A stretch of 64,000 nt of DNA from Jeotgalibaca ciconiae (GTDB lineage Bacteria > Bacillota > Bacilli > Lactobacillales > Aerococcaceae): the NCBI RefSeq assembly GCF_003955755.1, contig NZ_CP034465.1, positions 558,001-622,000 of the forward strand. Direction: 5' to 3'. A program made the position numbers and the translations under genes. The notes beneath the pieces are model-generated. The model was not told the DNA's origin and made no database searches. It was given only the letters and a program-made list of their open reading frames with translations. Of the stretch, positions 1 through 64,000 are shown piece by piece (position 1 is the stretch's first letter; each line of letters starts with the position of its first letter).

Positions 1-1
1 G

Positions 2-376
2 TATCAACAGGAATTTTTCATGAACATAGAAAATAGATTGAAACCACTTCAATTAAATGACTTAGCCAAAATTTGTCATTTAAGTGAGTCTACCATCAGT
101 CGTACCGTTCGAGAAACTTTTATCCAAACACCCAGAGGAGTTTTTGAATTAAAATCTTTCTTGTCACGTCGTATGGAAAATGGCGAACAAACTCGTGAAG
201 ATGTCCTAACGGTATTACAAACTTTAATTACAAATGAAGATAAACAACATCCTCTTTCCGATCAAAAGTTGGAAGTTTTACTGAAGGAACAAGGGATTTC
301 AGTTTCTCGCAGAGCCATCGCCAAATATCGGAAACAATTGCAAATTCCTTCTTCAACGGATCGAAAAATCAAATAA
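2..376 (+). CDS. rpoN: RNA polymerase sigma-54 factor, C-terminal part (5' end outside window)
   Basis: The open frame runs in from the left edge, so only the last 125 codons are present. The start of the visible protein matches the sigma-54 DNA-binding domain (QQEFF..., then LNDLAKICHLSESTISR). The carboxyl end carries a diverged RpoN box, SRRAIAKYRKQL, which contacts the -24 promoter element. It directs core polymerase to -24/-12 promoters and needs an AAA+ activator. Its neighbours fit: a sigma-54-type promoter and a LevR-class activator lie 3-7 kb away. The Met at position 20 is internal and not the gene start. Confidence 0.93.
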   Translation, partial: YQQEFFMNIENRLKPLQLNDLAKICHLSESTISRTVRETFIQTPRGVFELKSFLSRRMENGEQTREDVLTVLQTLITNEDKQHPLSDQKLEVLLKEQGISVSRRAIAKYRKQLQIPSSTDRKIK

Positions 377-377
377 A

Positions 378-418
378 GACTATCCCATCTCATTTTATGT
401 GGATGGGATAGTCTTTTT
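378..418. terminator. Rho-independent terminator after rpoN
   Basis: A perfect 12-bp stem, GACTATCCCATC (378-389) with GATGGGATAGTC (402-413), is followed by a T run on the plus strand. A weaker T-rich stretch on the other side means it could also stop the converging PTS operon. Confidence 0.9.
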
Positions 419-475
419 TCTTATAACAACAAACAGTAGCATCGTTTCAGCTTAATCGGTCTTTACTTCTATAAA

Positions 476-1414
476 CTAACCAAATATTCCTAATACATAA
501 CCAGCAATACCAACTACGAAGATACCAAAAATAATTGTAATTGGACTTACTTTCTTACGTAATAACCAAACACATAGAAGTGTTAATCCTAGTGGTGCAA
601 TACCTGGCAGAAGTGAATCAAGTGTATTTTGCAGTGTAGTTACTTGTTGAGCTTCGATGCTTAATCCTGCTTGGATTTCACCAACAACGTTACGCAACAT
701 ATCGCCAGACAGTACTCCTTCGTTAGCTGCTTCAGCAACAGCTGCAAAATCAACCATATCGCTTTCATCAACAGCCACGCTACTCAAGATCATCGGGAAG
801 TTCATGTTTGTCCATCGCGGCACCAGTACCCCCATGATAAACATCCCTAAAACAGAAGCTCCCTGTGTTAGTTTTTGCATCAAACCGCCAGCTAAGTTCT
901 GTGCGATATTACCACCTTGAACATAACCAAACTCTTGTGAGTACCATAGGAAAGCCATCCGAATAACATTCCAAACTACGAAGAAAATAATTGGACCCAT
1001 CCAGTTTTCACTCAATGCCAGCGATGCTGCGAAAGCACCTAGCACAGGCCGAAGTGTTCCCCAGAAAATCGGGTCACCAACACCGGCCAAAGGACCCATC
1101 ATACCGATTTTAACCCCTTGAATGGCTGCATTATCGATTTCACGACCTGCTGCTTTTTCTTCTTCTAAGGTTAAAGTCACCCCTAATACTGGTGAAGCTA
1201 AGTATGGATGAGTATTAAAGAACTCCAAGTGACGTTTCAAGGCTAGAGAACGGTCTTCTTTTGTTTTGTATAATTTTTTAAGCGCTGGAATCATTGCATA
1301 AGCCCAGCCTACGTTTTGCATCCGTTCAAAGTTCCAAGATGCTTGCAGGAACTGACTTCTCCAAAAGACTTTCAAACGGTCTTTTTTAGTTAATTTATAG
1401 TTATCTTCAGTCAT
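476..1414 (-). CDS. manZ: PTS mannose-family transporter, IID subunit
   Basis: This is a 312-residue IID protein of the mannose/fructose/sorbose PTS family. The N-terminus (KKDRLKVFWRSQFLQASWNFERMQ) and a C-terminal hydrophobic hairpin are typical. With IIC it forms the membrane channel that moves sugar during phosphorylation. In many lactic acid bacteria this pair is also the receptor for class IIa bacteriocins. It is the last gene of a four-gene operon that begins at 3736, and the upstream IIC stop is 20 bases away. An AGGAG lies about 12 bases before the ATG. The length is normal for the family. The gene order IIB-IIAB-IIC-IID matches the enterococcal mpt operon, where this would be mptD. 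Confidence 0.93.
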   Translation of the reverse strand: MTEDNYKLTKKDRLKVFWRSQFLQASWNFERMQNVGWAYAMIPALKKLYKTKEDRSLALKRHLEFFNTHPYLASPVLGVTLTLEEEKAAGREIDNAAIQGVKIGMMGPLAGVGDPIFWGTLRPVLGAFAASLALSENWMGPIIFFVVWNVIRMAFLWYSQEFGYVQGGNIAQNLAGGLMQKLTQGASVLGMFIMGVLVPRWTNMNFPMILSSVAVDESDMVDFAAVAEAANEGVLSGDMLRNVVGEIQAGLSIEAQQVTTLQNTLDSLLPGIAPLGLTLLCVWLLRKKVSPITIIFGIFVVGIAGYVLGIFG

Positions 1415-1433
1415 TATTCATCATCGCTCCTTT

Positions 1434-2234
1434 TTAGTAGTCGTTCAAGATATCGTCAAGTGGGTCGCCGCTTCCGCTATTGGAAGAACCACCGCCGCTA
1501 GATTGATTGAATTCAGGTGAAAATTGTAAGTAAAGCAATGCAAGTACAACCCCAATAATCCCCATTGCAATCAAGTTCAAATCGCCAACTGCAGAAATTG
1601 CGAAACCAAGTGCGAAAAACATCCACAATTTTGGTGTTGCCATCATGTTGATAACCATTGCGTAACCCACTGCAACGATAAATCCACCTGCAACAGCTAA
1701 ACCACCAGTTAACCAATCTGGAATACTATTCAATGCATTTGTTACAATTTCAGCAGGCACTGCCAAGACAATCGCTGCCGGAATTGCGATACGCAACCCT
1801 TGTAACATTAAAGCACCAATATGATACATTTCAACTCCGCGGAATGATCCTTCTTCTGCTTTTCTGTCAGCACCATGAGCAAGCGCCACTGTTACTGTAC
1901 GAACAAACATTGTTAAAACTTGTCCAGCAACTGCTAGCGGAATAGCCAAAGCAATTCCTTCTGAAATTCCTGCGCCGTGAACTGTTACTAAAATAGCTGA
2001 AGCAATCGAAGCTAAAGCCGCATCTGGTGCTACTGCGGCACCAATATTCATCCACCCTAATGCAATCAATTGCAAAGTTCCACCAAGAAGAAGTCCCTCT
2101 AAGGGTTTCCCCGTAACAATACCAATTAAACTAGCTGCCACAATTGGTTGGTGTAATTGGAATTCATCCAAAATCCCTTCCATTCCAGCAAAAAATGCTA
2201 CGACTAGTATTAAAATAACCATAATAATATCCAT
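1434..2234 (-). CDS. manY: PTS mannose-family transporter, IIC subunit
   Basis: This is a 266-residue, highly hydrophobic IIC membrane protein with many helices, beginning MDIIMVILILVVAFFAGMEG. It forms the sugar-translocating unit with IID. The C-terminus ends in a Gly/Ser-rich linker (SSGGGSSNSGSG) and an acidic tail, DPLDDILNDY, probably cytoplasmic. A GGAGG site precedes the ATG. It lies between IIAB (24-base gap) and IID. The equivalent in the enterococcal mpt operon is mptC. Which hexose it carries (glucose, mannose) is inferred from the family. Confidence 0.93.
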   Translation of the reverse strand: MDIIMVILILVVAFFAGMEGILDEFQLHQPIVAASLIGIVTGKPLEGLLLGGTLQLIALGWMNIGAAVAPDAALASIASAILVTVHGAGISEGIALAIPLAVAGQVLTMFVRTVTVALAHGADRKAEEGSFRGVEMYHIGALMLQGLRIAIPAAIVLAVPAEIVTNALNSIPDWLTGGLAVAGGFIVAVGYAMVINMMATPKLWMFFALGFAISAVGDLNLIAMGIIGVVLALLYLQFSPEFNQSSGGGSSNSGSGDPLDDILNDY

Positions 2235-2258
2235 CTTTACAATCCCTCCTTATTCCAT

Positions 2259-3233
2259 TCACTTACTATTAAAATTTGCTTTTTTTAACAAGTCCCATAA
2301 GTTTTTCTTTTGATCTGAAGGAACTTTTCGAACATCAAACGTTAATCCTTTATCGCGTAATGCAGTCAAAGCATCTACGTCTTTTTTATTGACAGAAAGC
2401 ACATTATTAACCATAACTTTTCCTTCTGAATGCGCCATGGAACCGATATTAATTTCTTCCAGACCCACACCGCCCTCAACCACTCGCAAAACATCTGTTG
2501 GATTTTCAAATAATAGCAATGCGCGAGTTTTTCCAAAGCGGGGATCGTTCCATATTTCAATCATTTTATCGATTGGAATAACATTCGCTTTAACACCTGG
2601 AGGCGCTGCTTGCGTGATTAACGATTTACGTAATTCGTCTTTAGCAACTTCATCTGATACAACGATTATTCGTGTTGGTTTCACGTCTTTCGACCATGCT
2701 GTTGCAACTTGTCCATGTAACAAACGTGAGTCTACCCGAGCTAAACCAATATCAATCTTCCCGCTGCCGACAACGGTTCCTGCAGGCAATGACTGTCTGG
2801 GTCCATTATTTGCTTGAACTGCTTTTGGCTCTTCATACAAGCTTTCTGGTTTCACCTTGATATTTTCTTTTGCTACTGACACAATTGCTTTGGCGATATC
2901 ATGTGATTTTTCCATTGTAAAACGAGAAGTAATTGCTTCAATCAACATTGGCAAATTCAAACCAGCAACAATAGCCCATTGTTCTTGATTTTGGTCAAAC
3001 AAGGTATTTGCTTGATTAAATGGCGTTCCTCCCCACAAATCTGCTAAAACCAACACCTCTTTTGTTTCAAAACTAGTGGCTGCTTCTTCAATTTTTTGTC
3101 GTATGTCATCTGGGCCTTCGCTTGGAAGCAAGGTTACCGCTGCGATATTATCTTGCTCTCCGACAATCATCGTAGCCGATTGAAGAATACCTTCGGCAAA
3201 TTCTCCATGGCTTGCTAAAATAATTCCAACCAT
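2259..3233 (-). CDS. manX: PTS mannose-family transporter, fused IIAB subunit
   Basis: This 324-residue cytoplasmic protein joins a IIA domain (about 1-130) to a IIB domain (about 160-324) by a linker rich in Pro, Gly and Asn. The IIA active-site histidine is in ILASHGEFAEG and the IIB histidine in RVDSRLLHGQV. Phosphate passes from HPr to IIA to IIB to the sugar. The ATG follows GGAGGG at good spacing. A separate IIB gene sits just upstream (11-base gap), an arrangement known from the enterococcal mpt operon, so this operon makes two IIB versions. Confidence 0.94.
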   Translation of the reverse strand: MVGIILASHGEFAEGILQSATMIVGEQDNIAAVTLLPSEGPDDIRQKIEEAATSFETKEVLVLADLWGGTPFNQANTLFDQNQEQWAIVAGLNLPMLIEAITSRFTMEKSHDIAKAIVSVAKENIKVKPESLYEEPKAVQANNGPRQSLPAGTVVGSGKIDIGLARVDSRLLHGQVATAWSKDVKPTRIIVVSDEVAKDELRKSLITQAAPPGVKANVIPIDKMIEIWNDPRFGKTRALLLFENPTDVLRVVEGGVGLEEINIGSMAHSEGKVMVNNVLSVNKKDVDALTALRDKGLTFDVRKVPSDQKKNLWDLLKKANFNSK

Positions 3234-3244
3234 CCATTTCCCTC

Positions 3245-3736
3245 CTAAATATGATTTCCTTTTTTTAATACATCCATCAACATTTGTTTCCGATCACTCG
3301 GTACTTTCCTGATTTCTAATTCAATATCTTGGGAATCCAAGTACTGAAAGGCATCAATATCATTTTGATCTACCGAAATAAAGTGCGTCACCATTGTCTT
3401 ACCATCTGTAAATTTCATACCACCAATATTCACGGTGTTAAAATAAACCCCTTTTTTATAAATCGATACAACGTCTGCGGGATTGGTAAATAAGAGCATG
3501 ACTTTTACATTTAAGAACAGGGGATGAAAATAAACTTCAATAAGTTTGTCCAGTGTAACTACATGTGCTTTTACGTCTGGAGGTGCTGCCTGACTCAACA
3601 ATGCTTTTTGGATTGGATTAGCGGCTACTTCATCACTGACAACGATAATACGACTAATACGCGTATCTTTTGCCCATGTTATCGCAACCTGCCCATGAAT
3701 CAGTCGATCGTCAATCCGTAGTAACTGAATGTCCAT
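3245..3736 (-). CDS. PTS mannose-family IIB subunit, stand-alone
   Basis: A 163-residue IIB protein with the phosphorylated histidine in RIDDRLIHGQVAITWAKD. It is the first gene of the PTS operon, behind a -24/-12 promoter. AAGGAG lies 6 bases before the ATG. It duplicates the IIB domain of the next gene. It may phosphorylate a different pool, or signal to the PTS-regulated activator encoded upstream; that role is an inference. In the enterococcal mpt operon the equivalent is mptB. Confidence 0.92.
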   Translation of the reverse strand: MDIQLLRIDDRLIHGQVAITWAKDTRISRIIVVSDEVAANPIQKALLSQAAPPDVKAHVVTLDKLIEVYFHPLFLNVKVMLLFTNPADVVSIYKKGVYFNTVNIGGMKFTDGKTMVTHFISVDQNDIDAFQYLDSQDIELEIRKVPSDRKQMLMDVLKKGNHI

Positions 3737-3812
3737 TTTATTCTCCTTCTATATCGTATAGACTCTCCTTCCTTATAAACTCAGGACCAATATGTATCCT
3801 TCACTTATCTAT

Positions 3813-3830
3813 ATGCAAAAAGCGTGCCAA
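3813..3830 (-). promoter_or_regulatory. Sigma-54 (-24/-12) promoter of the PTS operon
   Basis: Read on the minus strand the sequence is TTGGCACGCTTTTTGCAT, an exact match to the consensus TGGCAC-N5-TTGCA with its invariant GG and GC. It lies about 77 bases upstream of the IIB start. The LevR-class activator gene and rpoN flank the operon, which supports the call. Confidence 0.92.
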
Positions 3831-3838
3831 TTTTAAAA

Positions 3839-3857
3839 AGGTCAAAAGCGCTTGAAA
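3839..3857. promoter_or_regulatory. Possible cre-like or activator site upstream of the sigma-54 promoter
   Basis: The core AAAAGCGCTTG sits just upstream of the -24 element. AAAGCGCTT matches the centre of CcpA cre sites, but the flanking bases do not. It could instead be part of a LevR upstream activating sequence. Evidence is weak. Confidence 0.3.
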
Positions 3858-3878
3858 CAACGGTTCTTATCGATACAC

Positions 3879-3922
3879 AAAAAAGATACACTAATACATT
3901 GCGGTATTAGTGTATCTTTTTT
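3879..3922. terminator. Bidirectional terminator after the LevR-type gene
   Basis: A perfect 13-bp stem (3885-3897 with 3904-3916) has a 6-base loop, six A residues on its left and a T run on its right. It ends the minus-strand activator gene 5 bases past its stop codon. Confidence 0.93.
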
Positions 3923-3927
3923 ATTAT

Positions 3928-6756
3928 TTACTCCAATAGTGTATCGATATCTTCCAACATACTTTTCTCTTTTTTAATGAAATAAGCGATATAAGCATAT
4001 TCTGGTTTTGGAATATGTATAGCAAGTGTACCTTCGAATTTTTTGATTACTTGAAGTAGTTCTGGGTCTATTTCGATATTATTCTGTGAGTCAACATTTG
4101 ATAAGCTATCTTGATGAACAAGACGCTCAATCACGCCTGCTAGATGCAAGGCTAAATTGATATGGAAAGCATAGCCTGATTCTGGATGTGTCCGTAGTTG
4201 TCCACATTCTTCAACAAAATCCCAAATCGGCTGTATCAATTTTTTCGCATTCAAAAATGTATAATGTTCTTCCAAGAAATTATGAATCAAACGTTTTGCA
4301 GATCCGCTGTCCTCAATTGCTTGCATCGGTTGAACTTTCGTCAAGTGGTTAATTTTTCCCAGCAAGATTTCTGCATCTTTCTCAATGAAATTCTCCAATG
4401 GAATAAAAGGTGCGGAGAGTTTTGGATCTACAATCCCCGTCGTTGCGACAATCGTATAGCGATCTTGCCAAATTTTTATATTCTTATTTAAATCAGGAAT
4501 CGAGCTCGTCAAGACTTTCAACTGATTATCTTTTTGCTTTGCTAAAGGTTTTTCGATAATTTCTTTTAATTTTTGGGCGGTCCCTTCCCCTGTTGCACAA
4601 ATAGCAATCATTACCGGCGGCTTCGGCATCTCCTGAAATTTGGTTCCTTTTTCAACCATTGCACTTGAATAGCCATTAAAACGATCAAGTGTTTCATGCA
4701 GGAGATCAATATCAGCATCCACCAACGAAGCTTTACGAGCAGCTTCAAGTACCATAGGTGTCGAAACCATCTCAATCGTACGAACATGAATGCCCGTTTC
4801 TTTTGTCAGATTTTCTTCAAAGGTCGTCAGGGAACCCATGTCCACCATGAGAAGAACCCCACTTCCTTCATTTGCTCGAATAACCGCTTGCTTGACCTTT
4901 TCATATATTTCTATCGGTGACATATCGAGTGGCATATCTACTGCAATAATCCCGCTTAACTCAAGCAATTCTTCAGCCACTTGCGCCATGCTGGTCGCTG
5001 TAGAATTTCCATGAGTTACAATGACGACACCAATCCGGCCGCTCACTTCTTCCTCTTGAAGGGAAACCAGTAATACTGTTAAATAGTAGATTTCAATTTC
5101 CGGTACCTCCACCTGAAAGAACTCTGCAATCCGTTCTTTTAGGAATGTCGCCACTTCAATTTCGGTCGTGTACGTGACAGCCATTTCTTTAATACGTTCA
5201 TTTAAACTTCGGATCTCCCCGATTTGGATTTTATTCAGCAGCGAACTAATATGTAAACTAATCGCGTAAATGTAATTTTGCTTAAATGTCGTCTTCAATG
5301 CTTTTTCAATATCCCCCGATACTTCATGGATAAACTGAATGACTTCTTTGGAAACAACTTCCGCCAAACGCGAATCCGTCTCAAAAGAAAAACCGTGGTT
5401 CCGATAAAAAGATTTTAGATGAACATTGATATCAGTTGAAATGTATTGATTAATCGATTCCTGGTCCAATCCTTCTTCTTCTAATAATGTGGCTTTATCT
5501 CCGATAATATCATACAAATTATAAGGCAGTTCATAGGCATCCGTTTTGACTTGGTAAAAGGGTTCATTTGGATATACGGTAATCTGTGCTTCTGTTATTT
5601 TCGATAAGGCAGATCGGTACCTGCTATTAGAAGATTTCCCAACCAAATAAGTTTGAATGGATTCAGGTAAATCTCGAGCAGTCAGATCAATTTGCTCTTG
5701 TCCAAATTGATTCATGAACCCACGGGCACAAACCAGTTGAATACCTGATTTCAGCTGGCCAATATTTCCATAACCCACGCTGGCAATCAAGGCCTTCACA
5801 ACATCTTCCGTAAGAGTGATTTTTTTCTGAATGCGAGTTGCCTCAAGACTTACCAACAGTTTCACTAAATCAAGTTGTTCGCTAACAGAACGCTCTTTGA
5901 AGGATGGCAATTGAATCATGATTGGAATTCGTCGCATAAAGGTATCCAAAAATGTCGACTTTGGATCTTCTGTCGTTGCACAGACAATTCGAACATTTGC
6001 AGCACGTGTTTTGCCGGACTCTCCCAACCGACTGTACATTCCAGTATCCATAAAATAGAAAATCATCTCTTGCCCTTCTGGCGGCAACCGGTGAATTTCA
6101 TCCAGGAAAAGCATCCCTTGATCCGCTTGTTGGATCAGTCCATCTTTGGACGCGGTCGCTCCAGTAAAAGCACCCTGACTGTATCCAAACAAATGACTCA
6201 TTAACAACTGGGGATTATTCGCATAGTCAGCACAATTAAAAACAATCAATTCTTTTTCTTCATCGATAATGTGGTTCGTTTGGGCGTAATGGAACATCGC
6301 ATGAGCAAAATAAGTCTTTCCAGAGCCAGTTGGACCGGTAATCAAGGTATTCAAACCTTTTGGCGGATATAGAACCGCGGCTTTTGCCTGATCGACTGCA
6401 TTTTTCATACTGCTGTTAGCACCAATCATTGTTCGAAAAACATCTTCTATGCTTGATTTTTCTGTCTGCTGTTTATTTTGTTTAATCGGTCTCTCTTTGT
6501 AACTTGAAACGTGTTTTGTGAGCGGTTGATGGGGTCCTTTCGCTATCGTAAAATAACGAACGGGACGGCCTTCTGTTTTCCCTAATTTGCCTTCTCTTAC
6601 CAACTGATTCAAGTCCTTGGAAACGTTACTCCGTTGAATCTGAAGCGAATCCGCTACCATTTTCGTTGTAACTCCCTGGCCCATTTCTAAGTCCATTTCG
6701 GTTAGCGTATCCGTCGCTTCTTTAATATAGTAAAAAATATGATCAATCCGATTCAA
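3928..6756 (-). CDS. levR: LevR/MptR-type sigma-54-dependent, PTS-regulated activator
   Basis: I place the start at TTG 6756, which follows GGGAG; an open frame continues upstream but reads like non-coding sequence. This gives 942 residues. In order there are: a winged helix (about 1-75, RSNVSKDLNQL); an AAA+ sigma-54-interacting domain (about 110-340) with Walker A GPTGSGKT, the GAFTGA loop and Walker B MLFLDEI; a PRD; an EIIA-like domain (VVIVTHGN); an EIIB-like domain (CATGEGTAQK); and a C-terminal PRD. Phosphorylation by HPr and the PTS sets its activity. It should activate the adjacent PTS operon, which has a -24/-12 promoter. Confidence 0.93.
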   Translation of the reverse strand: MNRIDHIFYYIKEATDTLTEMDLEMGQGVTTKMVADSLQIQRSNVSKDLNQLVREGKLGKTEGRPVRYFTIAKGPHQPLTKHVSSYKERPIKQNKQQTEKSSIEDVFRTMIGANSSMKNAVDQAKAAVLYPPKGLNTLITGPTGSGKTYFAHAMFHYAQTNHIIDEEKELIVFNCADYANNPQLLMSHLFGYSQGAFTGATASKDGLIQQADQGMLFLDEIHRLPPEGQEMIFYFMDTGMYSRLGESGKTRAANVRIVCATTEDPKSTFLDTFMRRIPIMIQLPSFKERSVSEQLDLVKLLVSLEATRIQKKITLTEDVVKALIASVGYGNIGQLKSGIQLVCARGFMNQFGQEQIDLTARDLPESIQTYLVGKSSNSRYRSALSKITEAQITVYPNEPFYQVKTDAYELPYNLYDIIGDKATLLEEEGLDQESINQYISTDINVHLKSFYRNHGFSFETDSRLAEVVSKEVIQFIHEVSGDIEKALKTTFKQNYIYAISLHISSLLNKIQIGEIRSLNERIKEMAVTYTTEIEVATFLKERIAEFFQVEVPEIEIYYLTVLLVSLQEEEVSGRIGVVIVTHGNSTATSMAQVAEELLELSGIIAVDMPLDMSPIEIYEKVKQAVIRANEGSGVLLMVDMGSLTTFEENLTKETGIHVRTIEMVSTPMVLEAARKASLVDADIDLLHETLDRFNGYSSAMVEKGTKFQEMPKPPVMIAICATGEGTAQKLKEIIEKPLAKQKDNQLKVLTSSIPDLNKNIKIWQDRYTIVATTGIVDPKLSAPFIPLENFIEKDAEILLGKINHLTKVQPMQAIEDSGSAKRLIHNFLEEHYTFLNAKKLIQPIWDFVEECGQLRTHPESGYAFHINLALHLAGVIERLVHQDSLSNVDSQNNIEIDPELLQVIKKFEGTLAIHIPKPEYAYIAYFIKKEKSMLEDIDTLLE

Positions 6757-6790
6757 AGTGTATTCACTCCCTATAAACTGTATCTTTTTT

Positions 6791-6818
6791 ATAGTATACA
6801 CTAAAAATATTCGTGCAA
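6791..6818 (-). promoter_or_regulatory. Probable sigma-A promoter of the LevR-type gene
   Basis: On the minus strand TTGCAC (6818-6813) and TACTAT (6796-6791) are 16 bases apart, about 35 bases upstream of the proposed TTG start. This supports the shorter gene model. Confidence 0.45.
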
Positions 6819-6911
6819 GCATTAAAATACTTGAATAAGGAAATGGCTTGTTGATAGTAAATAAATAAGTCCGTAAAAGGCTTTTTTGTCTAGTGAGAAG
6901 TTCATTTTTGG

Positions 6912-6974
6912 TCACTAGATGAAATTTCATGCTTATTTCATCCAGTGAGGACTCAGAATAAGCTTCACTGGATG
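6912..6974. repeat. Three-arm alternative stem-loop in a 350-base intergenic region
   Basis: Arm 1 (6912-6925, TCACTAGATGAAAT) pairs with arm 2 (6935-6948), with one mismatch. Part of arm 2 (6939-6948) also pairs perfectly over 10 bp with arm 3 (6965-6974, TCACTGGATG). The two hairpins exclude each other. The rest of 6757-7113 holds the LevR promoter and the DegV terminator; I see no gene. Confidence 0.55.
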
Positions 6975-7002
6975 GAAAACATGTTCTTACAATATTTGAG
7001 CA

Positions 7003-7040
7003 AAATAAAAAGAACCGATTTAGCTTATACCGGCTCTTTC
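7003..7040 (-). terminator. Terminator after degV
   Basis: On the minus strand an AAGAGCCG/CGGTTCTT stem (7038-7031 with 7017-7010, one G-U pair) is followed by T-rich sequence, 75 bases past the DegV stop. Confidence 0.7.
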
Positions 7041-7113
7041 ATTTCTTATTGTTTCACGATTTCTGTTAAGAAGGCGCAGTAGCGTTCCTGAGTTAGAACA
7101 GTATCAAAGCTAG

Positions 7114-7956
7114 CTATTTTTCTCTTACAAATGCAAGCGCAAGGCAGTCCGGCCCAACATGTGTTCCAATTACGCTTCCAACGGGAAATAATTTTGCATC
7201 TGCTAATCGATATTTCTCAACCGTCTCCTTCATGAATTCCTGTCCTTGCTTACGATTTAATGTGTAACCAAAATAGACTGGAAAGGAAGGATCTACTGAT
7301 TCTTTTTCGAATTCTTGATACAAACGTTTTTTACCTGCCGCAGTTCCCCGCTTCTTCGCTAACTCTCTTAACTTTGTATTTTCCAAAATAATAACGGGTT
7401 TTATCTTCAAGGTCTCTCCAATAAATGCTAGACTTTTCGGAATTCTTCCACCCATTTTTAAATACTTCAACGTATCAACGACTCCACAAACAACGATCCG
7501 TTCTCTGACATCTTCTATTTTGTTCACGATTGCTTCAAGATTCTCTCCACTATCCCTTAATTTTAAAGCATATTCGACAAGCATTCTCTGTGTTAGAATC
7601 GCTTGTTTTGTATCTACTACTCGGATATGTTCTTTGTAAGTAGACATTTTTTGTGCCAGTACTGCACTCTCGTATGTGCCGCTCAAACCACTTGATAGCG
7701 TCAAGACCAAGACTTCCTGACCTTTTTTCTCAGCATCCTTGAAAATCTCGATATACTGATTCGGTGACGGTCTACTGGTAATGGGAAGTTCTGAAGCAAC
7801 TTTTAGCTTTTCGAAAAATTCATCATAATCCGCTTCCGTCTCTTGCTTTAATTCTGTTCCTTCAAAGGTAATTTTTAACGGTACAATTTCGATTTCTAAT
7901 TTTTCTGCTTCTGCTAGTGTAATATCAGCAGCGCTGTCTGTTACAATTCTAATCAT
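7114..7956 (-). CDS. DegV-family fatty-acid-binding protein
   Basis: This 280-residue protein has the full DegV fold signature: an N-terminal IVTDSAADI, TSRPSPNQY, the SSGLSGTYESA loop and the GGRIPKS motif. DegV/FakB proteins bind fatty acids and, where a FakA kinase exists, present them for phosphorylation and entry into phospholipid synthesis. No fakA is visible nearby. AAGGAG precedes the ATG by 8 bases. It appears to be a single-gene unit with its own terminator. Which fatty acid it prefers cannot be read from the sequence. Confidence 0.92.
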   Translation of the reverse strand: MIRIVTDSAADITLAEAEKLEIEIVPLKITFEGTELKQETEADYDEFFEKLKVASELPITSRPSPNQYIEIFKDAEKKGQEVLVLTLSSGLSGTYESAVLAQKMSTYKEHIRVVDTKQAILTQRMLVEYALKLRDSGENLEAIVNKIEDVRERIVVCGVVDTLKYLKMGGRIPKSLAFIGETLKIKPVIILENTKLRELAKKRGTAAGKKRLYQEFEKESVDPSFPVYFGYTLNRKQGQEFMKETVEKYRLADAKLFPVGSVIGTHVGPDCLALAFVREK

Positions 7957-8014
7957 TTACGAAACTCCTTTTGAATTCTCTATGCGTAAATGACTATATC
8001 CTACTTATGTGAAC

Positions 8015-9064
8015 TCATAATGAACTCGATATTTGTTTTGGCAAAGTAATCGTAAAGGTTGTTCCAAGTTCTTTTTTGCTTTTTACTCCTATCGTTCCCT
8101 GATGAAGTTCAACAATTTTTTGAGCTAATGACAACCCCAGACCATTCCCACTTGTCTTTCGACTGTTATCTTCTTGATAAAATTTCTCGAATATCTTCCC
8201 ATAATTTCTTTCTTCAATACCAATCCCCGCGTCACTCACTTCCACAAGGATATTCCATTTATCATCTTGTAAATTTACTACGATGTCTCCATTTTCCTTA
8301 TTATACTTAATCGCATTTTCAAATAGATTCAACCACACTTGATAAAGCAATTCTTCACTCCCAGAATAAATTATTTTATCTAGTTGAATATTCAAATTTA
8401 CATTCATTTTTTCCCATTTTGGTTGTAAGAATAAAAGAACTTCTCGTATTTGTTCATCTAAACGAAAGTCTTTCTCTTCATAGCCAATACTCTGCGTTTC
8501 TAATTTGGTTAACTTTAGAATGTTATCTGTCAAGGTAGCCAGCTGCTGGTTTCCTTCAAAAATTCGTTTGTAATAGCTATCTCGTTCTTCTTCTGTAATA
8601 TTTTTATTTTGAAGAAGCTGAATATACCCCTGTATGGTCGCAATGGGTGTTTTAAATTCATGTGAAACATTTGAGATAAAATCATTTCGCAGGGTTTCGA
8701 TTCCGCTAAGTTCTCTTACCATCAAATTGAAATCCGAATACAATTCTTGTACCTCTCCGGCAGCTTCTTTTTCCTCAATTTGAACAGAAAAATCTCCTTG
8801 TGCCACCCGTTTCATGCTTTTTCTCAGTTCAATAATTGGCTGTAAGAATTTCTTGCCGACAATGGAAGAGATACCACTACTAATAATCGCAATAAACAAA
8901 GCAATAAAAATAATTAAATAAACGGTCCCTCCTTCTTTTGGAATGATATCAAAGTAAGTCGCGATTAATAAAATCAAGGCAATTCCAGATGCAGAAACGA
9001 GTATTAAAGCAAAAACAACCAAGGAAAAATATAGCCACAAATTTGATTTGATTTTATTTTTCAT
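8015..9064 (-). CDS. Sensor histidine kinase (HAMP, HisKA, HATPase)
   Basis: The start is ATG 9064, behind AAGGCGG and overlapping the regulator gene by 11 bases, giving 349 residues. Two membrane helices near the N-terminus (about 5-30 and 40-62) enclose almost no extracellular loop, so it may sense the membrane itself. A HAMP segment leads to the phospho-accepting His in SNVSHEFKTP, then the N box (ENAIKYN) and G boxes (DAGIGI, GNGLGLSLA). It should phosphorylate the co-transcribed OmpR-type regulator. Similar small-loop kinases in Firmicutes often respond to envelope stress, but the signal here is unknown. Confidence 0.92.
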   Translation of the reverse strand: MKNKIKSNLWLYFSLVVFALILVSASGIALILLIATYFDIIPKEGGTVYLIIFIALFIAIISSGISSIVGKKFLQPIIELRKSMKRVAQGDFSVQIEEKEAAGEVQELYSDFNLMVRELSGIETLRNDFISNVSHEFKTPIATIQGYIQLLQNKNITEEERDSYYKRIFEGNQQLATLTDNILKLTKLETQSIGYEEKDFRLDEQIREVLLFLQPKWEKMNVNLNIQLDKIIYSGSEELLYQVWLNLFENAIKYNKENGDIVVNLQDDKWNILVEVSDAGIGIEERNYGKIFEKFYQEDNSRKTSGNGLGLSLAQKIVELHQGTIGVKSKKELGTTFTITLPKQISSSL

Positions 9065-9734
9065 TATTTTGAACCGCCTTGTATCCAAGCCCTCTAACCG
9101 TCACAATTTGAAAATCAATATTTTTATGCAATTTATCGCGCAGTCTTTTAATGTGTACATCAACTGTTCGCTCATCAGAATCGGAATCATATCCCCAAAT
9201 TTCATCCATCAATTGTTGTCTAGTAAAAATTTTATTTGGATATGCCAATAACTTATATAGTAATTGAAATTCTTTTTGAGGAAGTTCCATCCTATTGTCA
9301 TTCTCTTCTATTTGCAAAGTTTCTTGATAAAGGGTCGTATTGCCCATTCTTAATTCATTTTCATGAAGGATTTTTGCACGCCGTAACAATGCCTCTACAC
9401 GAAGAACCATTTCATTGACATCAATTGGTTTTACCATGTAGTCATCAATACCGATCCGGAAGCCTTTTTTCTTATCCTCAAATGTATCCTTAGCGGTAAT
9501 CATCAAAATCGGCGTTTCATCACCTGCTTCTCGCAGCAAGCCTGAGAATTCATAACCATCCATTTCAGGCATCATGACGTCGGTAATAATCAAGTCAACT
9601 GCTTGTTTATCTAATATCTCTAAAGCTTCTTTTCCATTTTGTGCTGTCACTACTTTAAATTGCGATTGAAGTAAAAATGATTTGTATAGTTCCAAGTGGT
9701 TTAAATCGTCTTCAATGATGAGAATTTTATTCAT
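9054..9734 (-). CDS. OmpR/PhoB-family response regulator
   Basis: The start is ATG 9734 (MNKILIIEDD), 6 bases after AAGGAG, giving 226 residues; an upstream in-frame ATG lacks such a site. The receiver domain has the acidic pocket (IIEDD), the phospho-acceptor Asp in LIITDVMMPEMDG, and the conserved Thr and Lys (MITAKD, MVKPID). The C-terminal winged helix ends with the typical RTVDVHIKRLRDKL and VRGLGYK. It is the first gene of a two-gene operon with the kinase. Target genes are not evident. Confidence 0.94.
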   Translation of the reverse strand: MNKILIIEDDLNHLELYKSFLLQSQFKVVTAQNGKEALEILDKQAVDLIITDVMMPEMDGYEFSGLLREAGDETPILMITAKDTFEDKKKGFRIGIDDYMVKPIDVNEMVLRVEALLRRAKILHENELRMGNTTLYQETLQIEENDNRMELPQKEFQLLYKLLAYPNKIFTRQQLMDEIWGYDSDSDERTVDVHIKRLRDKLHKNIDFQIVTVRGLGYKAVQNNEK

Positions 9735-9849
9735 TTTATTCTCCTTTTTAATCTTTGTTGGTTCTTTATTATGATAGTACCATAGCAGCTCGTTATTTAT
9801 CATGATATTCTACGTGGTTTCCTCTTGTATTCACAAATGTATCCTGCGA

Positions 9850-10013
9850 TAAGAAAAGCGGACAAGTCCGCCTTGACCTATGAAAAAATAGGAAATTTGA
9901 CCCTGAATGAGCAGCGAAGCGCGCAATGGGGCAAATTTATCTTTTTTTCACTAGGTCAGGACTTGGAAGCTAGACATTGATGGCTGAACTTATAATCCCC
10001 TAGTCTATAAAAA
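9850..10013 (+). repeat. Large palindromic intergenic repeat, copy A
   Basis: The 164-base element starts TAAGAAAAGCGGAC and ends near CCCTAGTCTATAA. Near-identical copies lie at 17581-17746 (inverted) and 33912-34120. Arms fold back on each other: CAAGTCC with GGACTTG, TGACCTA with TAGGTCA, TGAAAAAA with TTTTTTCA, and AAATTTG with CAAATTT. The left end is itself a small hairpin (GCGGAC-aa-GTCCGC). No open frame of note. Confidence 0.85.
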
Positions 10014-10047
10014 AAGGAAGTTAAGAATCTCTCCCTAACTTCCTTTT
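10011..10047. terminator. Terminator after the CstA-family gene
   Basis: AAAAGGAAGTTA (about 10012-10023) pairs with TAACTTCCTTTT (10036-10047). T runs occur on both outer sides, so it may act in both directions. It lies 23 bases beyond the cstA stop. Confidence 0.85.
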
Positions 10048-10069
10048 ATGGCTATTCTATTCTGATGAG

Positions 10070-11551
10070 TTAAATACCTTCTGAAGAAAAAGTTCCAATT
10101 GGCAACTGATCATTGATTAGCTCTCCATCTGGATCAACTGATAATTTTTGTTTTTTGCCTGATGTCCAGAATAGCATCAAGATCCCTACTGAAATAATCA
10201 AGGCAACGATAAATGTTATCACTGTCAGTCCCATTCGGAATCCAATGGGTTCACTTAAAATATAAACCACTACTGCGTACAGCATGAATACTCCTGGCAG
10301 TAACGTGACCAAATAATTTTTTCCTTTTAGATACAAATAACGCGTAGAAACGAGTAAGGAAATCACAGCTGTTACCTGATTTGCCCAGTTGAAATATCTC
10401 CATAAGATATTGAAATCAACATTGGTTAATGCAAAGGAAATGAGGTACAAGGGAATTGTGACCATCAAGATTTTTTTCATTGTATCTTGCTTGATGTTTA
10501 AGTAATCAGCTAATATCGTCCGCAAGCTTCTAAAAGCCGATAAACCAGATGATATTGGCAGTACGATAACTCCAATAATGGCTACAGTACCGAATACGTT
10601 CCCTAATAACATCATAGACACTTCGTTAACGACTAATGAAGCTGTACCGGCATCAATCATTTGACTTAATGTTTGACCGTCAAATAAGCTCATTGATGCT
10701 GCTGCCCAAATCATAGCAATGACTCCTTCAGCAATCATCATACCGTAAAAAGTAAAGCGACCTTCTCTTTCATTCGTACTGGTTCTTGATACCATAGGCG
10801 CTTGGGTAGCGTGGAAACCGGATAATGCTCCGCAAGAAATGGTAAAGAAAATAGCTGGGAAAATGGCTAATCCACCCGGATGGAAATTTTGAATATTGTT
10901 GATGGTTAGATTTGGAATAGGGCTGCCGCTAAATAGTAAACTGATTCCAATAGCGATTGTACTAATAATCAAAATCGCTCCAAACCATGGATAAACTTTT
11001 CCTAATGCTTGGTCGATCGGTAAAATAGTAGAAATAATGTAATACACAAAAATTACCACAACAATTACGCCCAATCCTAACCAGTTCGGCGTAATACTGT
11101 CAATCAAATTAGCTGGTGAAGTAACAAATACGGTTCCTACAAGCATCAATAATAGCATCGTAAAAATGTTTACCACATGCTTGACCGGTTTACCTAAATA
11201 TTTGCTGGCCAACTCCGGCAAGTGAGCTCCGTTATTTCTTAAAGAAATCATCCCCAACATGTAGTCGTGGACAGCTCCCGCAAAGATACATCCGACAATA
11301 ATCCATATATAAGCAACTGGTCCATATAAAGCACCCATGATAGGTCCGAATATCGGTCCAGTTCCTGCAATATTTAATAATTCAATAATAGCGTTCTTTC
11401 CTTTTGACATCGGTACAAAATCATAGCCGTCTTTCAGTACCTCTGCAGGAGTTTTTCGACTAGGGTCAATCGAAAAATTTTTCTCAATGTACTTCCCATA
11501 TGTAAAATATCCTAAAAGCAATAATGCAATCCCGCCAATTAAAGTAATCAT
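10070..11551 (-). CDS. cstA: CstA/BtsT-family transporter, probable pyruvate uptake
   Basis: This 493-residue protein has many membrane helices and the CstA-family core: IAGTGPIFGPIMGALYGP, HDYMLGMISLRNNGAHLPEL and SCGALSGFHATQAPM. It is on the short side for the family. E. coli members CstA and BtsT carry pyruvate (and peptides were proposed). The gene lies directly downstream of a LytS/LytTR pair, as btsT-type genes are controlled by BtsSR in E. coli. Pyruvate as substrate is therefore an inference from family and context. A long leader of about 135 bases may hold LytTR-binding sites, which I could not define. Confidence 0.88.
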   Translation of the reverse strand: MITLIGGIALLLLGYFTYGKYIEKNFSIDPSRKTPAEVLKDGYDFVPMSKGKNAIIELLNIAGTGPIFGPIMGALYGPVAYIWIIVGCIFAGAVHDYMLGMISLRNNGAHLPELASKYLGKPVKHVVNIFTMLLLMLVGTVFVTSPANLIDSITPNWLGLGVIVVVIFVYYIISTILPIDQALGKVYPWFGAILIISTIAIGISLLFSGSPIPNLTINNIQNFHPGGLAIFPAIFFTISCGALSGFHATQAPMVSRTSTNEREGRFTFYGMMIAEGVIAMIWAAASMSLFDGQTLSQMIDAGTASLVVNEVSMMLLGNVFGTVAIIGVIVLPISSGLSAFRSLRTILADYLNIKQDTMKKILMVTIPLYLISFALTNVDFNILWRYFNWANQVTAVISLLVSTRYLYLKGKNYLVTLLPGVFMLYAVVVYILSEPIGFRMGLTVITFIVALIISVGILMLFWTSGKKQKLSVDPDGELINDQLPIGTFSSEGI

Positions 11552-11644
11552 TCTTTCTCCTCCTTTTATGAATCCCCTTTCAATTTATACTGCTATTTTA
11601 CTCATATTTCGCTTCAAAGAGACTGTTTTCTGCTGAAATAACAA

Positions 11645-11674
11645 AACTACAGGCTGAGATGCACGCCTGTAGTT
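11645..11674 (-). terminator. Terminator after the LytTR regulator
   Basis: A perfect 10-bp stem, AACTACAGGC with GCCTGTAGTT, has a 10-base loop and is followed by T-rich sequence on the minus strand. It separates the two-component pair from cstA, which then needs its own promoter. Confidence 0.8.
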
Positions 11675-11687
11675 CTGAAATTCATTT

Positions 11688-12398
11688 TTATAAGCCGATT
11701 TTTTTCTTAAATGCTTTCATATACGAACGACTCACTGGTACTTTCATCTGATTTACCATGGTAAGTTGATAAGTATGGTTAAACCAAGGTTGAATTTCCC
11801 TTATTTTCGTGCTATTAATAATAAAAGAGCGATGTACTCGAATAAAGGAAGGATGGCCGCTTAATTTTTCTTCCCAAGTATTCAAAGTGTCATGGATTGT
11901 ATATGTTTTTTCTTCTGTATCTAAATGTACTTCCCCTTGATAGATGCTTACCGCTATTATAGAAGAAATTTTCAATAGAAAAATTCGTTCTTCTGTTTGT
12001 ATGGGAATAATGTCTTCTACAATGGGTGTTGTTATTTTTTGAGAAGTCTGAGCAGCCTTTTTTACTGCTTGCTGAATCCGATCTAACGAAAAAGGTTTCA
12101 AAACATAATCTCTAGCGTTCAAATCAAATGCTTGAACCGCATATTCGTCATAAGCTGTCGCAAAAATAATGATAGGTGGTTGTTGTAACTGGTTTAACTT
12201 GTTAGCCAGGGTTAGTCCGCTCTCTTCTGTTAAATGAATATCTAAGAAAACCAGCTCAATTTTATGCTGAATTAATATGCTGATTGCTTCGTCTATAGAA
12301 TCTGCTTCTTTTATAGAAGAAATCTCAGGACACTGTTTCAATAAATAAGTTAATTCATTTCTTGCTAAAGGTTCATCATCTACGATTAGCGTATGCAT
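11688..12398 (-). CDS. LytTR-family response regulator
   Basis: The 236-residue protein has an N-terminal receiver (MHTLIVDDEPLARNEL, phospho-acceptor Asp in LVFLDIHL, Lys in YVLKPF) and a C-terminal LytTR DNA-binding domain (about 135-236, with FIRVHRSFIIN and the terminal VPVSRSYMKAFKK). GAGGAGG precedes the ATG. It overlaps the kinase gene by 23 bases. With a LytS-type kinase and a CstA transporter next door it resembles BtsR/LytR regulators that respond to extracellular pyruvate. Confidence 0.93.
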   Translation of the reverse strand: MHTLIVDDEPLARNELTYLLKQCPEISSIKEADSIDEAISILIQHKIELVFLDIHLTEESGLTLANKLNQLQQPPIIIFATAYDEYAVQAFDLNARDYVLKPFSLDRIQQAVKKAAQTSQKITTPIVEDIIPIQTEERIFLLKISSIIAVSIYQGEVHLDTEEKTYTIHDTLNTWEEKLSGHPSFIRVHRSFIINSTKIREIQPWFNHTYQLTMVNQMKVPVSRSYMKAFKKKIGL

Positions 12399-14151
12399 CT
12401 TTTTCCTCCTCTATTTCACGGCGACCAATCACGCAGAATATGGTTGTTCCCTTATGCGTCGATTCGAATTGTAATTGAGCATTTTCTCCAAATAAACTAA
12501 GCAACCGTTTGTTTAAGTTCTCGATGGCTGATCCCGACCCTTTTTCTGAATGTACAATTTCTTTTCCTAATTTCCCTAAAACTTCAGGTGTGATCCCTGC
12601 CCCGTTATCTTGGACGCTGATTCGAATAGACTCTCCTTGACGCCGAATAGATACTAAAACTCGATTGTCTTTTTTTCTCCCCTTGAACGCATGCCTATAA
12701 GCATTCTCTACTAAAACCTGGATCAAAAATGGTGGTAGTAAAACTTGTTCCAGTTCTTTATCATATTGAACTTCTAGCTGATAACGATCAGGAAAACGAG
12801 CTTCCTCTAATGTTCGAAAGGCTTCTACCTGTTCTAGTTCTTTCGTTAATGGGATTAAGTTGGTTCTAGCGCCTGTCAAATTAGAACGAAAAAAATTACT
12901 TAGTTGAATCAGTAATGAACGAGCTTTTTCACTATCGATGCGAATCAATGCAGAAATTGTATTGATCGTATTAAAGAAGAAATGTGGATTCACTTGAGAT
13001 TGAAGTGATTTGATTTCTGCATCTTGCAGCAATCTGCTTTGCCATTCTACTTCTCCTAATTCAATTTGTTGCGAGAATATATTTCCTAAACCTTCTGCTA
13101 ACTGACGCTCAACGAATGTGAGCTTGTTTTTATCTGTAAAATACATTTTTAACGTTCCGACGGTTTTCTGTTTCGATTTTAATGGAATCACAATAGCAGC
13201 TTCTAACGGACATCCACTATGGTTGCATCCAATCTCTTCTTGCGAATGCACTTCACTGATTTCCCCAGTCTGTAAAACTTTTTTAGACAATTCTGTCAGT
13301 ATCTCAGTAGTTGGAATATGATGATCGCTTGCTGCGCCGACATGAGCTAAAATTCTTTCTTGATTTGTTATACTCACTGCATCCACCTTCATAAATTGTT
13401 GGATGGTTTGAGCTGCTTTTTCACAGGATTCTTTATTCAATCCAGAACGAAAATAAGGCATGGTTCGATTTGCCAGTTGCAACACATCATGTGTTTGTAC
13501 GGCTTTGGTTTGTTCTTCTTGCCGCAAGGTCGTTTCGATAATGGACATAAAAATCCCCGTACCAATACTATTTGTCAACATCATAGGCAAGGCAATGAAT
13601 TGGATCAAACTCCATGATTCTATATAATCACTTCCAAAAATAAAGATGCAAATCATTTGAATTGCTTCCATTAGAACACCTAAAACCAAACCTTCAGAAG
13701 CAGAAGGATACATATTCTTTTTCATGGATTTACTGCCAAAATAGCCAGAAAACAGTCCAATGAGGATAGAAGAAATCATGTAAATATGAACATCTCTTCC
13801 CCCTTGGAAAAAACGCATAGTCGCCGAAATAAGCCCAACAACTACTCCTACCGAGGATCCCCCAATCAAACCAGAAACACCGATCGTTAACACTCGTGTA
13901 TTAGCTAGAGCAGAACCTGCAGAAAGCTCGGTTACAAATTGATTTTCAATCATTTGATTTTGACTGATTTCAACACCCGTGAAATTTGAAATAAAAACAA
14001 ATAAACTAAAGAGGATGATTAATTTTAGTTTTGCACTCATTTGATAACGATTTACCAATACATTTTTTAAATAGGGAATATTAATTAACAAGTAGGCAAG
14101 GATAATAATGAGTCCGCCACGTTCAAGCATTAAAACAAACAATGAAAACAT
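12376..14151 (-). CDS. LytS/BtsS-type sensor histidine kinase
   Basis: ATG 14151 follows AGGAGGG, giving 591 residues. About six helices form the 5TM-5TMR_LYT module (about 1-200). A GAF-like domain follows (about 220-360), then the His_kinase segment with the phospho-accepting His in QSQVNPHFFFNTINTI and a HATPase (ENAYRHAF, DNGAGI). Members sense small carboxylates such as pyruvate (BtsS) or other signals (LytS). Translationally coupled to the LytTR regulator. Confidence 0.93.
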   Translation of the reverse strand: MFSLFVLMLERGGLIIILAYLLINIPYLKNVLVNRYQMSAKLKLIILFSLFVFISNFTGVEISQNQMIENQFVTELSAGSALANTRVLTIGVSGLIGGSSVGVVVGLISATMRFFQGGRDVHIYMISSILIGLFSGYFGSKSMKKNMYPSASEGLVLGVLMEAIQMICIFIFGSDYIESWSLIQFIALPMMLTNSIGTGIFMSIIETTLRQEEQTKAVQTHDVLQLANRTMPYFRSGLNKESCEKAAQTIQQFMKVDAVSITNQERILAHVGAASDHHIPTTEILTELSKKVLQTGEISEVHSQEEIGCNHSGCPLEAAIVIPLKSKQKTVGTLKMYFTDKNKLTFVERQLAEGLGNIFSQQIELGEVEWQSRLLQDAEIKSLQSQVNPHFFFNTINTISALIRIDSEKARSLLIQLSNFFRSNLTGARTNLIPLTKELEQVEAFRTLEEARFPDRYQLEVQYDKELEQVLLPPFLIQVLVENAYRHAFKGRKKDNRVLVSIRRQGESIRISVQDNGAGITPEVLGKLGKEIVHSEKGSGSAIENLNKRLLSLFGENAQLQFESTHKGTTIFCVIGRREIEEEKDAYANRR

Positions 14152-14258
14152 TCTTATTCCCTCCTTCCTCTTCATTATCAGTCTACACCAAATAAATCAA
14201 AAGAGTGGTCTTTTATTGAAGAATTCTCCTCCTTTTCTTTAAAGTATTGTTCTTAAAT

Positions 14259-15149
14259 CTATTCAGTATCTTTTGCAATATCTTCTCTTAGTTGTTCCAA
14301 AAATTTTTTACTTGCTAATGAAAAAGCTTCATTCTTTTTCCAAACGATATTTAAGTTCACTTTTAAAGAAGGATAGAGAGGCCTGAAACAAAGTTCATGA
14401 TTGTCCTTTACGGGAATCAACTTATCTAAACAAAGAGCAATCCCAATCTTTTCTTCTACCATAATTGCTGCATTGTAAATTAAATTGTAAGTTCCCACAA
14501 TATTGATTGTATCAACATCTTTTCCTAGCCAGCCTGATATTTCATTATTAACCATGCTTTGGCGAGAAACTAGAAGTGGTTGTTCGATAATATCTTGAGC
14601 CTGAATTTCTGCCCTTTCTGCTAATGGACTATCCTTTCTCATCAGAACACCCCAGCGATCCTGATAAGGAAGTTTTAGATAATTGTATTTATTCTTGTCG
14701 GTAGGCTCAATAAAAATTCCAAAGTCTAATAAACCATTATCCAATTTTTCTGAAATATCGTCAGAATTACCACTATATAGATGGAAACGGATATTTGGGT
14801 ATTGTTTTTGAAGTTTATTTAACGTTTTCGCAATCATCCGCATACCTTCTGTTTCTCCGCAACCAATAAAAATTTCGCCACTAATATCTGTCGAATTTCT
14901 ACTAAAATCATTTGTCGTTTTATCGACCAATTCCACGATTTCTTTTGCTTTTTTTAGAAAATAAACGCCTTCTTCCGTCAGTGTTATTTCGCGATTTCCT
15001 CTGAGAAACAGCGAAACGCCCAATTCTTCCTCCAGCTCTTTCAATTGCCGTGATAAAGTTGGCTGAGAAAGATGTAGCGCTTTTGCAGCAGATGAAATAC
15101 TTTTCTCTGTCGCTACAGCAATGAAGTACTGCACTACTCTTAATTCCAA
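14259..15149 (-). CDS. LysR-family transcriptional regulator
   Basis: The start is TTG 15149, after GGAG with 6-base spacing, giving 296 residues. The N-terminal helix-turn-helix is clear (KSISSAAKALHLSQPTLSRQLKELEEELG); the rest is a periplasmic-binding-like effector domain. It is divergent from an SDR-acetyltransferase operon with 123 bases between, the classic layout for LysR control of the neighbour. An extension upstream of the TTG is open but has no family similarity. Confidence 0.92.
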   Translation of the reverse strand: MELRVVQYFIAVATEKSISSAAKALHLSQPTLSRQLKELEEELGVSLFLRGNREITLTEEGVYFLKKAKEIVELVDKTTNDFSRNSTDISGEIFIGCGETEGMRMIAKTLNKLQKQYPNIRFHLYSGNSDDISEKLDNGLLDFGIFIEPTDKNKYNYLKLPYQDRWGVLMRKDSPLAERAEIQAQDIIEQPLLVSRQSMVNNEISGWLGKDVDTINIVGTYNLIYNAAIMVEEKIGIALCLDKLIPVKDNHELCFRPLYPSLKVNLNIVWKKNEAFSLASKKFLEQLREDIAKDTE

Positions 15150-15272
15150 TTTATTCTCCTTTCTTCCTATAACTTTTAAGCATGCCTGGATATTTGTTAT
15201 AGGTATTAGTTTCATCTATTGTAACAGCTTATAATAGACATTGAAAAGGATATATTTTGAGGAGGAGTTTAA

Positions 15273-16007
15273 ATGAGTCTTAAGAACAAAGTTGTTATGA
15301 TTACCGGAGCTTCCAGTGGTATTGGAGAAGCAACAGTATCCTTATTGGCTGAACAAGGAGCGAAGCTCGTCTTAGGAGCTCGTCGAGTGGAGCGATTAAA
15401 AGCCATCAAAGAGAAATACCCTCAAGCAGAAATTTATTATCAAACTACTGACGTTACAAAACAAGCGGACATTGAATTTTTGGCAAAATTGGCACGGGAT
15501 AAATTTGGACGAATTGATGTTTTGTTTAACAATGCTGGAATTATGCCTACTGCTCCTTTAGAAGAAAAACAAGTGCATGAATGGAAAGCTATGCTGGATA
15601 CTAATATAATGGGTGTCTTATATGGAATTGGCGCGGTTCTTCCTGCTATGATCCAACAGAAATCGGGTCACATTATTTCTACTGACTCTGTTGCCGGCCA
15701 TGTTGTTTATCCAAATTCTGCTGTTTATTGCGGTACCAAATTCGCAGTACGGGCAATTATGGAGGGTCTCAGACAGGAGCAAATCGACAATAATATCAAA
15801 TCAACCCTCATCTCACCGGGAACAACCGATACCGAACTTTATCAATCTATTTCAGATAAAGATTCTTCGAATCAAATTTTAAAGCTTCAAAAGGAAATTG
15901 GCATGCAATCAATTGATGTCGCTAAAGCCGTTGTCTACGCAATCGATACTCCTGCTGAAGTATCGATTAGTGATATGATTATACGAGCTTCTAAACAAAG
16001 GGGGTGA
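15273..16007 (+). CDS. Short-chain dehydrogenase/reductase
   Basis: A 244-residue SDR of the classical type. The NAD(P)-binding TGASSGIGE is at about 11-19, NNAG at about 88-91, and the catalytic Ser and Tyr-x3-Lys lie in STDS and YCGTK. An Arg pair (GARRVERL) after the second strand suggests NADPH preference. GGAGGAG lies 5 bases before the ATG. The next gene overlaps or abuts its stop, so they form an operon, probably under the divergent LysR regulator. The substrate is unknown. Confidence 0.92.
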
Positions 16008-16012
16008 AAAAA

Positions 16013-16585
16013 GTGGATATGAAAAGTTTTATTGAATATTGCAGGCAAGGTTATCCTATTTCTGTTGGAGACGATCTTCATAACTTATTAGTTCAATGCA
16101 GCGAAGAGGCTCAGAAATTGACAATGAGATTAAATACTTCCTTTCATACAAGAGAAGAAATTGTTGAAGTTTTTAGTGAATTGACTGGAAAAGAAGTAGA
16201 TTCTTCTTTCATGTGTTTCCCACCTTTTCATACTGATTTTGGAAAAAATATCAGTATTGGGAAGAATGTTTTCTTTAACACTGGTTGTTCTTTCCAAGAT
16301 CGAGGCGGCATTACTATTGGAGATGGAAGTCAGATTGGGATGAATGTTACCATAGCAACCTTGAATCATGGGATCCCATTGGAAACTAGAAATACAACCT
16401 ATTCTTCACCCGTTATCATTGAAAAGAATGTGTGGATTGGTTCTAATGCGACTATTTTGCCTGGCGTTCGGATTGGAGAGAATTCTATTATTGCTGCAGG
16501 AGCAGTCGTGACAAAGGATGTTCCTCCCAATTCTATTTTTGGTGGTGTACCCGCCAAGCTGATTAAAAAAATACCAAGGACTTGA
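16013..16585 (+). CDS. Hexapeptide-repeat (LbH) acetyltransferase, maltose/galactoside O-acetyltransferase type
   Basis: I choose GTG 16013, 8 bases after GGGGG; GTG 16004 and ATG 16019 are alternatives. The 190-residue protein has an N-terminal maltose-acetyltransferase-like helix region and a left-handed beta-helix of hexapeptide repeats ([36 protein letters not shown]). The catalytic His is in TLNHG. It would transfer acetyl from acetyl-CoA to a sugar or similar acceptor. Co-transcribed with the SDR. Confidence 0.88.
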
Positions 16586-16737
16586 GTACTGAAACAATGT
16601 GATTTTGGTAGCTTCAGAGCTTTTTTATTAGCCCAAGCTTACACTTTTAAAAAAACTGGTAGGTTCAAGTCTTTTTTTCCAGTCTAACCTTGCACTTTCA
16701 AAAATTAGTGTGAAGAATAGAATATTCTTTTTTATGT

Positions 16738-16782
16738 GAGGCCAGAGCTTGCTAGTTAGACATTGATGCTAGAAAAAATTTA
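16738..16782 (+). repeat. Degenerate fragment of the large intergenic repeat
   Basis: AGGCCAGAGCTTGCTAG...TAGACATTGATGCTAG resembles the right half of the 164-base repeat (AGGTCAGGACTTGG.AGCTAGACATTGATGGCTG). The left half is not recognisable. The rest of 16586-16800 contains only short A/T-rich stem-loops. Confidence 0.4.
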
Positions 16783-16802
16783 TCAAACTATACTCTAAAA
16801 TC

Positions 16803-16832
16803 AAAACATCCTCTATTTTGAGAGGATGTTTT
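16803..16832. terminator. Terminator after the toxin gene
   Basis: A perfect 12-bp stem, AAAACATCCTCT with AGAGGATGTTTT and a 6-base loop, lies 31 bases past the toxin stop. T residues flank both sides. Confidence 0.88.
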
Positions 16833-16863
16833 CTTTCTGCTTTACTAATTTAGTTCCTTTTTG

Positions 16864-17214
16864 TCAGAAAAAATGATGCACGACAGCTTTCATTTTTTCA
16901 ATAATTTCTTTGGGAAGCTGATATAAAACTACACTCTTTGTTCTTGCTTTTGGATCTATACTGCGTAAATGCTGCAAAAGAATTGTGCCATGAACAATAT
17001 CATTATCTGGTATCTGAATAAAAAAAGGTGATTGAGAATAATATTCTTCTGTATATTTTTCGGAACTACTGATAGGAGCCACAATGACTGTGTTCAGATG
17101 GCGGTTGTAATGGTTATTACTGACGACTACACATGGCCTCTTTTTTTGAGTTTCTACTCCTTTTGTTGGGTTCAAATCAATTACCATAACATCTCCTTGT
17201 CTAAAATTAAACAT
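16864..17214 (-). CDS. MazF/PemK-family endoribonuclease toxin
   Basis: A 116-residue PemK-fold protein: QGDVMVIDLNPTKGVETQKKRPCVVVSN, with the conserved Arg of KKRPC, the TVIVAPISS strand containing the conserved Thr/Ser, and the LLQHLRSID segment. MazF-type toxins cut single-stranded mRNA at short motifs. The ATG overlaps the antitoxin stop codon (TAATG), so translation is coupled and the antitoxin is made first. The cleavage motif cannot be predicted. Confidence 0.93.
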   Translation of the reverse strand: MFNFRQGDVMVIDLNPTKGVETQKKRPCVVVSNNHYNRHLNTVIVAPISSSEKYTEEYYSQSPFFIQIPDNDIVHGTILLQHLRSIDPKARTKSVVLYQLPKEIIEKMKAVVHHFF

Positions 17215-17483
17215 TAATCAAACTCCTCCGCTCCTACATCTGGCCCCCAATAAAGCTCTTTTTCTTCCACAACATCATACTTTTCTTGAAGTTCTGCTAC
17301 TTTATTCCAAAAGTTATCTGAATCTTCTCTTTTTCTTACTAAAACTTCCCCAGTATCCTGCAATTCAAATTCAAGCTCGTCATGAGAATCAACTTGTAAG
17401 ATTTCCCTTACTTGTTTAGGGATTGTAACTTGATTCTTTGAAGTCATTTTTGCGTAGATAAGTGGTTTATTCTTTGTCCTCAA
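17214..17483 (-). CDS. AbrB/MazE-type antitoxin
   Basis: The SpoVT-AbrB swapped-hairpin domain is clear (YAKMTSKNQVTIPKQVREILQV), followed by an acidic tail (about 60-89) that would wrap the toxin. TTG 17483 gives good spacing after AGGAG; the ATG three codons earlier touches the AGGAG and is less likely. The length is 89 residues. It should neutralise the downstream PemK toxin and repress the shared promoter. Confidence 0.9.
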   Translation of the reverse strand: MRTKNKPLIYAKMTSKNQVTIPKQVREILQVDSHDELEFELQDTGEVLVRKREDSDNFWNKVAELQEKYDVVEEKELYWGPDVGAEEFD

Positions 17484-17580
17484 TTTCCTCATCTCCTAAT
17501 CGATTATTTACTTATATTATATCACAAAGTAAGGAAATGTAAGGAATAAAGAGCTCATTTAATATAGAAATTTCATTGAA

Positions 17581-17746
17581 TTTTTTTATAGACTAGGGGA
17601 TTATAAGTTCAGCCATCAATGTCTAGCTCCCAAGTCCTGACCTAGTGAAAAAAAGATAAATTTGCCCCATTGCGCGCTTCGCTGCTCATTCAGGGTCAAA
17701 TTTCCTATTTTTTCATAGGCCAAGGCGGACTTGTCCGCTTTTCTTA
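17581..17746 (-). repeat. Large palindromic intergenic repeat, copy B (inverted)
   Basis: The reverse complement matches copy A (9850-10013) over its whole length with only a few differences, for example GGCCTA in place of GACCTA. It lies between the antitoxin promoter and the MATE gene and fills most of that gap. Confidence 0.85.
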
Positions 17747-17769
17747 TTATGTTTTATAAGTTGTTTTTG

Positions 17770-19128
17770 TTATATTATCGAATACCGTTGCCATTTATTG
17801 GAACGCCACCTTATTACAAAGAAAATGGAGCGGAAAGTCCAGTCGACAATCATCGCAATCCAAACGCTCATTAGCCCCATATCAAAAACATAAGCAAGGA
17901 GAAAACTACATCCTACACGAAAGACAAACATTGAGAATACCGATACGTACATCGTTGAAACAACATCTCCTGCTGCTCTCAGTGCATTTGGAAGTGTGAA
18001 AGAGGCTGGCCAAATCAACATCACAGCTACTCCATGAAGAATCATGACTTGGAAAGCCAGATTGATCGCTTCTGGCGAAAGGCTATAAAAATTCAAAACC
18101 GGCTTTAATACAAACAGAATCGGAATATTAAGCACAATTATGTATAAATAGGCTTTTTTCATCAATAGTCTTGTATAATACTTAGCTTGCTCATATTCCC
18201 CTGCTCCGACGCAGCGAGCAACGACGGTAGTAATAGCAAGTCCCATGGCAGCACCCGGTATAATTTCTAATCCAGTTAAACTGTTTGCCACTGCGTGTGC
18301 TGCAATGGAGGCAGTACTGAACGTCGCCACTAATCCTGTCATAATAATTTTCCCAATTTGGAAAATACTATTTTCCAAACCATTCGGAATCCCGATTCGC
18401 AAAATTCTTTTTATCATTTTAAAATCAATATCGCGTGGATTGTAAGAACTTATAAAGACAGGCAATTTAGGATTCCGCAACACATACATCATGGAGAAGG
18501 AACTAATCACCCTTGCGATTAAAGTCGATAATGCGGCTCCAAATACACCCCATTTGAAAATATAAATAAAAATAGAATTTCCTACTATATTAATGACATT
18601 CATGATAAGTGCATTAATCATTGCTTTTTTAGAATCGCCCATCACCCTTAGCAATGAAGCAGATACATTAAAAAGGCCTAAAAATGGAAACGAAGCAGCT
18701 GTTACGTAAAAATAAGTGACGGCACTATCCATAACGGGCGCCTCCACATTTCCAAATAAAGTTTGTAAAATCTGGCGGTTAAAAACAAGAGAAATAACTG
18801 CTACAAGAGTAGCAATAAAGGCAACAACCAAAAATAGCTGTTTTGCTGCATGCTTACTCATTTTGCTTTCCTTTTTCCCTAGATACTGACCTACAATAAT
18901 GGCTCCCCCGGCCGCAACAGTAGAGAAAAAGTTAATCGCCAGGAAATTGACACTGTCTACTAAAGCAACTCCAGATACGGCTTGCTCCCCCGCATAAGCG
19001 ACCATCATCGTATCAAAGAAACCAATCGATAAAGCAAGTGCCTGTTCAAAAATCAAAGGGACAATTAATTTCCTCAAAGCTTGAGGACTAAATAATAATT
19101 TTTCGTCTGCCAATTCACCTTTTGCCAA
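17770..19128 (-). CDS. MATE-family multidrug exporter
   Basis: TTG 19128 follows AAGGAG at 9 bases and gives 452 residues, the usual MATE length. The protein has two pseudo-repeated bundles of about six helices each, starting with LIVPLIFEQALALSIGFFDTMMVA, and MATE motifs such as ARCVGAGEYEQA in the second half. It probably uses a sodium or proton gradient to export cationic drugs. Monocistronic; no regulator is adjacent. Confidence 0.9.
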   Translation of the reverse strand: MAKGELADEKLLFSPQALRKLIVPLIFEQALALSIGFFDTMMVAYAGEQAVSGVALVDSVNFLAINFFSTVAAGGAIIVGQYLGKKESKMSKHAAKQLFLVVAFIATLVAVISLVFNRQILQTLFGNVEAPVMDSAVTYFYVTAASFPFLGLFNVSASLLRVMGDSKKAMINALIMNVINIVGNSIFIYIFKWGVFGAALSTLIARVISSFSMMYVLRNPKLPVFISSYNPRDIDFKMIKRILRIGIPNGLENSIFQIGKIIMTGLVATFSTASIAAHAVANSLTGLEIIPGAAMGLAITTVVARCVGAGEYEQAKYYTRLLMKKAYLYIIVLNIPILFVLKPVLNFYSLSPEAINLAFQVMILHGVAVMLIWPASFTLPNALRAAGDVVSTMYVSVFSMFVFRVGCSFLLAYVFDMGLMSVWIAMIVDWTFRSIFFVIRWRSNKWQRYSII

Positions 19129-19355
19129 AAATAAAATCTCCTTTTTACTAAACCTTTTTATTACAAATCTCAAATATAAGTTTGTCAGCTAGAAACTCAC
19201 AATGATGCAACGCATTCCTTTCAAATTTATTTTCATTCAAAAAGATTGTTTAAATCGTACAGCAAAACAGAAAGCGTTGTCATTTTTATAAGATTACTCT
19301 TCTATCTATTATAGCTAATTATCATAATAATTGCTTGGTTGAAAGGATTGATTTC

Positions 19356-19591
19356 GTGAAAAATAATCGTGTTGATTCTATCGATGAGTCACTTTGTTTT
19401 TATATTGTTTGGATGCAGTGCAATTCAGACAGCAGGAAACAGTTCAGATCGAATGGGTCATGAAAGGAATCACAGATAAAATAGGAGCTATTCTTACAGA
19501 AAATAACGAGCATACTCCTTCTGAGGAACGATACCAGATGATGATTGATTTTCAAAGAGATGAGGGGGTTCAGTTGAGCCCCCTCAAATAG
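19356..19591 (+). pseudogene. Decayed small lipoprotein gene with frameshifts
   Basis: GTG 19356 follows GAAAGG, but its own frame stops after 35 codons. In the next frame, from about 19360, a convincing lipoprotein signal appears (KIIVLILS...FILFGC-SAIQTAG). In a third frame the stretch GITDKIGAILTENNEH...MMIDFQRDEG runs to 19591. One extra A in the A-run after the GTG and a second indel would explain this. I do not recognise the family. It could also be chance. Confidence 0.4.
19562..19586 (-). terminator. Stem-loop overlapping the stop of the ParB-like gene
   Basis: TGAGGGGG and CCCCCTCA pair around a 9-base loop; the stop codon TGA of the minus-strand gene opens the stem. There is no long T run, so termination strength is uncertain. 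Confidence 0.6.
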
Positions 19592-20024
19592 TTGAGTCAC
19601 TAAGAGGTTCCTGCGATTTATCCTGCTTCGCCAAAAATGTCTCACAACAGCCAATCCAACAATCTTCATATTCTGCTTGCGAAATAATTTTAGTCGATAA
19701 ATCAAGAATCTCGTGGAGTTGTGCCACTTTACACCACTCCACACATTGGTGATACAGATTTTCTAAATCGTCAGAGATAACGTCCTCTTCTAGGATAAAA
19801 GGTAACGCTTGAATGCCATTTTGGGCCGCTACAAAGGCTCGTGTATGGCCGTCGATGAGGACTGGTTTTTCACTCCACGAAAAGGAATGAATCGTGATTG
19901 GTGAAAAGTTCGTCAAATCAGACGAAAACCATTCATTTATTTTCACAATCTTCGTATGCGATAAAAACAATTGGCTCAGTTGAAGCTCTTTTATTGTTAT
20001 CATATTTTTCTCAAAGTTATCCAC
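19584..20024 (-). CDS. ParB/sulfiredoxin-fold hypothetical protein
   Basis: A 146-residue protein starting at GTG 20024, 9 bases after GGAG. The segment KPVLIDGHTRAFVAAQNGIQALPFILEED matches the ParB N-terminal/Srx nucleotide-binding signature (xDGHTRxxxA). The C-terminal half is helical with two Cys in CWIGCCETF. There is no helix-turn-helix, so it is not a partitioning ParB. Stand-alone proteins of this type have no assigned role. Two or three DnaA-box-like sequences overlap its start region, and a truncated IS21 element follows on the other side. Confidence 0.6.
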   Translation of the reverse strand: MDNFEKNMITIKELQLSQLFLSHTKIVKINEWFSSDLTNFSPITIHSFSWSEKPVLIDGHTRAFVAAQNGIQALPFILEEDVISDDLENLYHQCVEWCKVAQLHEILDLSTKIISQAEYEDCWIGCCETFLAKQDKSQEPLSDSTI

Positions 20025-20064
20025 TGTGGAAAACTCCTTTCGTTTTATATTTTATTTATCCACA
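20017..20064. promoter_or_regulatory. Cluster of DnaA-box-like sequences
   Basis: TTATCCACT (20017-20025, plus), TTTTCCACA (20033-20025, minus) and an exact TTATCCACA (20056-20064, plus) occur within 48 bases, next to the ParB-like gene start. This may be a relic of a replicon or a DnaA-controlled promoter. Confidence 0.4.
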
Positions 20065-20087
20065 ATGTAATCAAATAAAAGAGACTT

Positions 20088-21329
20088 TTGGGTCAGCCTC
20101 CGGTTGGGTACACTAAATTTTGTGAAGACTATCAAAGACATATTGATCAATACCGCTTGACGAATCACTTAAAACATAAACCCGGTGTATCGATTCAAGT
20201 CGATTGGAGCGGCTCAACCATGGATTTGCTCGATACTGACACCGGTGAATTAATAACTGTTTACCTCTTTGTAGGAACCCTGCCTTACAGTCAATACACC
20301 TATGTAGAACCCACACTTGATATGAAAAGCGACACTTGGCTTCGTTGCCACATAAACATGTTTGAATATTTTGGCGGAACGACTATCCGGCTTATAAGTG
20401 ACAACTTAAAGACAGGTGTGATCAGCCATCCAAAAGAAGGAGATATTGTCTTAAATGAGCAGTATGAGTCTTTAGCCAATCATTACGTAATGGCTGTCAT
20501 GCCTGCTCAAGTACGTAAACCAAAACAGAAAGCAGCTGTAGAAGGCGCAGTTGGTAAAATAGCCATGGCCGTGATTGCTCCACTGCGAAATGAAATCTTT
20601 ACGACTATGGGCGAGTTAAAGGCAGCTATTCGTGAAAAACTGGAGTTCTATAATGCCAAACCTTTTCAGAAACGTGAAGGAAGCCGACGGCTCATATTCA
20701 CAGAGACAGAACAGGAAAAACTCCGACCGTTGCCTTCAATCCCTTATGAAATTGCTGAGTGGGTTTACGGAAGAACCGTTAAACTCGATTGCCATATTAC
20801 CTTTCAAAAAAACAACTACTCCTGCCCCTACCAATATGTAAAAAAGAAAGTGGATTTAAAAGTAACCGCTCATTTTCTTGAAATCTATTATCAAAATGAA
20901 CGAATTGCTACTCACAAACGATTTCCCACCTATAAAGAATATACCTTTTCAACCTTACCTGAACACCTGCCAGATCAATTTAATCGACTAGAATGGAACG
21001 AACAGAGGTTACTAAATTGGGCACAAACGATTGGTCCTTTTACTTATAAAGTAATTCAACGTATTTTTGAGAGATTACAACTCAAAGAACAAGGGTATCA
21101 GTCTTGTTTGTCTGTTTTAAATCTATCAAAGAAACACTCCAATGAAGCCTTAGAGAAAGCATGTCAAATTGCTTTAGAACGACTTCACTCGCCAAGGTAT
21201 CGTCAGTTAAACACCATTTTAAACAACCCCAATAATAAAGAGATTTTAGAAGAAGCAGAAAGTGCCCAAAAAGAAACCCTAGGTTTTGTGAGAGGCCCAG
21301 AATACTATGGAGGAGATATCAATGATTGA
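20088..21329 (+). pseudogene. istA: IS21-family transposase IstA, 5'-truncated
   Basis: The open frame covers 413 residues with an rve-type DDE core: Asp in VDWSGS, Asp in LISDNL and Glu in EGAVGK. Intact IstA proteins are about 500 residues or more and begin with a helix-turn-helix that is absent here; similarity starts near PVGYTKFCEDYQ. About 100 N-terminal codons and the left inverted repeat are missing, so it is probably inactive. It overlaps istB by 23 bases, as usual for IS21. Confidence 0.85.
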
Positions 21330-22065
21330 CAACGAAACAGTACGCAAATTAAGACAATTAGACTTAAGCGAATTTGTAGATACATTAGAGATGCAAGAAA
21401 TGGATCAGGATACCAGACACTTGCCTTTTGACGAACGCCTACAGATATCCATCGATTACCTTTACCAAGAAAAATACAATAAACGAGTAAGTGGATTAAT
21501 TAAACGATCCAAGTTCCGAATACAAGACGCAGATGTTGCTTCAATCCACTATGAAAAACGCGAGATTGACCGTCAAACCCTTCAAGAACTGGCAACCTGC
21601 AATTACATCAATCACCGACAGAATGTTATTTTCCAAGGGTTTACAGGTTCAGGAAAAAAATACTTAGCTTGTGCTTTAGGCAAGGAGGCCTGTAAACAAG
21701 AAATTCGAACGCGCTATGTCCGCCTCCCTGATCTATTAATCGAGCGAGATGAAGCGACCCTCAAACCTAAAGGCGTAACGAATCTCATCAAAAAGTTTTC
21801 CAATTATGGTTTGCTTATTATAGACGAATGGTTACTGGATGACTTATTGGAAGAAGATTTAAAATTTCTCTTTGAGATTATTGAGCGTCGATACGATTCC
21901 GGCTCCACTATTTATTGTACACAATTTAGAAAATCGGATTGGCATCAAAGACTAGGTGGCGGTGTCCATGCGGACGCGATAATGGACAGAATCGTTCATA
22001 ATGCGGTTTGGTATGACACCGGTCAGCTAAATATGTGCGAACACCATTCCTTCAATCAACAATAA
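21307..22065 (+). CDS. istB: IS21-family helper ATPase IstB
   Basis: A 252-residue DnaC-like AAA+ protein: Walker A region GFTGSGKKY, Walker B LLIIDEW and the C-terminal YDSGSTIYCTQF segment. IstB assembles on DNA and activates IstA. The Walker A has Lys where Thr or Ser normally binds magnesium (GSGKK), which should weaken ATP use. With istA truncated, the element looks dead. AGGAG precedes the start within istA. Confidence 0.88.
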   Translation: MEEISMIDNETVRKLRQLDLSEFVDTLEMQEMDQDTRHLPFDERLQISIDYLYQEKYNKRVSGLIKRSKFRIQDADVASIHYEKREIDRQTLQELATCNYINHRQNVIFQGFTGSGKKYLACALGKEACKQEIRTRYVRLPDLLIERDEATLKPKGVTNLIKKFSNYGLLIIDEWLLDDLLEEDLKFLFEIIERRYDSGSTIYCTQFRKSDWHQRLGGGVHADAIMDRIVHNAVWYDTGQLNMCEHHSFNQQ

Positions 22066-22080
22066 ATAGAAAAATCACCT

Positions 22081-22114
22081 AAAATAGCTATGCTGAAACT
22101 GGCATGGCTATTTT
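22081..22114 (+). terminator. Stem-loop after istB
   Basis: AAAATAGCTATGC pairs with GCATGGCTATTTT around a short loop, 15 bases after the istB stop. The remaining bases to 22300 are a likely IS right-end remnant without recognisable genes. Confidence 0.6.
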
Positions 22115-22304
22115 GCTGGACTCAAAGCACGTATAAGCGGACTCCAATTGGATATCCAAAGACTCAAGAGAGTGGATAGGTGGGCCTGAAGGCGCGTAAT
22201 AATCAGTCTGATGTCTCTATTTTTAATTTGGTCATTATATTCTTGGCTATAATGATTTATTTCGAAATAGATTAGGATATTACCTAGTCCAACTTCTCTC
22301 TAAC

Positions 22305-22344
22305 AAAAAAAATCCCCTCATCCGCATTTCTGCTTCAAAGGGGA
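22305..22344 (-). terminator. Terminator after the amylopullulanase gene
   Basis: On the minus strand TCCCCT (22344-22339) pairs with AGGGGA (22318-22313) and is followed by eight T residues. It lies 25 bases past the stop. Confidence 0.82.
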
Positions 22345-22368
22345 GTCATTCATTTAATTAATAGTATT

Positions 22369-25300
22369 CTATTCTTTTCTTTCGTCTTTCTTAAACGTAA
22401 ATGCTAACGCAACTCCACTTCCGATGAAGACTAATCCAATGATTGAAACCATTAGATCGTTTGTTTTTCCTGTAAAAGGTAAATTGTCTTCTTCACTGTC
22501 TGTAGCTGCGTCTTCTTCACTGTCTGTAGCTGCGTCTTCTTCACTGTCTGTAGCTGCGTCTTCTTCACTGTCTGTAGCTGCGTCTTCTTCACTGTCTGTA
22601 GCTGCGTCTTCTTCACTGTCTGTAGCTGCGTCTTCTTCAGTTGAATCATCTGTGTCCGATCCGTCTGGTTCTTCAACCGTATCACCTGCAACTAAGATAA
22701 CTGTACCGCCATCCGCGTTCCCAGGGATGTCGATCGTTACTGTACCATCTGCTGCGACTACGTAAGTTACGTCATTATATACATCAATAACTTCTGAACC
22801 AGCCGCTAATCCTAGTGCAAACGTTGAAACTCTTGCGCTACTTGTCGAGTTTACTGCAAATGTTGATTCTACTGCATCTTCATTCGTGTTTAACCCAACA
22901 AATATTTGTTCATTACCGTACGTACGAGCAAACACTGAGTAGCCTGTTTCGTTTGTTCCAGCTACATGTTGACGTGTTCCTTTTGAGAAGACATCTGAGT
23001 AGTCGGCACGAATATTTAATAGTTTCTTGTAGTGCATTAACATATCGTTATCGTCGTTTGCAATACTCCAATCAAGATTGTAACGGTTCTCGTCGTAATA
23101 TCTACCAACTGAATCATCATGCATTAATCCTGATTGTCCAAGTTCTTCACCATAGTAAATAACGGGTTGTCCTTTAGCTGTAATTTGAAGGGCAGCGGCT
23201 ACTTTAAACTTGTTTCTAGCCTCTTCTTCTGTAAGGGCATTTTCACCTTGTGTTAGACTATATAAGAATCCATCTTCATCATGACTACTTAAGAATTGAC
23301 CCAACATAGCAGTATTATCTATCTTACCATTTCGGTCTGACAATTCTTTTTCAACTTGAGAGATATTTCCGTTGATGAATCGTTCTGCTTGTCCTTTAAA
23401 GTTAAAGTCTAGAAGAGAATCCATACGACCTGTTCTTAGTTGATCACCTGTACTATTCACACTTGCCCCATACCATTCTCCAATCATCTTGAAGTCCGGT
23501 TTTTCTCTTGTAATTTCATTCTTGAATGCATTCCAAGTTGTGTTGTCTACGTGTTTCACTGTATCTACTCGGAAATAATCAATTGTGTTGTTATTTTTTG
23601 TCGTAAATTTATCAAGCTCTTTAATCCAATCAACTTGCCATTGAATGATTCGATCACGAACTATTGGATCTTCTGTTTTAAAATCAGGTAAGCCATCTAA
23701 TTCTCCAAGAATATCATCAGTCGCTACTGGGTTTTCACGGATCATACCCTCAAATTGGTCAGCGTTATTCATACCATAGCCAGCATGGTTTAACACCACA
23801 TCAACCATAATCTTCATACCACGATCATGCGCTTCATCAATCAGTGTAGCAAATGTTTCTTTGTCACCAAGATTCTCATCAATTTTTGTGAAATCCTTTG
23901 CCCAATAACCATGGTAACCGTATCGATCTTCACCATTGGCCATTTCCATGCCATCGTCAATATTATCAACAATTGGTGTTATCCAGATTGTGTTAATGCC
24001 TAGTTCTTCTAGATAGTCTAAGTTATTGATAACACCTTGGAAATCTCCACCATGGTAGCTTTCAGATAGTTCATTTGATGGCATACCTTCTGGTTTTTCG
24101 CTATTACTAAATCGATCCGTTAGCATGAAGTAAATTCGTGCTTCATCCCAATCAAAGTCTGCATCGTCTTTAATTTGACGTGACTTCACTTCTACATCGA
24201 CTGTTGAATTGTGTCGATTACCAAACTCGTCTACTAATACGATATTTAATGTTTTCACACCTGGTTCTATCGTATTTTTAACAGCTATGGTATGTTCCAT
24301 GAGTTCTGTGTTAATCGCGACACGTTCTGGTCCTCCTATTGGCGTTAAGTCGATATAAGCTGCTCTTAACTCATAGTCATCTGATACTTCTGAATCAATC
24401 GTTACCACTGCATTTTCATTGTATGAAATAGTTTTTGGATTGATCGATGTTTCAGCTGTAACAGTCGGCTGCGCAAATAATAATGTTGAGCGACCATCTT
24501 CGTTTGTGTTATATGGATCTGCAACTTCTTCTGTTTCGCCATCGATAGTAACAAGGTACGTATAGTCGTAGTTCCCTACTTCAATGTCTTCAATCGTGTG
24601 AACATAGTATTCGTTTACTGCGTCATACGTCATATCATACACTTCTGTATTCGCATTTGTTCGGAATAGTTCAACGATGTTGCGCATAAATGTTGCAAAC
24701 GCACCGGCATCCGCTGTTTCTTCTTTTGTAATGCTTAATTGTACTTGTTCGATTTTATCCATTTCACTTGCCAAGAATAATTCTGGATCACGGTAGAAGA
24801 ATGTAGCGTTCCCATCTTCTAAAACTGGACCATTGATAGATGGAACGGCAAAATATTCACCTTTTCCTTCTTCGATTATTACTTTTGAAATCATTTCCCC
24901 TATAGGAATTTCAATATAACGGTCTTCATTAAATGGATCTTCTTCTACCCAGTCACCTTTACGAATCTTGAAACCTACTTCAGTTGTTAAATAACCAACT
25001 GGGATTCGGACAACGGCACCTTTGTCTGTAATTTCATCGAAGAGAATCTCGTCATCTTTAACGCCTGTTCCCCACACCCATAAATTCCAGTCTTCGTAGT
25101 CATTATTCTTACGAACATACGTTAACTCGATGTAGCGTTGATCTAATAATTCAACATCATCTAGTGAGTAGTAAACTTCTGGGTTTCCACCGACAATCCA
25201 AACCTCAACAGACTTTTCACCTTCTGGAATCGTAATCACTCGATCTGCTTCTTGAGAGTCCCAGTTTCCTAAACGAGTAATTAAATTCAATTTATCTGAA

Positions 25301-28300
25301 GCAAAGCTCACAGTTGATTGTACATAACCACCTGTTGATTCTTCGCCAAATGCATAAGCACTTCCGTCGACATCTGCCGTCCACAACCATAAGCCCCAAT
25401 CCGCTTGTTGCCCATCTGGACGCATGTAGTTGATTGTATATTCATACATTTCACCTACGACAAAGATTGTGTGCGTTGCTTTATCTCCATCAAAAGTAGC
25501 ATCAATTATAATTTCAGTTGCTGGTGAAATATCTTCCGAAATCGTTACCTTGTTGCCAGCGATTGTAACACCAGCGATTTCAGTTGCTAATGCAAAGTCT
25601 GCATCTACTACTTCTTTTTCGCCTTCGTCATTCACATAAGTGGCTGTTAATGTAACAGTAGCACCTGGTTCAACGTCCTTATCTCCTTCGATAATTAAAC
25701 CTGGAAGGATTAATTGGTTATTTCCATCGTTACCAGCGATTATATCGTTAGCTGGATCGTTTATCCAGTTATCACCATTCACAACGAATTTATATTCATA
25801 AACACCTGGTGTTACGTCAACCGTAACTGACCAAACATCGTCCTCGCCTTTTTCCATTGAGAAGGCAGTTGCTTCCCAACCGTTAAAGCTCCCAGCAACA
25901 TTGACAGTCTCTGTTGTTTCGTCACCTTCATAGCTAAATGTCACGGTGCCATCTTCATTAATTACTGGTGATTCAACACTTGATGGGGACTCTACTTCAA
26001 CTGGAACTAACTCGTCTACACGAATAATAGCTGCAGATAAAGCATCTAGTACGACTTCATTTCCATCAACTGAAATGCCTTCTGGGTTAGCAATCGTAGT
26101 TGTTCCTGCTGTTTCAGCATCCACTATAATTTCACCATCTGATAAATTAAATGGAATCGTTAAATGTCTTTCTTTATCATCAGAGTTGATTAAAATAAAG
26201 TAAGTATCACCTGCTGAATCTGTTGCGCGGTAGACAATTGCTAAGTCTGTTTTCTTGATTTCAGGTACTCTAACAAACGAAACCATGTCATCAATTTCCG
26301 CCATTGTCCCTTTGCTGAATGCATCCGTACTTCTTCTTAACTCGATTAACCCTTTTGTATAAGCACGAGTTGTTGTATGGATCGGGAAGTCTGCTGTGTT
26401 TGTAGCCATGTTCCAATCAAACTTGTTTACCGCATCCGTCGAGTCATACGAGTCATGCACAAAGTATGGATATTCAAACGGGTTTCCGTCTGTATCCTCC
26501 ATGTAAGTAATTTTATCTGGAATTTGATCTGCTGGTACAGTCGTTTTAAAGTCTGGATGTCTAAATTGTTTTGTTCGTCCAAATTCTTGTCCGGCATGAA
26601 TAAATGGTGTTCCTTGGGCCGTTAGAACCATCAAGTTTCCTAAACGAATTCGTTCGTGAATTTCTTGTTGGTGATTTTTTGGATCTTTCTGAATCGATTG
26701 TGCAATAACGTCATGTAAGGTTAAGTTATCATGCGCCGCAATATATGTAACAACGTCGCCTGGATCGTCCGCTTCAAAGTTTCCAGGGTTGGCTGTTAAG
26801 TTGTTATAAATACTTTCAACTGAACGAGCTCCGCCGGTTAAGAAACGTGGCTCACCTTCACTACCAAATCCTGATTTTAATTCATTACGCATTTCGTCAG
26901 AGAATGATCCAACTGCTTTTGTATCTTTCATCCATTGTTGGTCAGCAGGTTGTACATTATCGCCGTCATCTCCAGCGTATGTTACCCACCCCTCACCAAT
27001 CATTAGAATATTCGGGTTAATCGCTGCTGCTTCGTCATAAGCTTTTTGAATCGACTCCGCATCGTGGTCACCCATCATGTCAAAACGGAATCCATCTACT
27101 TTGTATTCTTCAACCCAGTAAGTAATTGAGTCGACTAATACACGACGAGCCATTTCATGAGTTGTTCCTAAACGGCCACCACCAAAGTTCGTTTTCGGCG
27201 TACCGTCAGCTTCCATAAAGTGGTAGTAGTTTGGTTCTAAGTCTTCAAAGATGTAGTCACGAGCTGTATGGTTATAAACAACATCTAAAATAACACCCAT
27301 ACCACGCTTGTGGATTTCATTAATTAGGTTCTTGAATTCTTCAATACGTTTCGCTGGGTCCGCTGCATCTTCTGAATACATACCCGTTAACGCAAAGTAA
27401 CTTTGCGGGTCGTAACCCCAGTTATAATTGGTTCCACTTGCCGCATACTCCGGCATACGTTCATGGCGGTTAAACTCATCCGCGAAGAAGTAGCTCATCA
27501 CTGGTAATAATTGAACGTGAGTCGCTCCTAAATCTTCGATATAATCTAGTTTTTCAACAAACGCCGCAAATGTACCAAATTGACTTGTTAAGTCATCTGC
27601 GATAGTAGGATCTGACGTAAAGTCACGAACGTGCACTTCATAAATAATACCATCCTCACGCTTTTCAAATCCTTCAATATTTGCAAAGTCTAGATCAGGA
27701 CCAATGTCTCTTGGGTTTACAATTGCTGCTTTCCCAATATAGTTCTGACCTTCTCTTTCATTATCCCACTGCGCCATTGAACGAGCGTAAGGATCAAGAG
27801 CTAAAACTTTTTCTCCGCCTCGATCAATTTCAAAGTGGTAGAAGTAACCTGTGACATCTGATAAACCAGTTGTTGAATCGTCTAATTCGACTGCCCAAAC
27901 ACCACGGTCTCCTTTTGTCATTTCAACATTTTTAACAATTTCATCTTGGTCATTTTTATCGTATAAAATAACGTTTACGTTATTCGCACTTGGCGACCAG
28001 AATTTCAGTGTTGGCGTACCGTCTTCACCGAAAACTAAGCCTAATTCGCCATCATAGGCATAAAGAGAATCTTTCAAGCGCCATCCAACGTTTACTAAAA
28101 TCTTGCGTTGGTTATAAATAACTTTATAGGCACCCTGTTCAAAATCAAATGCGCCTTCTAAGATGACAACATTACGTTCTGTATCCATTGTGATTGTATA
28201 ATTTGATAGATCAATGTCTTCGTCTGAATTGAGTAATGACAGGCCTTCTCGAATCATTTCTTCTGTAACGCCTTCTAATGAGTGAAAACCAATTTCTAAT

Positions 28301-29871
28301 TGGTCAGCCGCTACAATTTCAGCACTTACAATACCAACTTCACTCGCAAAGTATGGATTCGTATAAACTGTATCGTCCCCTGCGCGTAAGAATATTTGCG
28401 TGTGGTCGAATTTATCTAATGAATAATCACCTGTTTGAGCATCACCAGCTTTATCTAAAAATAGGAATTGAACTAATGACGCGTCTGCCTTGATTGGTAA
28501 GTCATAGTAAGCACCATAACGACCACCTGAGGCCATATCATGCGCTCCACTTGGCCAACCATCTGTTGTTGCCTCTACGTCCCCCCAAGTCCATAAACCT
28601 AATTGTTCATAGTCACTACCTAAATAGTTCACTCGGATGGTGTTTTCTATTTTTAATGGTTCATAAGGGAATATCTCATATTCTGCAGTAACCCAAGCTT
28701 CCTTCATTTCAGGTGTGAGGATATCAACGAACATATTATCTACTTGACCTGATGCGCCTTGAAGTGAATTGATTAAGAACCCAATTTGTTCTGGATTTTC
28801 AGCTAACGGAATATCGATAGCATATCCGTACTCTGTTTTCGTTGCTTCACCAAATGACATTGCATCAGTTGGCCAGCTAGATGACGGTGTTTCAACATCT
28901 TCCCATAACCAAAGACCATTTTGGGAGGGTGTTTCGTGCAATAATTTTTCGAAGTGTAGACGGAAATGTCCTTCTTCAATTGCCGGTAAATCGCTAATTT
29001 CTGATTCGTCTTCTTTTGGCTCCTCTGTTTCTCCGGGCTCTTCTGGAGTCTCAGGTTCCTCCGGTACTTCAGGTTCTTCAGGAACTACTGGAGTTTCTGG
29101 AACCTCAACCCCTTCTGAAATGACAACCGTATAAGGTGCCGTATAAGTAGACTGTATATCTGAATTTTCTTTACCATCTGTAGTAGAATCGATGTGATTT
29201 TCGTCAACTTTCGGAATAACATCAAAAGCACCATGTCCATCGTTATTACCTGTTAAGACAGCATGTACACTGACAGCATCATCGTTTTTTAAGTCCAGGT
29301 GCTCTAAAGGTATTTTCCCTTCAAAACCGACTTCACGATTAACGCTAAATTCAGCACCTTCGAGATCTTCAGAATCTAGTACTTTTTCAAAGCCTTCTTT
29401 ATTCGCTTTACTAAACTGTACCCAATTAACTTCTGTATCATTCTTGATTCTGAAAGATAGTTGATATTGTGGTTTATTATCCATTCCTGAATAATTAAAC
29501 TTCGACGCCCAAGGATTCCCACTATTTTCTGAATCCTCATCATTTACCTGCAATGCGAGATTCAAGTAGTGACCATCGTCACCCCAGTTTGGAATATTAT
29601 TTGCATCTACCCAAAAATATAGAAACTCATCATCATTGTGTAAATGTAAGTTTCCAATAAGAGACTCATCAAATTCCTCAACTGACGGTTCAATTGGATC
29701 GATTCCTTCCCAATCGTCTTTTTTCGCATCTATCGAAATCGTTTGCGCGACATTCTCCGTAGCTTCTTGGGCCATAACCTGAATGGGTATAATGGCTGGA
29801 ACAATAACATTCAGCAGCATAATCATTGAAGCTAGATAAGAGAACACTTTGTACCTAATCTTATTCGACAA
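22369..29871 (-). CDS. Cell-wall-anchored amylopullulanase with two GH13 domains
   Basis: The 2,500-residue protein starts at TTG 29871 after AGGAGG. A signal peptide ends near VMA-QEA (about 34). A glycan-binding-like region, a Pro/Glu linker and two CBM41-type modules (LWLWEDVE, LGLWTWGDVE) lead to a CBM48-like region and a pullulanase domain (NWGYDPQ; DVVYNH at about 866, FRFDMMG at about 927, GEGW at about 958, HDN at about 1048). A CBM48/20-like domain, an Ig-like domain and two more CBM41 modules follow, then an alpha-amylase/neopullulanase domain (DVVLNH about 2023, FRVD about 2100, GEW about 2131, SSHDED about 2198). A TDSEEDAA stalk and LPFTG, a helix and a basic tail end the protein. 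All catalytic acids are present. It should cut alpha-1,6 and alpha-1,4 bonds of starch or glycogen at the surface. Confidence 0.93.
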   Translation of the reverse strand: MSNKIRYKVFSYLASMIMLLNVIVPAIIPIQVMAQEATENVAQTISIDAKKDDWEGIDPIEPSVEEFDESLIGNLHLHNDDEFLYFWVDANNIPNWGDDGHYLNLALQVNDEDSENSGNPWASKFNYSGMDNKPQYQLSFRIKNDTEVNWVQFSKANKEGFEKVLDSEDLEGAEFSVNREVGFEGKIPLEHLDLKNDDAVSVHAVLTGNNDGHGAFDVIPKVDENHIDSTTDGKENSDIQSTYTAPYTVVISEGVEVPETPVVPEEPEVPEEPETPEEPGETEEPKEDESEISDLPAIEEGHFRLHFEKLLHETPSQNGLWLWEDVETPSSSWPTDAMSFGEATKTEYGYAIDIPLAENPEQIGFLINSLQGASGQVDNMFVDILTPEMKEAWVTAEYEIFPYEPLKIENTIRVNYLGSDYEQLGLWTWGDVEATTDGWPSGAHDMASGGRYGAYYDLPIKADASLVQFLFLDKAGDAQTGDYSLDKFDHTQIFLRAGDDTVYTNPYFASEVGIVSAEIVAADQLEIGFHSLEGVTEEMIREGLSLLNSDEDIDLSNYTITMDTERNVVILEGAFDFEQGAYKVIYNQRKILVNVGWRLKDSLYAYDGELGLVFGEDGTPTLKFWSPSANNVNVILYDKNDQDEIVKNVEMTKGDRGVWAVELDDSTTGLSDVTGYFYHFEIDRGGEKVLALDPYARSMAQWDNEREGQNYIGKAAIVNPRDIGPDLDFANIEGFEKREDGIIYEVHVRDFTSDPTIADDLTSQFGTFAAFVEKLDYIEDLGATHVQLLPVMSYFFADEFNRHERMPEYAASGTNYNWGYDPQSYFALTGMYSEDAADPAKRIEEFKNLINEIHKRGMGVILDVVYNHTARDYIFEDLEPNYYHFMEADGTPKTNFGGGRLGTTHEMARRVLVDSITYWVEEYKVDGFRFDMMGDHDAESIQKAYDEAAAINPNILMIGEGWVTYAGDDGDNVQPADQQWMKDTKAVGSFSDEMRNELKSGFGSEGEPRFLTGGARSVESIYNNLTANPGNFEADDPGDVVTYIAAHDNLTLHDVIAQSIQKDPKNHQQEIHERIRLGNLMVLTAQGTPFIHAGQEFGRTKQFRHPDFKTTVPADQIPDKITYMEDTDGNPFEYPYFVHDSYDSTDAVNKFDWNMATNTADFPIHTTTRAYTKGLIELRRSTDAFSKGTMAEIDDMVSFVRVPEIKKTDLAIVYRATDSAGDTYFILINSDDKERHLTIPFNLSDGEIIVDAETAGTTTIANPEGISVDGNEVVLDALSAAIIRVDELVPVEVESPSSVESPVINEDGTVTFSYEGDETTETVNVAGSFNGWEATAFSMEKGEDDVWSVTVDVTPGVYEYKFVVNGDNWINDPANDIIAGNDGNNQLILPGLIIEGDKDVEPGATVTLTATYVNDEGEKEVVDADFALATEIAGVTIAGNKVTISEDISPATEIIIDATFDGDKATHTIFVVGEMYEYTINYMRPDGQQADWGLWLWTADVDGSAYAFGEESTGGYVQSTVSFASDKLNLITRLGNWDSQEADRVITIPEGEKSVEVWIVGGNPEVYYSLDDVELLDQRYIELTYVRKNNDYEDWNLWVWGTGVKDDEILFDEITDKGAVVRIPVGYLTTEVGFKIRKGDWVEEDPFNEDRYIEIPIGEMISKVIIEEGKGEYFAVPSINGPVLEDGNATFFYRDPELFLASEMDKIEQVQLSITKEETADAGAFATFMRNIVELFRTNANTEVYDMTYDAVNEYYVHTIEDIEVGNYDYTYLVTIDGETEEVADPYNTNEDGRSTLLFAQPTVTAETSINPKTISYNENAVVTIDSEVSDDYELRAAYIDLTPIGGPERVAINTELMEHTIAVKNTIEPGVKTLNIVLVDEFGNRHNSTVDVEVKSRQIKDDADFDWDEARIYFMLTDRFSNSEKPEGMPSNELSESYHGGDFQGVINNLDYLEELGINTIWITPIVDNIDDGMEMANGEDRYGYHGYWAKDFTKIDENLGDKETFATLIDEAHDRGMKIMVDVVLNHAGYGMNNADQFEGMIRENPVATDDILGELDGLPDFKTEDPIVRDRIIQWQVDWIKELDKFTTKNNNTIDYFRVDTVKHVDNTTWNAFKNEITREKPDFKMIGEWYGASVNSTGDQLRTGRMDSLLDFNFKGQAERFINGNISQVEKELSDRNGKIDNTAMLGQFLSSHDEDGFLYSLTQGENALTEEEARNKFKVAAALQITAKGQPVIYYGEELGQSGLMHDDSVGRYYDENRYNLDWSIANDDNDMLMHYKKLLNIRADYSDVFSKGTRQHVAGTNETGYSVFARTYGNEQIFVGLNTNEDAVESTFAVNSTSSARVSTFALGLAAGSEVIDVYNDVTYVVAADGTVTIDIPGNADGGTVILVAGDTVEEPDGSDTDDSTEEDAATDSEEDAATDSEEDAATDSEEDAATDSEEDAATDSEEDAATDSEEDNLPFTGKTNDLMVSIIGLVFIGSGVALAFTFKKDERKE
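22486..22639 (-). repeat. 24-bp coding tandem repeat in the amylopullulanase stalk
   Basis: Six identical 24-base units (GTCTTCTTCACTG...) plus a partial seventh encode EEDAATDS repeats just before the LPFTG anchor. Perfect identity between units implies recent expansion or slippage, and the copy number probably varies between strains. Confidence 0.95.
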
Positions 29872-29894
29872 TATTTCTTCCTCCTAATTAATTT

Positions 29895-29945
29895 GATGTG
29901 TATAATTACGCAATAAAAAACGCAATAAAGTGAAACCGGTTGCAC
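29895..29945 (-). promoter_or_regulatory. Promoter and LacI-type/cre operator of the amylopullulanase gene
   Basis: GTGAAACCGGTTGCAC (29930-29945) is a near-perfect palindrome. It fits MalR-type operators, and its core fits the CcpA cre pattern TGNNANCGNTNNCA. A TTATAC/TATACA-like -10 lies near 29897-29902; the -35 is unclear. The gene is probably repressed by a maltose LacI regulator or by CcpA. Confidence 0.65.
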
Positions 29946-30007
29946 TTAAAATGTATCAGAAATCGCTTACACTTTCAAGGGCTTTTATATTTTTTTAATT
30001 CTAAAGC

Positions 30008-30080
30008 TTTGCTTACAATTGCTATAAACCATTACCAACCATTACCATTTCCATTACTACTCCAAAAATGGTAATGGTTT
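30008..30080. repeat. Left copy of the inverted repeat flanking the integrase island
   Basis: The sequence from TTTGCTTACAATTGC through TATAAACC, CCATTACCATTT, CCATTACTA and GGTAATGGTTT reappears as its reverse complement at 33547-33611 with few changes. The copy is itself partly palindromic (CATTACCATTT with AAATGGTAATG) and contains an extra direct repeat of ACCATTACCA. Confidence 0.75.
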
Positions 30081-30100
30081 TAAATTATAAAATAATAAAA

Positions 30101-30643
30101 CTATTCTCTTTCAATGAATTTATTCCGAATTTCCTCAATCAAAAATTCGGTTTCAACACTGATATTTATTAGCTGTAACTTTACTTCATCTTCATTAAAC
30201 TTCGTATTGTCACCTAATTCTGAAAATAAAAAGTTGGTTGAATCAATGATGGATTCAATATTTTTATCAAATTTTTTGGGGAAATAATGCTTTTTTGCAG
30301 AGATATAATCAATATGATTATCAATAGTATGAAGGTAATTACGTAATCTTTCTTGGTCAATTTCACTAAGATTACCATCTTGATTGGTCTGTTTCCTAAC
30401 TAGCATTCTGATTCTTAAGAGATTTCCATTAATTTCTGTAATTTTCTCTAGAGTAGTATCTATTATGATATTTTGTTTGTCATACCAAACTTTTCTTCTA
30501 GAAAATCTGAACTCATTATCTTGCATTTCTTTTTCTAAATTTTGCTGTTTCTGTCTATTTTGATCTGTTAAATAAATAGAGTAAACAGAAACACCTATTG
30601 CAAATATTGATATCACTAAATTTAGAATTTCAATCCAATTCAT
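30101..30643 (-). CDS. Hypothetical protein with one N-terminal membrane helix and a coiled coil
   Basis: This 180-residue protein has one hydrophobic helix at about 4-25 (ILNLVISIFAIGVSVYSIYL). A charged, mostly helical region follows and is probably coiled coil (about 28-80). AGGAG lies 6 bases before the ATG. I recognise no family. It is A/T-rich, sits inside the 3.5 kb segment between the inverted repeats, and reads like mobile-element cargo. Orientation opposes the integrase. Confidence 0.6.
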   Translation of the reverse strand: MNWIEILNLVISIFAIGVSVYSIYLTDQNRQKQQNLEKEMQDNEFRFSRRKVWYDKQNIIIDTTLEKITEINGNLLRIRMLVRKQTNQDGNLSEIDQERLRNYLHTIDNHIDYISAKKHYFPKKFDKNIESIIDSTNFLFSELGDNTKFNEDEVKLQLINISVETEFLIEEIRNKFIERE

Positions 30644-30863
30644 TTTATTCTCCTAATTTTTCAAAATTTTAAGATTATAATATTAACCTGAATAATTCAT
30701 ACCTTTTATAAAGGGCTAAAATGAATTCTTAAAATAATTTATGCTCAGCATTATTTAAATGGGAAGTTCAGAACTATGTATTCCATTAGTTAATAATTTT
30801 TTAGATGGCTTGATATAAATAGTTAATTAAAGTTATTGTATAAACTTTGATTAAGTATTAATC

Positions 30864-31971
30864 GGGAGCGTCAATAATTTTGTGTAAATGGTTCTTCCCT
30901 ACTGTAGATTGTTTCTAATTCTCCATCGGTTGACTCAGCATTTGTTCGAGCTCGCCTTCGGCCTGTTGGAAACCTTTATGACTGCGACCTAGGAATTTTT
31001 GGTTGTAAGTATCAAAAGACGAGACTAAGAAACGTTCCATCGACTCTTCATTTTGGAACTGTTCCTTGCGGTGGCTGTATTTCTTGATTTACTTATTAAA
31101 GGATTCAATCACGTTCGTAGAGTAAATAGTCTTGCGTATGGCTAATGGGAAATCATAGAAAGTGAGCAGGTAATCGTTCGAAAGGATCGATTCCACCATT
31201 TTTGGATAGCTGGTTTTCCATTTTTCCGCAAAAGCACCACGAGCTTCCCATGCCGCCTTTTTAGATGACGCTTGATACACCATTTTAAAATCATCACAGA
31301 CTTCCTTTGAACCGTCCGGGCGAATGCCAACTGCGATATGAATGGCTTCCTTGGCGACGGTTTTCCGCTTTAAAGGGATATAGGTTGCGTCCATATAAAT
31401 AGCGGCATAACGGTCATGAAGCTCACGTTCCTTAAATGAAGTGACTTCTTCCGTAAATGATTTAGTCATATTGGACATGGTTTGGGGCGTGTAGTGATGC
31501 CCATACATTTTCTCAATCAAGTCTGCGATTTCCGACATGGTAATACCTTTTCGGAAGAGGTGAATGACGGTCTCCTCTAAGGTATCATTCGTCCGTCTAT
31601 AAGCAGGAACAGTCTGTTGCTTGAACTCGCCGTTGCGGTCGCGTGGAATCTGGAGATGAAGTTCCCCGTACTCGGTCTTGACCGTACGGTCATAGGAGCC
31701 GTTGCGAGAATTACTCGTGTTAAAACCAATGCGATCGTACTTTTCGTAATCGAGGAAAGCCGTTAACTCCGTTTTGAGAAGCGTATTGACAGCTTTTTCC
31801 AAATGGACACGGAATAATTCATTCAAATCGCCTTTGTTCACTAGAGTCTTTAGAATTTCTGTAGTAAAATCGTTCATATGGAAATCCTCTTTTCTGTGAA
31901 TGTGTTGTGGTAACTCTATTCTACAGAAGGGACTTCTTTTTTTCTATTTACACAAAATATTTTACACTCTC
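30864..31971. mobile_element. Internally deleted IS256-family insertion sequence
   Basis: Terminal inverted repeats are GGGAGCGTCAATAATTTTGT... (30864-30891) and, on the other strand, GAGAGTGTAAAATATTTTGT... (31971-31944), about 22 of 28 matching. They enclose one transposase pseudogene. Flanking 8-mers (TATTAATC and TTTCATAA) do not match, so no target duplication is visible. Confidence 0.85.
30915..31877 (-). pseudogene. IS256-family (Mutator-type) transposase, deleted and stop-interrupted
   Basis: The N-terminal 262 codons read as a typical IS256 transposase, with the first catalytic Asp in YMDATYIPL and the terminal NVIESFNK. A TAA at 31089-31091 interrupts it, replacing a Gln codon by the look of the family. 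The frame then continues IKKYSHRKEQFQNEE to TAG 30915. Near 31298 the sequence jumps from GIRPDGSKEV to CDDFKMVYQ, skipping about 70 codons that normally hold the second catalytic Asp. Two lesions make it inactive. Confidence 0.9.
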
Positions 31972-32017
31972 TTTCATAAAGCATAGGCGTGTGCGTGAAT
32001 GAAAGGAAAAGATAATA

Positions 32018-33166
32018 ATGATAAAGAAATACAGTTTAAAAAATGGCGACACTCGATATATGTTTCATTCTTACATTGGGGTGGATCCAGTCACAGATAA
32101 AGATGTTTATCGTAAACGAAGTGGCTTTAAAACGAAGAAAGAAGCAGAAATTGCTGAAGCAAGATTAATTAATGATTTTCATAAAAATGGTTTTCCATCT
32201 CAGAGGAAATGAAGTACCTTTAACGATGTTTATGATTTGTGGTTAGAATCTGAATATATAGATAACGTTCAAGAGTCCACACTCAACAAAACGATGCGTG
32301 ACTTCAAAAATCACATTGTCCCCTCTTTTGATGGGATGAACATTCGTGAAATAAAACCTGATCATTGCCAGTCTGAATTAAATAAGTGGCGTGATAAGCT
32401 AGTCAATTATAGACGTATAAAGAATTATGCAAATCGTGTGTTTGATTATGCGTTAAGAATGGATATTATCGACAGCAATCCATTTGATAAAGTGACAATT
32501 CCAAAACGGATTGAAACGATTGAAGAAAGTGAATTTGAGAATTTCTATAGCAAAGAAGAATTAAACGAGTTCTTAGATTATGTAAAAGAAGATTTAGAAT
32601 TGAATTGGTATACCTATTTCAGATTATTAGCTTATAGCGGTGCTCGTAAATCAGAACTATTGGCTCTTAAATGGTCCGATATTGATTTTGATACATCTAC
32701 ACTCAATATCAACGAAACACTCACTAGAGGCTTAAATAACAAGATTATCGTGCAACCTACGAAGACAGTGAACGGTCGAAGAGTAATTGATATGGATTAT
32801 GATTCGATGAAGCTTTTAAAGCAGTGGAAGATGTATCAGGCTCAATTCATGCTGAAACTTGGCTTTAATACAAATACACCCGATCAACATATTTTTGCGA
32901 ATACGAGAAATAACTTTTATTCTATTAACGTACCGAATGACCGTATGAGAAATGTGCAAAAGCGTAATGGACTCAAACAAATTACCGTTCATGGGTTGCG
33001 ACACACGCATTGTAGTGTCCTCTTCTCTATGGGAGCTTCAATAAAAGATGTTCAGGCTCGTCTAGGGAACACGGATATTCAAACAACAATAAATATCTAT
33101 GCTCATGTCACAAAAGAAGAGAAGAAAGATACCGCAGATAAATTTGCGAAGTTTATGGAAAATTAA
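32018..33166 (+). pseudogene. Tyrosine integrase interrupted by an in-frame TGA
   Basis: Codons 1-64 form an arm-DNA-binding domain (NGDTRYMFHSYIGVDPVTDK). After TGA 32210-32212 the same frame continues STFNDVYDLWLESEYI through the core-binding and catalytic domains to 33166, giving 382 codons in all. Catalytic residues are Arg in GARKSEL, His-x2-Arg in HGLRHTH, Asn in place of the second His (LGNTDIQTT) and Tyr in NIYAHV. Translation could restart at ATG 32237, but without arm binding. Probably a dead ICE or phage integrase. Confidence 0.88.
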
Positions 33167-33203
33167 TGACTAGTTATAAAATATTAAATAAAGGAGACGT
33201 CTT

Positions 33204-33419
33204 ATGGACTTGATACAACGAGCAATAGAGCTCAGATGGCCTGTATTATTATTCGAACTTATTTTTTTAATTGGGGGAATTTTGCTTATAGTTAGTGGAA
33301 GAAAAATACGTAAACAAAGCAAAATCTCATCCTTACTCAATATGATTATAGGTTTAGTAATTGCACTGGTTTCGATATACACTTTGTATTGGACAATTAT
33401 TCTTGGTTATAATTCTTAA
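33204..33419 (+). CDS. Small two-helix membrane protein
   Basis: A 71-residue protein with two hydrophobic helices (about 12-30 and 44-66) and a basic loop (SGRKIRKQSK). A strong AAAGGAG lies 7 bases before the ATG. Located 37 bases after the integrase and inside the inverted repeats, so it is likely cargo of the element. No family recognised. Confidence 0.6.
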   Translation: MDLIQRAIELRWPVLLFELIFLIGGILLIVSGRKIRKQSKISSLLNMIIGLVIALVSIYTLYWTIILGYNS

Positions 33420-33546
33420 TCACCTGATTTTTAAAAAAAATCGTTCATGAACGTTTATATGACAGCGATTCCGAAAGATTTTAACGAGCAACTATGCACC
33501 AACCAACTTGAAATCATCTTAGAAACGCCGTCTCAACAGACAAATC

Positions 33547-33611
33547 AAAAACCATTACCCTTTTTCTACTAGTAATGGAAATGGTAATCGTTTATAGCAT
33601 TTGCTAACAAA
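33547..33611. repeat. Right copy of the inverted repeat flanking the integrase island
   Basis: The reverse complement of this stretch matches 30008-30080 (GCTATAAAC, ATTACCATTTCCATTACTA, GGGTAATGGTTTT). It lies about 380 bases downstream of the integrase, where an attachment site would be expected. Inverted rather than direct orientation is unusual for att sites. Confidence 0.75.
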
Positions 33612-33624
33612 GTGTAAAAAGCAA

Positions 33625-33656
33625 AAGAGCCTTCAAACCGGAGTTTGAAGGCTCTT
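33625..33656 (-). terminator. Perfect 14-bp stem-loop, terminator-like on the minus strand
   Basis: AAGAGCCTTCAAAC (33625-33638) pairs with GTTTGAAGGCTCTT (33643-33656) around the tetraloop CGGA. T-rich sequence follows on the minus strand. No intact minus-strand gene lies immediately to its right, so it may be a relic. Confidence 0.75.
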
Positions 33657-33767
33657 AGCAATGCTTAGTAAAGCTATTATGGAGTTGAGACATTTATTTT
33701 ATCTGACCAAACAAACCCACAAAAATGGGAAGGAAGCTACACAATATAAAAAATGTGTACTTCCTAC

Positions 33768-33908
33768 ATGGTCGAATTAATTTTTACAGACCCCAAAATA
33801 GAAGTGACAGGGGTTTACGGAACAAGAAAGTATGATGATGGTTTTACGATTCCCTCACTCATTCTGACAACTGAAAATGAGATTCTATCATTTTTAGCTA
33901 ATGAATAA
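33768..33908 (+). CDS. Small ORF of 46 codons, doubtful
   Basis: ATG 33768 opens a 46-residue frame (MVELIFTDPKIEVTGVYGTR...) ending in FLANE. A stem-loop, GGAAG..TACACA with TGTGTA..CTTCC (about 33731-33764), sits directly before it. No ribosome site has correct spacing. It may be the remnant of a longer gene. The rest of 33420-33910 shows only the repeat and hairpin listed. Confidence 0.25.
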   Translation: MVELIFTDPKIEVTGVYGTRKYDDGFTIPSLILTTENEILSFLANE

Positions 33909-33911
33909 TAG

Positions 33912-34120
33912 TAAGAAAAGCGAACAAGTCCGCCTTGACCTATGAAAAAATAGGAAATTTGACCCTGAATTGTCAGGAGACTTCACGCTTCAGCGGGTTA
34001 GTCGAATGATATGCGTTAGCGAGCAGCGAAGCGCGCAATGGGGCAAATTTATCTTTTTTTCACTAGGGCAGGACTTGGGAGCTAGACATTGATGGCTGAA
34101 CTTATAATTCTCTAGTCTAC
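33912..34120 (+). repeat. Large palindromic intergenic repeat, copy C (long form)
   Basis: It matches copy A on both sides but carries about 45-50 extra bases in the apical region, from TGTCAGGAGACTTCACGC to ATGCGTTAGC, just before GAGCAGCGAAGCGCGC. All the pairing arms seen in copy A are kept. Either this is the full form and A and B are deleted, or it has an insertion. Confidence 0.85.
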
Positions 34121-34123
34121 AAC

Positions 34124-34157
34124 GAAAAGCTCCTGTCCGGTTACGGGCAGGAGCTTC
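34124..34157. terminator. Terminator downstream of the ATPase gene
   Basis: AAAGCTCCTGTCC pairs with GGGCAGGAGCTT around a 6-base loop (one mismatch). TTTTCG follows on the minus strand. It lies 54 bases after the downstream TAG at 34211. Confidence 0.8.
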
Positions 34158-34306
34158 ATCTTATTCTTCTATCTAAACTTTGGAACTAACTCATTCTCGT
34201 TCCAAGACTGCTACATAATTCTATCGACCATTTGATCCAGCTCGTCAAGCTCTAAATTTTTGAAGATTGCAACGACTTTTGTCCCATTCCCTTCTCCATT
34301 TTTAAA

Positions 34307-35164
34307 CTATTCAAATTCATCCCCATGCTCTTTGAAAAATTGATAATAAGCCTGGACGTTTTCTAATTCGGTCCATTTTTTTACATCAACTGGATCAGAA
34401 TCCAAATCATAGATTTTTGCTTCACGAATGGCTAAGAAGAAAGGTGAATGAGTTGAAATGATGAATTGGCAGCCGAAAAAACGGGCTGAATCTTCAATGA
34501 ATTTCATCAGCTCCAATTGTCTGGCGGGAGACAGGCTATTTTCTGGCTCATCCAATACGTAGAGCCCGTTTTCTTCGATCTTATTGGTAAAGTAATGGAA
34601 GGCATTTTCACCGTTTGAAAATTCTCGAACATTATCCATCAATTCATTGCGCACATAACGTGATTGGGTCTTGCTTCTTGATAAGACTACTTTTCGTAAT
34701 TGTTCATAATCTTCCAGGGAACGCATTTGAAATTTTGAGTGCTTCACTTCTAAATATTCTTCGAATAAGTCTTCACGTTTTGAATCGATCCCGTCATTCA
34801 AGGAACGAACATTTAAAATATAATCAAACACATCATCACTGGTAATAATCCTGCTATGACCAGGGATCGCTCGTTCGAATTCCACATCGCAAAAAGAAAG
34901 ATAATCTGAAAAAAAGTTTGATTTGTTAAAGTTGGAATCTCGTTGCAGCTCCAGTTTTTCTGCAATAATGTTTAATGCTGTTGTTTTCCCGGAACCGTTC
35001 CCACCATATAATAAGGTAATCGGTTCAAAATCTATTCTTTCAAATCGGTGCTTAGACAGAATTTGAAAAGGATAAAATGAATCATAGACCGTTCGCTTGA
35101 TTTCGATAAAAAAATCGAATTCTCTTTCTCGGTCAGGAAAGGTGATAGATTGTAGATATCGCAT
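34307..35164 (-). CDS. AAA/ABC-type ATPase (SMC-like nucleotide-binding fold), probably truncated by a nonsense codon
   Basis: A 285-residue soluble ATPase: Walker A GGNGSGKTT (about 53-61), an ABC-like signature EFSNGEN, Walker B GLYVLDEPENSLSP and a switch His in ISTHSPF. This class (COG3910-like) has no membrane partner and an unknown role. The ATG follows AAGGAG. After the TAG at 34307-34309 the same frame stays open for 31 more codons (FKNGEGNGTKVVAIFKNLELDELDQ...) to TAG 34211, and this stretch reads like a normal C-terminus. Likely a recent nonsense mutation. It lies 18 bases after the ROK kinase gene, so the two may form an operon. Confidence 0.82.
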   Translation of the reverse strand: MRYLQSITFPDREREFDFFIEIKRTVYDSFYPFQILSKHRFERIDFEPITLLYGGNGSGKTTALNIIAEKLELQRDSNFNKSNFFSDYLSFCDVEFERAIPGHSRIITSDDVFDYILNVRSLNDGIDSKREDLFEEYLEVKHSKFQMRSLEDYEQLRKVVLSRSKTQSRYVRNELMDNVREFSNGENAFHYFTNKIEENGLYVLDEPENSLSPARQLELMKFIEDSARFFGCQFIISTHSPFFLAIREAKIYDLDSDPVDVKKWTELENVQAYYQFFKEHGDEFE

Positions 35165-35182
35165 AACCAGACTCCTTCCTGT

Positions 35183-36163
35183 TTAAATCAGCTCGTTTAA
35201 CTCTCCTTGTTCAGCTTTCATTTTACCATACGCAGCCGCGCCAATAACTCCAGCAAAGTCACTTAATTCACCAATCACGATATCGCAAGCCGTTTGAGAA
35301 ACCTTCAAAGCATGGTTAGATACAATCTCTTTGGCACTGTTCAATAACCTGTCTCCAGCTTTTGATACACCTCCACCAATGATTATGCGTTCTGGATTAA
35401 AAAGGTTCATGATATTTTTTAAGCCGTATCCTAAAAACTCTCCGCTCTCCTGAAAAACCTCCACACATACTGCGTCTCCACTATCGAACCCTTTAGAAAT
35501 AATTTCCGGTGTCAGTAAAGAGTAATCATCGTTAAGCCACTTTGTCACAATACTTTCACGATGCTCCACTTTTTCCATAAAAGTCCTCTGGATCCCTCTC
35601 GCAGACACGTATCGTCCTAAGCAACCTTTGCTTCCACATTTGCATTCTCGTCCGCCGATGACAACGTTCATATGTCCCACTTCGCCAGCGCTATTCTTGG
35701 CTCCATACAAAACCTGATTATTTACTACCACACCAGCACCCAAGCCAGTTCCAATCGTTAACAAGACCAGGTTTTCCTTCCCCTTCCCTTTACCAAAAAA
35801 CCACTCGCCGTATAAATTCACACGGACATCATTATCAATAAAAATTGGCACATCTATATGTGCTTTTATTTCTTGAATAATCGGAACATCTGACCAATCG
35901 GTAAAATTGGGAGAGAAAATAGATATTCCTTTTTCAATATCCATGATTCCTGGAACACCCATTCCAATTGAGTACAAATCCTTTTCAGATAATTCCATAG
36001 TATGTATTGCTTGGTGGATTGCCTCAACAATAGTAAAAATAACTACTTTCGGTCCTAAATGCTCATTGGTTTTCTTTCTAATTTCACATACTTGATTAAA
36101 TTCCTGATCGAAGATACCGACTTTAATATTGGTCCCGCCCAGATCAATCCCACAGTAATACAT
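35183..36163 (-). CDS. ROK-family sugar kinase, probable glucokinase
   Basis: ATG 36163 follows GAGGAGG, giving 326 residues. The ATP-binding DLGGTNIKVG is at the N-terminus. ENLVLLTIGTGLGAG, the sugar-binding GEVGHM and the ROK zinc motif CKCGSKGCL are present; the residue after the zinc motif is Gly instead of the usual Glu. No helix-turn-helix, so it is an enzyme and not a XylR-type repressor. It should phosphorylate glucose or a related hexose entering without the PTS, for example from starch or maltose. Confidence 0.88.
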   Translation of the reverse strand: MYYCGIDLGGTNIKVGIFDQEFNQVCEIRKKTNEHLGPKVVIFTIVEAIHQAIHTMELSEKDLYSIGMGVPGIMDIEKGISIFSPNFTDWSDVPIIQEIKAHIDVPIFIDNDVRVNLYGEWFFGKGKGKENLVLLTIGTGLGAGVVVNNQVLYGAKNSAGEVGHMNVVIGGRECKCGSKGCLGRYVSARGIQRTFMEKVEHRESIVTKWLNDDYSLLTPEIISKGFDSGDAVCVEVFQESGEFLGYGLKNIMNLFNPERIIIGGGVSKAGDRLLNSAKEIVSNHALKVSQTACDIVIGELSDFAGVIGAAAYGKMKAEQGELNELI

Positions 36164-36251
36164 ATTTTCCTCCTCAATAATCGAACTATAAAAGCTAAAC
36201 TTTAAAATATTTACCATACTTGTTTCTCATTATATCAATATTTTCGCGCAT

Positions 36252-36269
36252 ATTGGATGATTATCCAAT
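36252..36269. promoter_or_regulatory. Palindrome upstream of the ROK kinase gene
   Basis: ATTGGAT-GATT-ATCCAAT is a perfect 7-bp inverted repeat about 90 bases before the start. It could be an operator; no regulator is adjacent. Confidence 0.4.
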
Positions 36270-36476
36270 TTCAATCTTGAAAAAGCGAAGAAGTTTTTTA
36301 ATACCGAGCAAGTTTTTGTAACATTGCTTATCATCACAACTTCCGAGCTAGTGTTATCAAAATAATGAAGTGTATTTTAATTTTACCTTAAGCGATCTGA
36401 TACATCCTCAAGAAATTTCAGCTTTAAAATGGAACTAACTTCATTTATTCTTCTAGTCAAAGTACGATTTCCTCTC

Positions 36477-36564
36477 ACTAAACGAATAAATAGCACTTAT
36501 TCGTCTAGTAGACTATTAAAAAGCTTCCCACTGAATGAAATTCCACTTTAATTTCATTCAGTGG
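36477..36564. repeat. Two strong stem-loops in a 500-base intergenic region
   Basis: Stem 1 pairs ACTAAACGAATAA (36477-36489) with TTATTCGTCTAGT (36497-36509, one mismatch). Stem 2 pairs CCACTGAATGAAATT (36528-36542) perfectly with 36550-36564. Stem 2 resembles the GATGAAAT hairpins at 6912 and 37738. Apart from the palindrome at 36252 and a terminator at 36594, I see nothing else in 36164-36669. Confidence 0.6.
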
Positions 36565-36593
36565 TGCTCAAAGACTGCCTTACTATATGAAAT

Positions 36594-36632
36594 AAAAAAA
36601 GAAGAAAAGCATTTGATCTGCTCGTCTTCTTT
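36594..36632 (-). terminator. Terminator after paiA
   Basis: On the minus strand GAAGACGAGCA pairs with TGCTTTTCTTC around a 7-base loop, followed by seven T residues. Confidence 0.88.
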
Positions 36633-36669
36633 CTTAGTGGTGTTAACCTCTTATTTCAGTTTTCTTCAT

Positions 36670-37188
36670 TTAACTTAATTTTTTCGTCATTATAAAATCT
36701 AATTGTTCGTCATCACCCATGAAAAATGAATGAGCACCCGTTCGGGTAAAGCCCATCTTTTCGTAAAAAGCTTGAGCAGGAGAATTATGTTCCCATACGC
36801 CTAACCAAATACTATTTTTGCTATTTTTTTGAGCAAGTTCAATTGCTTTATTTATTAACATTTTGCCAAATCCTTTTCCTTTAAAAAGAGGCTTGATATA
36901 GATTCTCTCTACTTCTAAGGAATCTGCCGTTCTTTTTTCTGTCTGTGCTTGGTTGATGTTAATTTTTGAATATCCCGCTAATCGATTCTCATCGTACAAA
37001 AAGTAAAAGAATGTATCTTTCGTAAGTAGTTCTTTTTCTAGTTGTTGTACGTTATACGCTTTATCTAGATAGGCTTTCATATTCTCTTCGGTGTTGTGTT
37101 CGTCAAAAGTATCGCGGTATGTTTCAATACTGATTTTTTGTAAAGCTTGTAAATCCTCTATCGTACATTTTTTTAGTTCAATCGTCAT
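36670..37188 (-). CDS. paiA: PaiA-like GNAT N-acetyltransferase (polyamine acetylation)
   Basis: This 172-residue GNAT closely follows the Bacillus PaiA pattern: ISIETYRDTFDEHNTEENMKAYL, the acetyl-CoA loop FKGKGFGKMLI, and IWLGVWEHNSPAQAFYEKMGFTRTGAHSFFMGDDEQ. PaiA acetylates spermidine and spermine. It is the second gene of an operon with a MarR regulator (18-base gap), suggesting response to polyamine or weak-acid stress. The substrate is inferred from similarity that I recall, not from a search. Confidence 0.85.
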   Translation of the reverse strand: MTIELKKCTIEDLQALQKISIETYRDTFDEHNTEENMKAYLDKAYNVQQLEKELLTKDTFFYFLYDENRLAGYSKININQAQTEKRTADSLEVERIYIKPLFKGKGFGKMLINKAIELAQKNSKNSIWLGVWEHNSPAQAFYEKMGFTRTGAHSFFMGDDEQLDFIMTKKLS

Positions 37189-37206
37189 GAATGACCCTCA
37201 TTTCTC

Positions 37207-37659
37207 TTAGTAATTTCGTTTATGGCCTTTCTTTACTTGTTCCCAATCAATTTCTACATTTTTCCGTGCTTTTTCTAAAAGAGAAGCTAGGGTGGCCACT
37301 TCTTCTTGCGATAAACCTTGTAGAGCAACTTCATTCGAGTAGTTGTTTTCTTTTATAATATAGGGGGCAAGTTCCTTTCCCTTTTCTGTTGGGAAAAGCT
37401 TTTTGATTTTTTTATTCTCTTTATCAGATCGTTTTTCAATAAAACCATTCGTTTCTAATTTTTTTATCGCCCGCGCAGCAGTCGTCCGATCTACTTTAAT
37501 CATTTCTGCTAATTTTTCCTGAATGATTCCTGGATTCTCGTAAATCCGCACAAGATATAAATACTGCCCACGTGTCAAATCATATTCCTTGAACTCAATA
37601 TTTGCGATTGAGTCCAACGCTCTAGCAATCATTCCGATTTCTCTTAATATCTTAGTCAC
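37207..37659 (-). CDS. MarR-family regulator
   Basis: A 150-residue winged-helix protein starting at GTG 37659 after GGAGG. The recognition region is clear: QEKLAEMIKVDRTTAARAIKKLETNGFIEKRSDKENKKIKKLFPTEKG. It should regulate itself and paiA from the 35-base palindrome just upstream. Ligand unknown. Confidence 0.92.
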   Translation of the reverse strand: MTKILREIGMIARALDSIANIEFKEYDLTRGQYLYLVRIYENPGIIQEKLAEMIKVDRTTAARAIKKLETNGFIEKRSDKENKKIKKLFPTEKGKELAPYIIKENNYSNEVALQGLSQEEVATLASLLEKARKNVEIDWEQVKKGHKRNY

Positions 37660-37694
37660 AACTTACCTCCTTCGCATACTCTTTACTTATTTTA

Positions 37695-37729
37695 AGTTAT
37701 TTTTGTTGCAAATACAACAAAAATAAACT
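37695..37729. promoter_or_regulatory. Operator palindrome of the MarR-paiA operon
   Basis: AGTTATTTTTGTTG and CAACAAAAATAAACT form an inverted repeat around CAAATA, about 35 bases upstream of the marR start. Length and position fit MarR autorepression. Confidence 0.7.
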
Positions 37730-37737
37730 AACAAAAA

Positions 37738-37781
37738 AACTGTTAAATGAAATAATAGGACATATATTTCATCTAACAGTT
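37738..37781 (-). terminator. Terminator after the small membrane protein gene
   Basis: A 16-bp stem (37738-37753 with 37766-37781, one mismatch) is followed on the minus strand by seven T residues. The stem contains the AATGAAAT/ATTTCAT motif also seen in other hairpins of the window. Confidence 0.82.
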
Positions 37782-37794
37782 TCAATTTTTTATT

Positions 37795-38232
37795 TTATTT
37801 CGCCTCATAGATTTGTTTGTTTTTCATCAGAAACAAAGAGACTAGTGAAAGTTGAATGATCGTCATCAGAAGATCGTGGTTGTACAATCGTACTAATCCG
37901 ACATACAAAAGAATCAGTAGTGCAAGCTCAAGAGAATGGATAAGAATCTTTTGTTTCCTCACTAGCAGATAGACAAGCGATGAACAAACAAAAGCTATCA
38001 AGAATCCTGTAAACATCACTCGGCCTAATCCTTCTGAATACCTCCACTGAAAAAATGGGATCGTGCCTCCTAAAAAGAAAAAGATAATAAAAACAAAAAG
38101 AAAACCAAGAACAACCACTAACTGTGAACCAGAACCTTTTAATTTTAATGCAACATAGTAGATGAATGTACAAATAAAGATAATCAGCAAATATATATAA
38201 GCATTATCCAGTAAAAATAATTGAATGTTCAT
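37795..38232 (-). CDS. Hypothetical membrane protein, about five helices
   Basis: This 145-residue, very hydrophobic protein has helices at roughly 10-30, 38-60, 70-90, 97-115 and 118-135. AAGGGA precedes the ATG. No charged catalytic motif or known family is visible. It has its own terminator, and the next upstream gene is nearly 900 bases away, so it appears to stand alone. Confidence 0.65.
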   Translation of the reverse strand: MNIQLFLLDNAYIYLLIIFICTFIYYVALKLKGSGSQLVVVLGFLFVFIIFFFLGGTIPFFQWRYSEGLGRVMFTGFLIAFVCSSLVYLLVRKQKILIHSLELALLILLYVGLVRLYNHDLLMTIIQLSLVSLFLMKNKQIYEAK

Positions 38233-38449
38233 TTTTTGTCCCTTCCTAGTTTTTATTACTATTTATATATCTTACTATAAATATTGGAAATTGTTCTCTT
38301 CAAAAGAAATTAATGAACGAGTCATCTTAGTACAATCAAAATAGTTAGGAAGCTATGAGTACTACAAGATAAATGTATGTAAAACTCTCTAATACGAAAG
38401 TTTATCAAACGGTGTTTTACATATCCAATAATATATTTAAATACTCCTC

Positions 38450-38712
38450 ACAAAAAAACTAGACAGAGCCAAGGGGAAGTTTGCCTAAAACCCCAAAATG
38501 TTCGGTAAGGAGAACCGCTCAATAAGAGGTTCTTGAGAAATCTATGACCACTAGAAAATCGATATAGCTCGTGCGAAACAAGACGAAGTAAGATGCTGTG
38601 TTGCTGACGCTGGCTAAATGAAAGAGAAGCTTGTAAGTCATCCTTAAATTAACTAGGATGGAAACCAAATCGGTTGAACGAGAAAACTTTTCATATGAAT
38701 TTTGTATAGAGG
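38450..38712 (+). ncRNA. Candidate structured RNA, group II intron domain I-like fragment
   Basis: The stretch is more GC-rich and structured than its surroundings: GGGG/CCCC, AGAACC/GGTTCT and CATCC/GGATG stems are visible. GCTTGTAAGTCATCC...GGATGGAAACCAAATCGG and GTTGCTGACGCTGGCTAAAT resemble domain I sequences of bacterial group II introns as I remember them, and GTGCG at 38571 resembles an intron 5' end. No reverse-transcriptase frame or domain V follows, so it would be a fragment. I see no gene elsewhere in 38233-39083. Confidence 0.4.
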
Positions 38713-39083
38713 AAGTGATAGTTCATTTTTTTAATTTATTTTTTGTTTTTCAATACAATTATAACTCATGAGAGCTACAAAAAAATACTTTAAAAAGAGA
38801 AGAAAATGAATTTCAGTTTCCTTCTCTTTTCATCATGATTAATCTCTTTAGCAATATATCACTCATTTTCAGTCTTAAATGTTTATATGCCAGCATAAGC
38901 TTCTTTTAATTTCTCTGAAATAGTAAATCATTAGTACAGTTTTCTATTTAACCTAAACCAATTAGTTCAAGTATACTCAATATTTCAGTTAACACTCAAA
39001 AACACCCTTGCTTCATTTACAACTAGTATCTAACAGAAGAATAAATTATGTGAAAATATTTGAATATAGTATAATCGATTGAA

Positions 39084-39176
39084 ATGAATAAAATGAAAAC
39101 TACAGAATACTATATTGAGCAATTAGAGTATCAACTAAAAGACAGAGAAGCAATGTATAGAAAGGTTGTGCACTAG
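39084..39176 (+). CDS. Small ORF, 30 codons, coupled to the HD hydrolase gene
   Basis: ATG 39084 opens a 30-residue charged helical peptide (MNKMKTTEYYIEQLEYQLKDRE...) that ends in TAG 39176 and overlaps the next gene. A TATAAT-like box lies just upstream (about 39067). The upstream ribosome site is weak. It could be a leader that couples translation, or the remnant of a gene. Confidence 0.35.
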   Translation: MNKMKTTEYYIEQLEYQLKDREAMYRKVVH

Positions 39177-39825
39177 TCCATTGAGTGATGTTATTAACAA
39201 AGAGTTACAATTATATATCGAGCAACACATTATTCCTCAATATGATTTACTTGATGAAAGTCATTCAAGCATTCATGTTGAACAAGTTATCCAAAATAGT
39301 TTTGAAATTATGACCAGCTATCAAGTGAACCAAGATGTGGTTTATACAGTTGCTGCCTTTCATGATATTGGTATGCTTTACGGTAGAAAATTACATGAAG
39401 TAAAGTCGAAAGAAATTTTCGAGTCTGATGAATATATGAGGACTTATTTTAGTTTGGATGAAATAAAAATAATTGGAGAAGCAATCGAGGATCATCGTGC
39501 TTCGATTGATTATGAGCCGCGTTCTATTTACGGAAAGATTATTTCTGAAGCCGATCGAGATATCGACTTTGAACGTATTCTTATTAGAACCATGCAGTAT
39601 GCAGTCCAAAAGAAAAAAATCACTTCCCAATCGACACTGATTAAAGAAGCATACGAGTATATGAATACAAAATATGGACCAGATAGCGGAATCGTTTTTT
39701 GGCTGAATTATTCTAAAAATGTAAATAAACTAAATCACATCCATTACCTATTACGGAATAAAAATGATTTTGAAAAAATTTGCAACGAAATCTATCAAAA
39801 AGAAATACGTCGACTTGCATTATAA
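39166..39825 (+). CDS. HD-domain phosphohydrolase
   Basis: A 219-residue protein with HD-superfamily metal ligands: His in SSIHVEQVI, His-Asp in AAFHDIGM, His in IEDHRAS and Asp in SEADRDID. Such proteins hydrolyse nucleotides or phosphate esters. TTG 39166 is given as start, with AAGG directly before it; TTG 39181 is an alternative. No partner gene hints at the substrate. Confidence 0.8.
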   Translation: MCTSPLSDVINKELQLYIEQHIIPQYDLLDESHSSIHVEQVIQNSFEIMTSYQVNQDVVYTVAAFHDIGMLYGRKLHEVKSKEIFESDEYMRTYFSLDEIKIIGEAIEDHRASIDYEPRSIYGKIISEADRDIDFERILIRTMQYAVQKKKITSQSTLIKEAYEYMNTKYGPDSGIVFWLNYSKNVNKLNHIHYLLRNKNDFEKICNEIYQKEIRRLAL

Positions 39826-39910
39826 ACTTATCTGTCGATTAGCACTAAGGAATTTCAGCCCAACGCTCTCGCAGGAGCACACATGAATTTCTCAATTTAT
39901 TTGACCCTTA

Positions 39911-39969
39911 TCATTCACTTTACACCGTCATATTGAGAGTCCTATATGAGACAGCGTAAAGTGAATAAT
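39911..39969. terminator. Long stem-loop between converging genes
   Basis: CATTCACTTTAC pairs with GTAAAGTGAAT(A)ATG, and inside it GTCATAT pairs with ATATGAGAC. It lies between the HD gene and the convergent isochorismatase-like gene and probably ends both. Confidence 0.7.
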
Positions 39970-40036
39970 GTTTCTGTTATTTTGTGTATTCGTAGATTTT
40001 TTATTTATTTATACTTCCACGTTCTTCACCAATTTT

Positions 40037-40675
40037 TTAATTCATAAACTCTGACAAGACACGTGTTTTAATTTTATTTTTCTTGTAATTAGCAAGGGCT
40101 CTATCAAGAAATGTATCATTAATTGAAAAAACAGCATCGCTTAAAACGATCACTTCATATCCCCTATTTCTTCCTCCCAGTGCGGTTTTATATACACAGG
40201 CAGAAGCATCTGCCCCAATCAGATAAAGAGTAGTTATACCTTCTTTTAGCAAATATTCTTCTAATTCATTGCTAGAAAATGCATCTGTTTTTTCTTTGCT
40301 GAAAATATGTGGAGATAATACACGAAGTTGACTGCTCAATTCTGCACCAACTGAACCTTTTTTATATAATCCTCCAGACAGCAATTTATCAATAGGATTG
40401 GAAAAACCTTGTGTTAAATAAAGAATATCAATATGATTATTTTCTGCATACGTAATTGCAGAATTGATATTATTCATTAAAGAATCTGTATTGCCGTATT
40501 CTTTAATTCCCAATGTATCATTTTGAATATCAAGAACTAATAACGCACTCTTAGGACGCGAATTTTCTACTATCTTTTCTCCAGTAGTTATTTTTGACAG
40601 TTTATAAATTCTAAATCCAAAAATCCCCCCAATTATCAGCAACACTCCTACAATAGATAACAAGACTTTAAACAT
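40037..40675 (-). CDS. Membrane-anchored isochorismatase-like cysteine hydrolase
   Basis: One N-terminal helix (about 4-24) precedes an isochorismatase/nicotinamidase fold. Asp is in LVLDIQND, Lys in FSKEKTDAF and the nucleophile Cys in GADASACVYKTA; 212 residues in all. Most relatives are soluble, so the membrane anchor is notable and would place the domain outside the cell. The ATG follows AAGGAG. It is co-transcribed with the winged-helix regulator upstream (27-base gap). Substrate unknown. Confidence 0.85.
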   Translation of the reverse strand: MFKVLLSIVGVLLIIGGIFGFRIYKLSKITTGEKIVENSRPKSALLVLDIQNDTLGIKEYGNTDSLMNNINSAITYAENNHIDILYLTQGFSNPIDKLLSGGLYKKGSVGAELSSQLRVLSPHIFSKEKTDAFSSNELEEYLLKEGITTLYLIGADASACVYKTALGGRNRGYEVIVLSDAVFSINDTFLDRALANYKKNKIKTRVLSEFMN

Positions 40676-40702
40676 TTTTTTCTCTCCTTCTTTTTGTTTC
40701 TT

Positions 40703-41245
40703 TTACTTTTTTTCCTTTCCTGGAGGGGTAATTATTGTTGCAAAAGTATGTAAATCTTGTTCAGGATTGGTTCTTTTGAAAGCTGGTTCTAAGATTTTTT
40801 TTATTTCTTTCCCATATACTGCTAGTTCATCAGTCGTTGCATAAATAGGAACAGCACTAAATCCTGAACCATCTTCGGCAATGTTAATAGGTTCTTGCTT
40901 AGAATAATTGTCGAACTCTACTAATAATTCGGTAACAAAATCAGAAAACATCTTTGCATAAGCATCCCCGTCGTTTAATGATATAACTGAATTACCAAAA
41001 TTCAACATGGATTCCGCTAATTTGTAACTTTTTTCGATAGCCCCTCTTTTTTGAGTTTTGGAGGCAACTTCTAGAATTTCTTCTTCTTCCATTTTTTTTA
41101 AAGTTCTATATAAAGTCGCTTGGGATATAGAATCATTAAGTTCTAAAAGCTCTTGTGGGGTTAAAACGGGGTGTTGGTATAAACTCAATACTATTTGAGA
41201 CTTTATGGGATTTTTCATGCATTGTAATAATTTTTTTATTTCCAT
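40703..41245 (-). CDS. Winged-helix transcriptional regulator (ArsR/PadR-like)
   Basis: ATG 41245 is 9 bases after AAGGAG and is preferred over ATG 41263, which lies inside the operator; this gives 180 residues. A winged helix fills about 1-85 (PQELLELNDSISQATLYRTLKKMEEEEILEV). The C-terminal part is helical and may bind a ligand or dimerise. It overlies a long tripartite palindrome at its own promoter and presumably represses itself and the downstream hydrolase. Confidence 0.82.
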   Translation of the reverse strand: MEIKKLLQCMKNPIKSQIVLSLYQHPVLTPQELLELNDSISQATLYRTLKKMEEEEILEVASKTQKRGAIEKSYKLAESMLNFGNSVISLNDGDAYAKMFSDFVTELLVEFDNYSKQEPINIAEDGSGFSAVPIYATTDELAVYGKEIKKILEPAFKRTNPEQDLHTFATIITPPGKEKK

Positions 41246-41260
41246 CAATAATTTCTCCTT

Positions 41261-41302
41261 CATTGTTATCTTTATGATAATATTATCATTTTGATAACAA
41301 TG
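41261..41302. promoter_or_regulatory. Tripartite palindromic operator of the winged-helix regulator
   Basis: The outer arms CATTGTTATC and GATAACAATG enclose a perfect 16-bp palindrome, ATGATAATATTATCAT, with a TTT spacer on each side. Thirty-six of 42 positions are symmetric. It ends 16 bases upstream of the chosen start, so it covers the promoter or leader. Confidence 0.8.
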
Positions 41303-41336
41303 AAGTCAACAAGAAGTCCTAACCACTGAGATTAAA

Positions 41337-41364
41337 GAAGAACCCTGTTTGAATAGGGTCTTTG
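41337..41364 (-). terminator. Probable terminator of the type IV pilus operon
   Basis: AAAGACCCT pairs with AGGGTTCTT around an 8-base loop on the minus strand, followed by a T/C-rich stretch. It lies about 150 bases past pilO. Confidence 0.6.
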
Positions 41365-41518
41365 CTTTTTGGCTGAACTATTTTTAAAATAAATCTTTTA
41401 TTTACTAAAAAATAGGCGATTGCTTGTAGCTATAGGAAGAAAAAAATGGGACACGAGCCCAAAATCTTCATAGCTTCACACAAACAATCTCCTCATTCAA
41501 AAAGGTACAATACAATTA

Positions 41519-42079
41519 TTATTCTTTACTCCGCGGAACTGATTCTATGTGATAAAATAATTCGAAGATAAAGGCTCCTTGGTAGCCATTCTCTCCATTT
41601 TTTTCGAAGTTAAAGGAGTATATATTCCAAATACGCTCAAATTCCATTAGACGTTCAATTAAATTTTGCATATTTTCAGAATTATCACTGCTGATTTCTA
41701 CCTGATAGCCGCTTTTCATATAGCTCTCATCCAATTCTTCGATTGATTGAGGTTCACTAACACGTGAAACTTGCCTTAAAGCTACCTTTTCTTCTGTGGC
41801 AAGTTTCTCTAAAGCAACGATTTCTTGATTAACCATTTCTCCTTCAGGTAAAAAATTCCACGTTTCTTCATAGTATTCTTGGTATTCCTCAAGCAGCGCT
41901 TCTTCCGAGGGATACAGAGCCATTAACTCTTTTTGCTCGTTTACCAGTCTTGTTGTCCGATCCGCCTGCTCTTTTATTGGACTGAGTAAATATCGATTCC
42001 CGTAAAAGAACACGCTCAAAAGGACAATCACGAAAATGAGCAAGAGGGATATAGATAATCGGTCCCATTTTAGTCTCAT
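41519..42079 (-). CDS. pilO: Type IV pilus inner-membrane protein, PilO-like
   Basis: The 186-residue protein has one N-terminal helix (about 10-28), a coiled-coil stretch rich in Glu and Lys and a ferredoxin-like C-terminal domain, the PilO/GspM layout. Sequence similarity is weak, as usual for PilO; the call rests on position after pilM and pilN and on topology. It overlaps pilN by 4 bases. It would pair with PilN in the platform that links PilM to the pilus machine. Confidence 0.75.
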   Translation of the reverse strand: MRLKWDRLSISLLLIFVIVLLSVFFYGNRYLLSPIKEQADRTTRLVNEQKELMALYPSEEALLEEYQEYYEETWNFLPEGEMVNQEIVALEKLATEEKVALRQVSRVSEPQSIEELDESYMKSGYQVEISSDNSENMQNLIERLMEFERIWNIYSFNFEKNGENGYQGAFIFELFYHIESVPRSKE

Positions 42080-42615
42080 GGACGAACCTCCTCTCGCAGA
42101 ATTTCTTCATCCAGTTCTACTCTTAATTCGACGAGAGATTCTGGTTCGGAGGTTTGATTTTCGATACGAATCAAATGTGTATTCTTAATATACGGAAGCT
42201 CATTGAATCGATTGATTGTTTCAGATATTTCGTCAATAGACATTTTTTCAAGAACTAATGTTGCTTGATTTGATTCATTCAAGCCAAATATTGAAATAGA
42301 TTTTTCTTCATTAGGAACTTGAGCGGCTAATTCTCTGACTACCCCACTCATTGGATATTGTTTTCCTTCAAATATTGCTTTATTTTCTGTCAATCGTTTC
42401 GTTAGTTGATCATATTTTTCCATCTGGCGAGAAATTGCTAATTGATCTGCTTCTTCCCGAAGCCAATTTTTATTTGTTTCGTCTGTTTGGACATAGTGAG
42501 TATAGGAAAGGAAAAAATAAATTCCCATCGCAATAAAAAGGATCGCAAAAATTCCGCTCATTAAGTGAGGAAGAAGGTTTCTTTGTTTCTTTTCAAAAAA
42601 ATTGACTTCAAACAT
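42076..42615 (-). CDS. pilN: Type IV pilus assembly protein PilN
   Basis: MFEVNFFEKKQRNLLPHLMSG resembles the conserved PilN N-terminus (IN.L), which binds PilM. A single helix follows (about 20-42), then a coiled coil and a small alpha-beta domain; 179 residues. It starts 1 base after pilM and overlaps pilO, so the three are made together. Confidence 0.85.
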   Translation of the reverse strand: MFEVNFFEKKQRNLLPHLMSGIFAILFIAMGIYFFLSYTHYVQTDETNKNWLREEADQLAISRQMEKYDQLTKRLTENKAIFEGKQYPMSGVVRELAAQVPNEEKSISIFGLNESNQATLVLEKMSIDEISETINRFNELPYIKNTHLIRIENQTSEPESLVELRVELDEEILREEVRP

Positions 42616-42616
42616 A

Positions 42617-43612
42617 CTAGTCTTTCTCCCCTTTCCCTTTTTTCAATGCTTGAACTACATTTTTCTTTTCCTTCAAAGATAGCCCATATAATGGAAGAAA
42701 GGCAGCCCCGACTTCTTCAGAAATACCTAGTTCATGAATCGGAAGATAAAAACGTTTGGAGAGCTGGTGTTGTAAATTTTTTATATTAGGAAAATCTCCC
42801 GATAAAAAAATATCCGTTACACCTTCTTTTCCGTCCATAACCGAATACCGATAAAACTCCAGAAAACGTTCTAAGATATCCAACATGTCGCTAATGGTTT
42901 CATGAAGGGACTCTTCGCTACCTTTCCATTTCCATTCGCCCTCTTTGGTCACATTCCACAAATCCGTAAGACGAGCAGACCGTGAATGACGAATAAACTT
43001 TGGCATTCCTTGATGAAACACACTCATACAATTATTAACAGGGCTCCATTGTAAAACAAGCACATGCTTTTCTTCATCCAATCCGATTTCTTGCTGTTTT
43101 TCGATAATTCGATAGAGGCTTAAAGAGGAAATATCAGCAACAACCGGCTTTAAGCCCGCATCTTCTAATAACGATTCATATTGCATAATGACCTCATTTG
43201 AATAGAGCATCAGCAAGATTGTCTGTTCTGTTGCTTCTTTTTCTAACACTTCAAAATGGAAATTCGTCTGCTTAAAAGGGGTGCGAATCAAATGGTTCAT
43301 ATGTAAGCGAATATAGTCTCTTATCTCGGATGGAGTAAGTTGAGAAGGAACTTTTTCTTCTCTTATAATGACAAAATCATCAGGCAGAAGTATGGAAGTT
43401 CTTGAATTTTTCCATTTTTTCTCTGCCACAAGCGCTTTTAAACGATTCACAACGAGTGATGGATTCATAATTTTTCCTTCGTAAACAATCTCTGTGTCGA
43501 ATAGAATTTCTTCTTTTTCAATGATTGAATGTGATTGGGAATCCACGGCTATGTATCGAATTCGTCTTTCTAAAAACTCAAAAAATAATATCGGCTTCTT
43601 CTTAAATATCAT
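42617..43612 (-). CDS. pilM: Type IV pilus actin-like ATPase PilM
   Basis: The 331-residue cytoplasmic protein has the PilM/FtsA-like layout: an N-terminal strand FEFLERRIRYIAVDS, the segment LPDDFVIIREEKVPSQLTPSEIRDYI and a later ILERFLEFYRYS...IFLSGDFPNI. It would bind nucleotide and the PilN tail and connect to the PilC/PilB motor. The start lies about 40 bases after pilD. Confidence 0.88.
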   Translation of the reverse strand: MIFKKKPILFFEFLERRIRYIAVDSQSHSIIEKEEILFDTEIVYEGKIMNPSLVVNRLKALVAEKKWKNSRTSILLPDDFVIIREEKVPSQLTPSEIRDYIRLHMNHLIRTPFKQTNFHFEVLEKEATEQTILLMLYSNEVIMQYESLLEDAGLKPVVADISSLSLYRIIEKQQEIGLDEEKHVLVLQWSPVNNCMSVFHQGMPKFIRHSRSARLTDLWNVTKEGEWKWKGSEESLHETISDMLDILERFLEFYRYSVMDGKEGVTDIFLSGDFPNIKNLQHQLSKRFYLPIHELGISEEVGAAFLPLYGLSLKEKKNVVQALKKGKGEKD

Positions 43613-43652
43613 GTTTTACCTCCGTGGTCAGAATTTCAATTGTCAAGAAAAC

Positions 43653-44396
43653 TTAGCTAAGCAGAACAAGATACCACTGAATAATTCCTTCGCCAAAGTA
43701 AAAAACGGTTAGTGCAGCTAAGCCAATGAATGGACCAAAGGGAATTTTTGTTTTTCTCCCACTCTTTTTTACTGCCATCACAATGATTCCACCCACAGCA
43801 CCATAAAGAGTTGATAAGAAAAATAGGAGCAAAAACGGATAGGTTCCGAAAATGAATCCCAGTAATGTAAAGTACTTTAAGTCTCCTGCCCCCATTCCCC
43901 CCTTCGATAACAACGTGACTAGAAAAAGGATAACAAAAGCAACTGTTGCTCCAAGCAAGGCCTGCACGAAATCATCCATTCTTAACAACAAAAATAATGG
44001 ACAAAAAAACAGTAGAATCTTATTGGGTATTTTTCTATAAGCCAGATCCGATACTGTTAATGGAACAACTAAGCTGATCAGAACTAATCCGAAAAGGAGT
44101 TCCCTGCTCCAACCATAACGATAGAAAGTATAAGCTGCCAACAGTCCGGTTGTTAGTTCCATAATGGGGTAAATAGCTGAAATTGATTCCTTGCATTTAC
44201 GGCATTTTCCTTTTTGAAAAATATATGACACTATTGGAATCAGTTCCTTCCATGTCAACGTACGCTGGCATGTATCACAATAAGACCGTGTTGGCGAAAA
44301 CAGACTGTTGTTAGGGACTCTCAGGCCGACAACATTAAAAAATGAACCAAATATAATACCGTATATGAAAAAAATAAAAGTTGTTATTTCACACAT
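43653..44396 (-). CDS. pilD: Prepilin peptidase and N-methyltransferase (A24 family)
   Basis: This 247-residue membrane protein has the zinc tetracysteine (CDTC, CRKC) between the first helices, then the two catalytic Asp residues in SDLAYRKIPN and GAGDLKYF. The start of the protein (GIIFGSFFNVVGLRVP) is typical. It cleaves prepilins after Gly and methylates the new N-terminus. Its substrates are the three prepilins of this operon; competence pilins elsewhere may be too. Confidence 0.95.
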   Translation of the reverse strand: MCEITTFIFFIYGIIFGSFFNVVGLRVPNNSLFSPTRSYCDTCQRTLTWKELIPIVSYIFQKGKCRKCKESISAIYPIMELTTGLLAAYTFYRYGWSRELLFGLVLISLVVPLTVSDLAYRKIPNKILLFFCPLFLLLRMDDFVQALLGATVAFVILFLVTLLSKGGMGAGDLKYFTLLGFIFGTYPFLLLFFLSTLYGAVGGIIVMAVKKSGRKTKIPFGPFIGLAALTVFYFGEGIIQWYLVLLS

Positions 44397-44411
44397 AAAA
44401 ATCTCCTATAT

Positions 44412-44445
44412 AGCAGGAAAGACCCCAGACGGAGTCTTTCCTGCT
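44412..44445. terminator. Strong stem-loop between the major pilin and pilD
   Basis: AGCAGGAAAGAC (44412-44423) pairs perfectly with GTCTTTCCTGCT (44434-44445). On the plus strand it has a T run; on the minus (operon) strand it is followed by TATATAGGAG. It may act as a partial terminator or an mRNA 3'-end stabiliser after the pilin gene. Confidence 0.7.
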
Positions 44446-44455
44446 TTTTTTCAAA

Positions 44456-44806
44456 TTAATTGCCAGATTCTTTGTTTGTCAATTTACCACTTTTTGCTTC
44501 TTCTTGAGTTATCACAGTTTCATTATCGGAAAGGCCAGGTTTATCTTCTAAATAATCTTTTTCAATCAACGTTTCTACAGTAACGCTTGTTGCATTATCA
44601 CCTTCTTGAAGAAAATACAGTTGAGCCGCATCTAAAATTAACTCTTGTTGCGCATCTGCTGTTTTTTCTCTAGCATTCTCTACAATTTTACCGATTCCTG
44701 GAATCGCAATCGCAATAATAAGTCCTAAAATAACAATAACCCCTAATAGTTCCACCAACGTAAATCCATCTTCTTTGTTCAACAACTGTTTCATTCTATT
44801 TCTCAT
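44456..44806 (-). CDS. pilA: Major type IV pilin (prepilin)
   Basis: ATG 44806 after GGGG gives a 116-residue prepilin with a short basic leader ending KEDG and the mature start FTLVELLGVIVILGLIIAIAIPG, including Glu5. The globular part is small and acidic, similar in size to ComGC. An upstream in-frame ATG (44872) lacks a site and would make an unusually long leader. It lies between pilC and a strong stem-loop, which may allow high expression. Confidence 0.92.
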   Translation of the reverse strand: MRNRMKQLLNKEDGFTLVELLGVIVILGLIIAIAIPGIGKIVENAREKTADAQQELILDAAQLYFLQEGDNATSVTVETLIEKDYLEDKPGLSDNETVITQEEAKSGKLTNKESGN

Positions 44807-44905
44807 TTCTTTTTCCCCTATCTTTTTTGTTTTTAGATATTTAACTTTGCCAATCATCTTTTTGACCGGCAAAAGGTTATCTACATCAGATTAACTTTAT
44901 TCCAA

Positions 44906-46111
44906 CTATTGGATGCTTTCAAACATTCCAAACATTGGAACAACTATGGATAAAACAATTACGCCGACTATGCCCGAAAGAAAAATGATCAAAATGGGCT
45001 CAATCATTGATTGAAGTTTTTCTGAAGCTTCTTCAACTTCTTGGTCGTAGATATCTGATGCTTTTTTCAGCATCTCATCCAAGGATCCACTGGCTTCTCC
45101 AACTTGAATCATTTGGATAATCAAGTTCGGAAAGAACCAGTGACTGTCCATAGGCTTCGCCAAGGATTCGCCTTGCTCAACATCTTTTTTCGCCGCCAGT
45201 AAAACATCCTTTACGACCCGATTTCCAACAACTTGGCTAGTTACATCCAGCGCTTGTAAAATAGGAACCGAGCTATTGATCAAAGAACTCAAGGTTTGCG
45301 TCATGCGAGCCAACAATGTCTTTTGGACAAATACACCGATAACCGGAATCTTTAATTGCATATAATCAAAATAATAAGCTGTTTTCTCCTGCTTACTTAA
45401 GTAGCTGCACGTTATAACAATACCCGCTACTGACAATAAAATCAGGAACCAATAATTTTGGAACCAACCGCTCATCGTCAAAACAAACTGTGTTATGGCT
45501 GGTAATTCTTCTCCCATGGAAGCAAACATATCACCGAATATAGGCACGATAAACACAAGCAGAAAGGAGGTAATCAACAAGGCTAAGATACCAACAACCA
45601 TTGGATAAGTCATAGCAGTGGAGACTTTTTGTTTAATCCGATATTGCTTCTCGTAGTAAGTGGCCATTTGGTTCAATACTTCTTCCAATTGCCCACTCAC
45701 TTCAGCCGACTGGATCATATGAATCAACAAGTCTGGAAAAATCTTTGGATGTTTCTTCATAGCATCTGACAAAAGCAAACCTTCCTTGACGTCAATCGAT
45801 AAATCTTCTAAAACTCTTTTCAATAGAAGATTAGTCGATTGGTCTCTCAGCAGGTCAATGGCATCAACAAGCAGAATACCTGAGCTGATTAAGGAAGAGA
45901 ACTGCCTTAGAAAGACAATAAAGTCTTTCATTTTCAGACTTGCTCGCAGATTGATTTCCATATTCAAAATCGTATTTAACGGTTCCACTTCAAAGACAAT
46001 TAAATTCATCAGGCGCAACTCATCCAAAGCTTCTTTTTTGCTGAAGCTTTCGATTTTTCCACGCATAATTTTCCCTTCTTTTGTCTTGGCTTTATAAGCA
46101 AATACAGCCAT
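44906..46111 (-). CDS. pilC: Type IV pilus platform protein PilC (GspF family)
   Basis: The 401-residue protein begins AVFAYKAKTKEGKIMRGKIES and contains two T2SSF domains (FLRQFSSLISSGI.., LARMTQTLSSLINSSVPI..) and three membrane helices. It is the inner-membrane platform turned by PilB and PilT. Spacing to pilT is 18 bases. Confidence 0.95.
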   Translation of the reverse strand: MAVFAYKAKTKEGKIMRGKIESFSKKEALDELRLMNLIVFEVEPLNTILNMEINLRASLKMKDFIVFLRQFSSLISSGILLVDAIDLLRDQSTNLLLKRVLEDLSIDVKEGLLLSDAMKKHPKIFPDLLIHMIQSAEVSGQLEEVLNQMATYYEKQYRIKQKVSTAMTYPMVVGILALLITSFLLVFIVPIFGDMFASMGEELPAITQFVLTMSGWFQNYWFLILLSVAGIVITCSYLSKQEKTAYYFDYMQLKIPVIGVFVQKTLLARMTQTLSSLINSSVPILQALDVTSQVVGNRVVKDVLLAAKKDVEQGESLAKPMDSHWFFPNLIIQMIQVGEASGSLDEMLKKASDIYDQEVEEASEKLQSMIEPILIIFLSGIVGVIVLSIVVPMFGMFESIQ

Positions 46112-46129
46112 TGGTTTCCCTCCCTTCAG

Positions 46130-47146
46130 CTAAATATCTATATTAAATCGGCTAATTTTCTCTTCTTTTACCAGTCGGCTAATACTCATTTCCATGGTAT
46201 GCATACTTTGGCTGGCTGAAGTTTGCAGAACATTTTGAATCTGATGCATTTTTTCACTGCGGATTAGATTCTTAACCGCGCTATTATTAATCAGCATTTC
46301 CGTCGCGGCTGTCCGTCCTGCTTCTTTGATAGTTGGAATCAATCGTTGCGATAAGACCCCAATTAAAACATTCGCCAGCATCATCCTAATCTGACTTCTC
46401 TGTTCAGCCGGGAAAACATCAATCATTCTTTCAATGCTCCCGATTGCGTTTGAAGTATGTAAGGTTCCCAGCACCAAATGACCTGTTTCAGATGCGGTTA
46501 TTGCCGTAGAAATTGTCTCTAGGTCTCGCAATTCCCCCACTAAAATAACGTCAGGGTCTTGCCTTAGACTCGCTCGCAAACCACTCTTGAAAGAGAGGGT
46601 ATCAAAACCAATTTCTCTTTGTTCAATAATCGATTTTTTGTGAGCATGTAAGTATTCAATCGGATCTTCTAATGTAATGATGTGCCGGGTCATTGTTTGA
46701 TTCATATAATCGATTAACGATGCCAGTGTAGTACTTTTGCCACTTCCTGTTGGACCTGTTACTAGAAATAACCCATGAGGTTTTTCAACTAACTCTTTGG
46801 TAATCGCTGGAATCCCCAGGCTTTCAATGGTTGGAATTTCCGTTGAAATAATTCGAAAAGCTAGTGAAAGTGAACTTCTTTGATAAAAGACATTTACTCT
46901 AAAACGAGCAATCCCGTTAATACCATATGAAAAATCGAGCTCGCGCTTATCCTCCAAAATATCCTGCATATCTGCCGTTAAAATTTCTTGAACAAATAAT
47001 TTTGTTACATCATGAGTAAGTTTTTTATTCTTTTGGGAAAGTAATTCACCATTAATCCTAAATATGGGCGGTGATCCAGCTACTAGATGGACATCTGAGG
47101 CATTCTTGTGATAGGCATCTGTTAGTATTTCATCTAGTTGTCTCAT
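46130..47146 (-). CDS. pilT: Pilus retraction ATPase PilT
   Basis: A 338-residue hexameric ATPase: N-terminal ASDVHLVAGSPPIFRINGEL, Walker A GPTGSGKSTTLASL, and the Asp and His boxes with Walker B (DPDVILVGELRDLETI, HLVLGTLHTSNA). The C-terminal ISRLVKEEKISR corresponds to the retraction region. Its presence implies retractable pili and possible twitching, unlike the Com pseudopilus of the same order. Confidence 0.95.
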   Translation of the reverse strand: MRQLDEILTDAYHKNASDVHLVAGSPPIFRINGELLSQKNKKLTHDVTKLFVQEILTADMQDILEDKRELDFSYGINGIARFRVNVFYQRSSLSLAFRIISTEIPTIESLGIPAITKELVEKPHGLFLVTGPTGSGKSTTLASLIDYMNQTMTRHIITLEDPIEYLHAHKKSIIEQREIGFDTLSFKSGLRASLRQDPDVILVGELRDLETISTAITASETGHLVLGTLHTSNAIGSIERMIDVFPAEQRSQIRMMLANVLIGVLSQRLIPTIKEAGRTAATEMLINNSAVKNLIRSEKMHQIQNVLQTSASQSMHTMEMSISRLVKEEKISRFNIDI

Positions 47147-47158
47147 AAACTTTTTCCT

Positions 47159-48784
47159 CTACTCATCAGTTGATGCAACCCGCAGAACTTCTTCAAGAGT
47201 CGTCTTTCCAGCCTTTACTTTGATCAAACCATCATCAATTAAAAATCGTGTTCCTTTATCTCGAATATACTTCTTAAGTTCTTGAATAGAAGCGCGGTTC
47301 ATCATCAGCTGTTTCATTTCTTCTGTCATAACAATTAACTCATGAATGGCCATCCGACCACGGTATCCCGTATGCCGGCAAGCGTCACAGCCTTTTCCAA
47401 CTGTCAGCTCTTCGATTGTTTGATTTCGTCTTTCAAATATTTCTTTCTCCACAAGCGTTGCCGGTCGTGTATACTCACAGTCCTTACAAATCGTTTTTAC
47501 TAGACGTTGCGCCACGACACCACTTAAAGCAGAAACAATGAGGTAAGACTCTATACCCATATCCAGCAAACGCGGAACTGCTTCGATTGCGCTGTTGGTA
47601 TGCAAAGTACTAAAAACCAGGTGGCCGGTCAAAGCGGCACGAACACTATTTTCTGCCGTTTCCTTATCTCGGATTTCCCCCACCATAATAATGTTAGGGT
47701 CCTGACGTAAGATCGATCTTAATCCAGCTGCAAAAGTTAGCCCAATTTGACTATTAACTTGAACCTGGTTGATTCCTTCTAACTGATATTCAACCGGATC
47801 CTCAATAGTGATGATATTGCTGTCAGAATGGTTCAATTCGTTGATTGATCCATACAAAGTAGATGTTTTTCCTGAACCAGTTGGACCAGTCAGTAAAATC
47901 AATCCCGATGGTTGTTTAATCAATGACTTGTAATCGGCTAGAATATTCTCTTCCAGCCCGATATCATCCACTTTTTTAAAAACATTTGACATATCTAAAA
48001 TACGAATAACGATTTTTTCACCATATACGGTTGGTAATGTTGAAATACGCAGGTTTACTTTTTTTCCTAAAACATTGGTATTAATCCGCCCATCCTGTGG
48101 TAATCTTGTCTCTGTAACATTCAAACCAGCCATAATCTTGATACGCGCCACTAAAGAATTCATCAATAATTTTGGTAAAGGACGTTCACTTTTCAGCAAG
48201 CCATCGATACGGTAGCGCACCATAACGTGATGTTCAGCTTGGTCTAAGTGAATATCAGAAGCTCTCAAGGACACACCTGTCTCCAACAACTGATTAAAGA
48301 CTTTTACGGCCGGAGCATCTTCACCTTCAACATATTCAATTGAAACTTCTTCAGAGTCGTACAAGCGGTTGATGGTCTGCAATAAGTCATCTCTTGTTGC
48401 AATTACCGGGCGGACAATGTAACCAGTAGAAAACTCTAATTCTTCAATTGCATAAAAATCCAGCGGGTCATTCATCGCTACTACTAAACGTGTTTGTTCT
48501 TTTCTAATCGGAATCAATAACTTCGATCTTGCAAAATCTTTCGTTACCAAATCCGTTAATGAAACATCTATTGGGTATTGATAGAGCGAGACGCTTTCTA
48601 ATTTCAGCTGAATCTCCAGTACATCCAGGAGCTGCTTCTCTGTTATATAGCCTTGTTCAACCAAAGCATCTCCTAACTTTTGTTCTTTCTTTTTTTGTTG
48701 AAGGACTTCCATGATTTGGCTTTCCGTTACGAGTCCCGCTTCTTTCAACAAATCCCCTAATTTTTTCTTTTCGAAAGCTGCCAT
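47159..48784 (-). CDS. pilB: Pilus extension ATPase PilB with MshEN-like N-terminus
   Basis: A 541-residue GspE/PilB protein. At the N-terminus, KKLGDLLKEAGLVTESQI and KLGDALVEQGYITEKQLL form the double LG-x2-L-x3-G pattern of MshEN domains, which bind c-di-GMP in other bacteria. Then come Walker A GPTGSGKTSTLYGS, Walker B MVGEIRDKET, the His box STLHTNSA, and a CxxC pair (CKDC, CDAC) that binds zinc. GGDEF and EAL genes upstream fit such control. Confidence 0.95.
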   Translation of the reverse strand: MAAFEKKKLGDLLKEAGLVTESQIMEVLQQKKKEQKLGDALVEQGYITEKQLLDVLEIQLKLESVSLYQYPIDVSLTDLVTKDFARSKLLIPIRKEQTRLVVAMNDPLDFYAIEELEFSTGYIVRPVIATRDDLLQTINRLYDSEEVSIEYVEGEDAPAVKVFNQLLETGVSLRASDIHLDQAEHHVMVRYRIDGLLKSERPLPKLLMNSLVARIKIMAGLNVTETRLPQDGRINTNVLGKKVNLRISTLPTVYGEKIVIRILDMSNVFKKVDDIGLEENILADYKSLIKQPSGLILLTGPTGSGKTSTLYGSINELNHSDSNIITIEDPVEYQLEGINQVQVNSQIGLTFAAGLRSILRQDPNIIMVGEIRDKETAENSVRAALTGHLVFSTLHTNSAIEAVPRLLDMGIESYLIVSALSGVVAQRLVKTICKDCEYTRPATLVEKEIFERRNQTIEELTVGKGCDACRHTGYRGRMAIHELIVMTEEMKQLMMNRASIQELKKYIRDKGTRFLIDDGLIKVKAGKTTLEEVLRVASTDE

Positions 48785-48798
48785 ATCCTCACCCCTTT

Positions 48799-50316
48799 TT
48801 ACTTTGCTTCTACAATTGGTTCTGAACTTATTATATCTTCGGGAGATACTTCAACGCCACCATTTGACGACCCAGAAGTAAAGCTAGATGTGTCAATTTC
48901 TTTGTATCTCAATTGGCCTCCCCCATTCAAAGTAACTCTGTTGGCAATAATCGTTCCGTCGATATTGTATCCTGATTCTAATATGACATCAGAATTCGGT
49001 GCTATCATTACCATATTTGAGGACCTTCCTTTATTTCCACCTGTATAACTGACAGTCGGGTTATCCGTTAAAAAAACTCCGTTAATACTTGAATTCGTTA
49101 TAGTAATATTCGCATTATTATTTACCGATACAATATTTCCTCTTATGGAGGTGATGTCACTGAAATTAGGTGAATCTCCAGTATATTTAAGTAATAGTTG
49201 ATCAATTCTTCCAGACTGATTAATGAAAGATGCTTGGTTAAACTGAATTGAATTTGTCACTATAATCATCACACTGCCTTCTCCCACAATATCTAAATTC
49301 CCTGAAAGAACTGACAAATCATCAACAAGAATTATATAATTACCACCATTAGGATTTATCTTTAGAGTTTTACCTGAATCAATATCAATTTTAGGAACGT
49401 AGATATCTGACCTTAAAACTAAGTTATACTCATCAGCAATATAACTATTTAAATAAATACTTCCATCTTTCACAATATTATAGCTATTCCAATCATCAAT
49501 ACTTCTAACTTCATCATCTAACTTTTCTTCAATAATGGGTATCTTAGCTTCTACTGTTGCTGCTAAAATACTTCTATAATCTGTCCATGGAATCGTTACG
49601 TCCATCTGTGTAAATGCTTGAGTAGGGGCGTATATTTCAGAAGCATCTAACATATCTTCATAGCTGACTCCTTTTGGGTAAAAAATAGTCGCTTGATTTC
49701 CTCCTTGTCCTCCTGCCAACTTTACTGAATTCTTATCCTTAGAACTGATATAGGCGTTCCCTATTAAAGTACCATTTAGCAAATTAATTTTTTTATCTGC
49801 CAATAAGGATGCATTTTTAGGAAGTTCAGGCAAACTGCCCCCGCTATCTTTATCAAACCACTTTACAGTCATTTTTTTCTCTACTACCCTTTTTTTCCGA
49901 TTTATTATTCCGGTCGACTGAATGATATATTCTTGTGGATTCGCGCCAGCTTTTATTTCTATAGCAACTTCAGGAGAATCACCAAATTGTGTTTCAAAAT
50001 CTTGGTATACTTCTCCATCTATGGAAGATATAACAGAATTTACATTGTTATAAAAAGAGTTTTCTGTCTGAGCATTGTGATACTCAGCTAACACTTGGAC
50101 ATAAACATCTTCATACGCTCTCTTCGCACCAGCCTCGGCAATATAATAAGCAGAAGTATCATCTCGGTTGATATCGCTCAAGCGGAAGCTTCCCAACGTC
50201 AGAACGCCAATCGATGCTCCCAAAACCGATAGCACCAATAGAACCATTAAGGTCAAAACTAATCCACTGCCTTCTTCGCCAGATACAACTGTGCTTTTTC
50301 GTTTCACCTTACTCAC
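48799..50316 (-). CDS. PilX-like minor pilus protein with repetitive passenger
   Basis: A 505-residue protein with one N-terminal helix after GEEGSGLVLTLMVLLVLSVLGASIG, the PilX_N pattern, followed by AYYIAEAGAKRAYE. The remainder is rich in Asn, Ile, Ser and Gly with short strand repeats (about 170-480), suggesting a beta-helix or adhesin-like head. It is far longer than normal PilX and may form the pilus tip. It overlaps the PilW-like gene by 8 bases. Confidence 0.82.
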   Translation of the reverse strand: MSKVKRKSTVVSGEEGSGLVLTLMVLLVLSVLGASIGVLTLGSFRLSDINRDDTSAYYIAEAGAKRAYEDVYVQVLAEYHNAQTENSFYNNVNSVISSIDGEVYQDFETQFGDSPEVAIEIKAGANPQEYIIQSTGIINRKKRVVEKKMTVKWFDKDSGGSLPELPKNASLLADKKINLLNGTLIGNAYISSKDKNSVKLAGGQGGNQATIFYPKGVSYEDMLDASEIYAPTQAFTQMDVTIPWTDYRSILAATVEAKIPIIEEKLDDEVRSIDDWNSYNIVKDGSIYLNSYIADEYNLVLRSDIYVPKIDIDSGKTLKINPNGGNYIILVDDLSVLSGNLDIVGEGSVMIIVTNSIQFNQASFINQSGRIDQLLLKYTGDSPNFSDITSIRGNIVSVNNNANITITNSSINGVFLTDNPTVSYTGGNKGRSSNMVMIAPNSDVILESGYNIDGTIIANRVTLNGGGQLRYKEIDTSSFTSGSSNGGVEVSPEDIISSEPIVEAK

Positions 50317-50740
50317 CTCTAAAGTAAATCATGGTCACATATTCTTCTAGATTTTCACCCATGAGTGTCAATTCAATTGAGGAACCATCTTCAGATTTTT
50401 CGCAGCCAAAACGTTCGATGTTCTCCGCAATGATTGCTGTTCCTTTTGAAATAATTTGATTACCGACTAATTCAAAAAGGATTGTGCCATCTACATAAAT
50501 TGCCCCTTCTTCAATTGCTACTTTATCAGCTGATAGCCCGCGTAATTCCCTAGACATTGAAGATAAACCTGCTGATAACTCATTGGCCTGACTTGCTTCA
50601 GAAGCTTGCTTGACATACTGCTTCTGACCGAAGATATGAATCGATCCTACAAGTAAGATGACTACTGATAAGAGGGTCAAACTAGCCAACAATTCAACGA
50701 GTGTCATCCCTTCTTCCTCGACTAAATCAATCTCCAGCAT
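50309..50740 (-). CDS. Minor prepilin, PilW-like
   Basis: ATG 50740 gives a leader MLEIDLVEEEG, cleavage before MTLVELLASLTLLSVVIL with Glu5, and 143 residues. An upstream in-frame start at 50779 would overlap the previous gene further. The soluble domain is short. It is probably part of the initiating tip complex with the two flanking proteins. Confidence 0.85.
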   Translation of the reverse strand: MLEIDLVEEEGMTLVELLASLTLLSVVILLVGSIHIFGQKQYVKQASEASQANELSAGLSSMSRELRGLSADKVAIEEGAIYVDGTILFELVGNQIISKGTAIIAENIERFGCEKSEDGSSIELTLMGENLEEYVTMIYFRGE

Positions 50741-51146
50741 CTTGCTTCTCAAGCGTGAGATAGGTTTCCATCTGCGCATAGGTTTTCTCTCCCTTCCTTA
50801 CAGTTACAAATGCGTTGTAAAGATTAATATCTGGTAATTTCGTTATCTTTACTCTAATTGTAAAGTCGTTCTCTGGACTTGTTTTTACAATTTCGCCGTT
50901 TTCATCCAGATCAATGTCTTCAATTTTTGTATATTGATTGAGCTCTTCTAGTTCAGCCTGTGCAATAAAAGTTGCAAAATTAACATCCTTCGTTTGATTA
51001 TTTGTCTTTGATGCTTGAATAAAAAAGGATAGGAATGTGGTTACAATCAATGAGATTAAAACAATAGAAGCCAGTACTTCGACCAATGTCATTCCTGACT
51101 CATCTTTGGTAATAGTTATAGGAGATTTTCCATAATTATATTTCAT
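50727..51146 (-). CDS. Minor prepilin, PilV/GspI-like; first gene of the pilus operon
   Basis: A 139-residue prepilin with leader ending KDESG and mature start MTLVEVLASIVLISLIVTTFLSFF. GGAAG precedes the ATG. It is the first gene downstream of the operon promoter (leader of about 85 bases). Confidence 0.87.
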   Translation of the reverse strand: MKYNYGKSPITITKDESGMTLVEVLASIVLISLIVTTFLSFFIQASKTNNQTKDVNFATFIAQAELEELNQYTKIEDIDLDENGEIVKTSPENDFTIRVKITKLPDINLYNAFVTVRKGEKTYAQMETYLTLEKQDAGD

Positions 51147-51239
51147 CGTTTTCTTCCTTCTTGAAGAATAATATTTACTTATAATTTGATAATTCCATTT
51201 CTTTTTATTGATTCAATTTTATTAAAAACGTCAAATATA

Positions 51240-51268
51240 ATTATATTATCACACCGGCAAACTGTCAA
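51240..51268 (-). promoter_or_regulatory. Consensus sigma-A promoter of the type IV pilus operon
   Basis: On the minus strand TTGACA (51268-51263) and TATAAT (51245-51240) are exactly 17 bases apart, a perfect match. A cre-like AAAGCGCTTGC lies about 75 bases further upstream (51339-51349). I found no GEMM-type c-di-GMP riboswitch in the leader. The remainder of 51147-51485 shows no gene. Confidence 0.88.
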
Positions 51269-51485
51269 TGACTTTTGTTTCACGTATATTGCTGGAAACA
51301 TCGGTTTGAAAAAATATTGTCTTATTTAATTACAATAAAGCGCTTGCTAAAGAAATAACAAGATAAAATAGGACATATTTTATTAACATTTGTTTATTTG
51401 TGTTTTTATTACTCACCTTACACTAAAATTATTTAAAGTTTTTATAACTTTTTTATAATAAAAGACACTTCTTTTCATTTTGTAA

Positions 51486-51523
51486 ATAAAAAAAGATACC
51501 TTCACAAAATGAAAGTATCCTTT
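51486..51523 (-). terminator. Terminator after the GGDEF gene
   Basis: On the minus strand AAAGGATACTTTCA pairs with TGAAGGTATCTTT, followed by a run of T. It separates the GGDEF gene from the pilus operon. Confidence 0.88.
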
Positions 51524-51561
51524 AAAAATATTTATTGCTGATTATAGATAACCAACTGCCA

Positions 51562-52671
51562 TTAGGAGTTAATTTCCTGCGTTGACATGATATCATCGGG
51601 GTTCACATATTTATCATTATTTCTATCGCTGACATACAACTGATCGCGTCCATTATTCTTCGCTTTATACATGGCACTATCAGCTCGTTTCCATACTTTA
51701 TGAAAACTCTCGTCCTCCCGTGCATAGGCCAATCCCACTGAAAGGGTAACAGAAATGGTATGGTGCCGATTGATTGGAATCGGCCGATTGACAACGTTGT
51801 CCATTATATCCGCAACAGCTAATTCTGCTTCTTTCAGGGATAGACCTGTTATAATAATCGCAAATTCTTCTCCACCAATACGATATATAGTTGTATTATT
51901 TGTCGAATAAGCAGAAAAAACTTGGGCAATCCCCCATAGGATTTTATCGCCAGCATCGTGTCCGTACCGATCGTTGTATGATTTAAACCAATCAATATCC
52001 AATACAGCTACGCTCATATCCGTTTGACGATTGTTTTCCAATTTATTTAGCCGTTCCTTAAATTTTCGTACATTTAACAAATGTGTTAGATAATCATAAT
52101 CTGTTCTTTCACGCAAAATCCGTAAATCATCCATCATAAAATATAAAGCAGTTATCATCGCATAACCAAAAATGGAGATGATAAGATAAAATAAGAATGT
52201 TTGATCCAAATTTTGTAGAAAGAAGTAGCTACTTATAGCTGTGATTATTAAATTAAAGGTAACTAAAGCTATTAATTGACCATATGATTGGAATTTCTTT
52301 TCAGCTATCTTTTTGATTGCGCACATCGATAGAGCAAGAAAAAGGCAGCCAAGTACTCCTATCAGAGGATTTTTGTCCATCGTAAAATAGAGATAAACAA
52401 TTTCAACTAGCAGCATGCTTGGAATGGTAATCTTCCAGCCTAGGTATATCATGGAGATACTAAAAAGCAAAGGTCGAAAATCAAGATATGCTCCCATAAA
52501 AAAGATCGATAATTCTAATAGCGCGATGCCGAGAATCGTCTCTACTAGTATAAACAGAAAAAATTCTTTTCTAGTAAAAAATTCTTTATCCGACACTCCG
52601 CTATTTATACGATAATAGAGATATATTGGAATCATGATAACAGCGATATTAGCAATGATATTAGCGAACAT
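51562..52671 (-). CDS. Membrane-bound diguanylate cyclase (GGDEF)
   Basis: About six helices (1-190) of the 5TM-receptor type precede a GGDEF domain (about 200-355) with the active-site variant YRIGGEEFAI. Metal-binding and substrate residues are present (LDIDWFKSYNDRYGHDAGD). No RxxD inhibitory site is evident at the usual place. It should make c-di-GMP. GGGAG precedes the ATG. With the EAL gene it forms a signalling pair upstream of a pilus operon whose PilB appears to carry a c-di-GMP-binding domain. Confidence 0.92.
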   Translation of the reverse strand: MFANIIANIAVIMIPIYLYYRINSGVSDKEFFTRKEFFLFILVETILGIALLELSIFFMGAYLDFRPLLFSISMIYLGWKITIPSMLLVEIVYLYFTMDKNPLIGVLGCLFLALSMCAIKKIAEKKFQSYGQLIALVTFNLIITAISSYFFLQNLDQTFLFYLIISIFGYAMITALYFMMDDLRILRERTDYDYLTHLLNVRKFKERLNKLENNRQTDMSVAVLDIDWFKSYNDRYGHDAGDKILWGIAQVFSAYSTNNTTIYRIGGEEFAIIITGLSLKEAELAVADIMDNVVNRPIPINRHHTISVTLSVGLAYAREDESFHKVWKRADSAMYKAKNNGRDQLYVSDRNNDKYVNPDDIMSTQEINS

Positions 52672-52734
52672 AACAAACTCCCGTTCAAAAACTTATTTTC
52701 CAGTGCTGCCTTGCATAGCAGCAACTAATATTTT

Positions 52735-53445
52735 TTACAGCCTTCTTCCTCTCCCCCAAAAATAGCCCTGTTGAAAAATAACGCCCATCTCGTGTAACTT
52801 AGCAGCTAGTTCTGCATCTTCTACTGCTTCAACTACCAGCTTGACTTGATGGTGCCTGGCTATTTCTATCCATCCCTTCAGAAAATGAAGCAATGTACTT
52901 CTATTCATCTTTCGAAAAGGCAGGATTGAAAACTTTATACTAGAGAGGACATCAATATGTTCCATGACAAATTGCATACTATTCAGACCACAATCTACAT
53001 CATCCAATGCAATTGTAAAACCCATTTCATTGATTTGGTTCATCCACTGTCTTGTTGAAAAAACTCTTCTAGTATAATCCTCTGGTGGAAACTCGGTAAA
53101 TTCAATCGTGATCCGGTCACTATACATTTGAATCGATTTTAAAAACTCCCAAGTGGACTCATAAGTTAGTTGTTGAGGATGTAGATTGAGTGATAAGTCA
53201 GCATTTGGTATTCTTTCCATATAATCATATACCATCTCAGTGTATTGTTCTAATAGCAATTCATTACTATCCTCATCTGCTATTAACGTCATAAATAGTT
53301 CAAAAGGAAAGGAAGAATTTTCTTTTGATCGTAATAAGACTTCATAAGAACATACATCTTGTTCTAGTGAAGATACAGCTTGGATGATAGGTTGAAAAAC
53401 AAAATACAAATCATCTATCTTTTCTTTTATCGCATTTGAACTCAA
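52735..53445 (-). CDS. EAL-domain c-di-GMP phosphodiesterase
   Basis: A 236-residue stand-alone EAL protein. The key positions are present: EVLLR in place of EALVR, NLHPQ, EFTEF, the Asp pair in ALDDVDCG, Lys in SSIKFSI, Glu in VVEAVED and QQGYFWGRG. It should linearise c-di-GMP to pGpG. It lies 63 bases upstream of the GGDEF gene in the same direction. The substitution of Ala by Val in the EAL motif is common in active enzymes. Confidence 0.88.
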   Translation of the reverse strand: MSSNAIKEKIDDLYFVFQPIIQAVSSLEQDVCSYEVLLRSKENSSFPFELFMTLIADEDSNELLLEQYTEMVYDYMERIPNADLSLNLHPQQLTYESTWEFLKSIQMYSDRITIEFTEFPPEDYTRRVFSTRQWMNQINEMGFTIALDDVDCGLNSMQFVMEHIDVLSSIKFSILPFRKMNRSTLLHFLKGWIEIARHHQVKLVVEAVEDAELAAKLHEMGVIFQQGYFWGRGRRL

Positions 53446-53616
53446 AATAGTATATTTTCCTTTCTATAAAGCCTTCGGATGAAGGAGATTCTTTTAGCAG
53501 CATTCAATAAATTGTTTTGTATCTTTAGATAGTAAAACATACCGCATACTATAGTAATCGGTTCAAATTTTACTTTTTTAAGTTTAGTTTTCGAAAAAAG
53601 ACTAATTTCATAGAAA

Positions 53617-53652
53617 GACAGAAAGAAGCTGAGATTAATCCCAGCTCTTCCT
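53617..53652 (-). terminator. Terminator after the ABC exporter operon
   Basis: On the minus strand GGAAGAGCTG pairs with CAGCTTCTTTC around GGATTAATCT, just past the ABC gene stop. Confidence 0.72.
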
Positions 53653-53661
53653 TTTTTCTAT

Positions 53662-55545
53662 TTAACTCATTTCAAACGCACCGGTATATAATTGATAGTA
53701 CTCTCCTTTTTGATCAATCAGTTCATCATGATTTCCTCTTTCAATAATTCTACCTTGTTCCATTACCATGATTGCATCTGAATTTCGGATGGTGGACAGT
53801 CGGTGAGCAATAACGAATACCGTTCGTCCTTCCATCAATGCATCCATCCCGCGTTGAACAATTGCCTCTGTTCTTGTATCGATACTTGAAGTAGCTTCAT
53901 CCAGAATCAATACAGGAGGATTTGCGACAGCTGCTCTGGCAATTGCTAACAATTGGCGTTGTCCTTGTGATAGCGACCCGCCATCTCCGGTCAATTCTGT
54001 ATCATAGCCGTGTGGTAATTGCTTGATAAAAAAGTCTGCATTTGCTAATTTTGCCGCTGCTTCAACTTCTTCATCCGTTGCATCCAATCTTCCGTATCGA
54101 ATATTTTCTTTAATTGTTCCTGAAAACAAATGCGTATCTTGTAAGACAATCCCAAGTGATTTTCTTAAATCATCTTTTTTGATATCCTTGATATCAAGCC
54201 CATCATAAGTAATCATTCCTTGTTGAATATCATAAAAACGATTAATCAAGTTCGTGATGGTTGTTTTTCCAGCGCCTGTTGCTCCAACGAAGGCGATTTT
54301 TTGCCCTGGTTTAGCAAACAAGCTAATGCTATGGAGAACTGTTTTGTTCTCATTATAACCAAATGTCACATCTTTAAAGCGAACATCTCCAGTCAGTTCT
54401 ATATAGTTAATAGCACTGTCCGAAGTCTTTTTCCAAGCCCAATGTCCTGTCCGTTCACTTACTTCTTCAATTTCACCATCAAGATTTTTCTTTATATTCA
54501 CCAATTCAATCGTTCCCGTGTCTTCTTCTGGTTCTTCATCCAATAGTTGGAAAATCCGTTGTGCTCCTGCCAGCGAAAGAACGATCGCATTAAATTGTTG
54601 CGAAATCTGAGAAACGGGCATCGTGATACTCTTGGTGAACTGTACGAAAGAAGCAATACTACCAATTGTCAATGCCGTAACGCCTGTAATAGAAAAAATT
54701 GAACCCACTACTGCTGTTAATAGATAAGTAAAGTTTCCGATATTCCCCATAATTGGCATTAATATATTTGCATAAGTATTTGCTTTTGTTGCATTCTCCC
54801 TTAAATCCTCATTCAACTTATCAAAATCAGCAATTGCTTCATCTTCATGATTAAATACTTTAACAACCTTTTGTCCTTCAATCATTTCCTCTACATATCC
54901 ATTTAAAGCTCCCAATGCAGATTGTTGAATAGAGAAGTAGCGACCACTCCTGCTTCCTAAGAAACGAATCACATAGACCATCAATCCAACCATCACTAAA
55001 ACAAATAGAGTCATTGGAACATTAATAATAAACATCGCAATTACAATAGATAGAATCATAATAAAGGAAGAGAAAGTCTGCGGAACAGACTGACTGATCA
55101 TCTGTCTCAATGTATCGATATCATTGGTATAGTGACTCATGATATCTCCGGTAGCATTGCTATCAAAATAGCGTATCGGTAAAGTTTCCATATGTTCAAA
55201 CATTTCGTCACGAATATCTTTCAATATGCCTTGCGCTACTGTAACCATGGAACGATTATAAACATAGGTGAACAGTGCTCCGGTTAAATACAATCCTGCC
55301 ATCAACCCAATTACACGAGCTAAGTTAGAAAAATCAGGATTTTCTTGTAAAACTAACGGAGCAATATAATCATCAATCAATACTTTTGTAAAACTGATTC
55401 CAATTGCATTTGTTCCTGCACTGATTAAAATACTGACAACAACAACGATTAGACGTAACTTGTATTCTTTTGTTGCATAAGAAAGGATTCTTTTTAATAT
55501 TTTCAAGGGACTTACGGTTGCTTTACTCATCGGTTTATTCTTCAA
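53662..55545 (-). CDS. ABC multidrug exporter half-transporter, second subunit
   Basis: TTG 55545 follows GGAGG and gives 627 residues. A six-helix exporter domain (about 20-325) is followed by an insertion of about 50 residues and a nucleotide-binding domain: Walker A GATGAGKT, signature LSQGQ, Walker B LILDEATSS and His-loop IAHRLS. It overlaps its partner by 11 bases. The pair resembles BmrCD/LmrCD heterodimers, in which one site is degenerate; this subunit has the canonical catalytic Glu. Confidence 0.93.
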   Translation of the reverse strand: MKNKPMSKATVSPLKILKRILSYATKEYKLRLIVVVVSILISAGTNAIGISFTKVLIDDYIAPLVLQENPDFSNLARVIGLMAGLYLTGALFTYVYNRSMVTVAQGILKDIRDEMFEHMETLPIRYFDSNATGDIMSHYTNDIDTLRQMISQSVPQTFSSFIMILSIVIAMFIINVPMTLFVLVMVGLMVYVIRFLGSRSGRYFSIQQSALGALNGYVEEMIEGQKVVKVFNHEDEAIADFDKLNEDLRENATKANTYANILMPIMGNIGNFTYLLTAVVGSIFSITGVTALTIGSIASFVQFTKSITMPVSQISQQFNAIVLSLAGAQRIFQLLDEEPEEDTGTIELVNIKKNLDGEIEEVSERTGHWAWKKTSDSAINYIELTGDVRFKDVTFGYNENKTVLHSISLFAKPGQKIAFVGATGAGKTTITNLINRFYDIQQGMITYDGLDIKDIKKDDLRKSLGIVLQDTHLFSGTIKENIRYGRLDATDEEVEAAAKLANADFFIKQLPHGYDTELTGDGGSLSQGQRQLLAIARAAVANPPVLILDEATSSIDTRTEAIVQRGMDALMEGRTVFVIAHRLSTIRNSDAIMVMEQGRIIERGNHDELIDQKGEYYQLYTGAFEMS

Positions 55546-57280
55546 TGATTGTCCCTCCTTTTACTTGAGATTCATATACTTCTTTATAAATCGCATTATT
55601 TCCTAACAATTCTTCATGCGTTCCAATTCCATCAATTTTCCCTTCATTTAATACAATAATTCGATCTGAATCTTGAATGGAAGAAATACGCTGCGCAACA
55701 ATAATTTTTGTTGTATTTGGAATCTCTTGCGAGAATGAACGTCGGATATACGCATCGGTTTTTGTATCAACTGCACTTGTTGAATCGTCTAAAATTAAAA
55801 TCCTTGGTTTCTTCAACAATGCTCTGGCAATCGTTAATCTTTGTTTTTGGCCGCCAGATACGTTCGTTCCTCCTTGATCCAGTTGCGTTTCATAACCATC
55901 TGGAAATGCTTCAACAAAACTATCTGCTTGCGCTAACTCAGCAACGCGCTTTATTTCTTCATCAGATGCTGTTTGGTCACCCCATCGTAAATTTTCACTA
56001 ATGGTACCCGAAAACAGCACATTTTTTTGCAGAACCATTGCAATTTGATCCCGTAAAGTAACGAGATCGTATTCTTTTACATTACGTCCCGAAACATACA
56101 CTTCACCTTCAGTTGTATCATACAATCTTGGAATCAATTGAATCAGCGTACTCTTCCCGCTGCCCGTTCCACCGATGATTCCGATTGTTTCACCGGAACG
56201 AATTGTTAAATTAATGTTATCCAAATCAGCTTCCTCAGAGAGTAGATTGTATTTGAATTGAACATTTCTAAATTCAATATCGCCATTTTCAATCGTTGTC
56301 ACAGCATTTTCCGGATTTGTAAGAGATGCCTTCTCTGTAAGAACCTCCGCAACTCTCTCTACCGATGCTTCTGAAATAACAATCATGACAAAAATCATGG
56401 AAATCATCATTAAGCTATTTAGAATTTGCATCATATAAGTAATGAAGCTCGTCAACTCACCAGTAGTCATACTTCCGCCCACCACATATCTTGCACCGAA
56501 CCAGTACACCAATAGTAAAGTAGAATAAATAGCAATCTGCATAACAGGTGAATTTAAGGCAATAATTTTTTCTGCTTTCATAAAAAGACGTTTGATATCT
56601 TCCGATGAATCTTTGAATCTTTCAATCTCTTTTTCTTCCCGAACAAATGATTTTACTACTCGGACTCCGTTGATATTCTCTTGTACTGTTCTATTCAAGC
56701 GATCATACTTTTTAAAAACTTTAATAAAATAAGGATGGACTTTATAAACGAGCCCTATTAGTACGATTCCTAAAATAGGTACTACTAACAAGATATTTAA
56801 CGCTAGTTTAAAGTTCGTATAACCCGCCATTATAAAGGCAAAAACAATCATAAAAGGCGCTCGTATTATGGTTTTTAAAATCATTTGAAAGGCCATTTGG
56901 ATGTTAGAGATATCCGTGGTTAAACGAGTAATCAGACTCGAGGATGAATACTTATCAATGTTATCGAATGCAAAAGTTTGAATATTCTTGTAGATGTCTT
57001 GGCGTAGGTTGGTGGAAAAACCAACTGCTGAATCTGATGAATACTTTCCTCCCAAAACACCAAACAGCATTGATAGACAGGCAATGACAAACATTAAAGA
57101 ACCTATTTTTAATACGTATTGGATATCACCTGTTAATAATCCTTTATCTAAAACTTTTGCCATTAGAAAAGGAATAAATATTTCCGTTGAAACTTCCAAT
57201 GCCATAAAAAGCATGGTTAAATAAGACGGCTTCTTATATTGCCGTAATGATTTCACGATTGTTTTATACATGTATTGCAT
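55535..57280 (-). CDS. ABC multidrug exporter half-transporter, first subunit
   Basis: A 581-residue half-transporter with six helices and a nucleotide-binding domain: Walker A GGTGSGKST, signature VSGGQ, and Walker B LILDDSTSA with Asp in place of the catalytic Glu, plus Gln in place of the switch His (VAQRISSI). This marks it as the degenerate-site partner of a heterodimeric exporter. It follows the MarR gene by 15 bases, so drug-induced expression is likely. Confidence 0.93.
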   Translation of the reverse strand: MQYMYKTIVKSLRQYKKPSYLTMLFMALEVSTEIFIPFLMAKVLDKGLLTGDIQYVLKIGSLMFVIACLSMLFGVLGGKYSSDSAVGFSTNLRQDIYKNIQTFAFDNIDKYSSSSLITRLTTDISNIQMAFQMILKTIIRAPFMIVFAFIMAGYTNFKLALNILLVVPILGIVLIGLVYKVHPYFIKVFKKYDRLNRTVQENINGVRVVKSFVREEKEIERFKDSSEDIKRLFMKAEKIIALNSPVMQIAIYSTLLLVYWFGARYVVGGSMTTGELTSFITYMMQILNSLMMISMIFVMIVISEASVERVAEVLTEKASLTNPENAVTTIENGDIEFRNVQFKYNLLSEEADLDNINLTIRSGETIGIIGGTGSGKSTLIQLIPRLYDTTEGEVYVSGRNVKEYDLVTLRDQIAMVLQKNVLFSGTISENLRWGDQTASDEEIKRVAELAQADSFVEAFPDGYETQLDQGGTNVSGGQKQRLTIARALLKKPRILILDDSTSAVDTKTDAYIRRSFSQEIPNTTKIIVAQRISSIQDSDRIIVLNEGKIDGIGTHEELLGNNAIYKEVYESQVKGGTIIEE

Positions 57281-57295
57281 TCTCTCCTTCTTACT

Positions 57296-57736
57296 CTATA
57301 TATATTCTTGTTCCATCAAATGATAAATTTTGTGGATTGTTTTTATTGTGATTTGAATATCCTCTTCGGGAATTTCTGCCAGCAGCTCAGTATTTCTTTT
57401 ATGGAAGTCATGGACATCTTTTTTGTATAAAGCCAGTCCTTTATCAGTTAATACAATATTTACTACTCGCTTATCTTTGCTGTTTTCTTCTTTTCGTAAA
57501 TACCCATTTTTTTCCAAAGTAGTTATATTTCTTGTAATACTTGGGAGTGTCACATTGATTGCTACAGCAACATCGCTCACTCTTACTTCATCTAGTTTGA
57601 GTGATAAATCATGGCAAATTTTAATGATATGCACATGTCTTTTTTGTAATTCAGCGGGCGGTTCAGGTAAAAATTGTGTCGTACGTTTTGCGCTCATGCA
57701 AGCATGAATATAGTCATCCGACAGTTTACTATTCAT
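57296..57736 (-). CDS. MarR-family regulator of the ABC exporter operon
   Basis: This 146-residue winged-helix protein has a recognition region VAVAINVTLPSITRNITTLEKNGYLRKEENSKDKRVVNIVLTDKG. It is the first gene of the exporter operon and has an operator-like palindrome directly upstream, as in LmrA/BmrR-type controls. It probably represses until a drug binds. Confidence 0.92.
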   Translation of the reverse strand: MNSKLSDDYIHACMSAKRTTQFLPEPPAELQKRHVHIIKICHDLSLKLDEVRVSDVAVAINVTLPSITRNITTLEKNGYLRKEENSKDKRVVNIVLTDKGLALYKKDVHDFHKRNTELLAEIPEEDIQITIKTIHKIYHLMEQEYI

Positions 57737-57758
57737 TTCAATCTCCTTTCAAACAAAT

Positions 57759-57783
57759 TACCTAACATAATTACCTCAGGTAA
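57759..57783. promoter_or_regulatory. MarR operator
   Basis: TTACCT-C-AGGTAA (57771-57783) is a perfect inverted repeat, with another half site, TTACCT, at 57759-57764. It is about 35 bases upstream of the marR start. Confidence 0.7.
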
Positions 57784-57861
57784 CTATATTAGCAAAAAAA
57801 AGAATAAATAGATAGTATTCTTTCCTTTAAAAATGTACTTATTTCAAAACTCTTTAATTAA

Positions 57862-57894
57862 GAAGAGAGAAGCTGTATTTAGCTCCTCTCTCTT
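57862..57894 (-). terminator. Terminator after the LysR gene
   Basis: AAGAGAGAAGCT pairs with AGCTCCTCTCTCTT around a short loop, about 30 bases past the LysR stop. Confidence 0.8.
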
Positions 57895-57923
57895 GTTAGT
57901 AAATTCAATTTTAGTGACTCTTT

Positions 57924-58838
57924 CTATTTTATGATGACACACTCTCTTCTCAATAAAGTCACTTTTACTTTTTCCATAAACAGCTTTGCTATGGGTGTAA
58001 GTGCACGTTTTGAATTCGTGACAATTCCCAGGGTGTGAGTAGTTGCGTCCACTAACGGTTTCAAAACGATGTGTTGATTGATGAATCCATCTACAATCCC
58101 CAAACCAGAAGCGTAAGCATCTGATTCACACAGCAAATTCATAAGCGTTCCTCGATCATTGGTATAAATGACCGGTTGTGATTCGTAAGCTTCAATCGGG
58201 TCTTCATTAAAATCAGGTGCGCTTTGTTCTTCTTGACTGAATCGAACTTGTGGATAATCCCATAAATCTTGGCGTGTGATTTCATTTTTTGTTGCAAGTG
58301 GATGATCTTGTCGTAAAAAAATTTGTGTTTGAAAATCTCCTAATGGCTCGAACTGTAATCCTTCTTGTTGAAAATAACGTTCTAATACACGGCGATTCCC
58401 TTCATCTATATAAAGAATGCCTAATTCACTTTTGAAGTCTCGGACACTCTCTAGATTTTTTTGAGTAGTTGTTTCTACTAAGTGAAAATTCTGATAGTCA
58501 TCTTTAAATTGTTCGATTACTTCTAAAAAAGGCTGAGATAAAAAATCATACCGTTGTGTTGTAATCGTAAAATCCTTCTTGAAATTCGTTCGATAGCGTT
58601 TTTCTAATAAGTTCACTTGATCCAAAATACGATTGGCATAAACGAGAAAATCACTGCCTTCTTCTGTCAATCGAACCCCTGATTTCGAGCGTAAAAATAT
58701 ACGAACACCTAATTCAATTTCTAAATCTTTAATAGCACTGGATAAACTTGGTTGTGTCACAAATAATTGTTTTGCTGCTTCACTAAAACTCCCAGCTTTA
58801 GCAATCGTTACGACATATCGACATTGTTGAATATTCAT
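57924..58838 (-). CDS. LysR-family regulator, probably of sulfur or amino-acid metabolism
   Basis: ATG 58838 after GAGGGTGG gives 304 residues. The helix-turn-helix reads MNIQQCRYVVTIAKAGSFSEAAKQLFVTQPSLSSAIKDLEIELG, followed by an effector-binding domain. Its mRNA appears to start about 200 bases upstream and to pass through a Met/Cys leader peptide and a terminator. LysR regulators such as CmbR, CysB and CysL control cysteine genes and use O-acetylserine-like effectors. Here the neighbouring transport operon would be the natural target. Confidence 0.9.
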   Translation of the reverse strand: MNIQQCRYVVTIAKAGSFSEAAKQLFVTQPSLSSAIKDLEIELGVRIFLRSKSGVRLTEEGSDFLVYANRILDQVNLLEKRYRTNFKKDFTITTQRYDFLSQPFLEVIEQFKDDYQNFHLVETTTQKNLESVRDFKSELGILYIDEGNRRVLERYFQQEGLQFEPLGDFQTQIFLRQDHPLATKNEITRQDLWDYPQVRFSQEEQSAPDFNEDPIEAYESQPVIYTNDRGTLMNLLCESDAYASGLGIVDGFINQHIVLKPLVDATTHTLGIVTNSKRALTPIAKLFMEKVKVTLLRRECVIIK

Positions 58839-58866
58839 TATTCCACCCTCTTCGGTTCTAACAAAC

Positions 58867-58896
58867 AAAAAGACCCGATAAATAAATTATCGAGTC
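58867..58896 (-). terminator. Attenuator terminator before the LysR gene
   Basis: On the minus strand GACTCGATAA (58896-58887) pairs with TTATCGGGTC (58881-58872) around a 5-base loop and is followed by TTTTTG. It lies between the leader ORF and the LysR ribosome site. The 5' arm GACTCG can instead pair with CGAGTC at 58943-58938. Confidence 0.88.
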
Positions 58897-58947
58897 CCTT
58901 GGCTAAGTTAGATTTGTATACAGTACACTTATCTAATGACTCGCCAA
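58891..58947 (-). promoter_or_regulatory. Antiterminator stem overlapping the leader ORF
   Basis: On the minus strand CGAGTC-A-TTAGAT (58943-58931) pairs with ATCTAA (58913-58908) and GACTCG (58896-58891). A TTGGC/GCCAA helix (58947-58943 with 58903-58899) is a further alternative. The GACTCG segment is shared with the terminator, so only one structure can form. Confidence 0.65.
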
Positions 58948-59021
58948 AGAACATGATGGCACATACACATCATGTTAGCAGCAACTGCATATTCATTTAT
59001 AGAAATAAGTTCATTTGCCAT
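58929..59021 (-). CDS. Met/Cys-rich leader peptide (30 residues) of the LysR attenuator
   Basis: ATG 59021 follows GAGGTG by 6 bases. The peptide begins MANELISINEYAVAAN and continues MMCMCHHVLWRVIR, so residues 17-21 are five sulfur amino acids in a row. The ORF ends at TAA 58929, 32 bases before the terminator stem. Its last codons (CGA GTC ATT AGA) form the 5' arm of an antiterminator. A ribosome stalled at the Cys codons would leave this arm free; one reaching the stop would cover it. It has its own TTGACA promoter. No protein function beyond leader translation is proposed. Confidence 0.75.
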   Translation of the reverse strand: MANELISINEYAVAANMMCMCHHVLWRVIR

Positions 59022-59056
59022 CTTGTTCACCTCGACATTAGAATTTGATTAGATTT

Positions 59057-59084
59057 ATCTTAGCATAGTATTTGAGATTGTCAA
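59057..59084 (-). promoter_or_regulatory. Sigma-A promoter of the leader-LysR transcript
   Basis: TTGACA (59084-59079) and TAAGAT (59062-59057) are 16 bases apart on the minus strand. The -35 overlaps the stop codon of the M20 hydrolase gene. Transcription would begin near 59050, about 30 bases before the leader ATG. Confidence 0.75.
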
Positions 59085-60253
59085 TGGAGAGCCTCTTCTG
59101 TAAGTCTTTTTTTAGAAGTTGCTTTCAGATGATTAATGATATGTGTTGCAGAATAGAGATAATATTGAATTGCGTATACCAACGCCTCATCTTGAACTAA
59201 AAAATTGGGATGATGCCATTCATAGGGGGCACCTGTCCCGATAAAAGCAAAGATTCCAGGTATTTCCTGTTGATAAAAAGCAAAGTCTTCTCCTCCAAGC
59301 GTTACTTCAGGCTCGACAATATCTGCAAAAATCGAAACTGCTTCTTTTACTTGTTCGGTTAATATTAAATCATTATGGACAGAAGGAGGGCTCGGTATCC
59401 AAATAATCTCACTTTTTTGGTTTACTGCTCCAGCATAGGCGGTTACAATTTGTTCAAAAAGCTGTTTCGTTTTTTGTTGAATATCTTCTTTAAATGTTCG
59501 AATCGTTCCTTTTAAAACAACTGATTCTGGAATGACATTCCATGTGTTTCCACCATCAATTTTTGTAACACTGACCACCACCGTATCTAGGGGAGAAACG
59601 TGACGACTCACAATAGTTTGTAAGCTTGTCACAATTTGACTTGCGGTTACTAAAGGATCATTCCCATTATGCGGGGCAGCTGCATGCGTACCAACGCCTG
59701 TGATAATCACTTCAAATTGGTCAACTGCCGCCATCAAATGTCCAGACTTGAGTCCTATCGTTCCTATTGGTAAATCCGGTTTATTATGGTAGCCAATGAT
59801 TTGTTCTACACCTTCTAAAGCTCCTGCTTCAATCACTTGTCTGGCCCCAAGATTTTGTTCCTCTGCCGGCTGAAAGATTAAGCGAATACGTCCTTTCAGC
59901 TTCTCTTCTCGTTCTTTCAAAATAGCAGCTGCTCCTAAAAGTGATGCAGTATGAAAATCATGCCCGCACGCATGCATAACTCCTTGTACTTTTGATTGAT
60001 AAGATAATTGTGTACTTTCTGTAATTGGTAAAGCATCAATATCTGCACGTAATGCAATAACGGGTCCTTCTTTCCCGATTTCCGCTACTACACCTGTTGC
60101 TAGATCCAATGGAAGAATGGGAATACTTCTTTCTTTCAAAAATGACTTGATGACTTCCGTCGTTCGATACTCTTCTCCAGAAAGTTCTGGGTATTGATGA
60201 ATATCTTTACGAATCGAGATGATTTCTGCTAACAATTCTTCTGATACATTCAC
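59081..60253 (-). CDS. M20-family amidohydrolase/deacylase (YxeP-like)
   Basis: GTG 60253, about 10 bases after AAAGG, gives 390 residues. Zinc ligands of the M20D type are present: ACGHDFH, the Glu pair in QPAEEQ, the His of IGYHNKP and HHPNF near the end. Such enzymes remove N-acyl groups from amino acids. With a GNAT and a polar amino-acid importer in the operon it recalls the Bacillus yxe and ytm clusters, where acetylation and deacetylation release cysteine from S-modified cysteines. Confidence 0.87.
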   Translation of the reverse strand: MNVSEELLAEIISIRKDIHQYPELSGEEYRTTEVIKSFLKERSIPILPLDLATGVVAEIGKEGPVIALRADIDALPITESTQLSYQSKVQGVMHACGHDFHTASLLGAAAILKEREEKLKGRIRLIFQPAEEQNLGARQVIEAGALEGVEQIIGYHNKPDLPIGTIGLKSGHLMAAVDQFEVIITGVGTHAAAPHNGNDPLVTASQIVTSLQTIVSRHVSPLDTVVVSVTKIDGGNTWNVIPESVVLKGTIRTFKEDIQQKTKQLFEQIVTAYAGAVNQKSEIIWIPSPPSVHNDLILTEQVKEAVSIFADIVEPEVTLGGEDFAFYQQEIPGIFAFIGTGAPYEWHHPNFLVQDEALVYAIQYYLYSATHIINHLKATSKKRLTEEALH

Positions 60254-60269
60254 TGTTTCAAATCCTTTC

Positions 60270-60695
60270 CTACACAAAATTCATTTTTCTTAGTTCTTCA
60301 ATATGACTCTCATGATAAATCGCCATTCCTGTTTTCATAGATTCAAAACCTAACTGTTTATACCAGCTAACCGTGTTTGGATGAGTATACAATGTAATGT
60401 TACATTTCGAAAGATGATCAACAAACGTCTTAATAATAAACTTTCCGATTCCCTGTCCTTGATAGTCCTTGTCAACAGCGATATTATAGATCGCCGCTTG
60501 AGCAATATAATCAGTCAGTGCACGTCCACACCCAATCAGCTGATTATCCAAGAGAATAAATACCACTTCCTGACTATGTTCAAAGACAAATTTTGTCTCC
60601 AGAACCGTGTGATTAGTCAATCCAAATCCTTTTAAAAGCTGATTTACTTCCGCCCAGTTGATGTCTTGTATGTTTCGTTTTACTTGAAAATCCAT
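60270..60695 (-). CDS. GNAT-family N-acetyltransferase
   Basis: A 141-residue GNAT with the acetyl-CoA loop VDKDYQGQGIGKFI and a C-terminal YKQLGFE. It lies between the ABC ATPase (15-base gap) and the M20 hydrolase. In Bacillus sulfur-salvage operons an acetyltransferase (YxeL, SnaA) N-acetylates an S-substituted cysteine before cleavage and an M20 enzyme later removes the acetyl group. I infer the same division of labour here. Confidence 0.85.
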   Translation of the reverse strand: MDFQVKRNIQDINWAEVNQLLKGFGLTNHTVLETKFVFEHSQEVVFILLDNQLIGCGRALTDYIAQAAIYNIAVDKDYQGQGIGKFIIKTFVDHLSKCNITLYTHPNTVSWYKQLGFESMKTGMAIYHESHIEELRKMNFV

Positions 60696-60710
60696 ACTCT
60701 CTTCGTCTCC

Positions 60711-61469
60711 TTAAATAGCAAGTTTATGAATATGATCTCGATAATAAGTAGACAAAAACTGCTTGGTTCGTTCTTGTTTTGGGTGTTCAAAGACTTCTTC
60801 AGCAGTGCCGGATTCGATGATTTTCCCTTGATCTAAAAATAGGACACGGTCAGCAACTTTACGCACAAAATTCATTTCGTGAGATACTAGTAACATGGTG
60901 TTTCCTTCTTTTGCCGCTTTTTTTATGGTATCCAAAACTTCGCCTACTAATTCCGGATCAAGTGCAGAGGTTGGTTCATCTAGTAGTAATAATTCTGGTT
61001 GCATTGCTAAAGCACGTGCAATAGCTACACGTTGTTGTTGACCGCCGGAAAGATGTTTTGGATAAAAGTCTGCCCGCTCAATCATACCAACTTTTTTCAG
61101 CTGTTGCTCTGCAATTTCTTTTGCCTCTTGCTTAGGAAGACCTTTTACAATCACTAATCCTTCCATCACATTTTCTAAAGCTGTCTTCTGTTGAAAAAGG
61201 TTAAACTGCTGAAAAACCATTGCCGTTAATTTTCTCAATTGTAAAACATCAACTTTCTTTGCTTGGGCGATATCTAAGTGGAAATTATTTAGCTGAATCG
61301 TACCAGACTCTCCTTGCTCAAGGAAATTAAGCGAGCGTAACAAAGTTGATTTCCCAGCACCCGATGAACCAATAATCGCCACTACTTGTCCCGGCAAAAT
61401 ATCAAATGAGATATCATTCAACACCGTATTTTGATGAAATGTTTTTGTTAAGTTTTTAATCTGTATCAT
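60711..61469 (-). CDS. Polar amino-acid ABC transporter, ATP-binding protein
   Basis: ATG 61469 overlaps the permease stop (ATGA), giving 252 residues. Walker A GSSGAGKST, Q-loop VFQQFNLF, signature LSGGQQQR, Walker B LLLLDEPTSALDPE and the switch His in VSHEMNF are intact. It drives the adjacent permease. The closest known types carry cystine or S-modified cysteines (TcyN, YxeO). Confidence 0.93.
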   Translation of the reverse strand: MIQIKNLTKTFHQNTVLNDISFDILPGQVVAIIGSSGAGKSTLLRSLNFLEQGESGTIQLNNFHLDIAQAKKVDVLQLRKLTAMVFQQFNLFQQKTALENVMEGLVIVKGLPKQEAKEIAEQQLKKVGMIERADFYPKHLSGGQQQRVAIARALAMQPELLLLDEPTSALDPELVGEVLDTIKKAAKEGNTMLLVSHEMNFVRKVADRVLFLDQGKIIESGTAEEVFEHPKQERTKQFLSTYYRDHIHKLAI

Positions 61470-62206
61470 AACCAATCTCCCGCCTTTCTTGCTCGTAGCT
61501 GAACGTTGTCCGGAATACTAATTTTCTTTTCTACAAACTGGATTAATTGTTCAATCATAATCGTTACTCCCCAGTAGATTACTGCTAGTGCCAAATAAAC
61601 TTCAAAGTAGCGATAATTAGCACCAGCAATAATTTTAGCTTGCGCTGTCATCTCCACAACCGCGCAAACAAAGGCCAATGATGTTCCTTTTAACAGTCCG
61701 ATTAATGTATTTCCTAAAGTTGGCAAAGCTACTACAAATGCCTCTGGTATAATCACGCGTGCCAACACTTGTGGATAAGTCATCCCTAAAGATTGTGCTG
61801 CTTCGATTTGCCCCTTATTAACCGATTGCAGTGCTCCACGAATATTTTCTGAATTATATGCTCCTTCATTAACCGCAAATGTCACTAACACAAAAAGCAG
61901 CGAAGGAATATTATTAATATTAAAATCTGTGCCATTATTATAATTGTAATATTTTAACAATAATGGAATTCCATTGTAGGACAAATACAATTGTACGATT
62001 AATGGTGTCCCTCGTACAAAAGATACAAATACAGCAAATATCTGTGATAGCACGGGTATTTTATTCATCTTTACGATTGCAATCAATAAACCTAGTAACA
62101 GTCCAAGTAACATCGATAAAATAGTAATTTCCAAGGTCATCGGCAAATATACCAATAACCTTGGAATCGAAGTAAGAACCGTTTCAAAATCAAATATTTT
62201 TCCCAT
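61466..62206 (-). CDS. Polar amino-acid ABC transporter, permease
   Basis: This 246-residue permease of the His/Glu/Gln type has about five helices and the EAA loop (EAAQSLGMTYPQVLARVIIPEAF). Its N-terminal part includes FVRGTPLIVQLYL, conserved in this family. It likely works as a homodimer with the ATPase and the lipoprotein. Confidence 0.92.
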   Translation of the reverse strand: MGKIFDFETVLTSIPRLLVYLPMTLEITILSMLLGLLLGLLIAIVKMNKIPVLSQIFAVFVSFVRGTPLIVQLYLSYNGIPLLLKYYNYNNGTDFNINNIPSLLFVLVTFAVNEGAYNSENIRGALQSVNKGQIEAAQSLGMTYPQVLARVIIPEAFVVALPTLGNTLIGLLKGTSLAFVCAVVEMTAQAKIIAGANYRYFEVYLALAVIYWGVTIMIEQLIQFVEKKISIPDNVQLRARKAGDWL

Positions 62207-62219
62207 TTAATCCCTACTC

Positions 62220-63056
62220 CTATTCTTTCGGTGCAAAGTCTTCTCCAAAATATTTCTCACTAATCTCAGTAATTGTTCCATCTTCAATCGCTTCTTTTAA
62301 AGCTGCATTGATTTCTTCTACAAGAGCTGCACCATCATCTGTTTTACTAATTAACAGATAACTGTAAGGAGCACCGATTCTAGATGAGTCTTCTTCGCTC
62401 AATTCGATTAGCTTTAATTTTAAGCCATGTTCTTCAATAAACAAAGAAGCCATCGCTTTATCAATCAATTGAAAATCGTGCTTACCACTCTCAACGCCTT
62501 GTAAAACAACTAACAGTTCTGCTTCAGAGTAATTAATGTCGATGAGTGCATCTGGATTTTCTTCATTATACTTTTCCAAAGCCGTGGCATAATTCAAACC
62601 AGGTGATACTTCTGTTGATTTGCCTACAAGGTCATTGAAATTATTAATTTCTGTTGATTCCTCTGCCACTGCAATCACATATTGATTTTTGAAAATTGCG
62701 TCTGAAAAGATGTATTTCTCTCTCCGCTCATCATTACTTGCAAAATTATTTGCTCCTACTTGATAACGATCTGTATCAAGACCAGATAATACAGAAGCAC
62801 GCTCTGCTTTTTCAAAAGAAATATCATATTTATCTATTTTTTCAAATACCGCTTCTACAAGTTCAATATCATAACCAACCAGCTCGTCATTTTCATTTAC
62901 ATAAGTAAAGGGTTTTGGCGCACCAGAAGTCGCAATAACAATTTTTTCTTTGCTGCTTTCTTCACTCGTTTCTGCAGCATTTGTACTTCCGCAAGCTGCT
63001 AAGAGCAACGCTCCTGTAAGAGTTAAAAATGTTTTAACTATTTGATTCTTTTTCAT
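62220..63056 (-). CDS. Amino-acid-binding lipoprotein of the ABC transporter
   Basis: A 278-residue family-3 solute-binding protein with a lipobox LLLAAC at about 17-22 followed by a Ser/Glu linker. The segments KPFTYVNENDELVGYDIELVEAVFEKI and GANNFASNDERREKYIFSDAIF are typical of cystine/polar amino-acid binders. Its ATG overlaps the stop of the upstream gene (ATGA). Confidence 0.93.
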   Translation of the reverse strand: MKKNQIVKTFLTLTGALLLAACGSTNAAETSEESSKEKIVIATSGAPKPFTYVNENDELVGYDIELVEAVFEKIDKYDISFEKAERASVLSGLDTDRYQVGANNFASNDERREKYIFSDAIFKNQYVIAVAEESTEINNFNDLVGKSTEVSPGLNYATALEKYNEENPDALIDINYSEAELLVVLQGVESGKHDFQLIDKAMASLFIEEHGLKLKLIELSEEDSSRIGAPYSYLLISKTDDGAALVEEINAALKEAIEDGTITEISEKYFGEDFAPKE

Positions 63057-64000
63057 TTGACTTCCTCATTCCGTTTGAATTTTTCACTAGGAGTCTTACT
63101 TAATAAATAACGTTCTTGTGGCTGGTTCCATAAGGTTTCATAATCAATTTTGTCCCAAAAACGGGTGTTGTAATCAATAAAAATTGACTTTGGCTTTTCT
63201 GTGCTCTTTGCTAAATCAGCAAAATAAGTGTTGTTTTTAAAAGCCGGAATCTCATACAAATCTCTGGCATATCCCCAGATATTTTTAAAGTCCACAATGC
63301 GATTGCGAATTGGACCCAAGTTTTTAAAGTAACGAGTATCGAAACGCGCTAACGTTACAAATAAACGAATATCTGAATCCGTTACATAATCACCGAATAG
63401 AAACCGATTGTTTTCTAGGCGCTCTTCAATCTCATCAAATGCTTGGTACAAGTTATTGTATGCATCATTATATGCTTCTAAAGATTGAGCAAACATTGCT
63501 TTATAAACGCCATTGTTCACATGTTCGAATAGATAATCATTATATGCATCGATTTCTTCCCGCAATTCTTCCGGATACAAATCCGGTGCATCTGGTGCTT
63601 GAAAAGGACGAAATTCTGTTTCAAAATAATTTGTTAGCCAGACATAGTCATTGTTGATGACTCTTTTCGTTTTTACATCCACGACTGCTGGTACCGTAGC
63701 ACGACCTTTATACTCTGGATCTGCATTAGCATATAGTTCGCTTAAAAATTGGACATCTAAAACGGGATCCTTGTTTCCTTCATCAAAAACAAATTCCCAT
63801 CCTAGATCTTTTTCACGGGGCGTTCTGCCTACTAAATTTACACTAATGACATCTTGAAGTCCTAATAACTCAATGGCAATCGATGCACGATTCGACCAGT
63901 GGCATCCCTTTGCCCAAACTAAACGATATCGTCCAGCTTCAACTGGATTGTGTTCTTTTCCTGATCCAAAGGGCGTGTCAAAATGATTTTTCTGACGATG
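63053..64000 (-). CDS. Glutathionyl-hydroquinone reductase/GST-like protein (5' end outside window)
   Basis: The frame is open from 63053 to the right edge, so the N-terminus is missing. The start of the visible part (AGRYRLVWAKGCHWSNRASIAIELLGLQDVISVNLV) matches the thioredoxin fold of YqjG/ECM4 enzymes, with the catalytic Cys in GCHW. The C-terminal helical GST domain follows (NRFLFGDYVTDSDIRLFVTLARFDTRY). Family members remove glutathione or thiols from conjugates. It is first in the visible sulfur operon and may free thiol from imported adducts. The GTG at 63682 is internal. Confidence 0.88.
   Translation of the reverse strand, partial: HRQKNHFDTPFGSGKEHNPVEAGRYRLVWAKGCHWSNRASIAIELLGLQDVISVNLVGRTPREKDLGWEFVFDEGNKDPVLDVQFLSELYANADPEYKGRATVPAVVDVKTKRVINNDYVWLTNYFETEFRPFQAPDAPDLYPEELREEIDAYNDYLFEHVNNGVYKAMFAQSLEAYNDAYNNLYQAFDEIEERLENNRFLFGDYVTDSDIRLFVTLARFDTRYFKNLGPIRNRIVDFKNIWGYARDLYEIPAFKNNTYFADLAKSTEKPKSIFIDYNTRFWDKIDYETLWNQPQERYLLSKTPSEKFKRNEEVK

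Follow-up and report, generated by a model that had tools for sequence, protein, structure and literature searches.

A predicted cysteine-responsive leader-peptide attenuator ahead of a LysR-type regulator gene in Jeotgalibaca ciconiae

Leader attenuators and cysteine control in related systems

In the Firmicutes, amino acids are usually sensed by T-boxes, riboswitches or repressor proteins, and leader-peptide attenuators are, to our knowledge, rare there. Among the described cases, Rli60 before ilv-leu in Listeria is an amino-acid leader attenuator (PMC5864092), and leader attenuators have been predicted for hisS and hisZ in bacilli (PMC2965389). With respect to cysteine, the predicted leader uORFC-8-2 lies before cysS in Rhodobacterales and has tandem Cys codons at about positions 14-15 as well as a terminator (PMC8632094), and Cys leader peptides lacking a conserved terminator have been predicted before cysteine genes in Mycobacterium, Propionibacterium and Bifidobacterium (PMC1262725). 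A search of largely open-access literature found no published example of a Cys-codon leader from a Firmicute.

On the minus strand of a 64,000-nucleotide stretch of the J. ciconiae genome (contig NZ_CP034465.1, positions 558,001 to 622,000; hereafter the window), a short leader rich in Cys and Met codons precedes a gene for a LysR-type regulator. With a probability of roughly 0.8, sequence comparisons suggest that it attenuates the transcription of this gene through a translating ribosome and represents a Cys/Met leader family of its own; while this kind of attenuator is already known from trp and his as well as from the Cys leaders of Rhodobacterales and Actinobacteria, the family is newly recognised. 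Like attenuators of the trp/his type, it combines a short open reading frame (ORF) containing regulatory codons with a putative antiterminator that overlaps an intrinsic terminator, the position of the waiting ribosome presumably deciding between the two. Unlike them, it has Cys/Met codons, its first hairpin (P1) abuts the antiterminator (P2) rather than competing with it, and it heads uptake operons as well as the gene of a LysR regulator. As in uORFC-8-2 (PMC8632094), the first stem contains two Cys codons and a terminator stem (here P3) comes last, but the present leader differs in its Cys-x-Cys arrangement, in its location before LysR and uptake genes and in its occurrence in Lactobacillales, and does not qualify as a member of uORFC-8-2. 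In contrast to the actinobacterial Cys leaders, both the intrinsic terminator and the antiterminator are conserved in the present family.

With regard to the regulated gene, the closest counterpart is YtlI (AscR) of B. subtilis and Listeria, a LysR activator of the ytmI/tcy cystine importer, with CymR-CysK and CodY as repressors of its own gene (PMC9239247). A LysR regulator accompanied by a cystine importer operon, its own gene being off at plentiful cysteine, would be common to both systems. However, whereas the ytlI gene is under the control of CymR-CysK and CodY, the LysR gene described here would be under that of a predicted RNA leader, so that RNA may occupy here the position in the circuit that those proteins hold there. 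T-boxes, finally, likewise sense tRNA charging and control Firmicute sulfur genes, and one of them heads the operon adjacent to the present leader; but a T-box binds the tRNA directly and without translation, whereas the mechanism proposed here is based on translation.

The leader of the window and its predicted hairpins

The elements of the leader that had been listed in the preliminary description are all present on the minus strand. A sequence resembling a promoter (59057-59084) consists of a -35 hexamer TTGACA (59084-59079), a 16-nt spacer and a -10 hexamer TAAGAT (59062-59057) preceded by TG. It is followed by the Shine-Dalgarno sequence GAGGTG (59028-59033) and by a 30-codon ORF (58929-59021) encoding MANELISINEYAVAANMMCMCHHVLWRVIR, of which codons 17-21 (ATG ATG TGT ATG TGC; 58959-58973) form the run Met-Met-Cys-Met-Cys. 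The sequence CTTTGGC begins 12 nt after the start of the final Cys codon of this copy. Downstream lies the gene that is predicted to be regulated (57924-58838), coding for a LysR-type protein of 304 aa with HTH_1 and LysR_substrate domains.

Three hairpins can be drawn for the transcript. P1 (58950-58976, minus strand), which the preliminary description had overlooked, is a stem of 9 bp formed by AACATGATG and CATCATGTT that carries the Cys codons, as TGT ATG TGC, in its loop. P2 (58897-58949, minus strand), the putative antiterminator, pairs CTTTGGC (58949-58943) with GCCAAGG (58903-58897) and has an apical stem TAGAT/ATCTA. P3 (58867-58900, minus strand) is a strong intrinsic terminator made up of AAGGGACTCGATAA and TTATCGGGTC with a U tract behind them. 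At its 5' base it shares nucleotides with P2, and it lies about 30 bases ahead of the LysR start codon. As proposed earlier, a U-tailed terminator stem thus precedes the regulated gene, and the one found at 58900-58868 of the minus strand is the sole such stem within a stretch of 600 bases, where 0.2 would be expected. When compared to dinucleotide-preserving shuffles, the leader folds with a z-score of -4.5, none of 200 shuffled sequences being as stable, which is in part due to the terminator.

The antiterminator that had originally been named, GACTCG (58896-58891) paired with CGAGTC (58943-58938), can form but has not stood up to comparison. Its fold is weaker than the alternative by 4.8 kcal/mol before the terminator has been made and by 17.6 kcal/mol afterwards, and CGAGTC is missing in all five relatives tested. 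Judged by sequence conservation and predicted folding, the conserved antiterminator is CTTTGGC/GCCAAGG and not GACTCG/CGAGTC.

It might be argued that P3 merely ends the amidohydrolase operon upstream and that the LysR gene has its own promoter further down, the terminator indeed following an M20 gene and a weak promoter-like site overlapping the LysR start. However, a good promoter and an ORF with a Shine-Dalgarno sequence lie between the M20 gene and the terminator, and in other genomes the same element is found behind unrelated upstream genes, which makes this explanation very improbable. The M20 amidohydrolase gene belongs to the end of the neighbouring operon (59081-63682, minus strand), together with genes for a GNAT protein, a TcyN-like ATPase, a cystine-type permease, a family-3 binding protein and a GST_C_2 protein; as a whole, the operon comprises GNAT, GST-like genes, binding protein, permease, TcyN-like ATPase, GNAT and M20. 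Three of its genes, adjacent to each other, resemble GST_C_2 proteins or glutathionyl-hydroquinone reductases (window 63053-64000 and L111:1-2524).

Distribution and covariation of the family

The LysR ortholog of Enterococcus lemanii (79%) is preceded by the same element, in which the N-terminal part of the peptide differs, the C-terminal part reads NMMAMCHHVLWQPIR, and CTTTGGC/GCGAAAG is present but CGAGTC absent. A covariance model built solely from these two copies and without reference to gene content (R2) was applied to the order (398 genomes) and to the family of E. lemanii (106 genomes) and found further copies at E-values of 3e-4 to 2e-9 per genome. Besides the genome of the window and E. 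lemanii (G339), the genomes concerned are G375, G345, G409, G412, G415, G405 and G410, with a relic in G051, and a rescan revealed a second, more diverged copy between LysR and a UroD-like gene in G405, G410 and G412. This amounts to 12 copies in nine genomes (the genome of the window, E. lemanii and seven more of the latter's family, which are referred to as enterococci on the grounds of sharing that family) plus one decayed relic. With a second model (R3) made from these 12 sequences, genuine copies reach 78-102 bits and the G051 relic 55, and no other hit exceeds 39 bits or has a Cys peptide; applied to the family of E. lemanii, the class (400 genomes) and the order (398 genomes), it yielded no additional credible copy, although some distant ones could be missed. 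Matches below about 40 bits (L066-L076, L086-L091, L100-L110, L112-L114) were discarded as they lack a Cys peptide, and those inspected were mostly ordinary gene-end terminators.

No second copy was found in the genome of the window itself, no match to the leader among plasmids by blastn, and no such leader at those LysR homologues of the family with about 40% identity that were inspected or at the streptococcal LysR relatives (L010-L013). A pattern scan of viral contigs gave 13 matches. The peptide pattern M-C-H-H-x-L-W occurs in the genome of the window and once more among 77 genomes of the family, and is so rare because the relatives read a different frame. In the Rfam comparison the leader was unmatched, and neither an S-box/SAM riboswitch nor any other known leader reached the gathering score in the 64 kb; the T-box model (RF00230, with its stem I specifier loop and T-box bulge) had no match within the window, and at the loci of the relatives a single T-box, far from the leader, was the only hit.

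All copies have in common a Shine-Dalgarno sequence (retained in E. lemanii and the enterococci), a short ORF with a Met/Cys cluster towards its end, P1, P2 (CTTTGGC/GCCAAAG) and a U-tailed P3. In each of the 12 copies the pairing partner of CTTTRG is a segment of the terminator base, with one mismatch in E. lemanii. In the three second copies CTTTGG has changed to CTTTAG jointly with a change of CCAAAG to CTAAAG, and ATGAT/ATCAT of P1 has become ATGGC/GCCGT. Compensatory changes are thus G-C to A-U and C-G to U-A in P2, and A-U to G-C and U-A to C-G in P1, where two pairs changed on both sides, a number reached in 7 of 500 shuffles; as the changes stem from few evolutionary events, they amount to good, though not massive, covariation. 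Every one of the 12 copies has 4-7 nt shared by P2 and P3, which costs P3 6.4-11.3 kcal/mol in 11 of them. In the window the two hairpins exclude each other weakly: P3 loses 3.8 kcal/mol and still retains 10 bp beside the U tract, and P2 and P3 coexist in the minimum-energy fold; by folding energy this copy is predicted to be the weakest switch of the twelve and might be leaky or drifting.

The same comparison bears on the idea that AACATGATG..CATCATGTT is a DNA operator serving, e.g., the autoregulation of LysR, with an incidental ORF. A perfect 9-bp dyad shortly upstream of the LysR gene would indeed suit an operator. However, the dyad is located about 80-107 bases downstream of the -10 hexamer and is transcribed, its loop length is not constant (9 or 10, and in one copy 4 less), and in about half of the copies a G-U-compatible change in P1 breaks the symmetry of the DNA while keeping the RNA pair; nor would an operator require the Cys codons, the Shine-Dalgarno sequence and the frame to be kept. 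An operator is therefore highly unlikely.

As to gene context, the element directly precedes LysR genes of the same clade in the window, E. lemanii, G405, G410 and G412, and a UroD-like gene with a cystine-type ABC importer behind it in G345, G409 and at the second copies of G405, G410 and G412; in G415 it precedes a UroD-like gene at which the contig stretch ends, and in G375 an operon of gamma-lyase, cysteine synthase, GST, GNAT and ABC genes. The family is thus portable, being found ahead of genes for regulation, for uptake and for synthesis. The leader-linked LysR proteins form one clade that adjoins the streptococcal ones with modest support (80/71). A UroD-like gene (PF01208) is regularly the first gene of leader-headed cystine-type ABC operons (L092, L093, L094, L095, L096, L078).

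The preliminary proposal of sulfur-responsive leader-peptide attenuation of the LysR gene therefore holds in outline, as the twelve copies lie ahead of sulfur or LysR genes, keep the Met/Cys cluster and contain compensated base pairs, but it fails with respect to the GACTCG/CGAGTC pairing, which is not conserved in the relatives. Similarly, the leader does stand before LysR, as had been stressed, but in the relatives it is not limited to the regulator gene and also heads transport and synthesis operons.

Codons, signal and proposed mechanism

The Cys-containing peptides end in MMCxC[PA]SCSL, MACQCMPCSL, MMCMCHHVLW or MMAMCHHVLW, with 2-4 Cys and 2-5 internal Met residues each. Eleven of the 12 copies have Cys at the position equivalent to the final loop Cys of the window. 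From the start of the last Cys codon in the P1 loop to CTTTGG the distance is 12-13 nt in nine of ten copies measured and 9 nt in G410b, while the stop codon lies 14-18 nt past the start of CTTTGG (3 nt in G410b). The front edge of a ribosome is, by the size of its footprint, about 12-13 nt away from the codon in the A site. A ribosome at the stop codon would therefore cover CTTTGG, and the conserved Cys codons are at the right distance from the switch. The exception is G412a, which codes for Tyr in place of the second Cys and has lost its stop codon; its leader ORF continues in frame across the terminator and on into LysR (L093:3839-4939).

Most copies read the decisive segment as MMCxC[PA]SCSL; the window and E. 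lemanii read MMxMCHHVLW because one base is missing after the second Cys codon, and the second copy of G410 has suffered a 4-base deletion and reads MACQCRVL before its stop. Neither of these independent frame changes has disturbed the P1 and P2 nucleotides or the Cys codons, and this favours sensing of codons, that is, of tRNA, over sensing of the nascent peptide. In the latter case the leader peptide (e.g. CHHVLW..IR or CPSCSLAY) would stall the ribosome on a small molecule or metal, and the near-identity of the C-terminal residues in the window and E. lemanii as well as a Cys-x-Cys-x-x-Cys pattern that could bind metal might speak for it. However, the residues past the second Cys differ wholly between the lineages while the nucleotides CATCATGTTCTTTGG are kept, so that the RNA stems account for the conservation; also, the regulated genes are sulfur genes and not genes for metal or drug export. 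Peptide sensing thus seems improbable, though slightly less so than an operator. Both TGT and TGC are used for the Cys codons of the P1 loop while the paired TGTTCTTTRG is invariant, which indicates that the loop is under constraint at the level of codons and the stems at that of RNA.

Whether methionine might be the main or an equal signal, with Met-tRNA sensed as well as Cys-tRNA, is a more serious question. In favour of it are the internal Met codons, some of which lie outside P1 (KMMMPN, QMMSKN), and the T-box heading the neighbouring operon just outside the window (L111:3019-3268, minus strand, i.e. G000:C1:624519-624768; 106.8 bits), which has AUG at the specifier position, as assigned by alignment to the Rfam consensus, and UGGU in the bulge, and by its sequence probably responds to tRNA-Met. 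A similar T-box with specifier AUG (L014:2653-2932; 84.5 bits, just below the Rfam cut-off) takes the place of the leader before a distant Lactobacillales LysR ortholog. Against it, the Met-Met pair lies within the P1 stem, which largely accounts for it, and is Met-Ala in three copies, whereas the loop Cys is kept in both codon forms and the last loop Cys, not a Met, is positioned to expose CTTTGG just in time; the Cys codons are thus the better-supported sensor, and an equal or leading role of methionine is possible but doubtful. With similar reserve, a single leader could be thought to read both Cys- and Met-tRNA for LysR while the target operon is read via the Met T-box, i.e. two RNA sensors of tRNA, unlike in type, in series; were this dual reading true, the leader of the window would owe its survival of a frameshift to the fact that nothing but the Cys codons and the RNA counts.

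For the attenuator as preferred here, the signal would be charged Cys-tRNA, and perhaps Met-tRNA too. Transcription would begin from the promoter at 59084-59057 and a ribosome would start on the leader ORF; P1 would form and may, as a pausing or synchronising hairpin, hold RNA polymerase in step with the ribosome. With ample cysteine the ribosome would reach the stop codon and cover CTTTGGC, so that P2 could not form, P3 would terminate and LysR would remain unread. If charged Cys-tRNA is scarce, the ribosome would stall at a Cys codon of the P1 loop with CTTTGGC just free, and P2 would form and capture AAGG or AAAGG at the base of P3, whereby termination would be weakened and LysR made. LysR would then presumably activate genes of the cystine-type importer, the neighbouring operon being its likely target, and the leader would provide the cysteine signal for the LysR regulon; in several relatives the switch appears to be placed directly on importer or cysteine-synthesis operons. 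The predicted element thus very probably lets its genes be read only when cysteine is scarce.

The natural mutants (frame changes, stop loss and relic) are clean material for learning what such a leader peptide cannot do without. The relic occurs in G051, a close relative from the genus of the window, where the leader sequence is found behind the same M20 gene. The LysR ortholog resides about 51 kb away with its own promoter and without a leader, and a rearrangement must therefore have split the operon and the regulator. The orphaned leader has lost its Shine-Dalgarno sequence, its frame, CTTTGG and a clean terminator, as is to be expected if selection acts on the leader only while it controls a gene. 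A tyrosine-integrase-like gene adjoins the decayed leader (L079:4574-5722 and 6320-6433).
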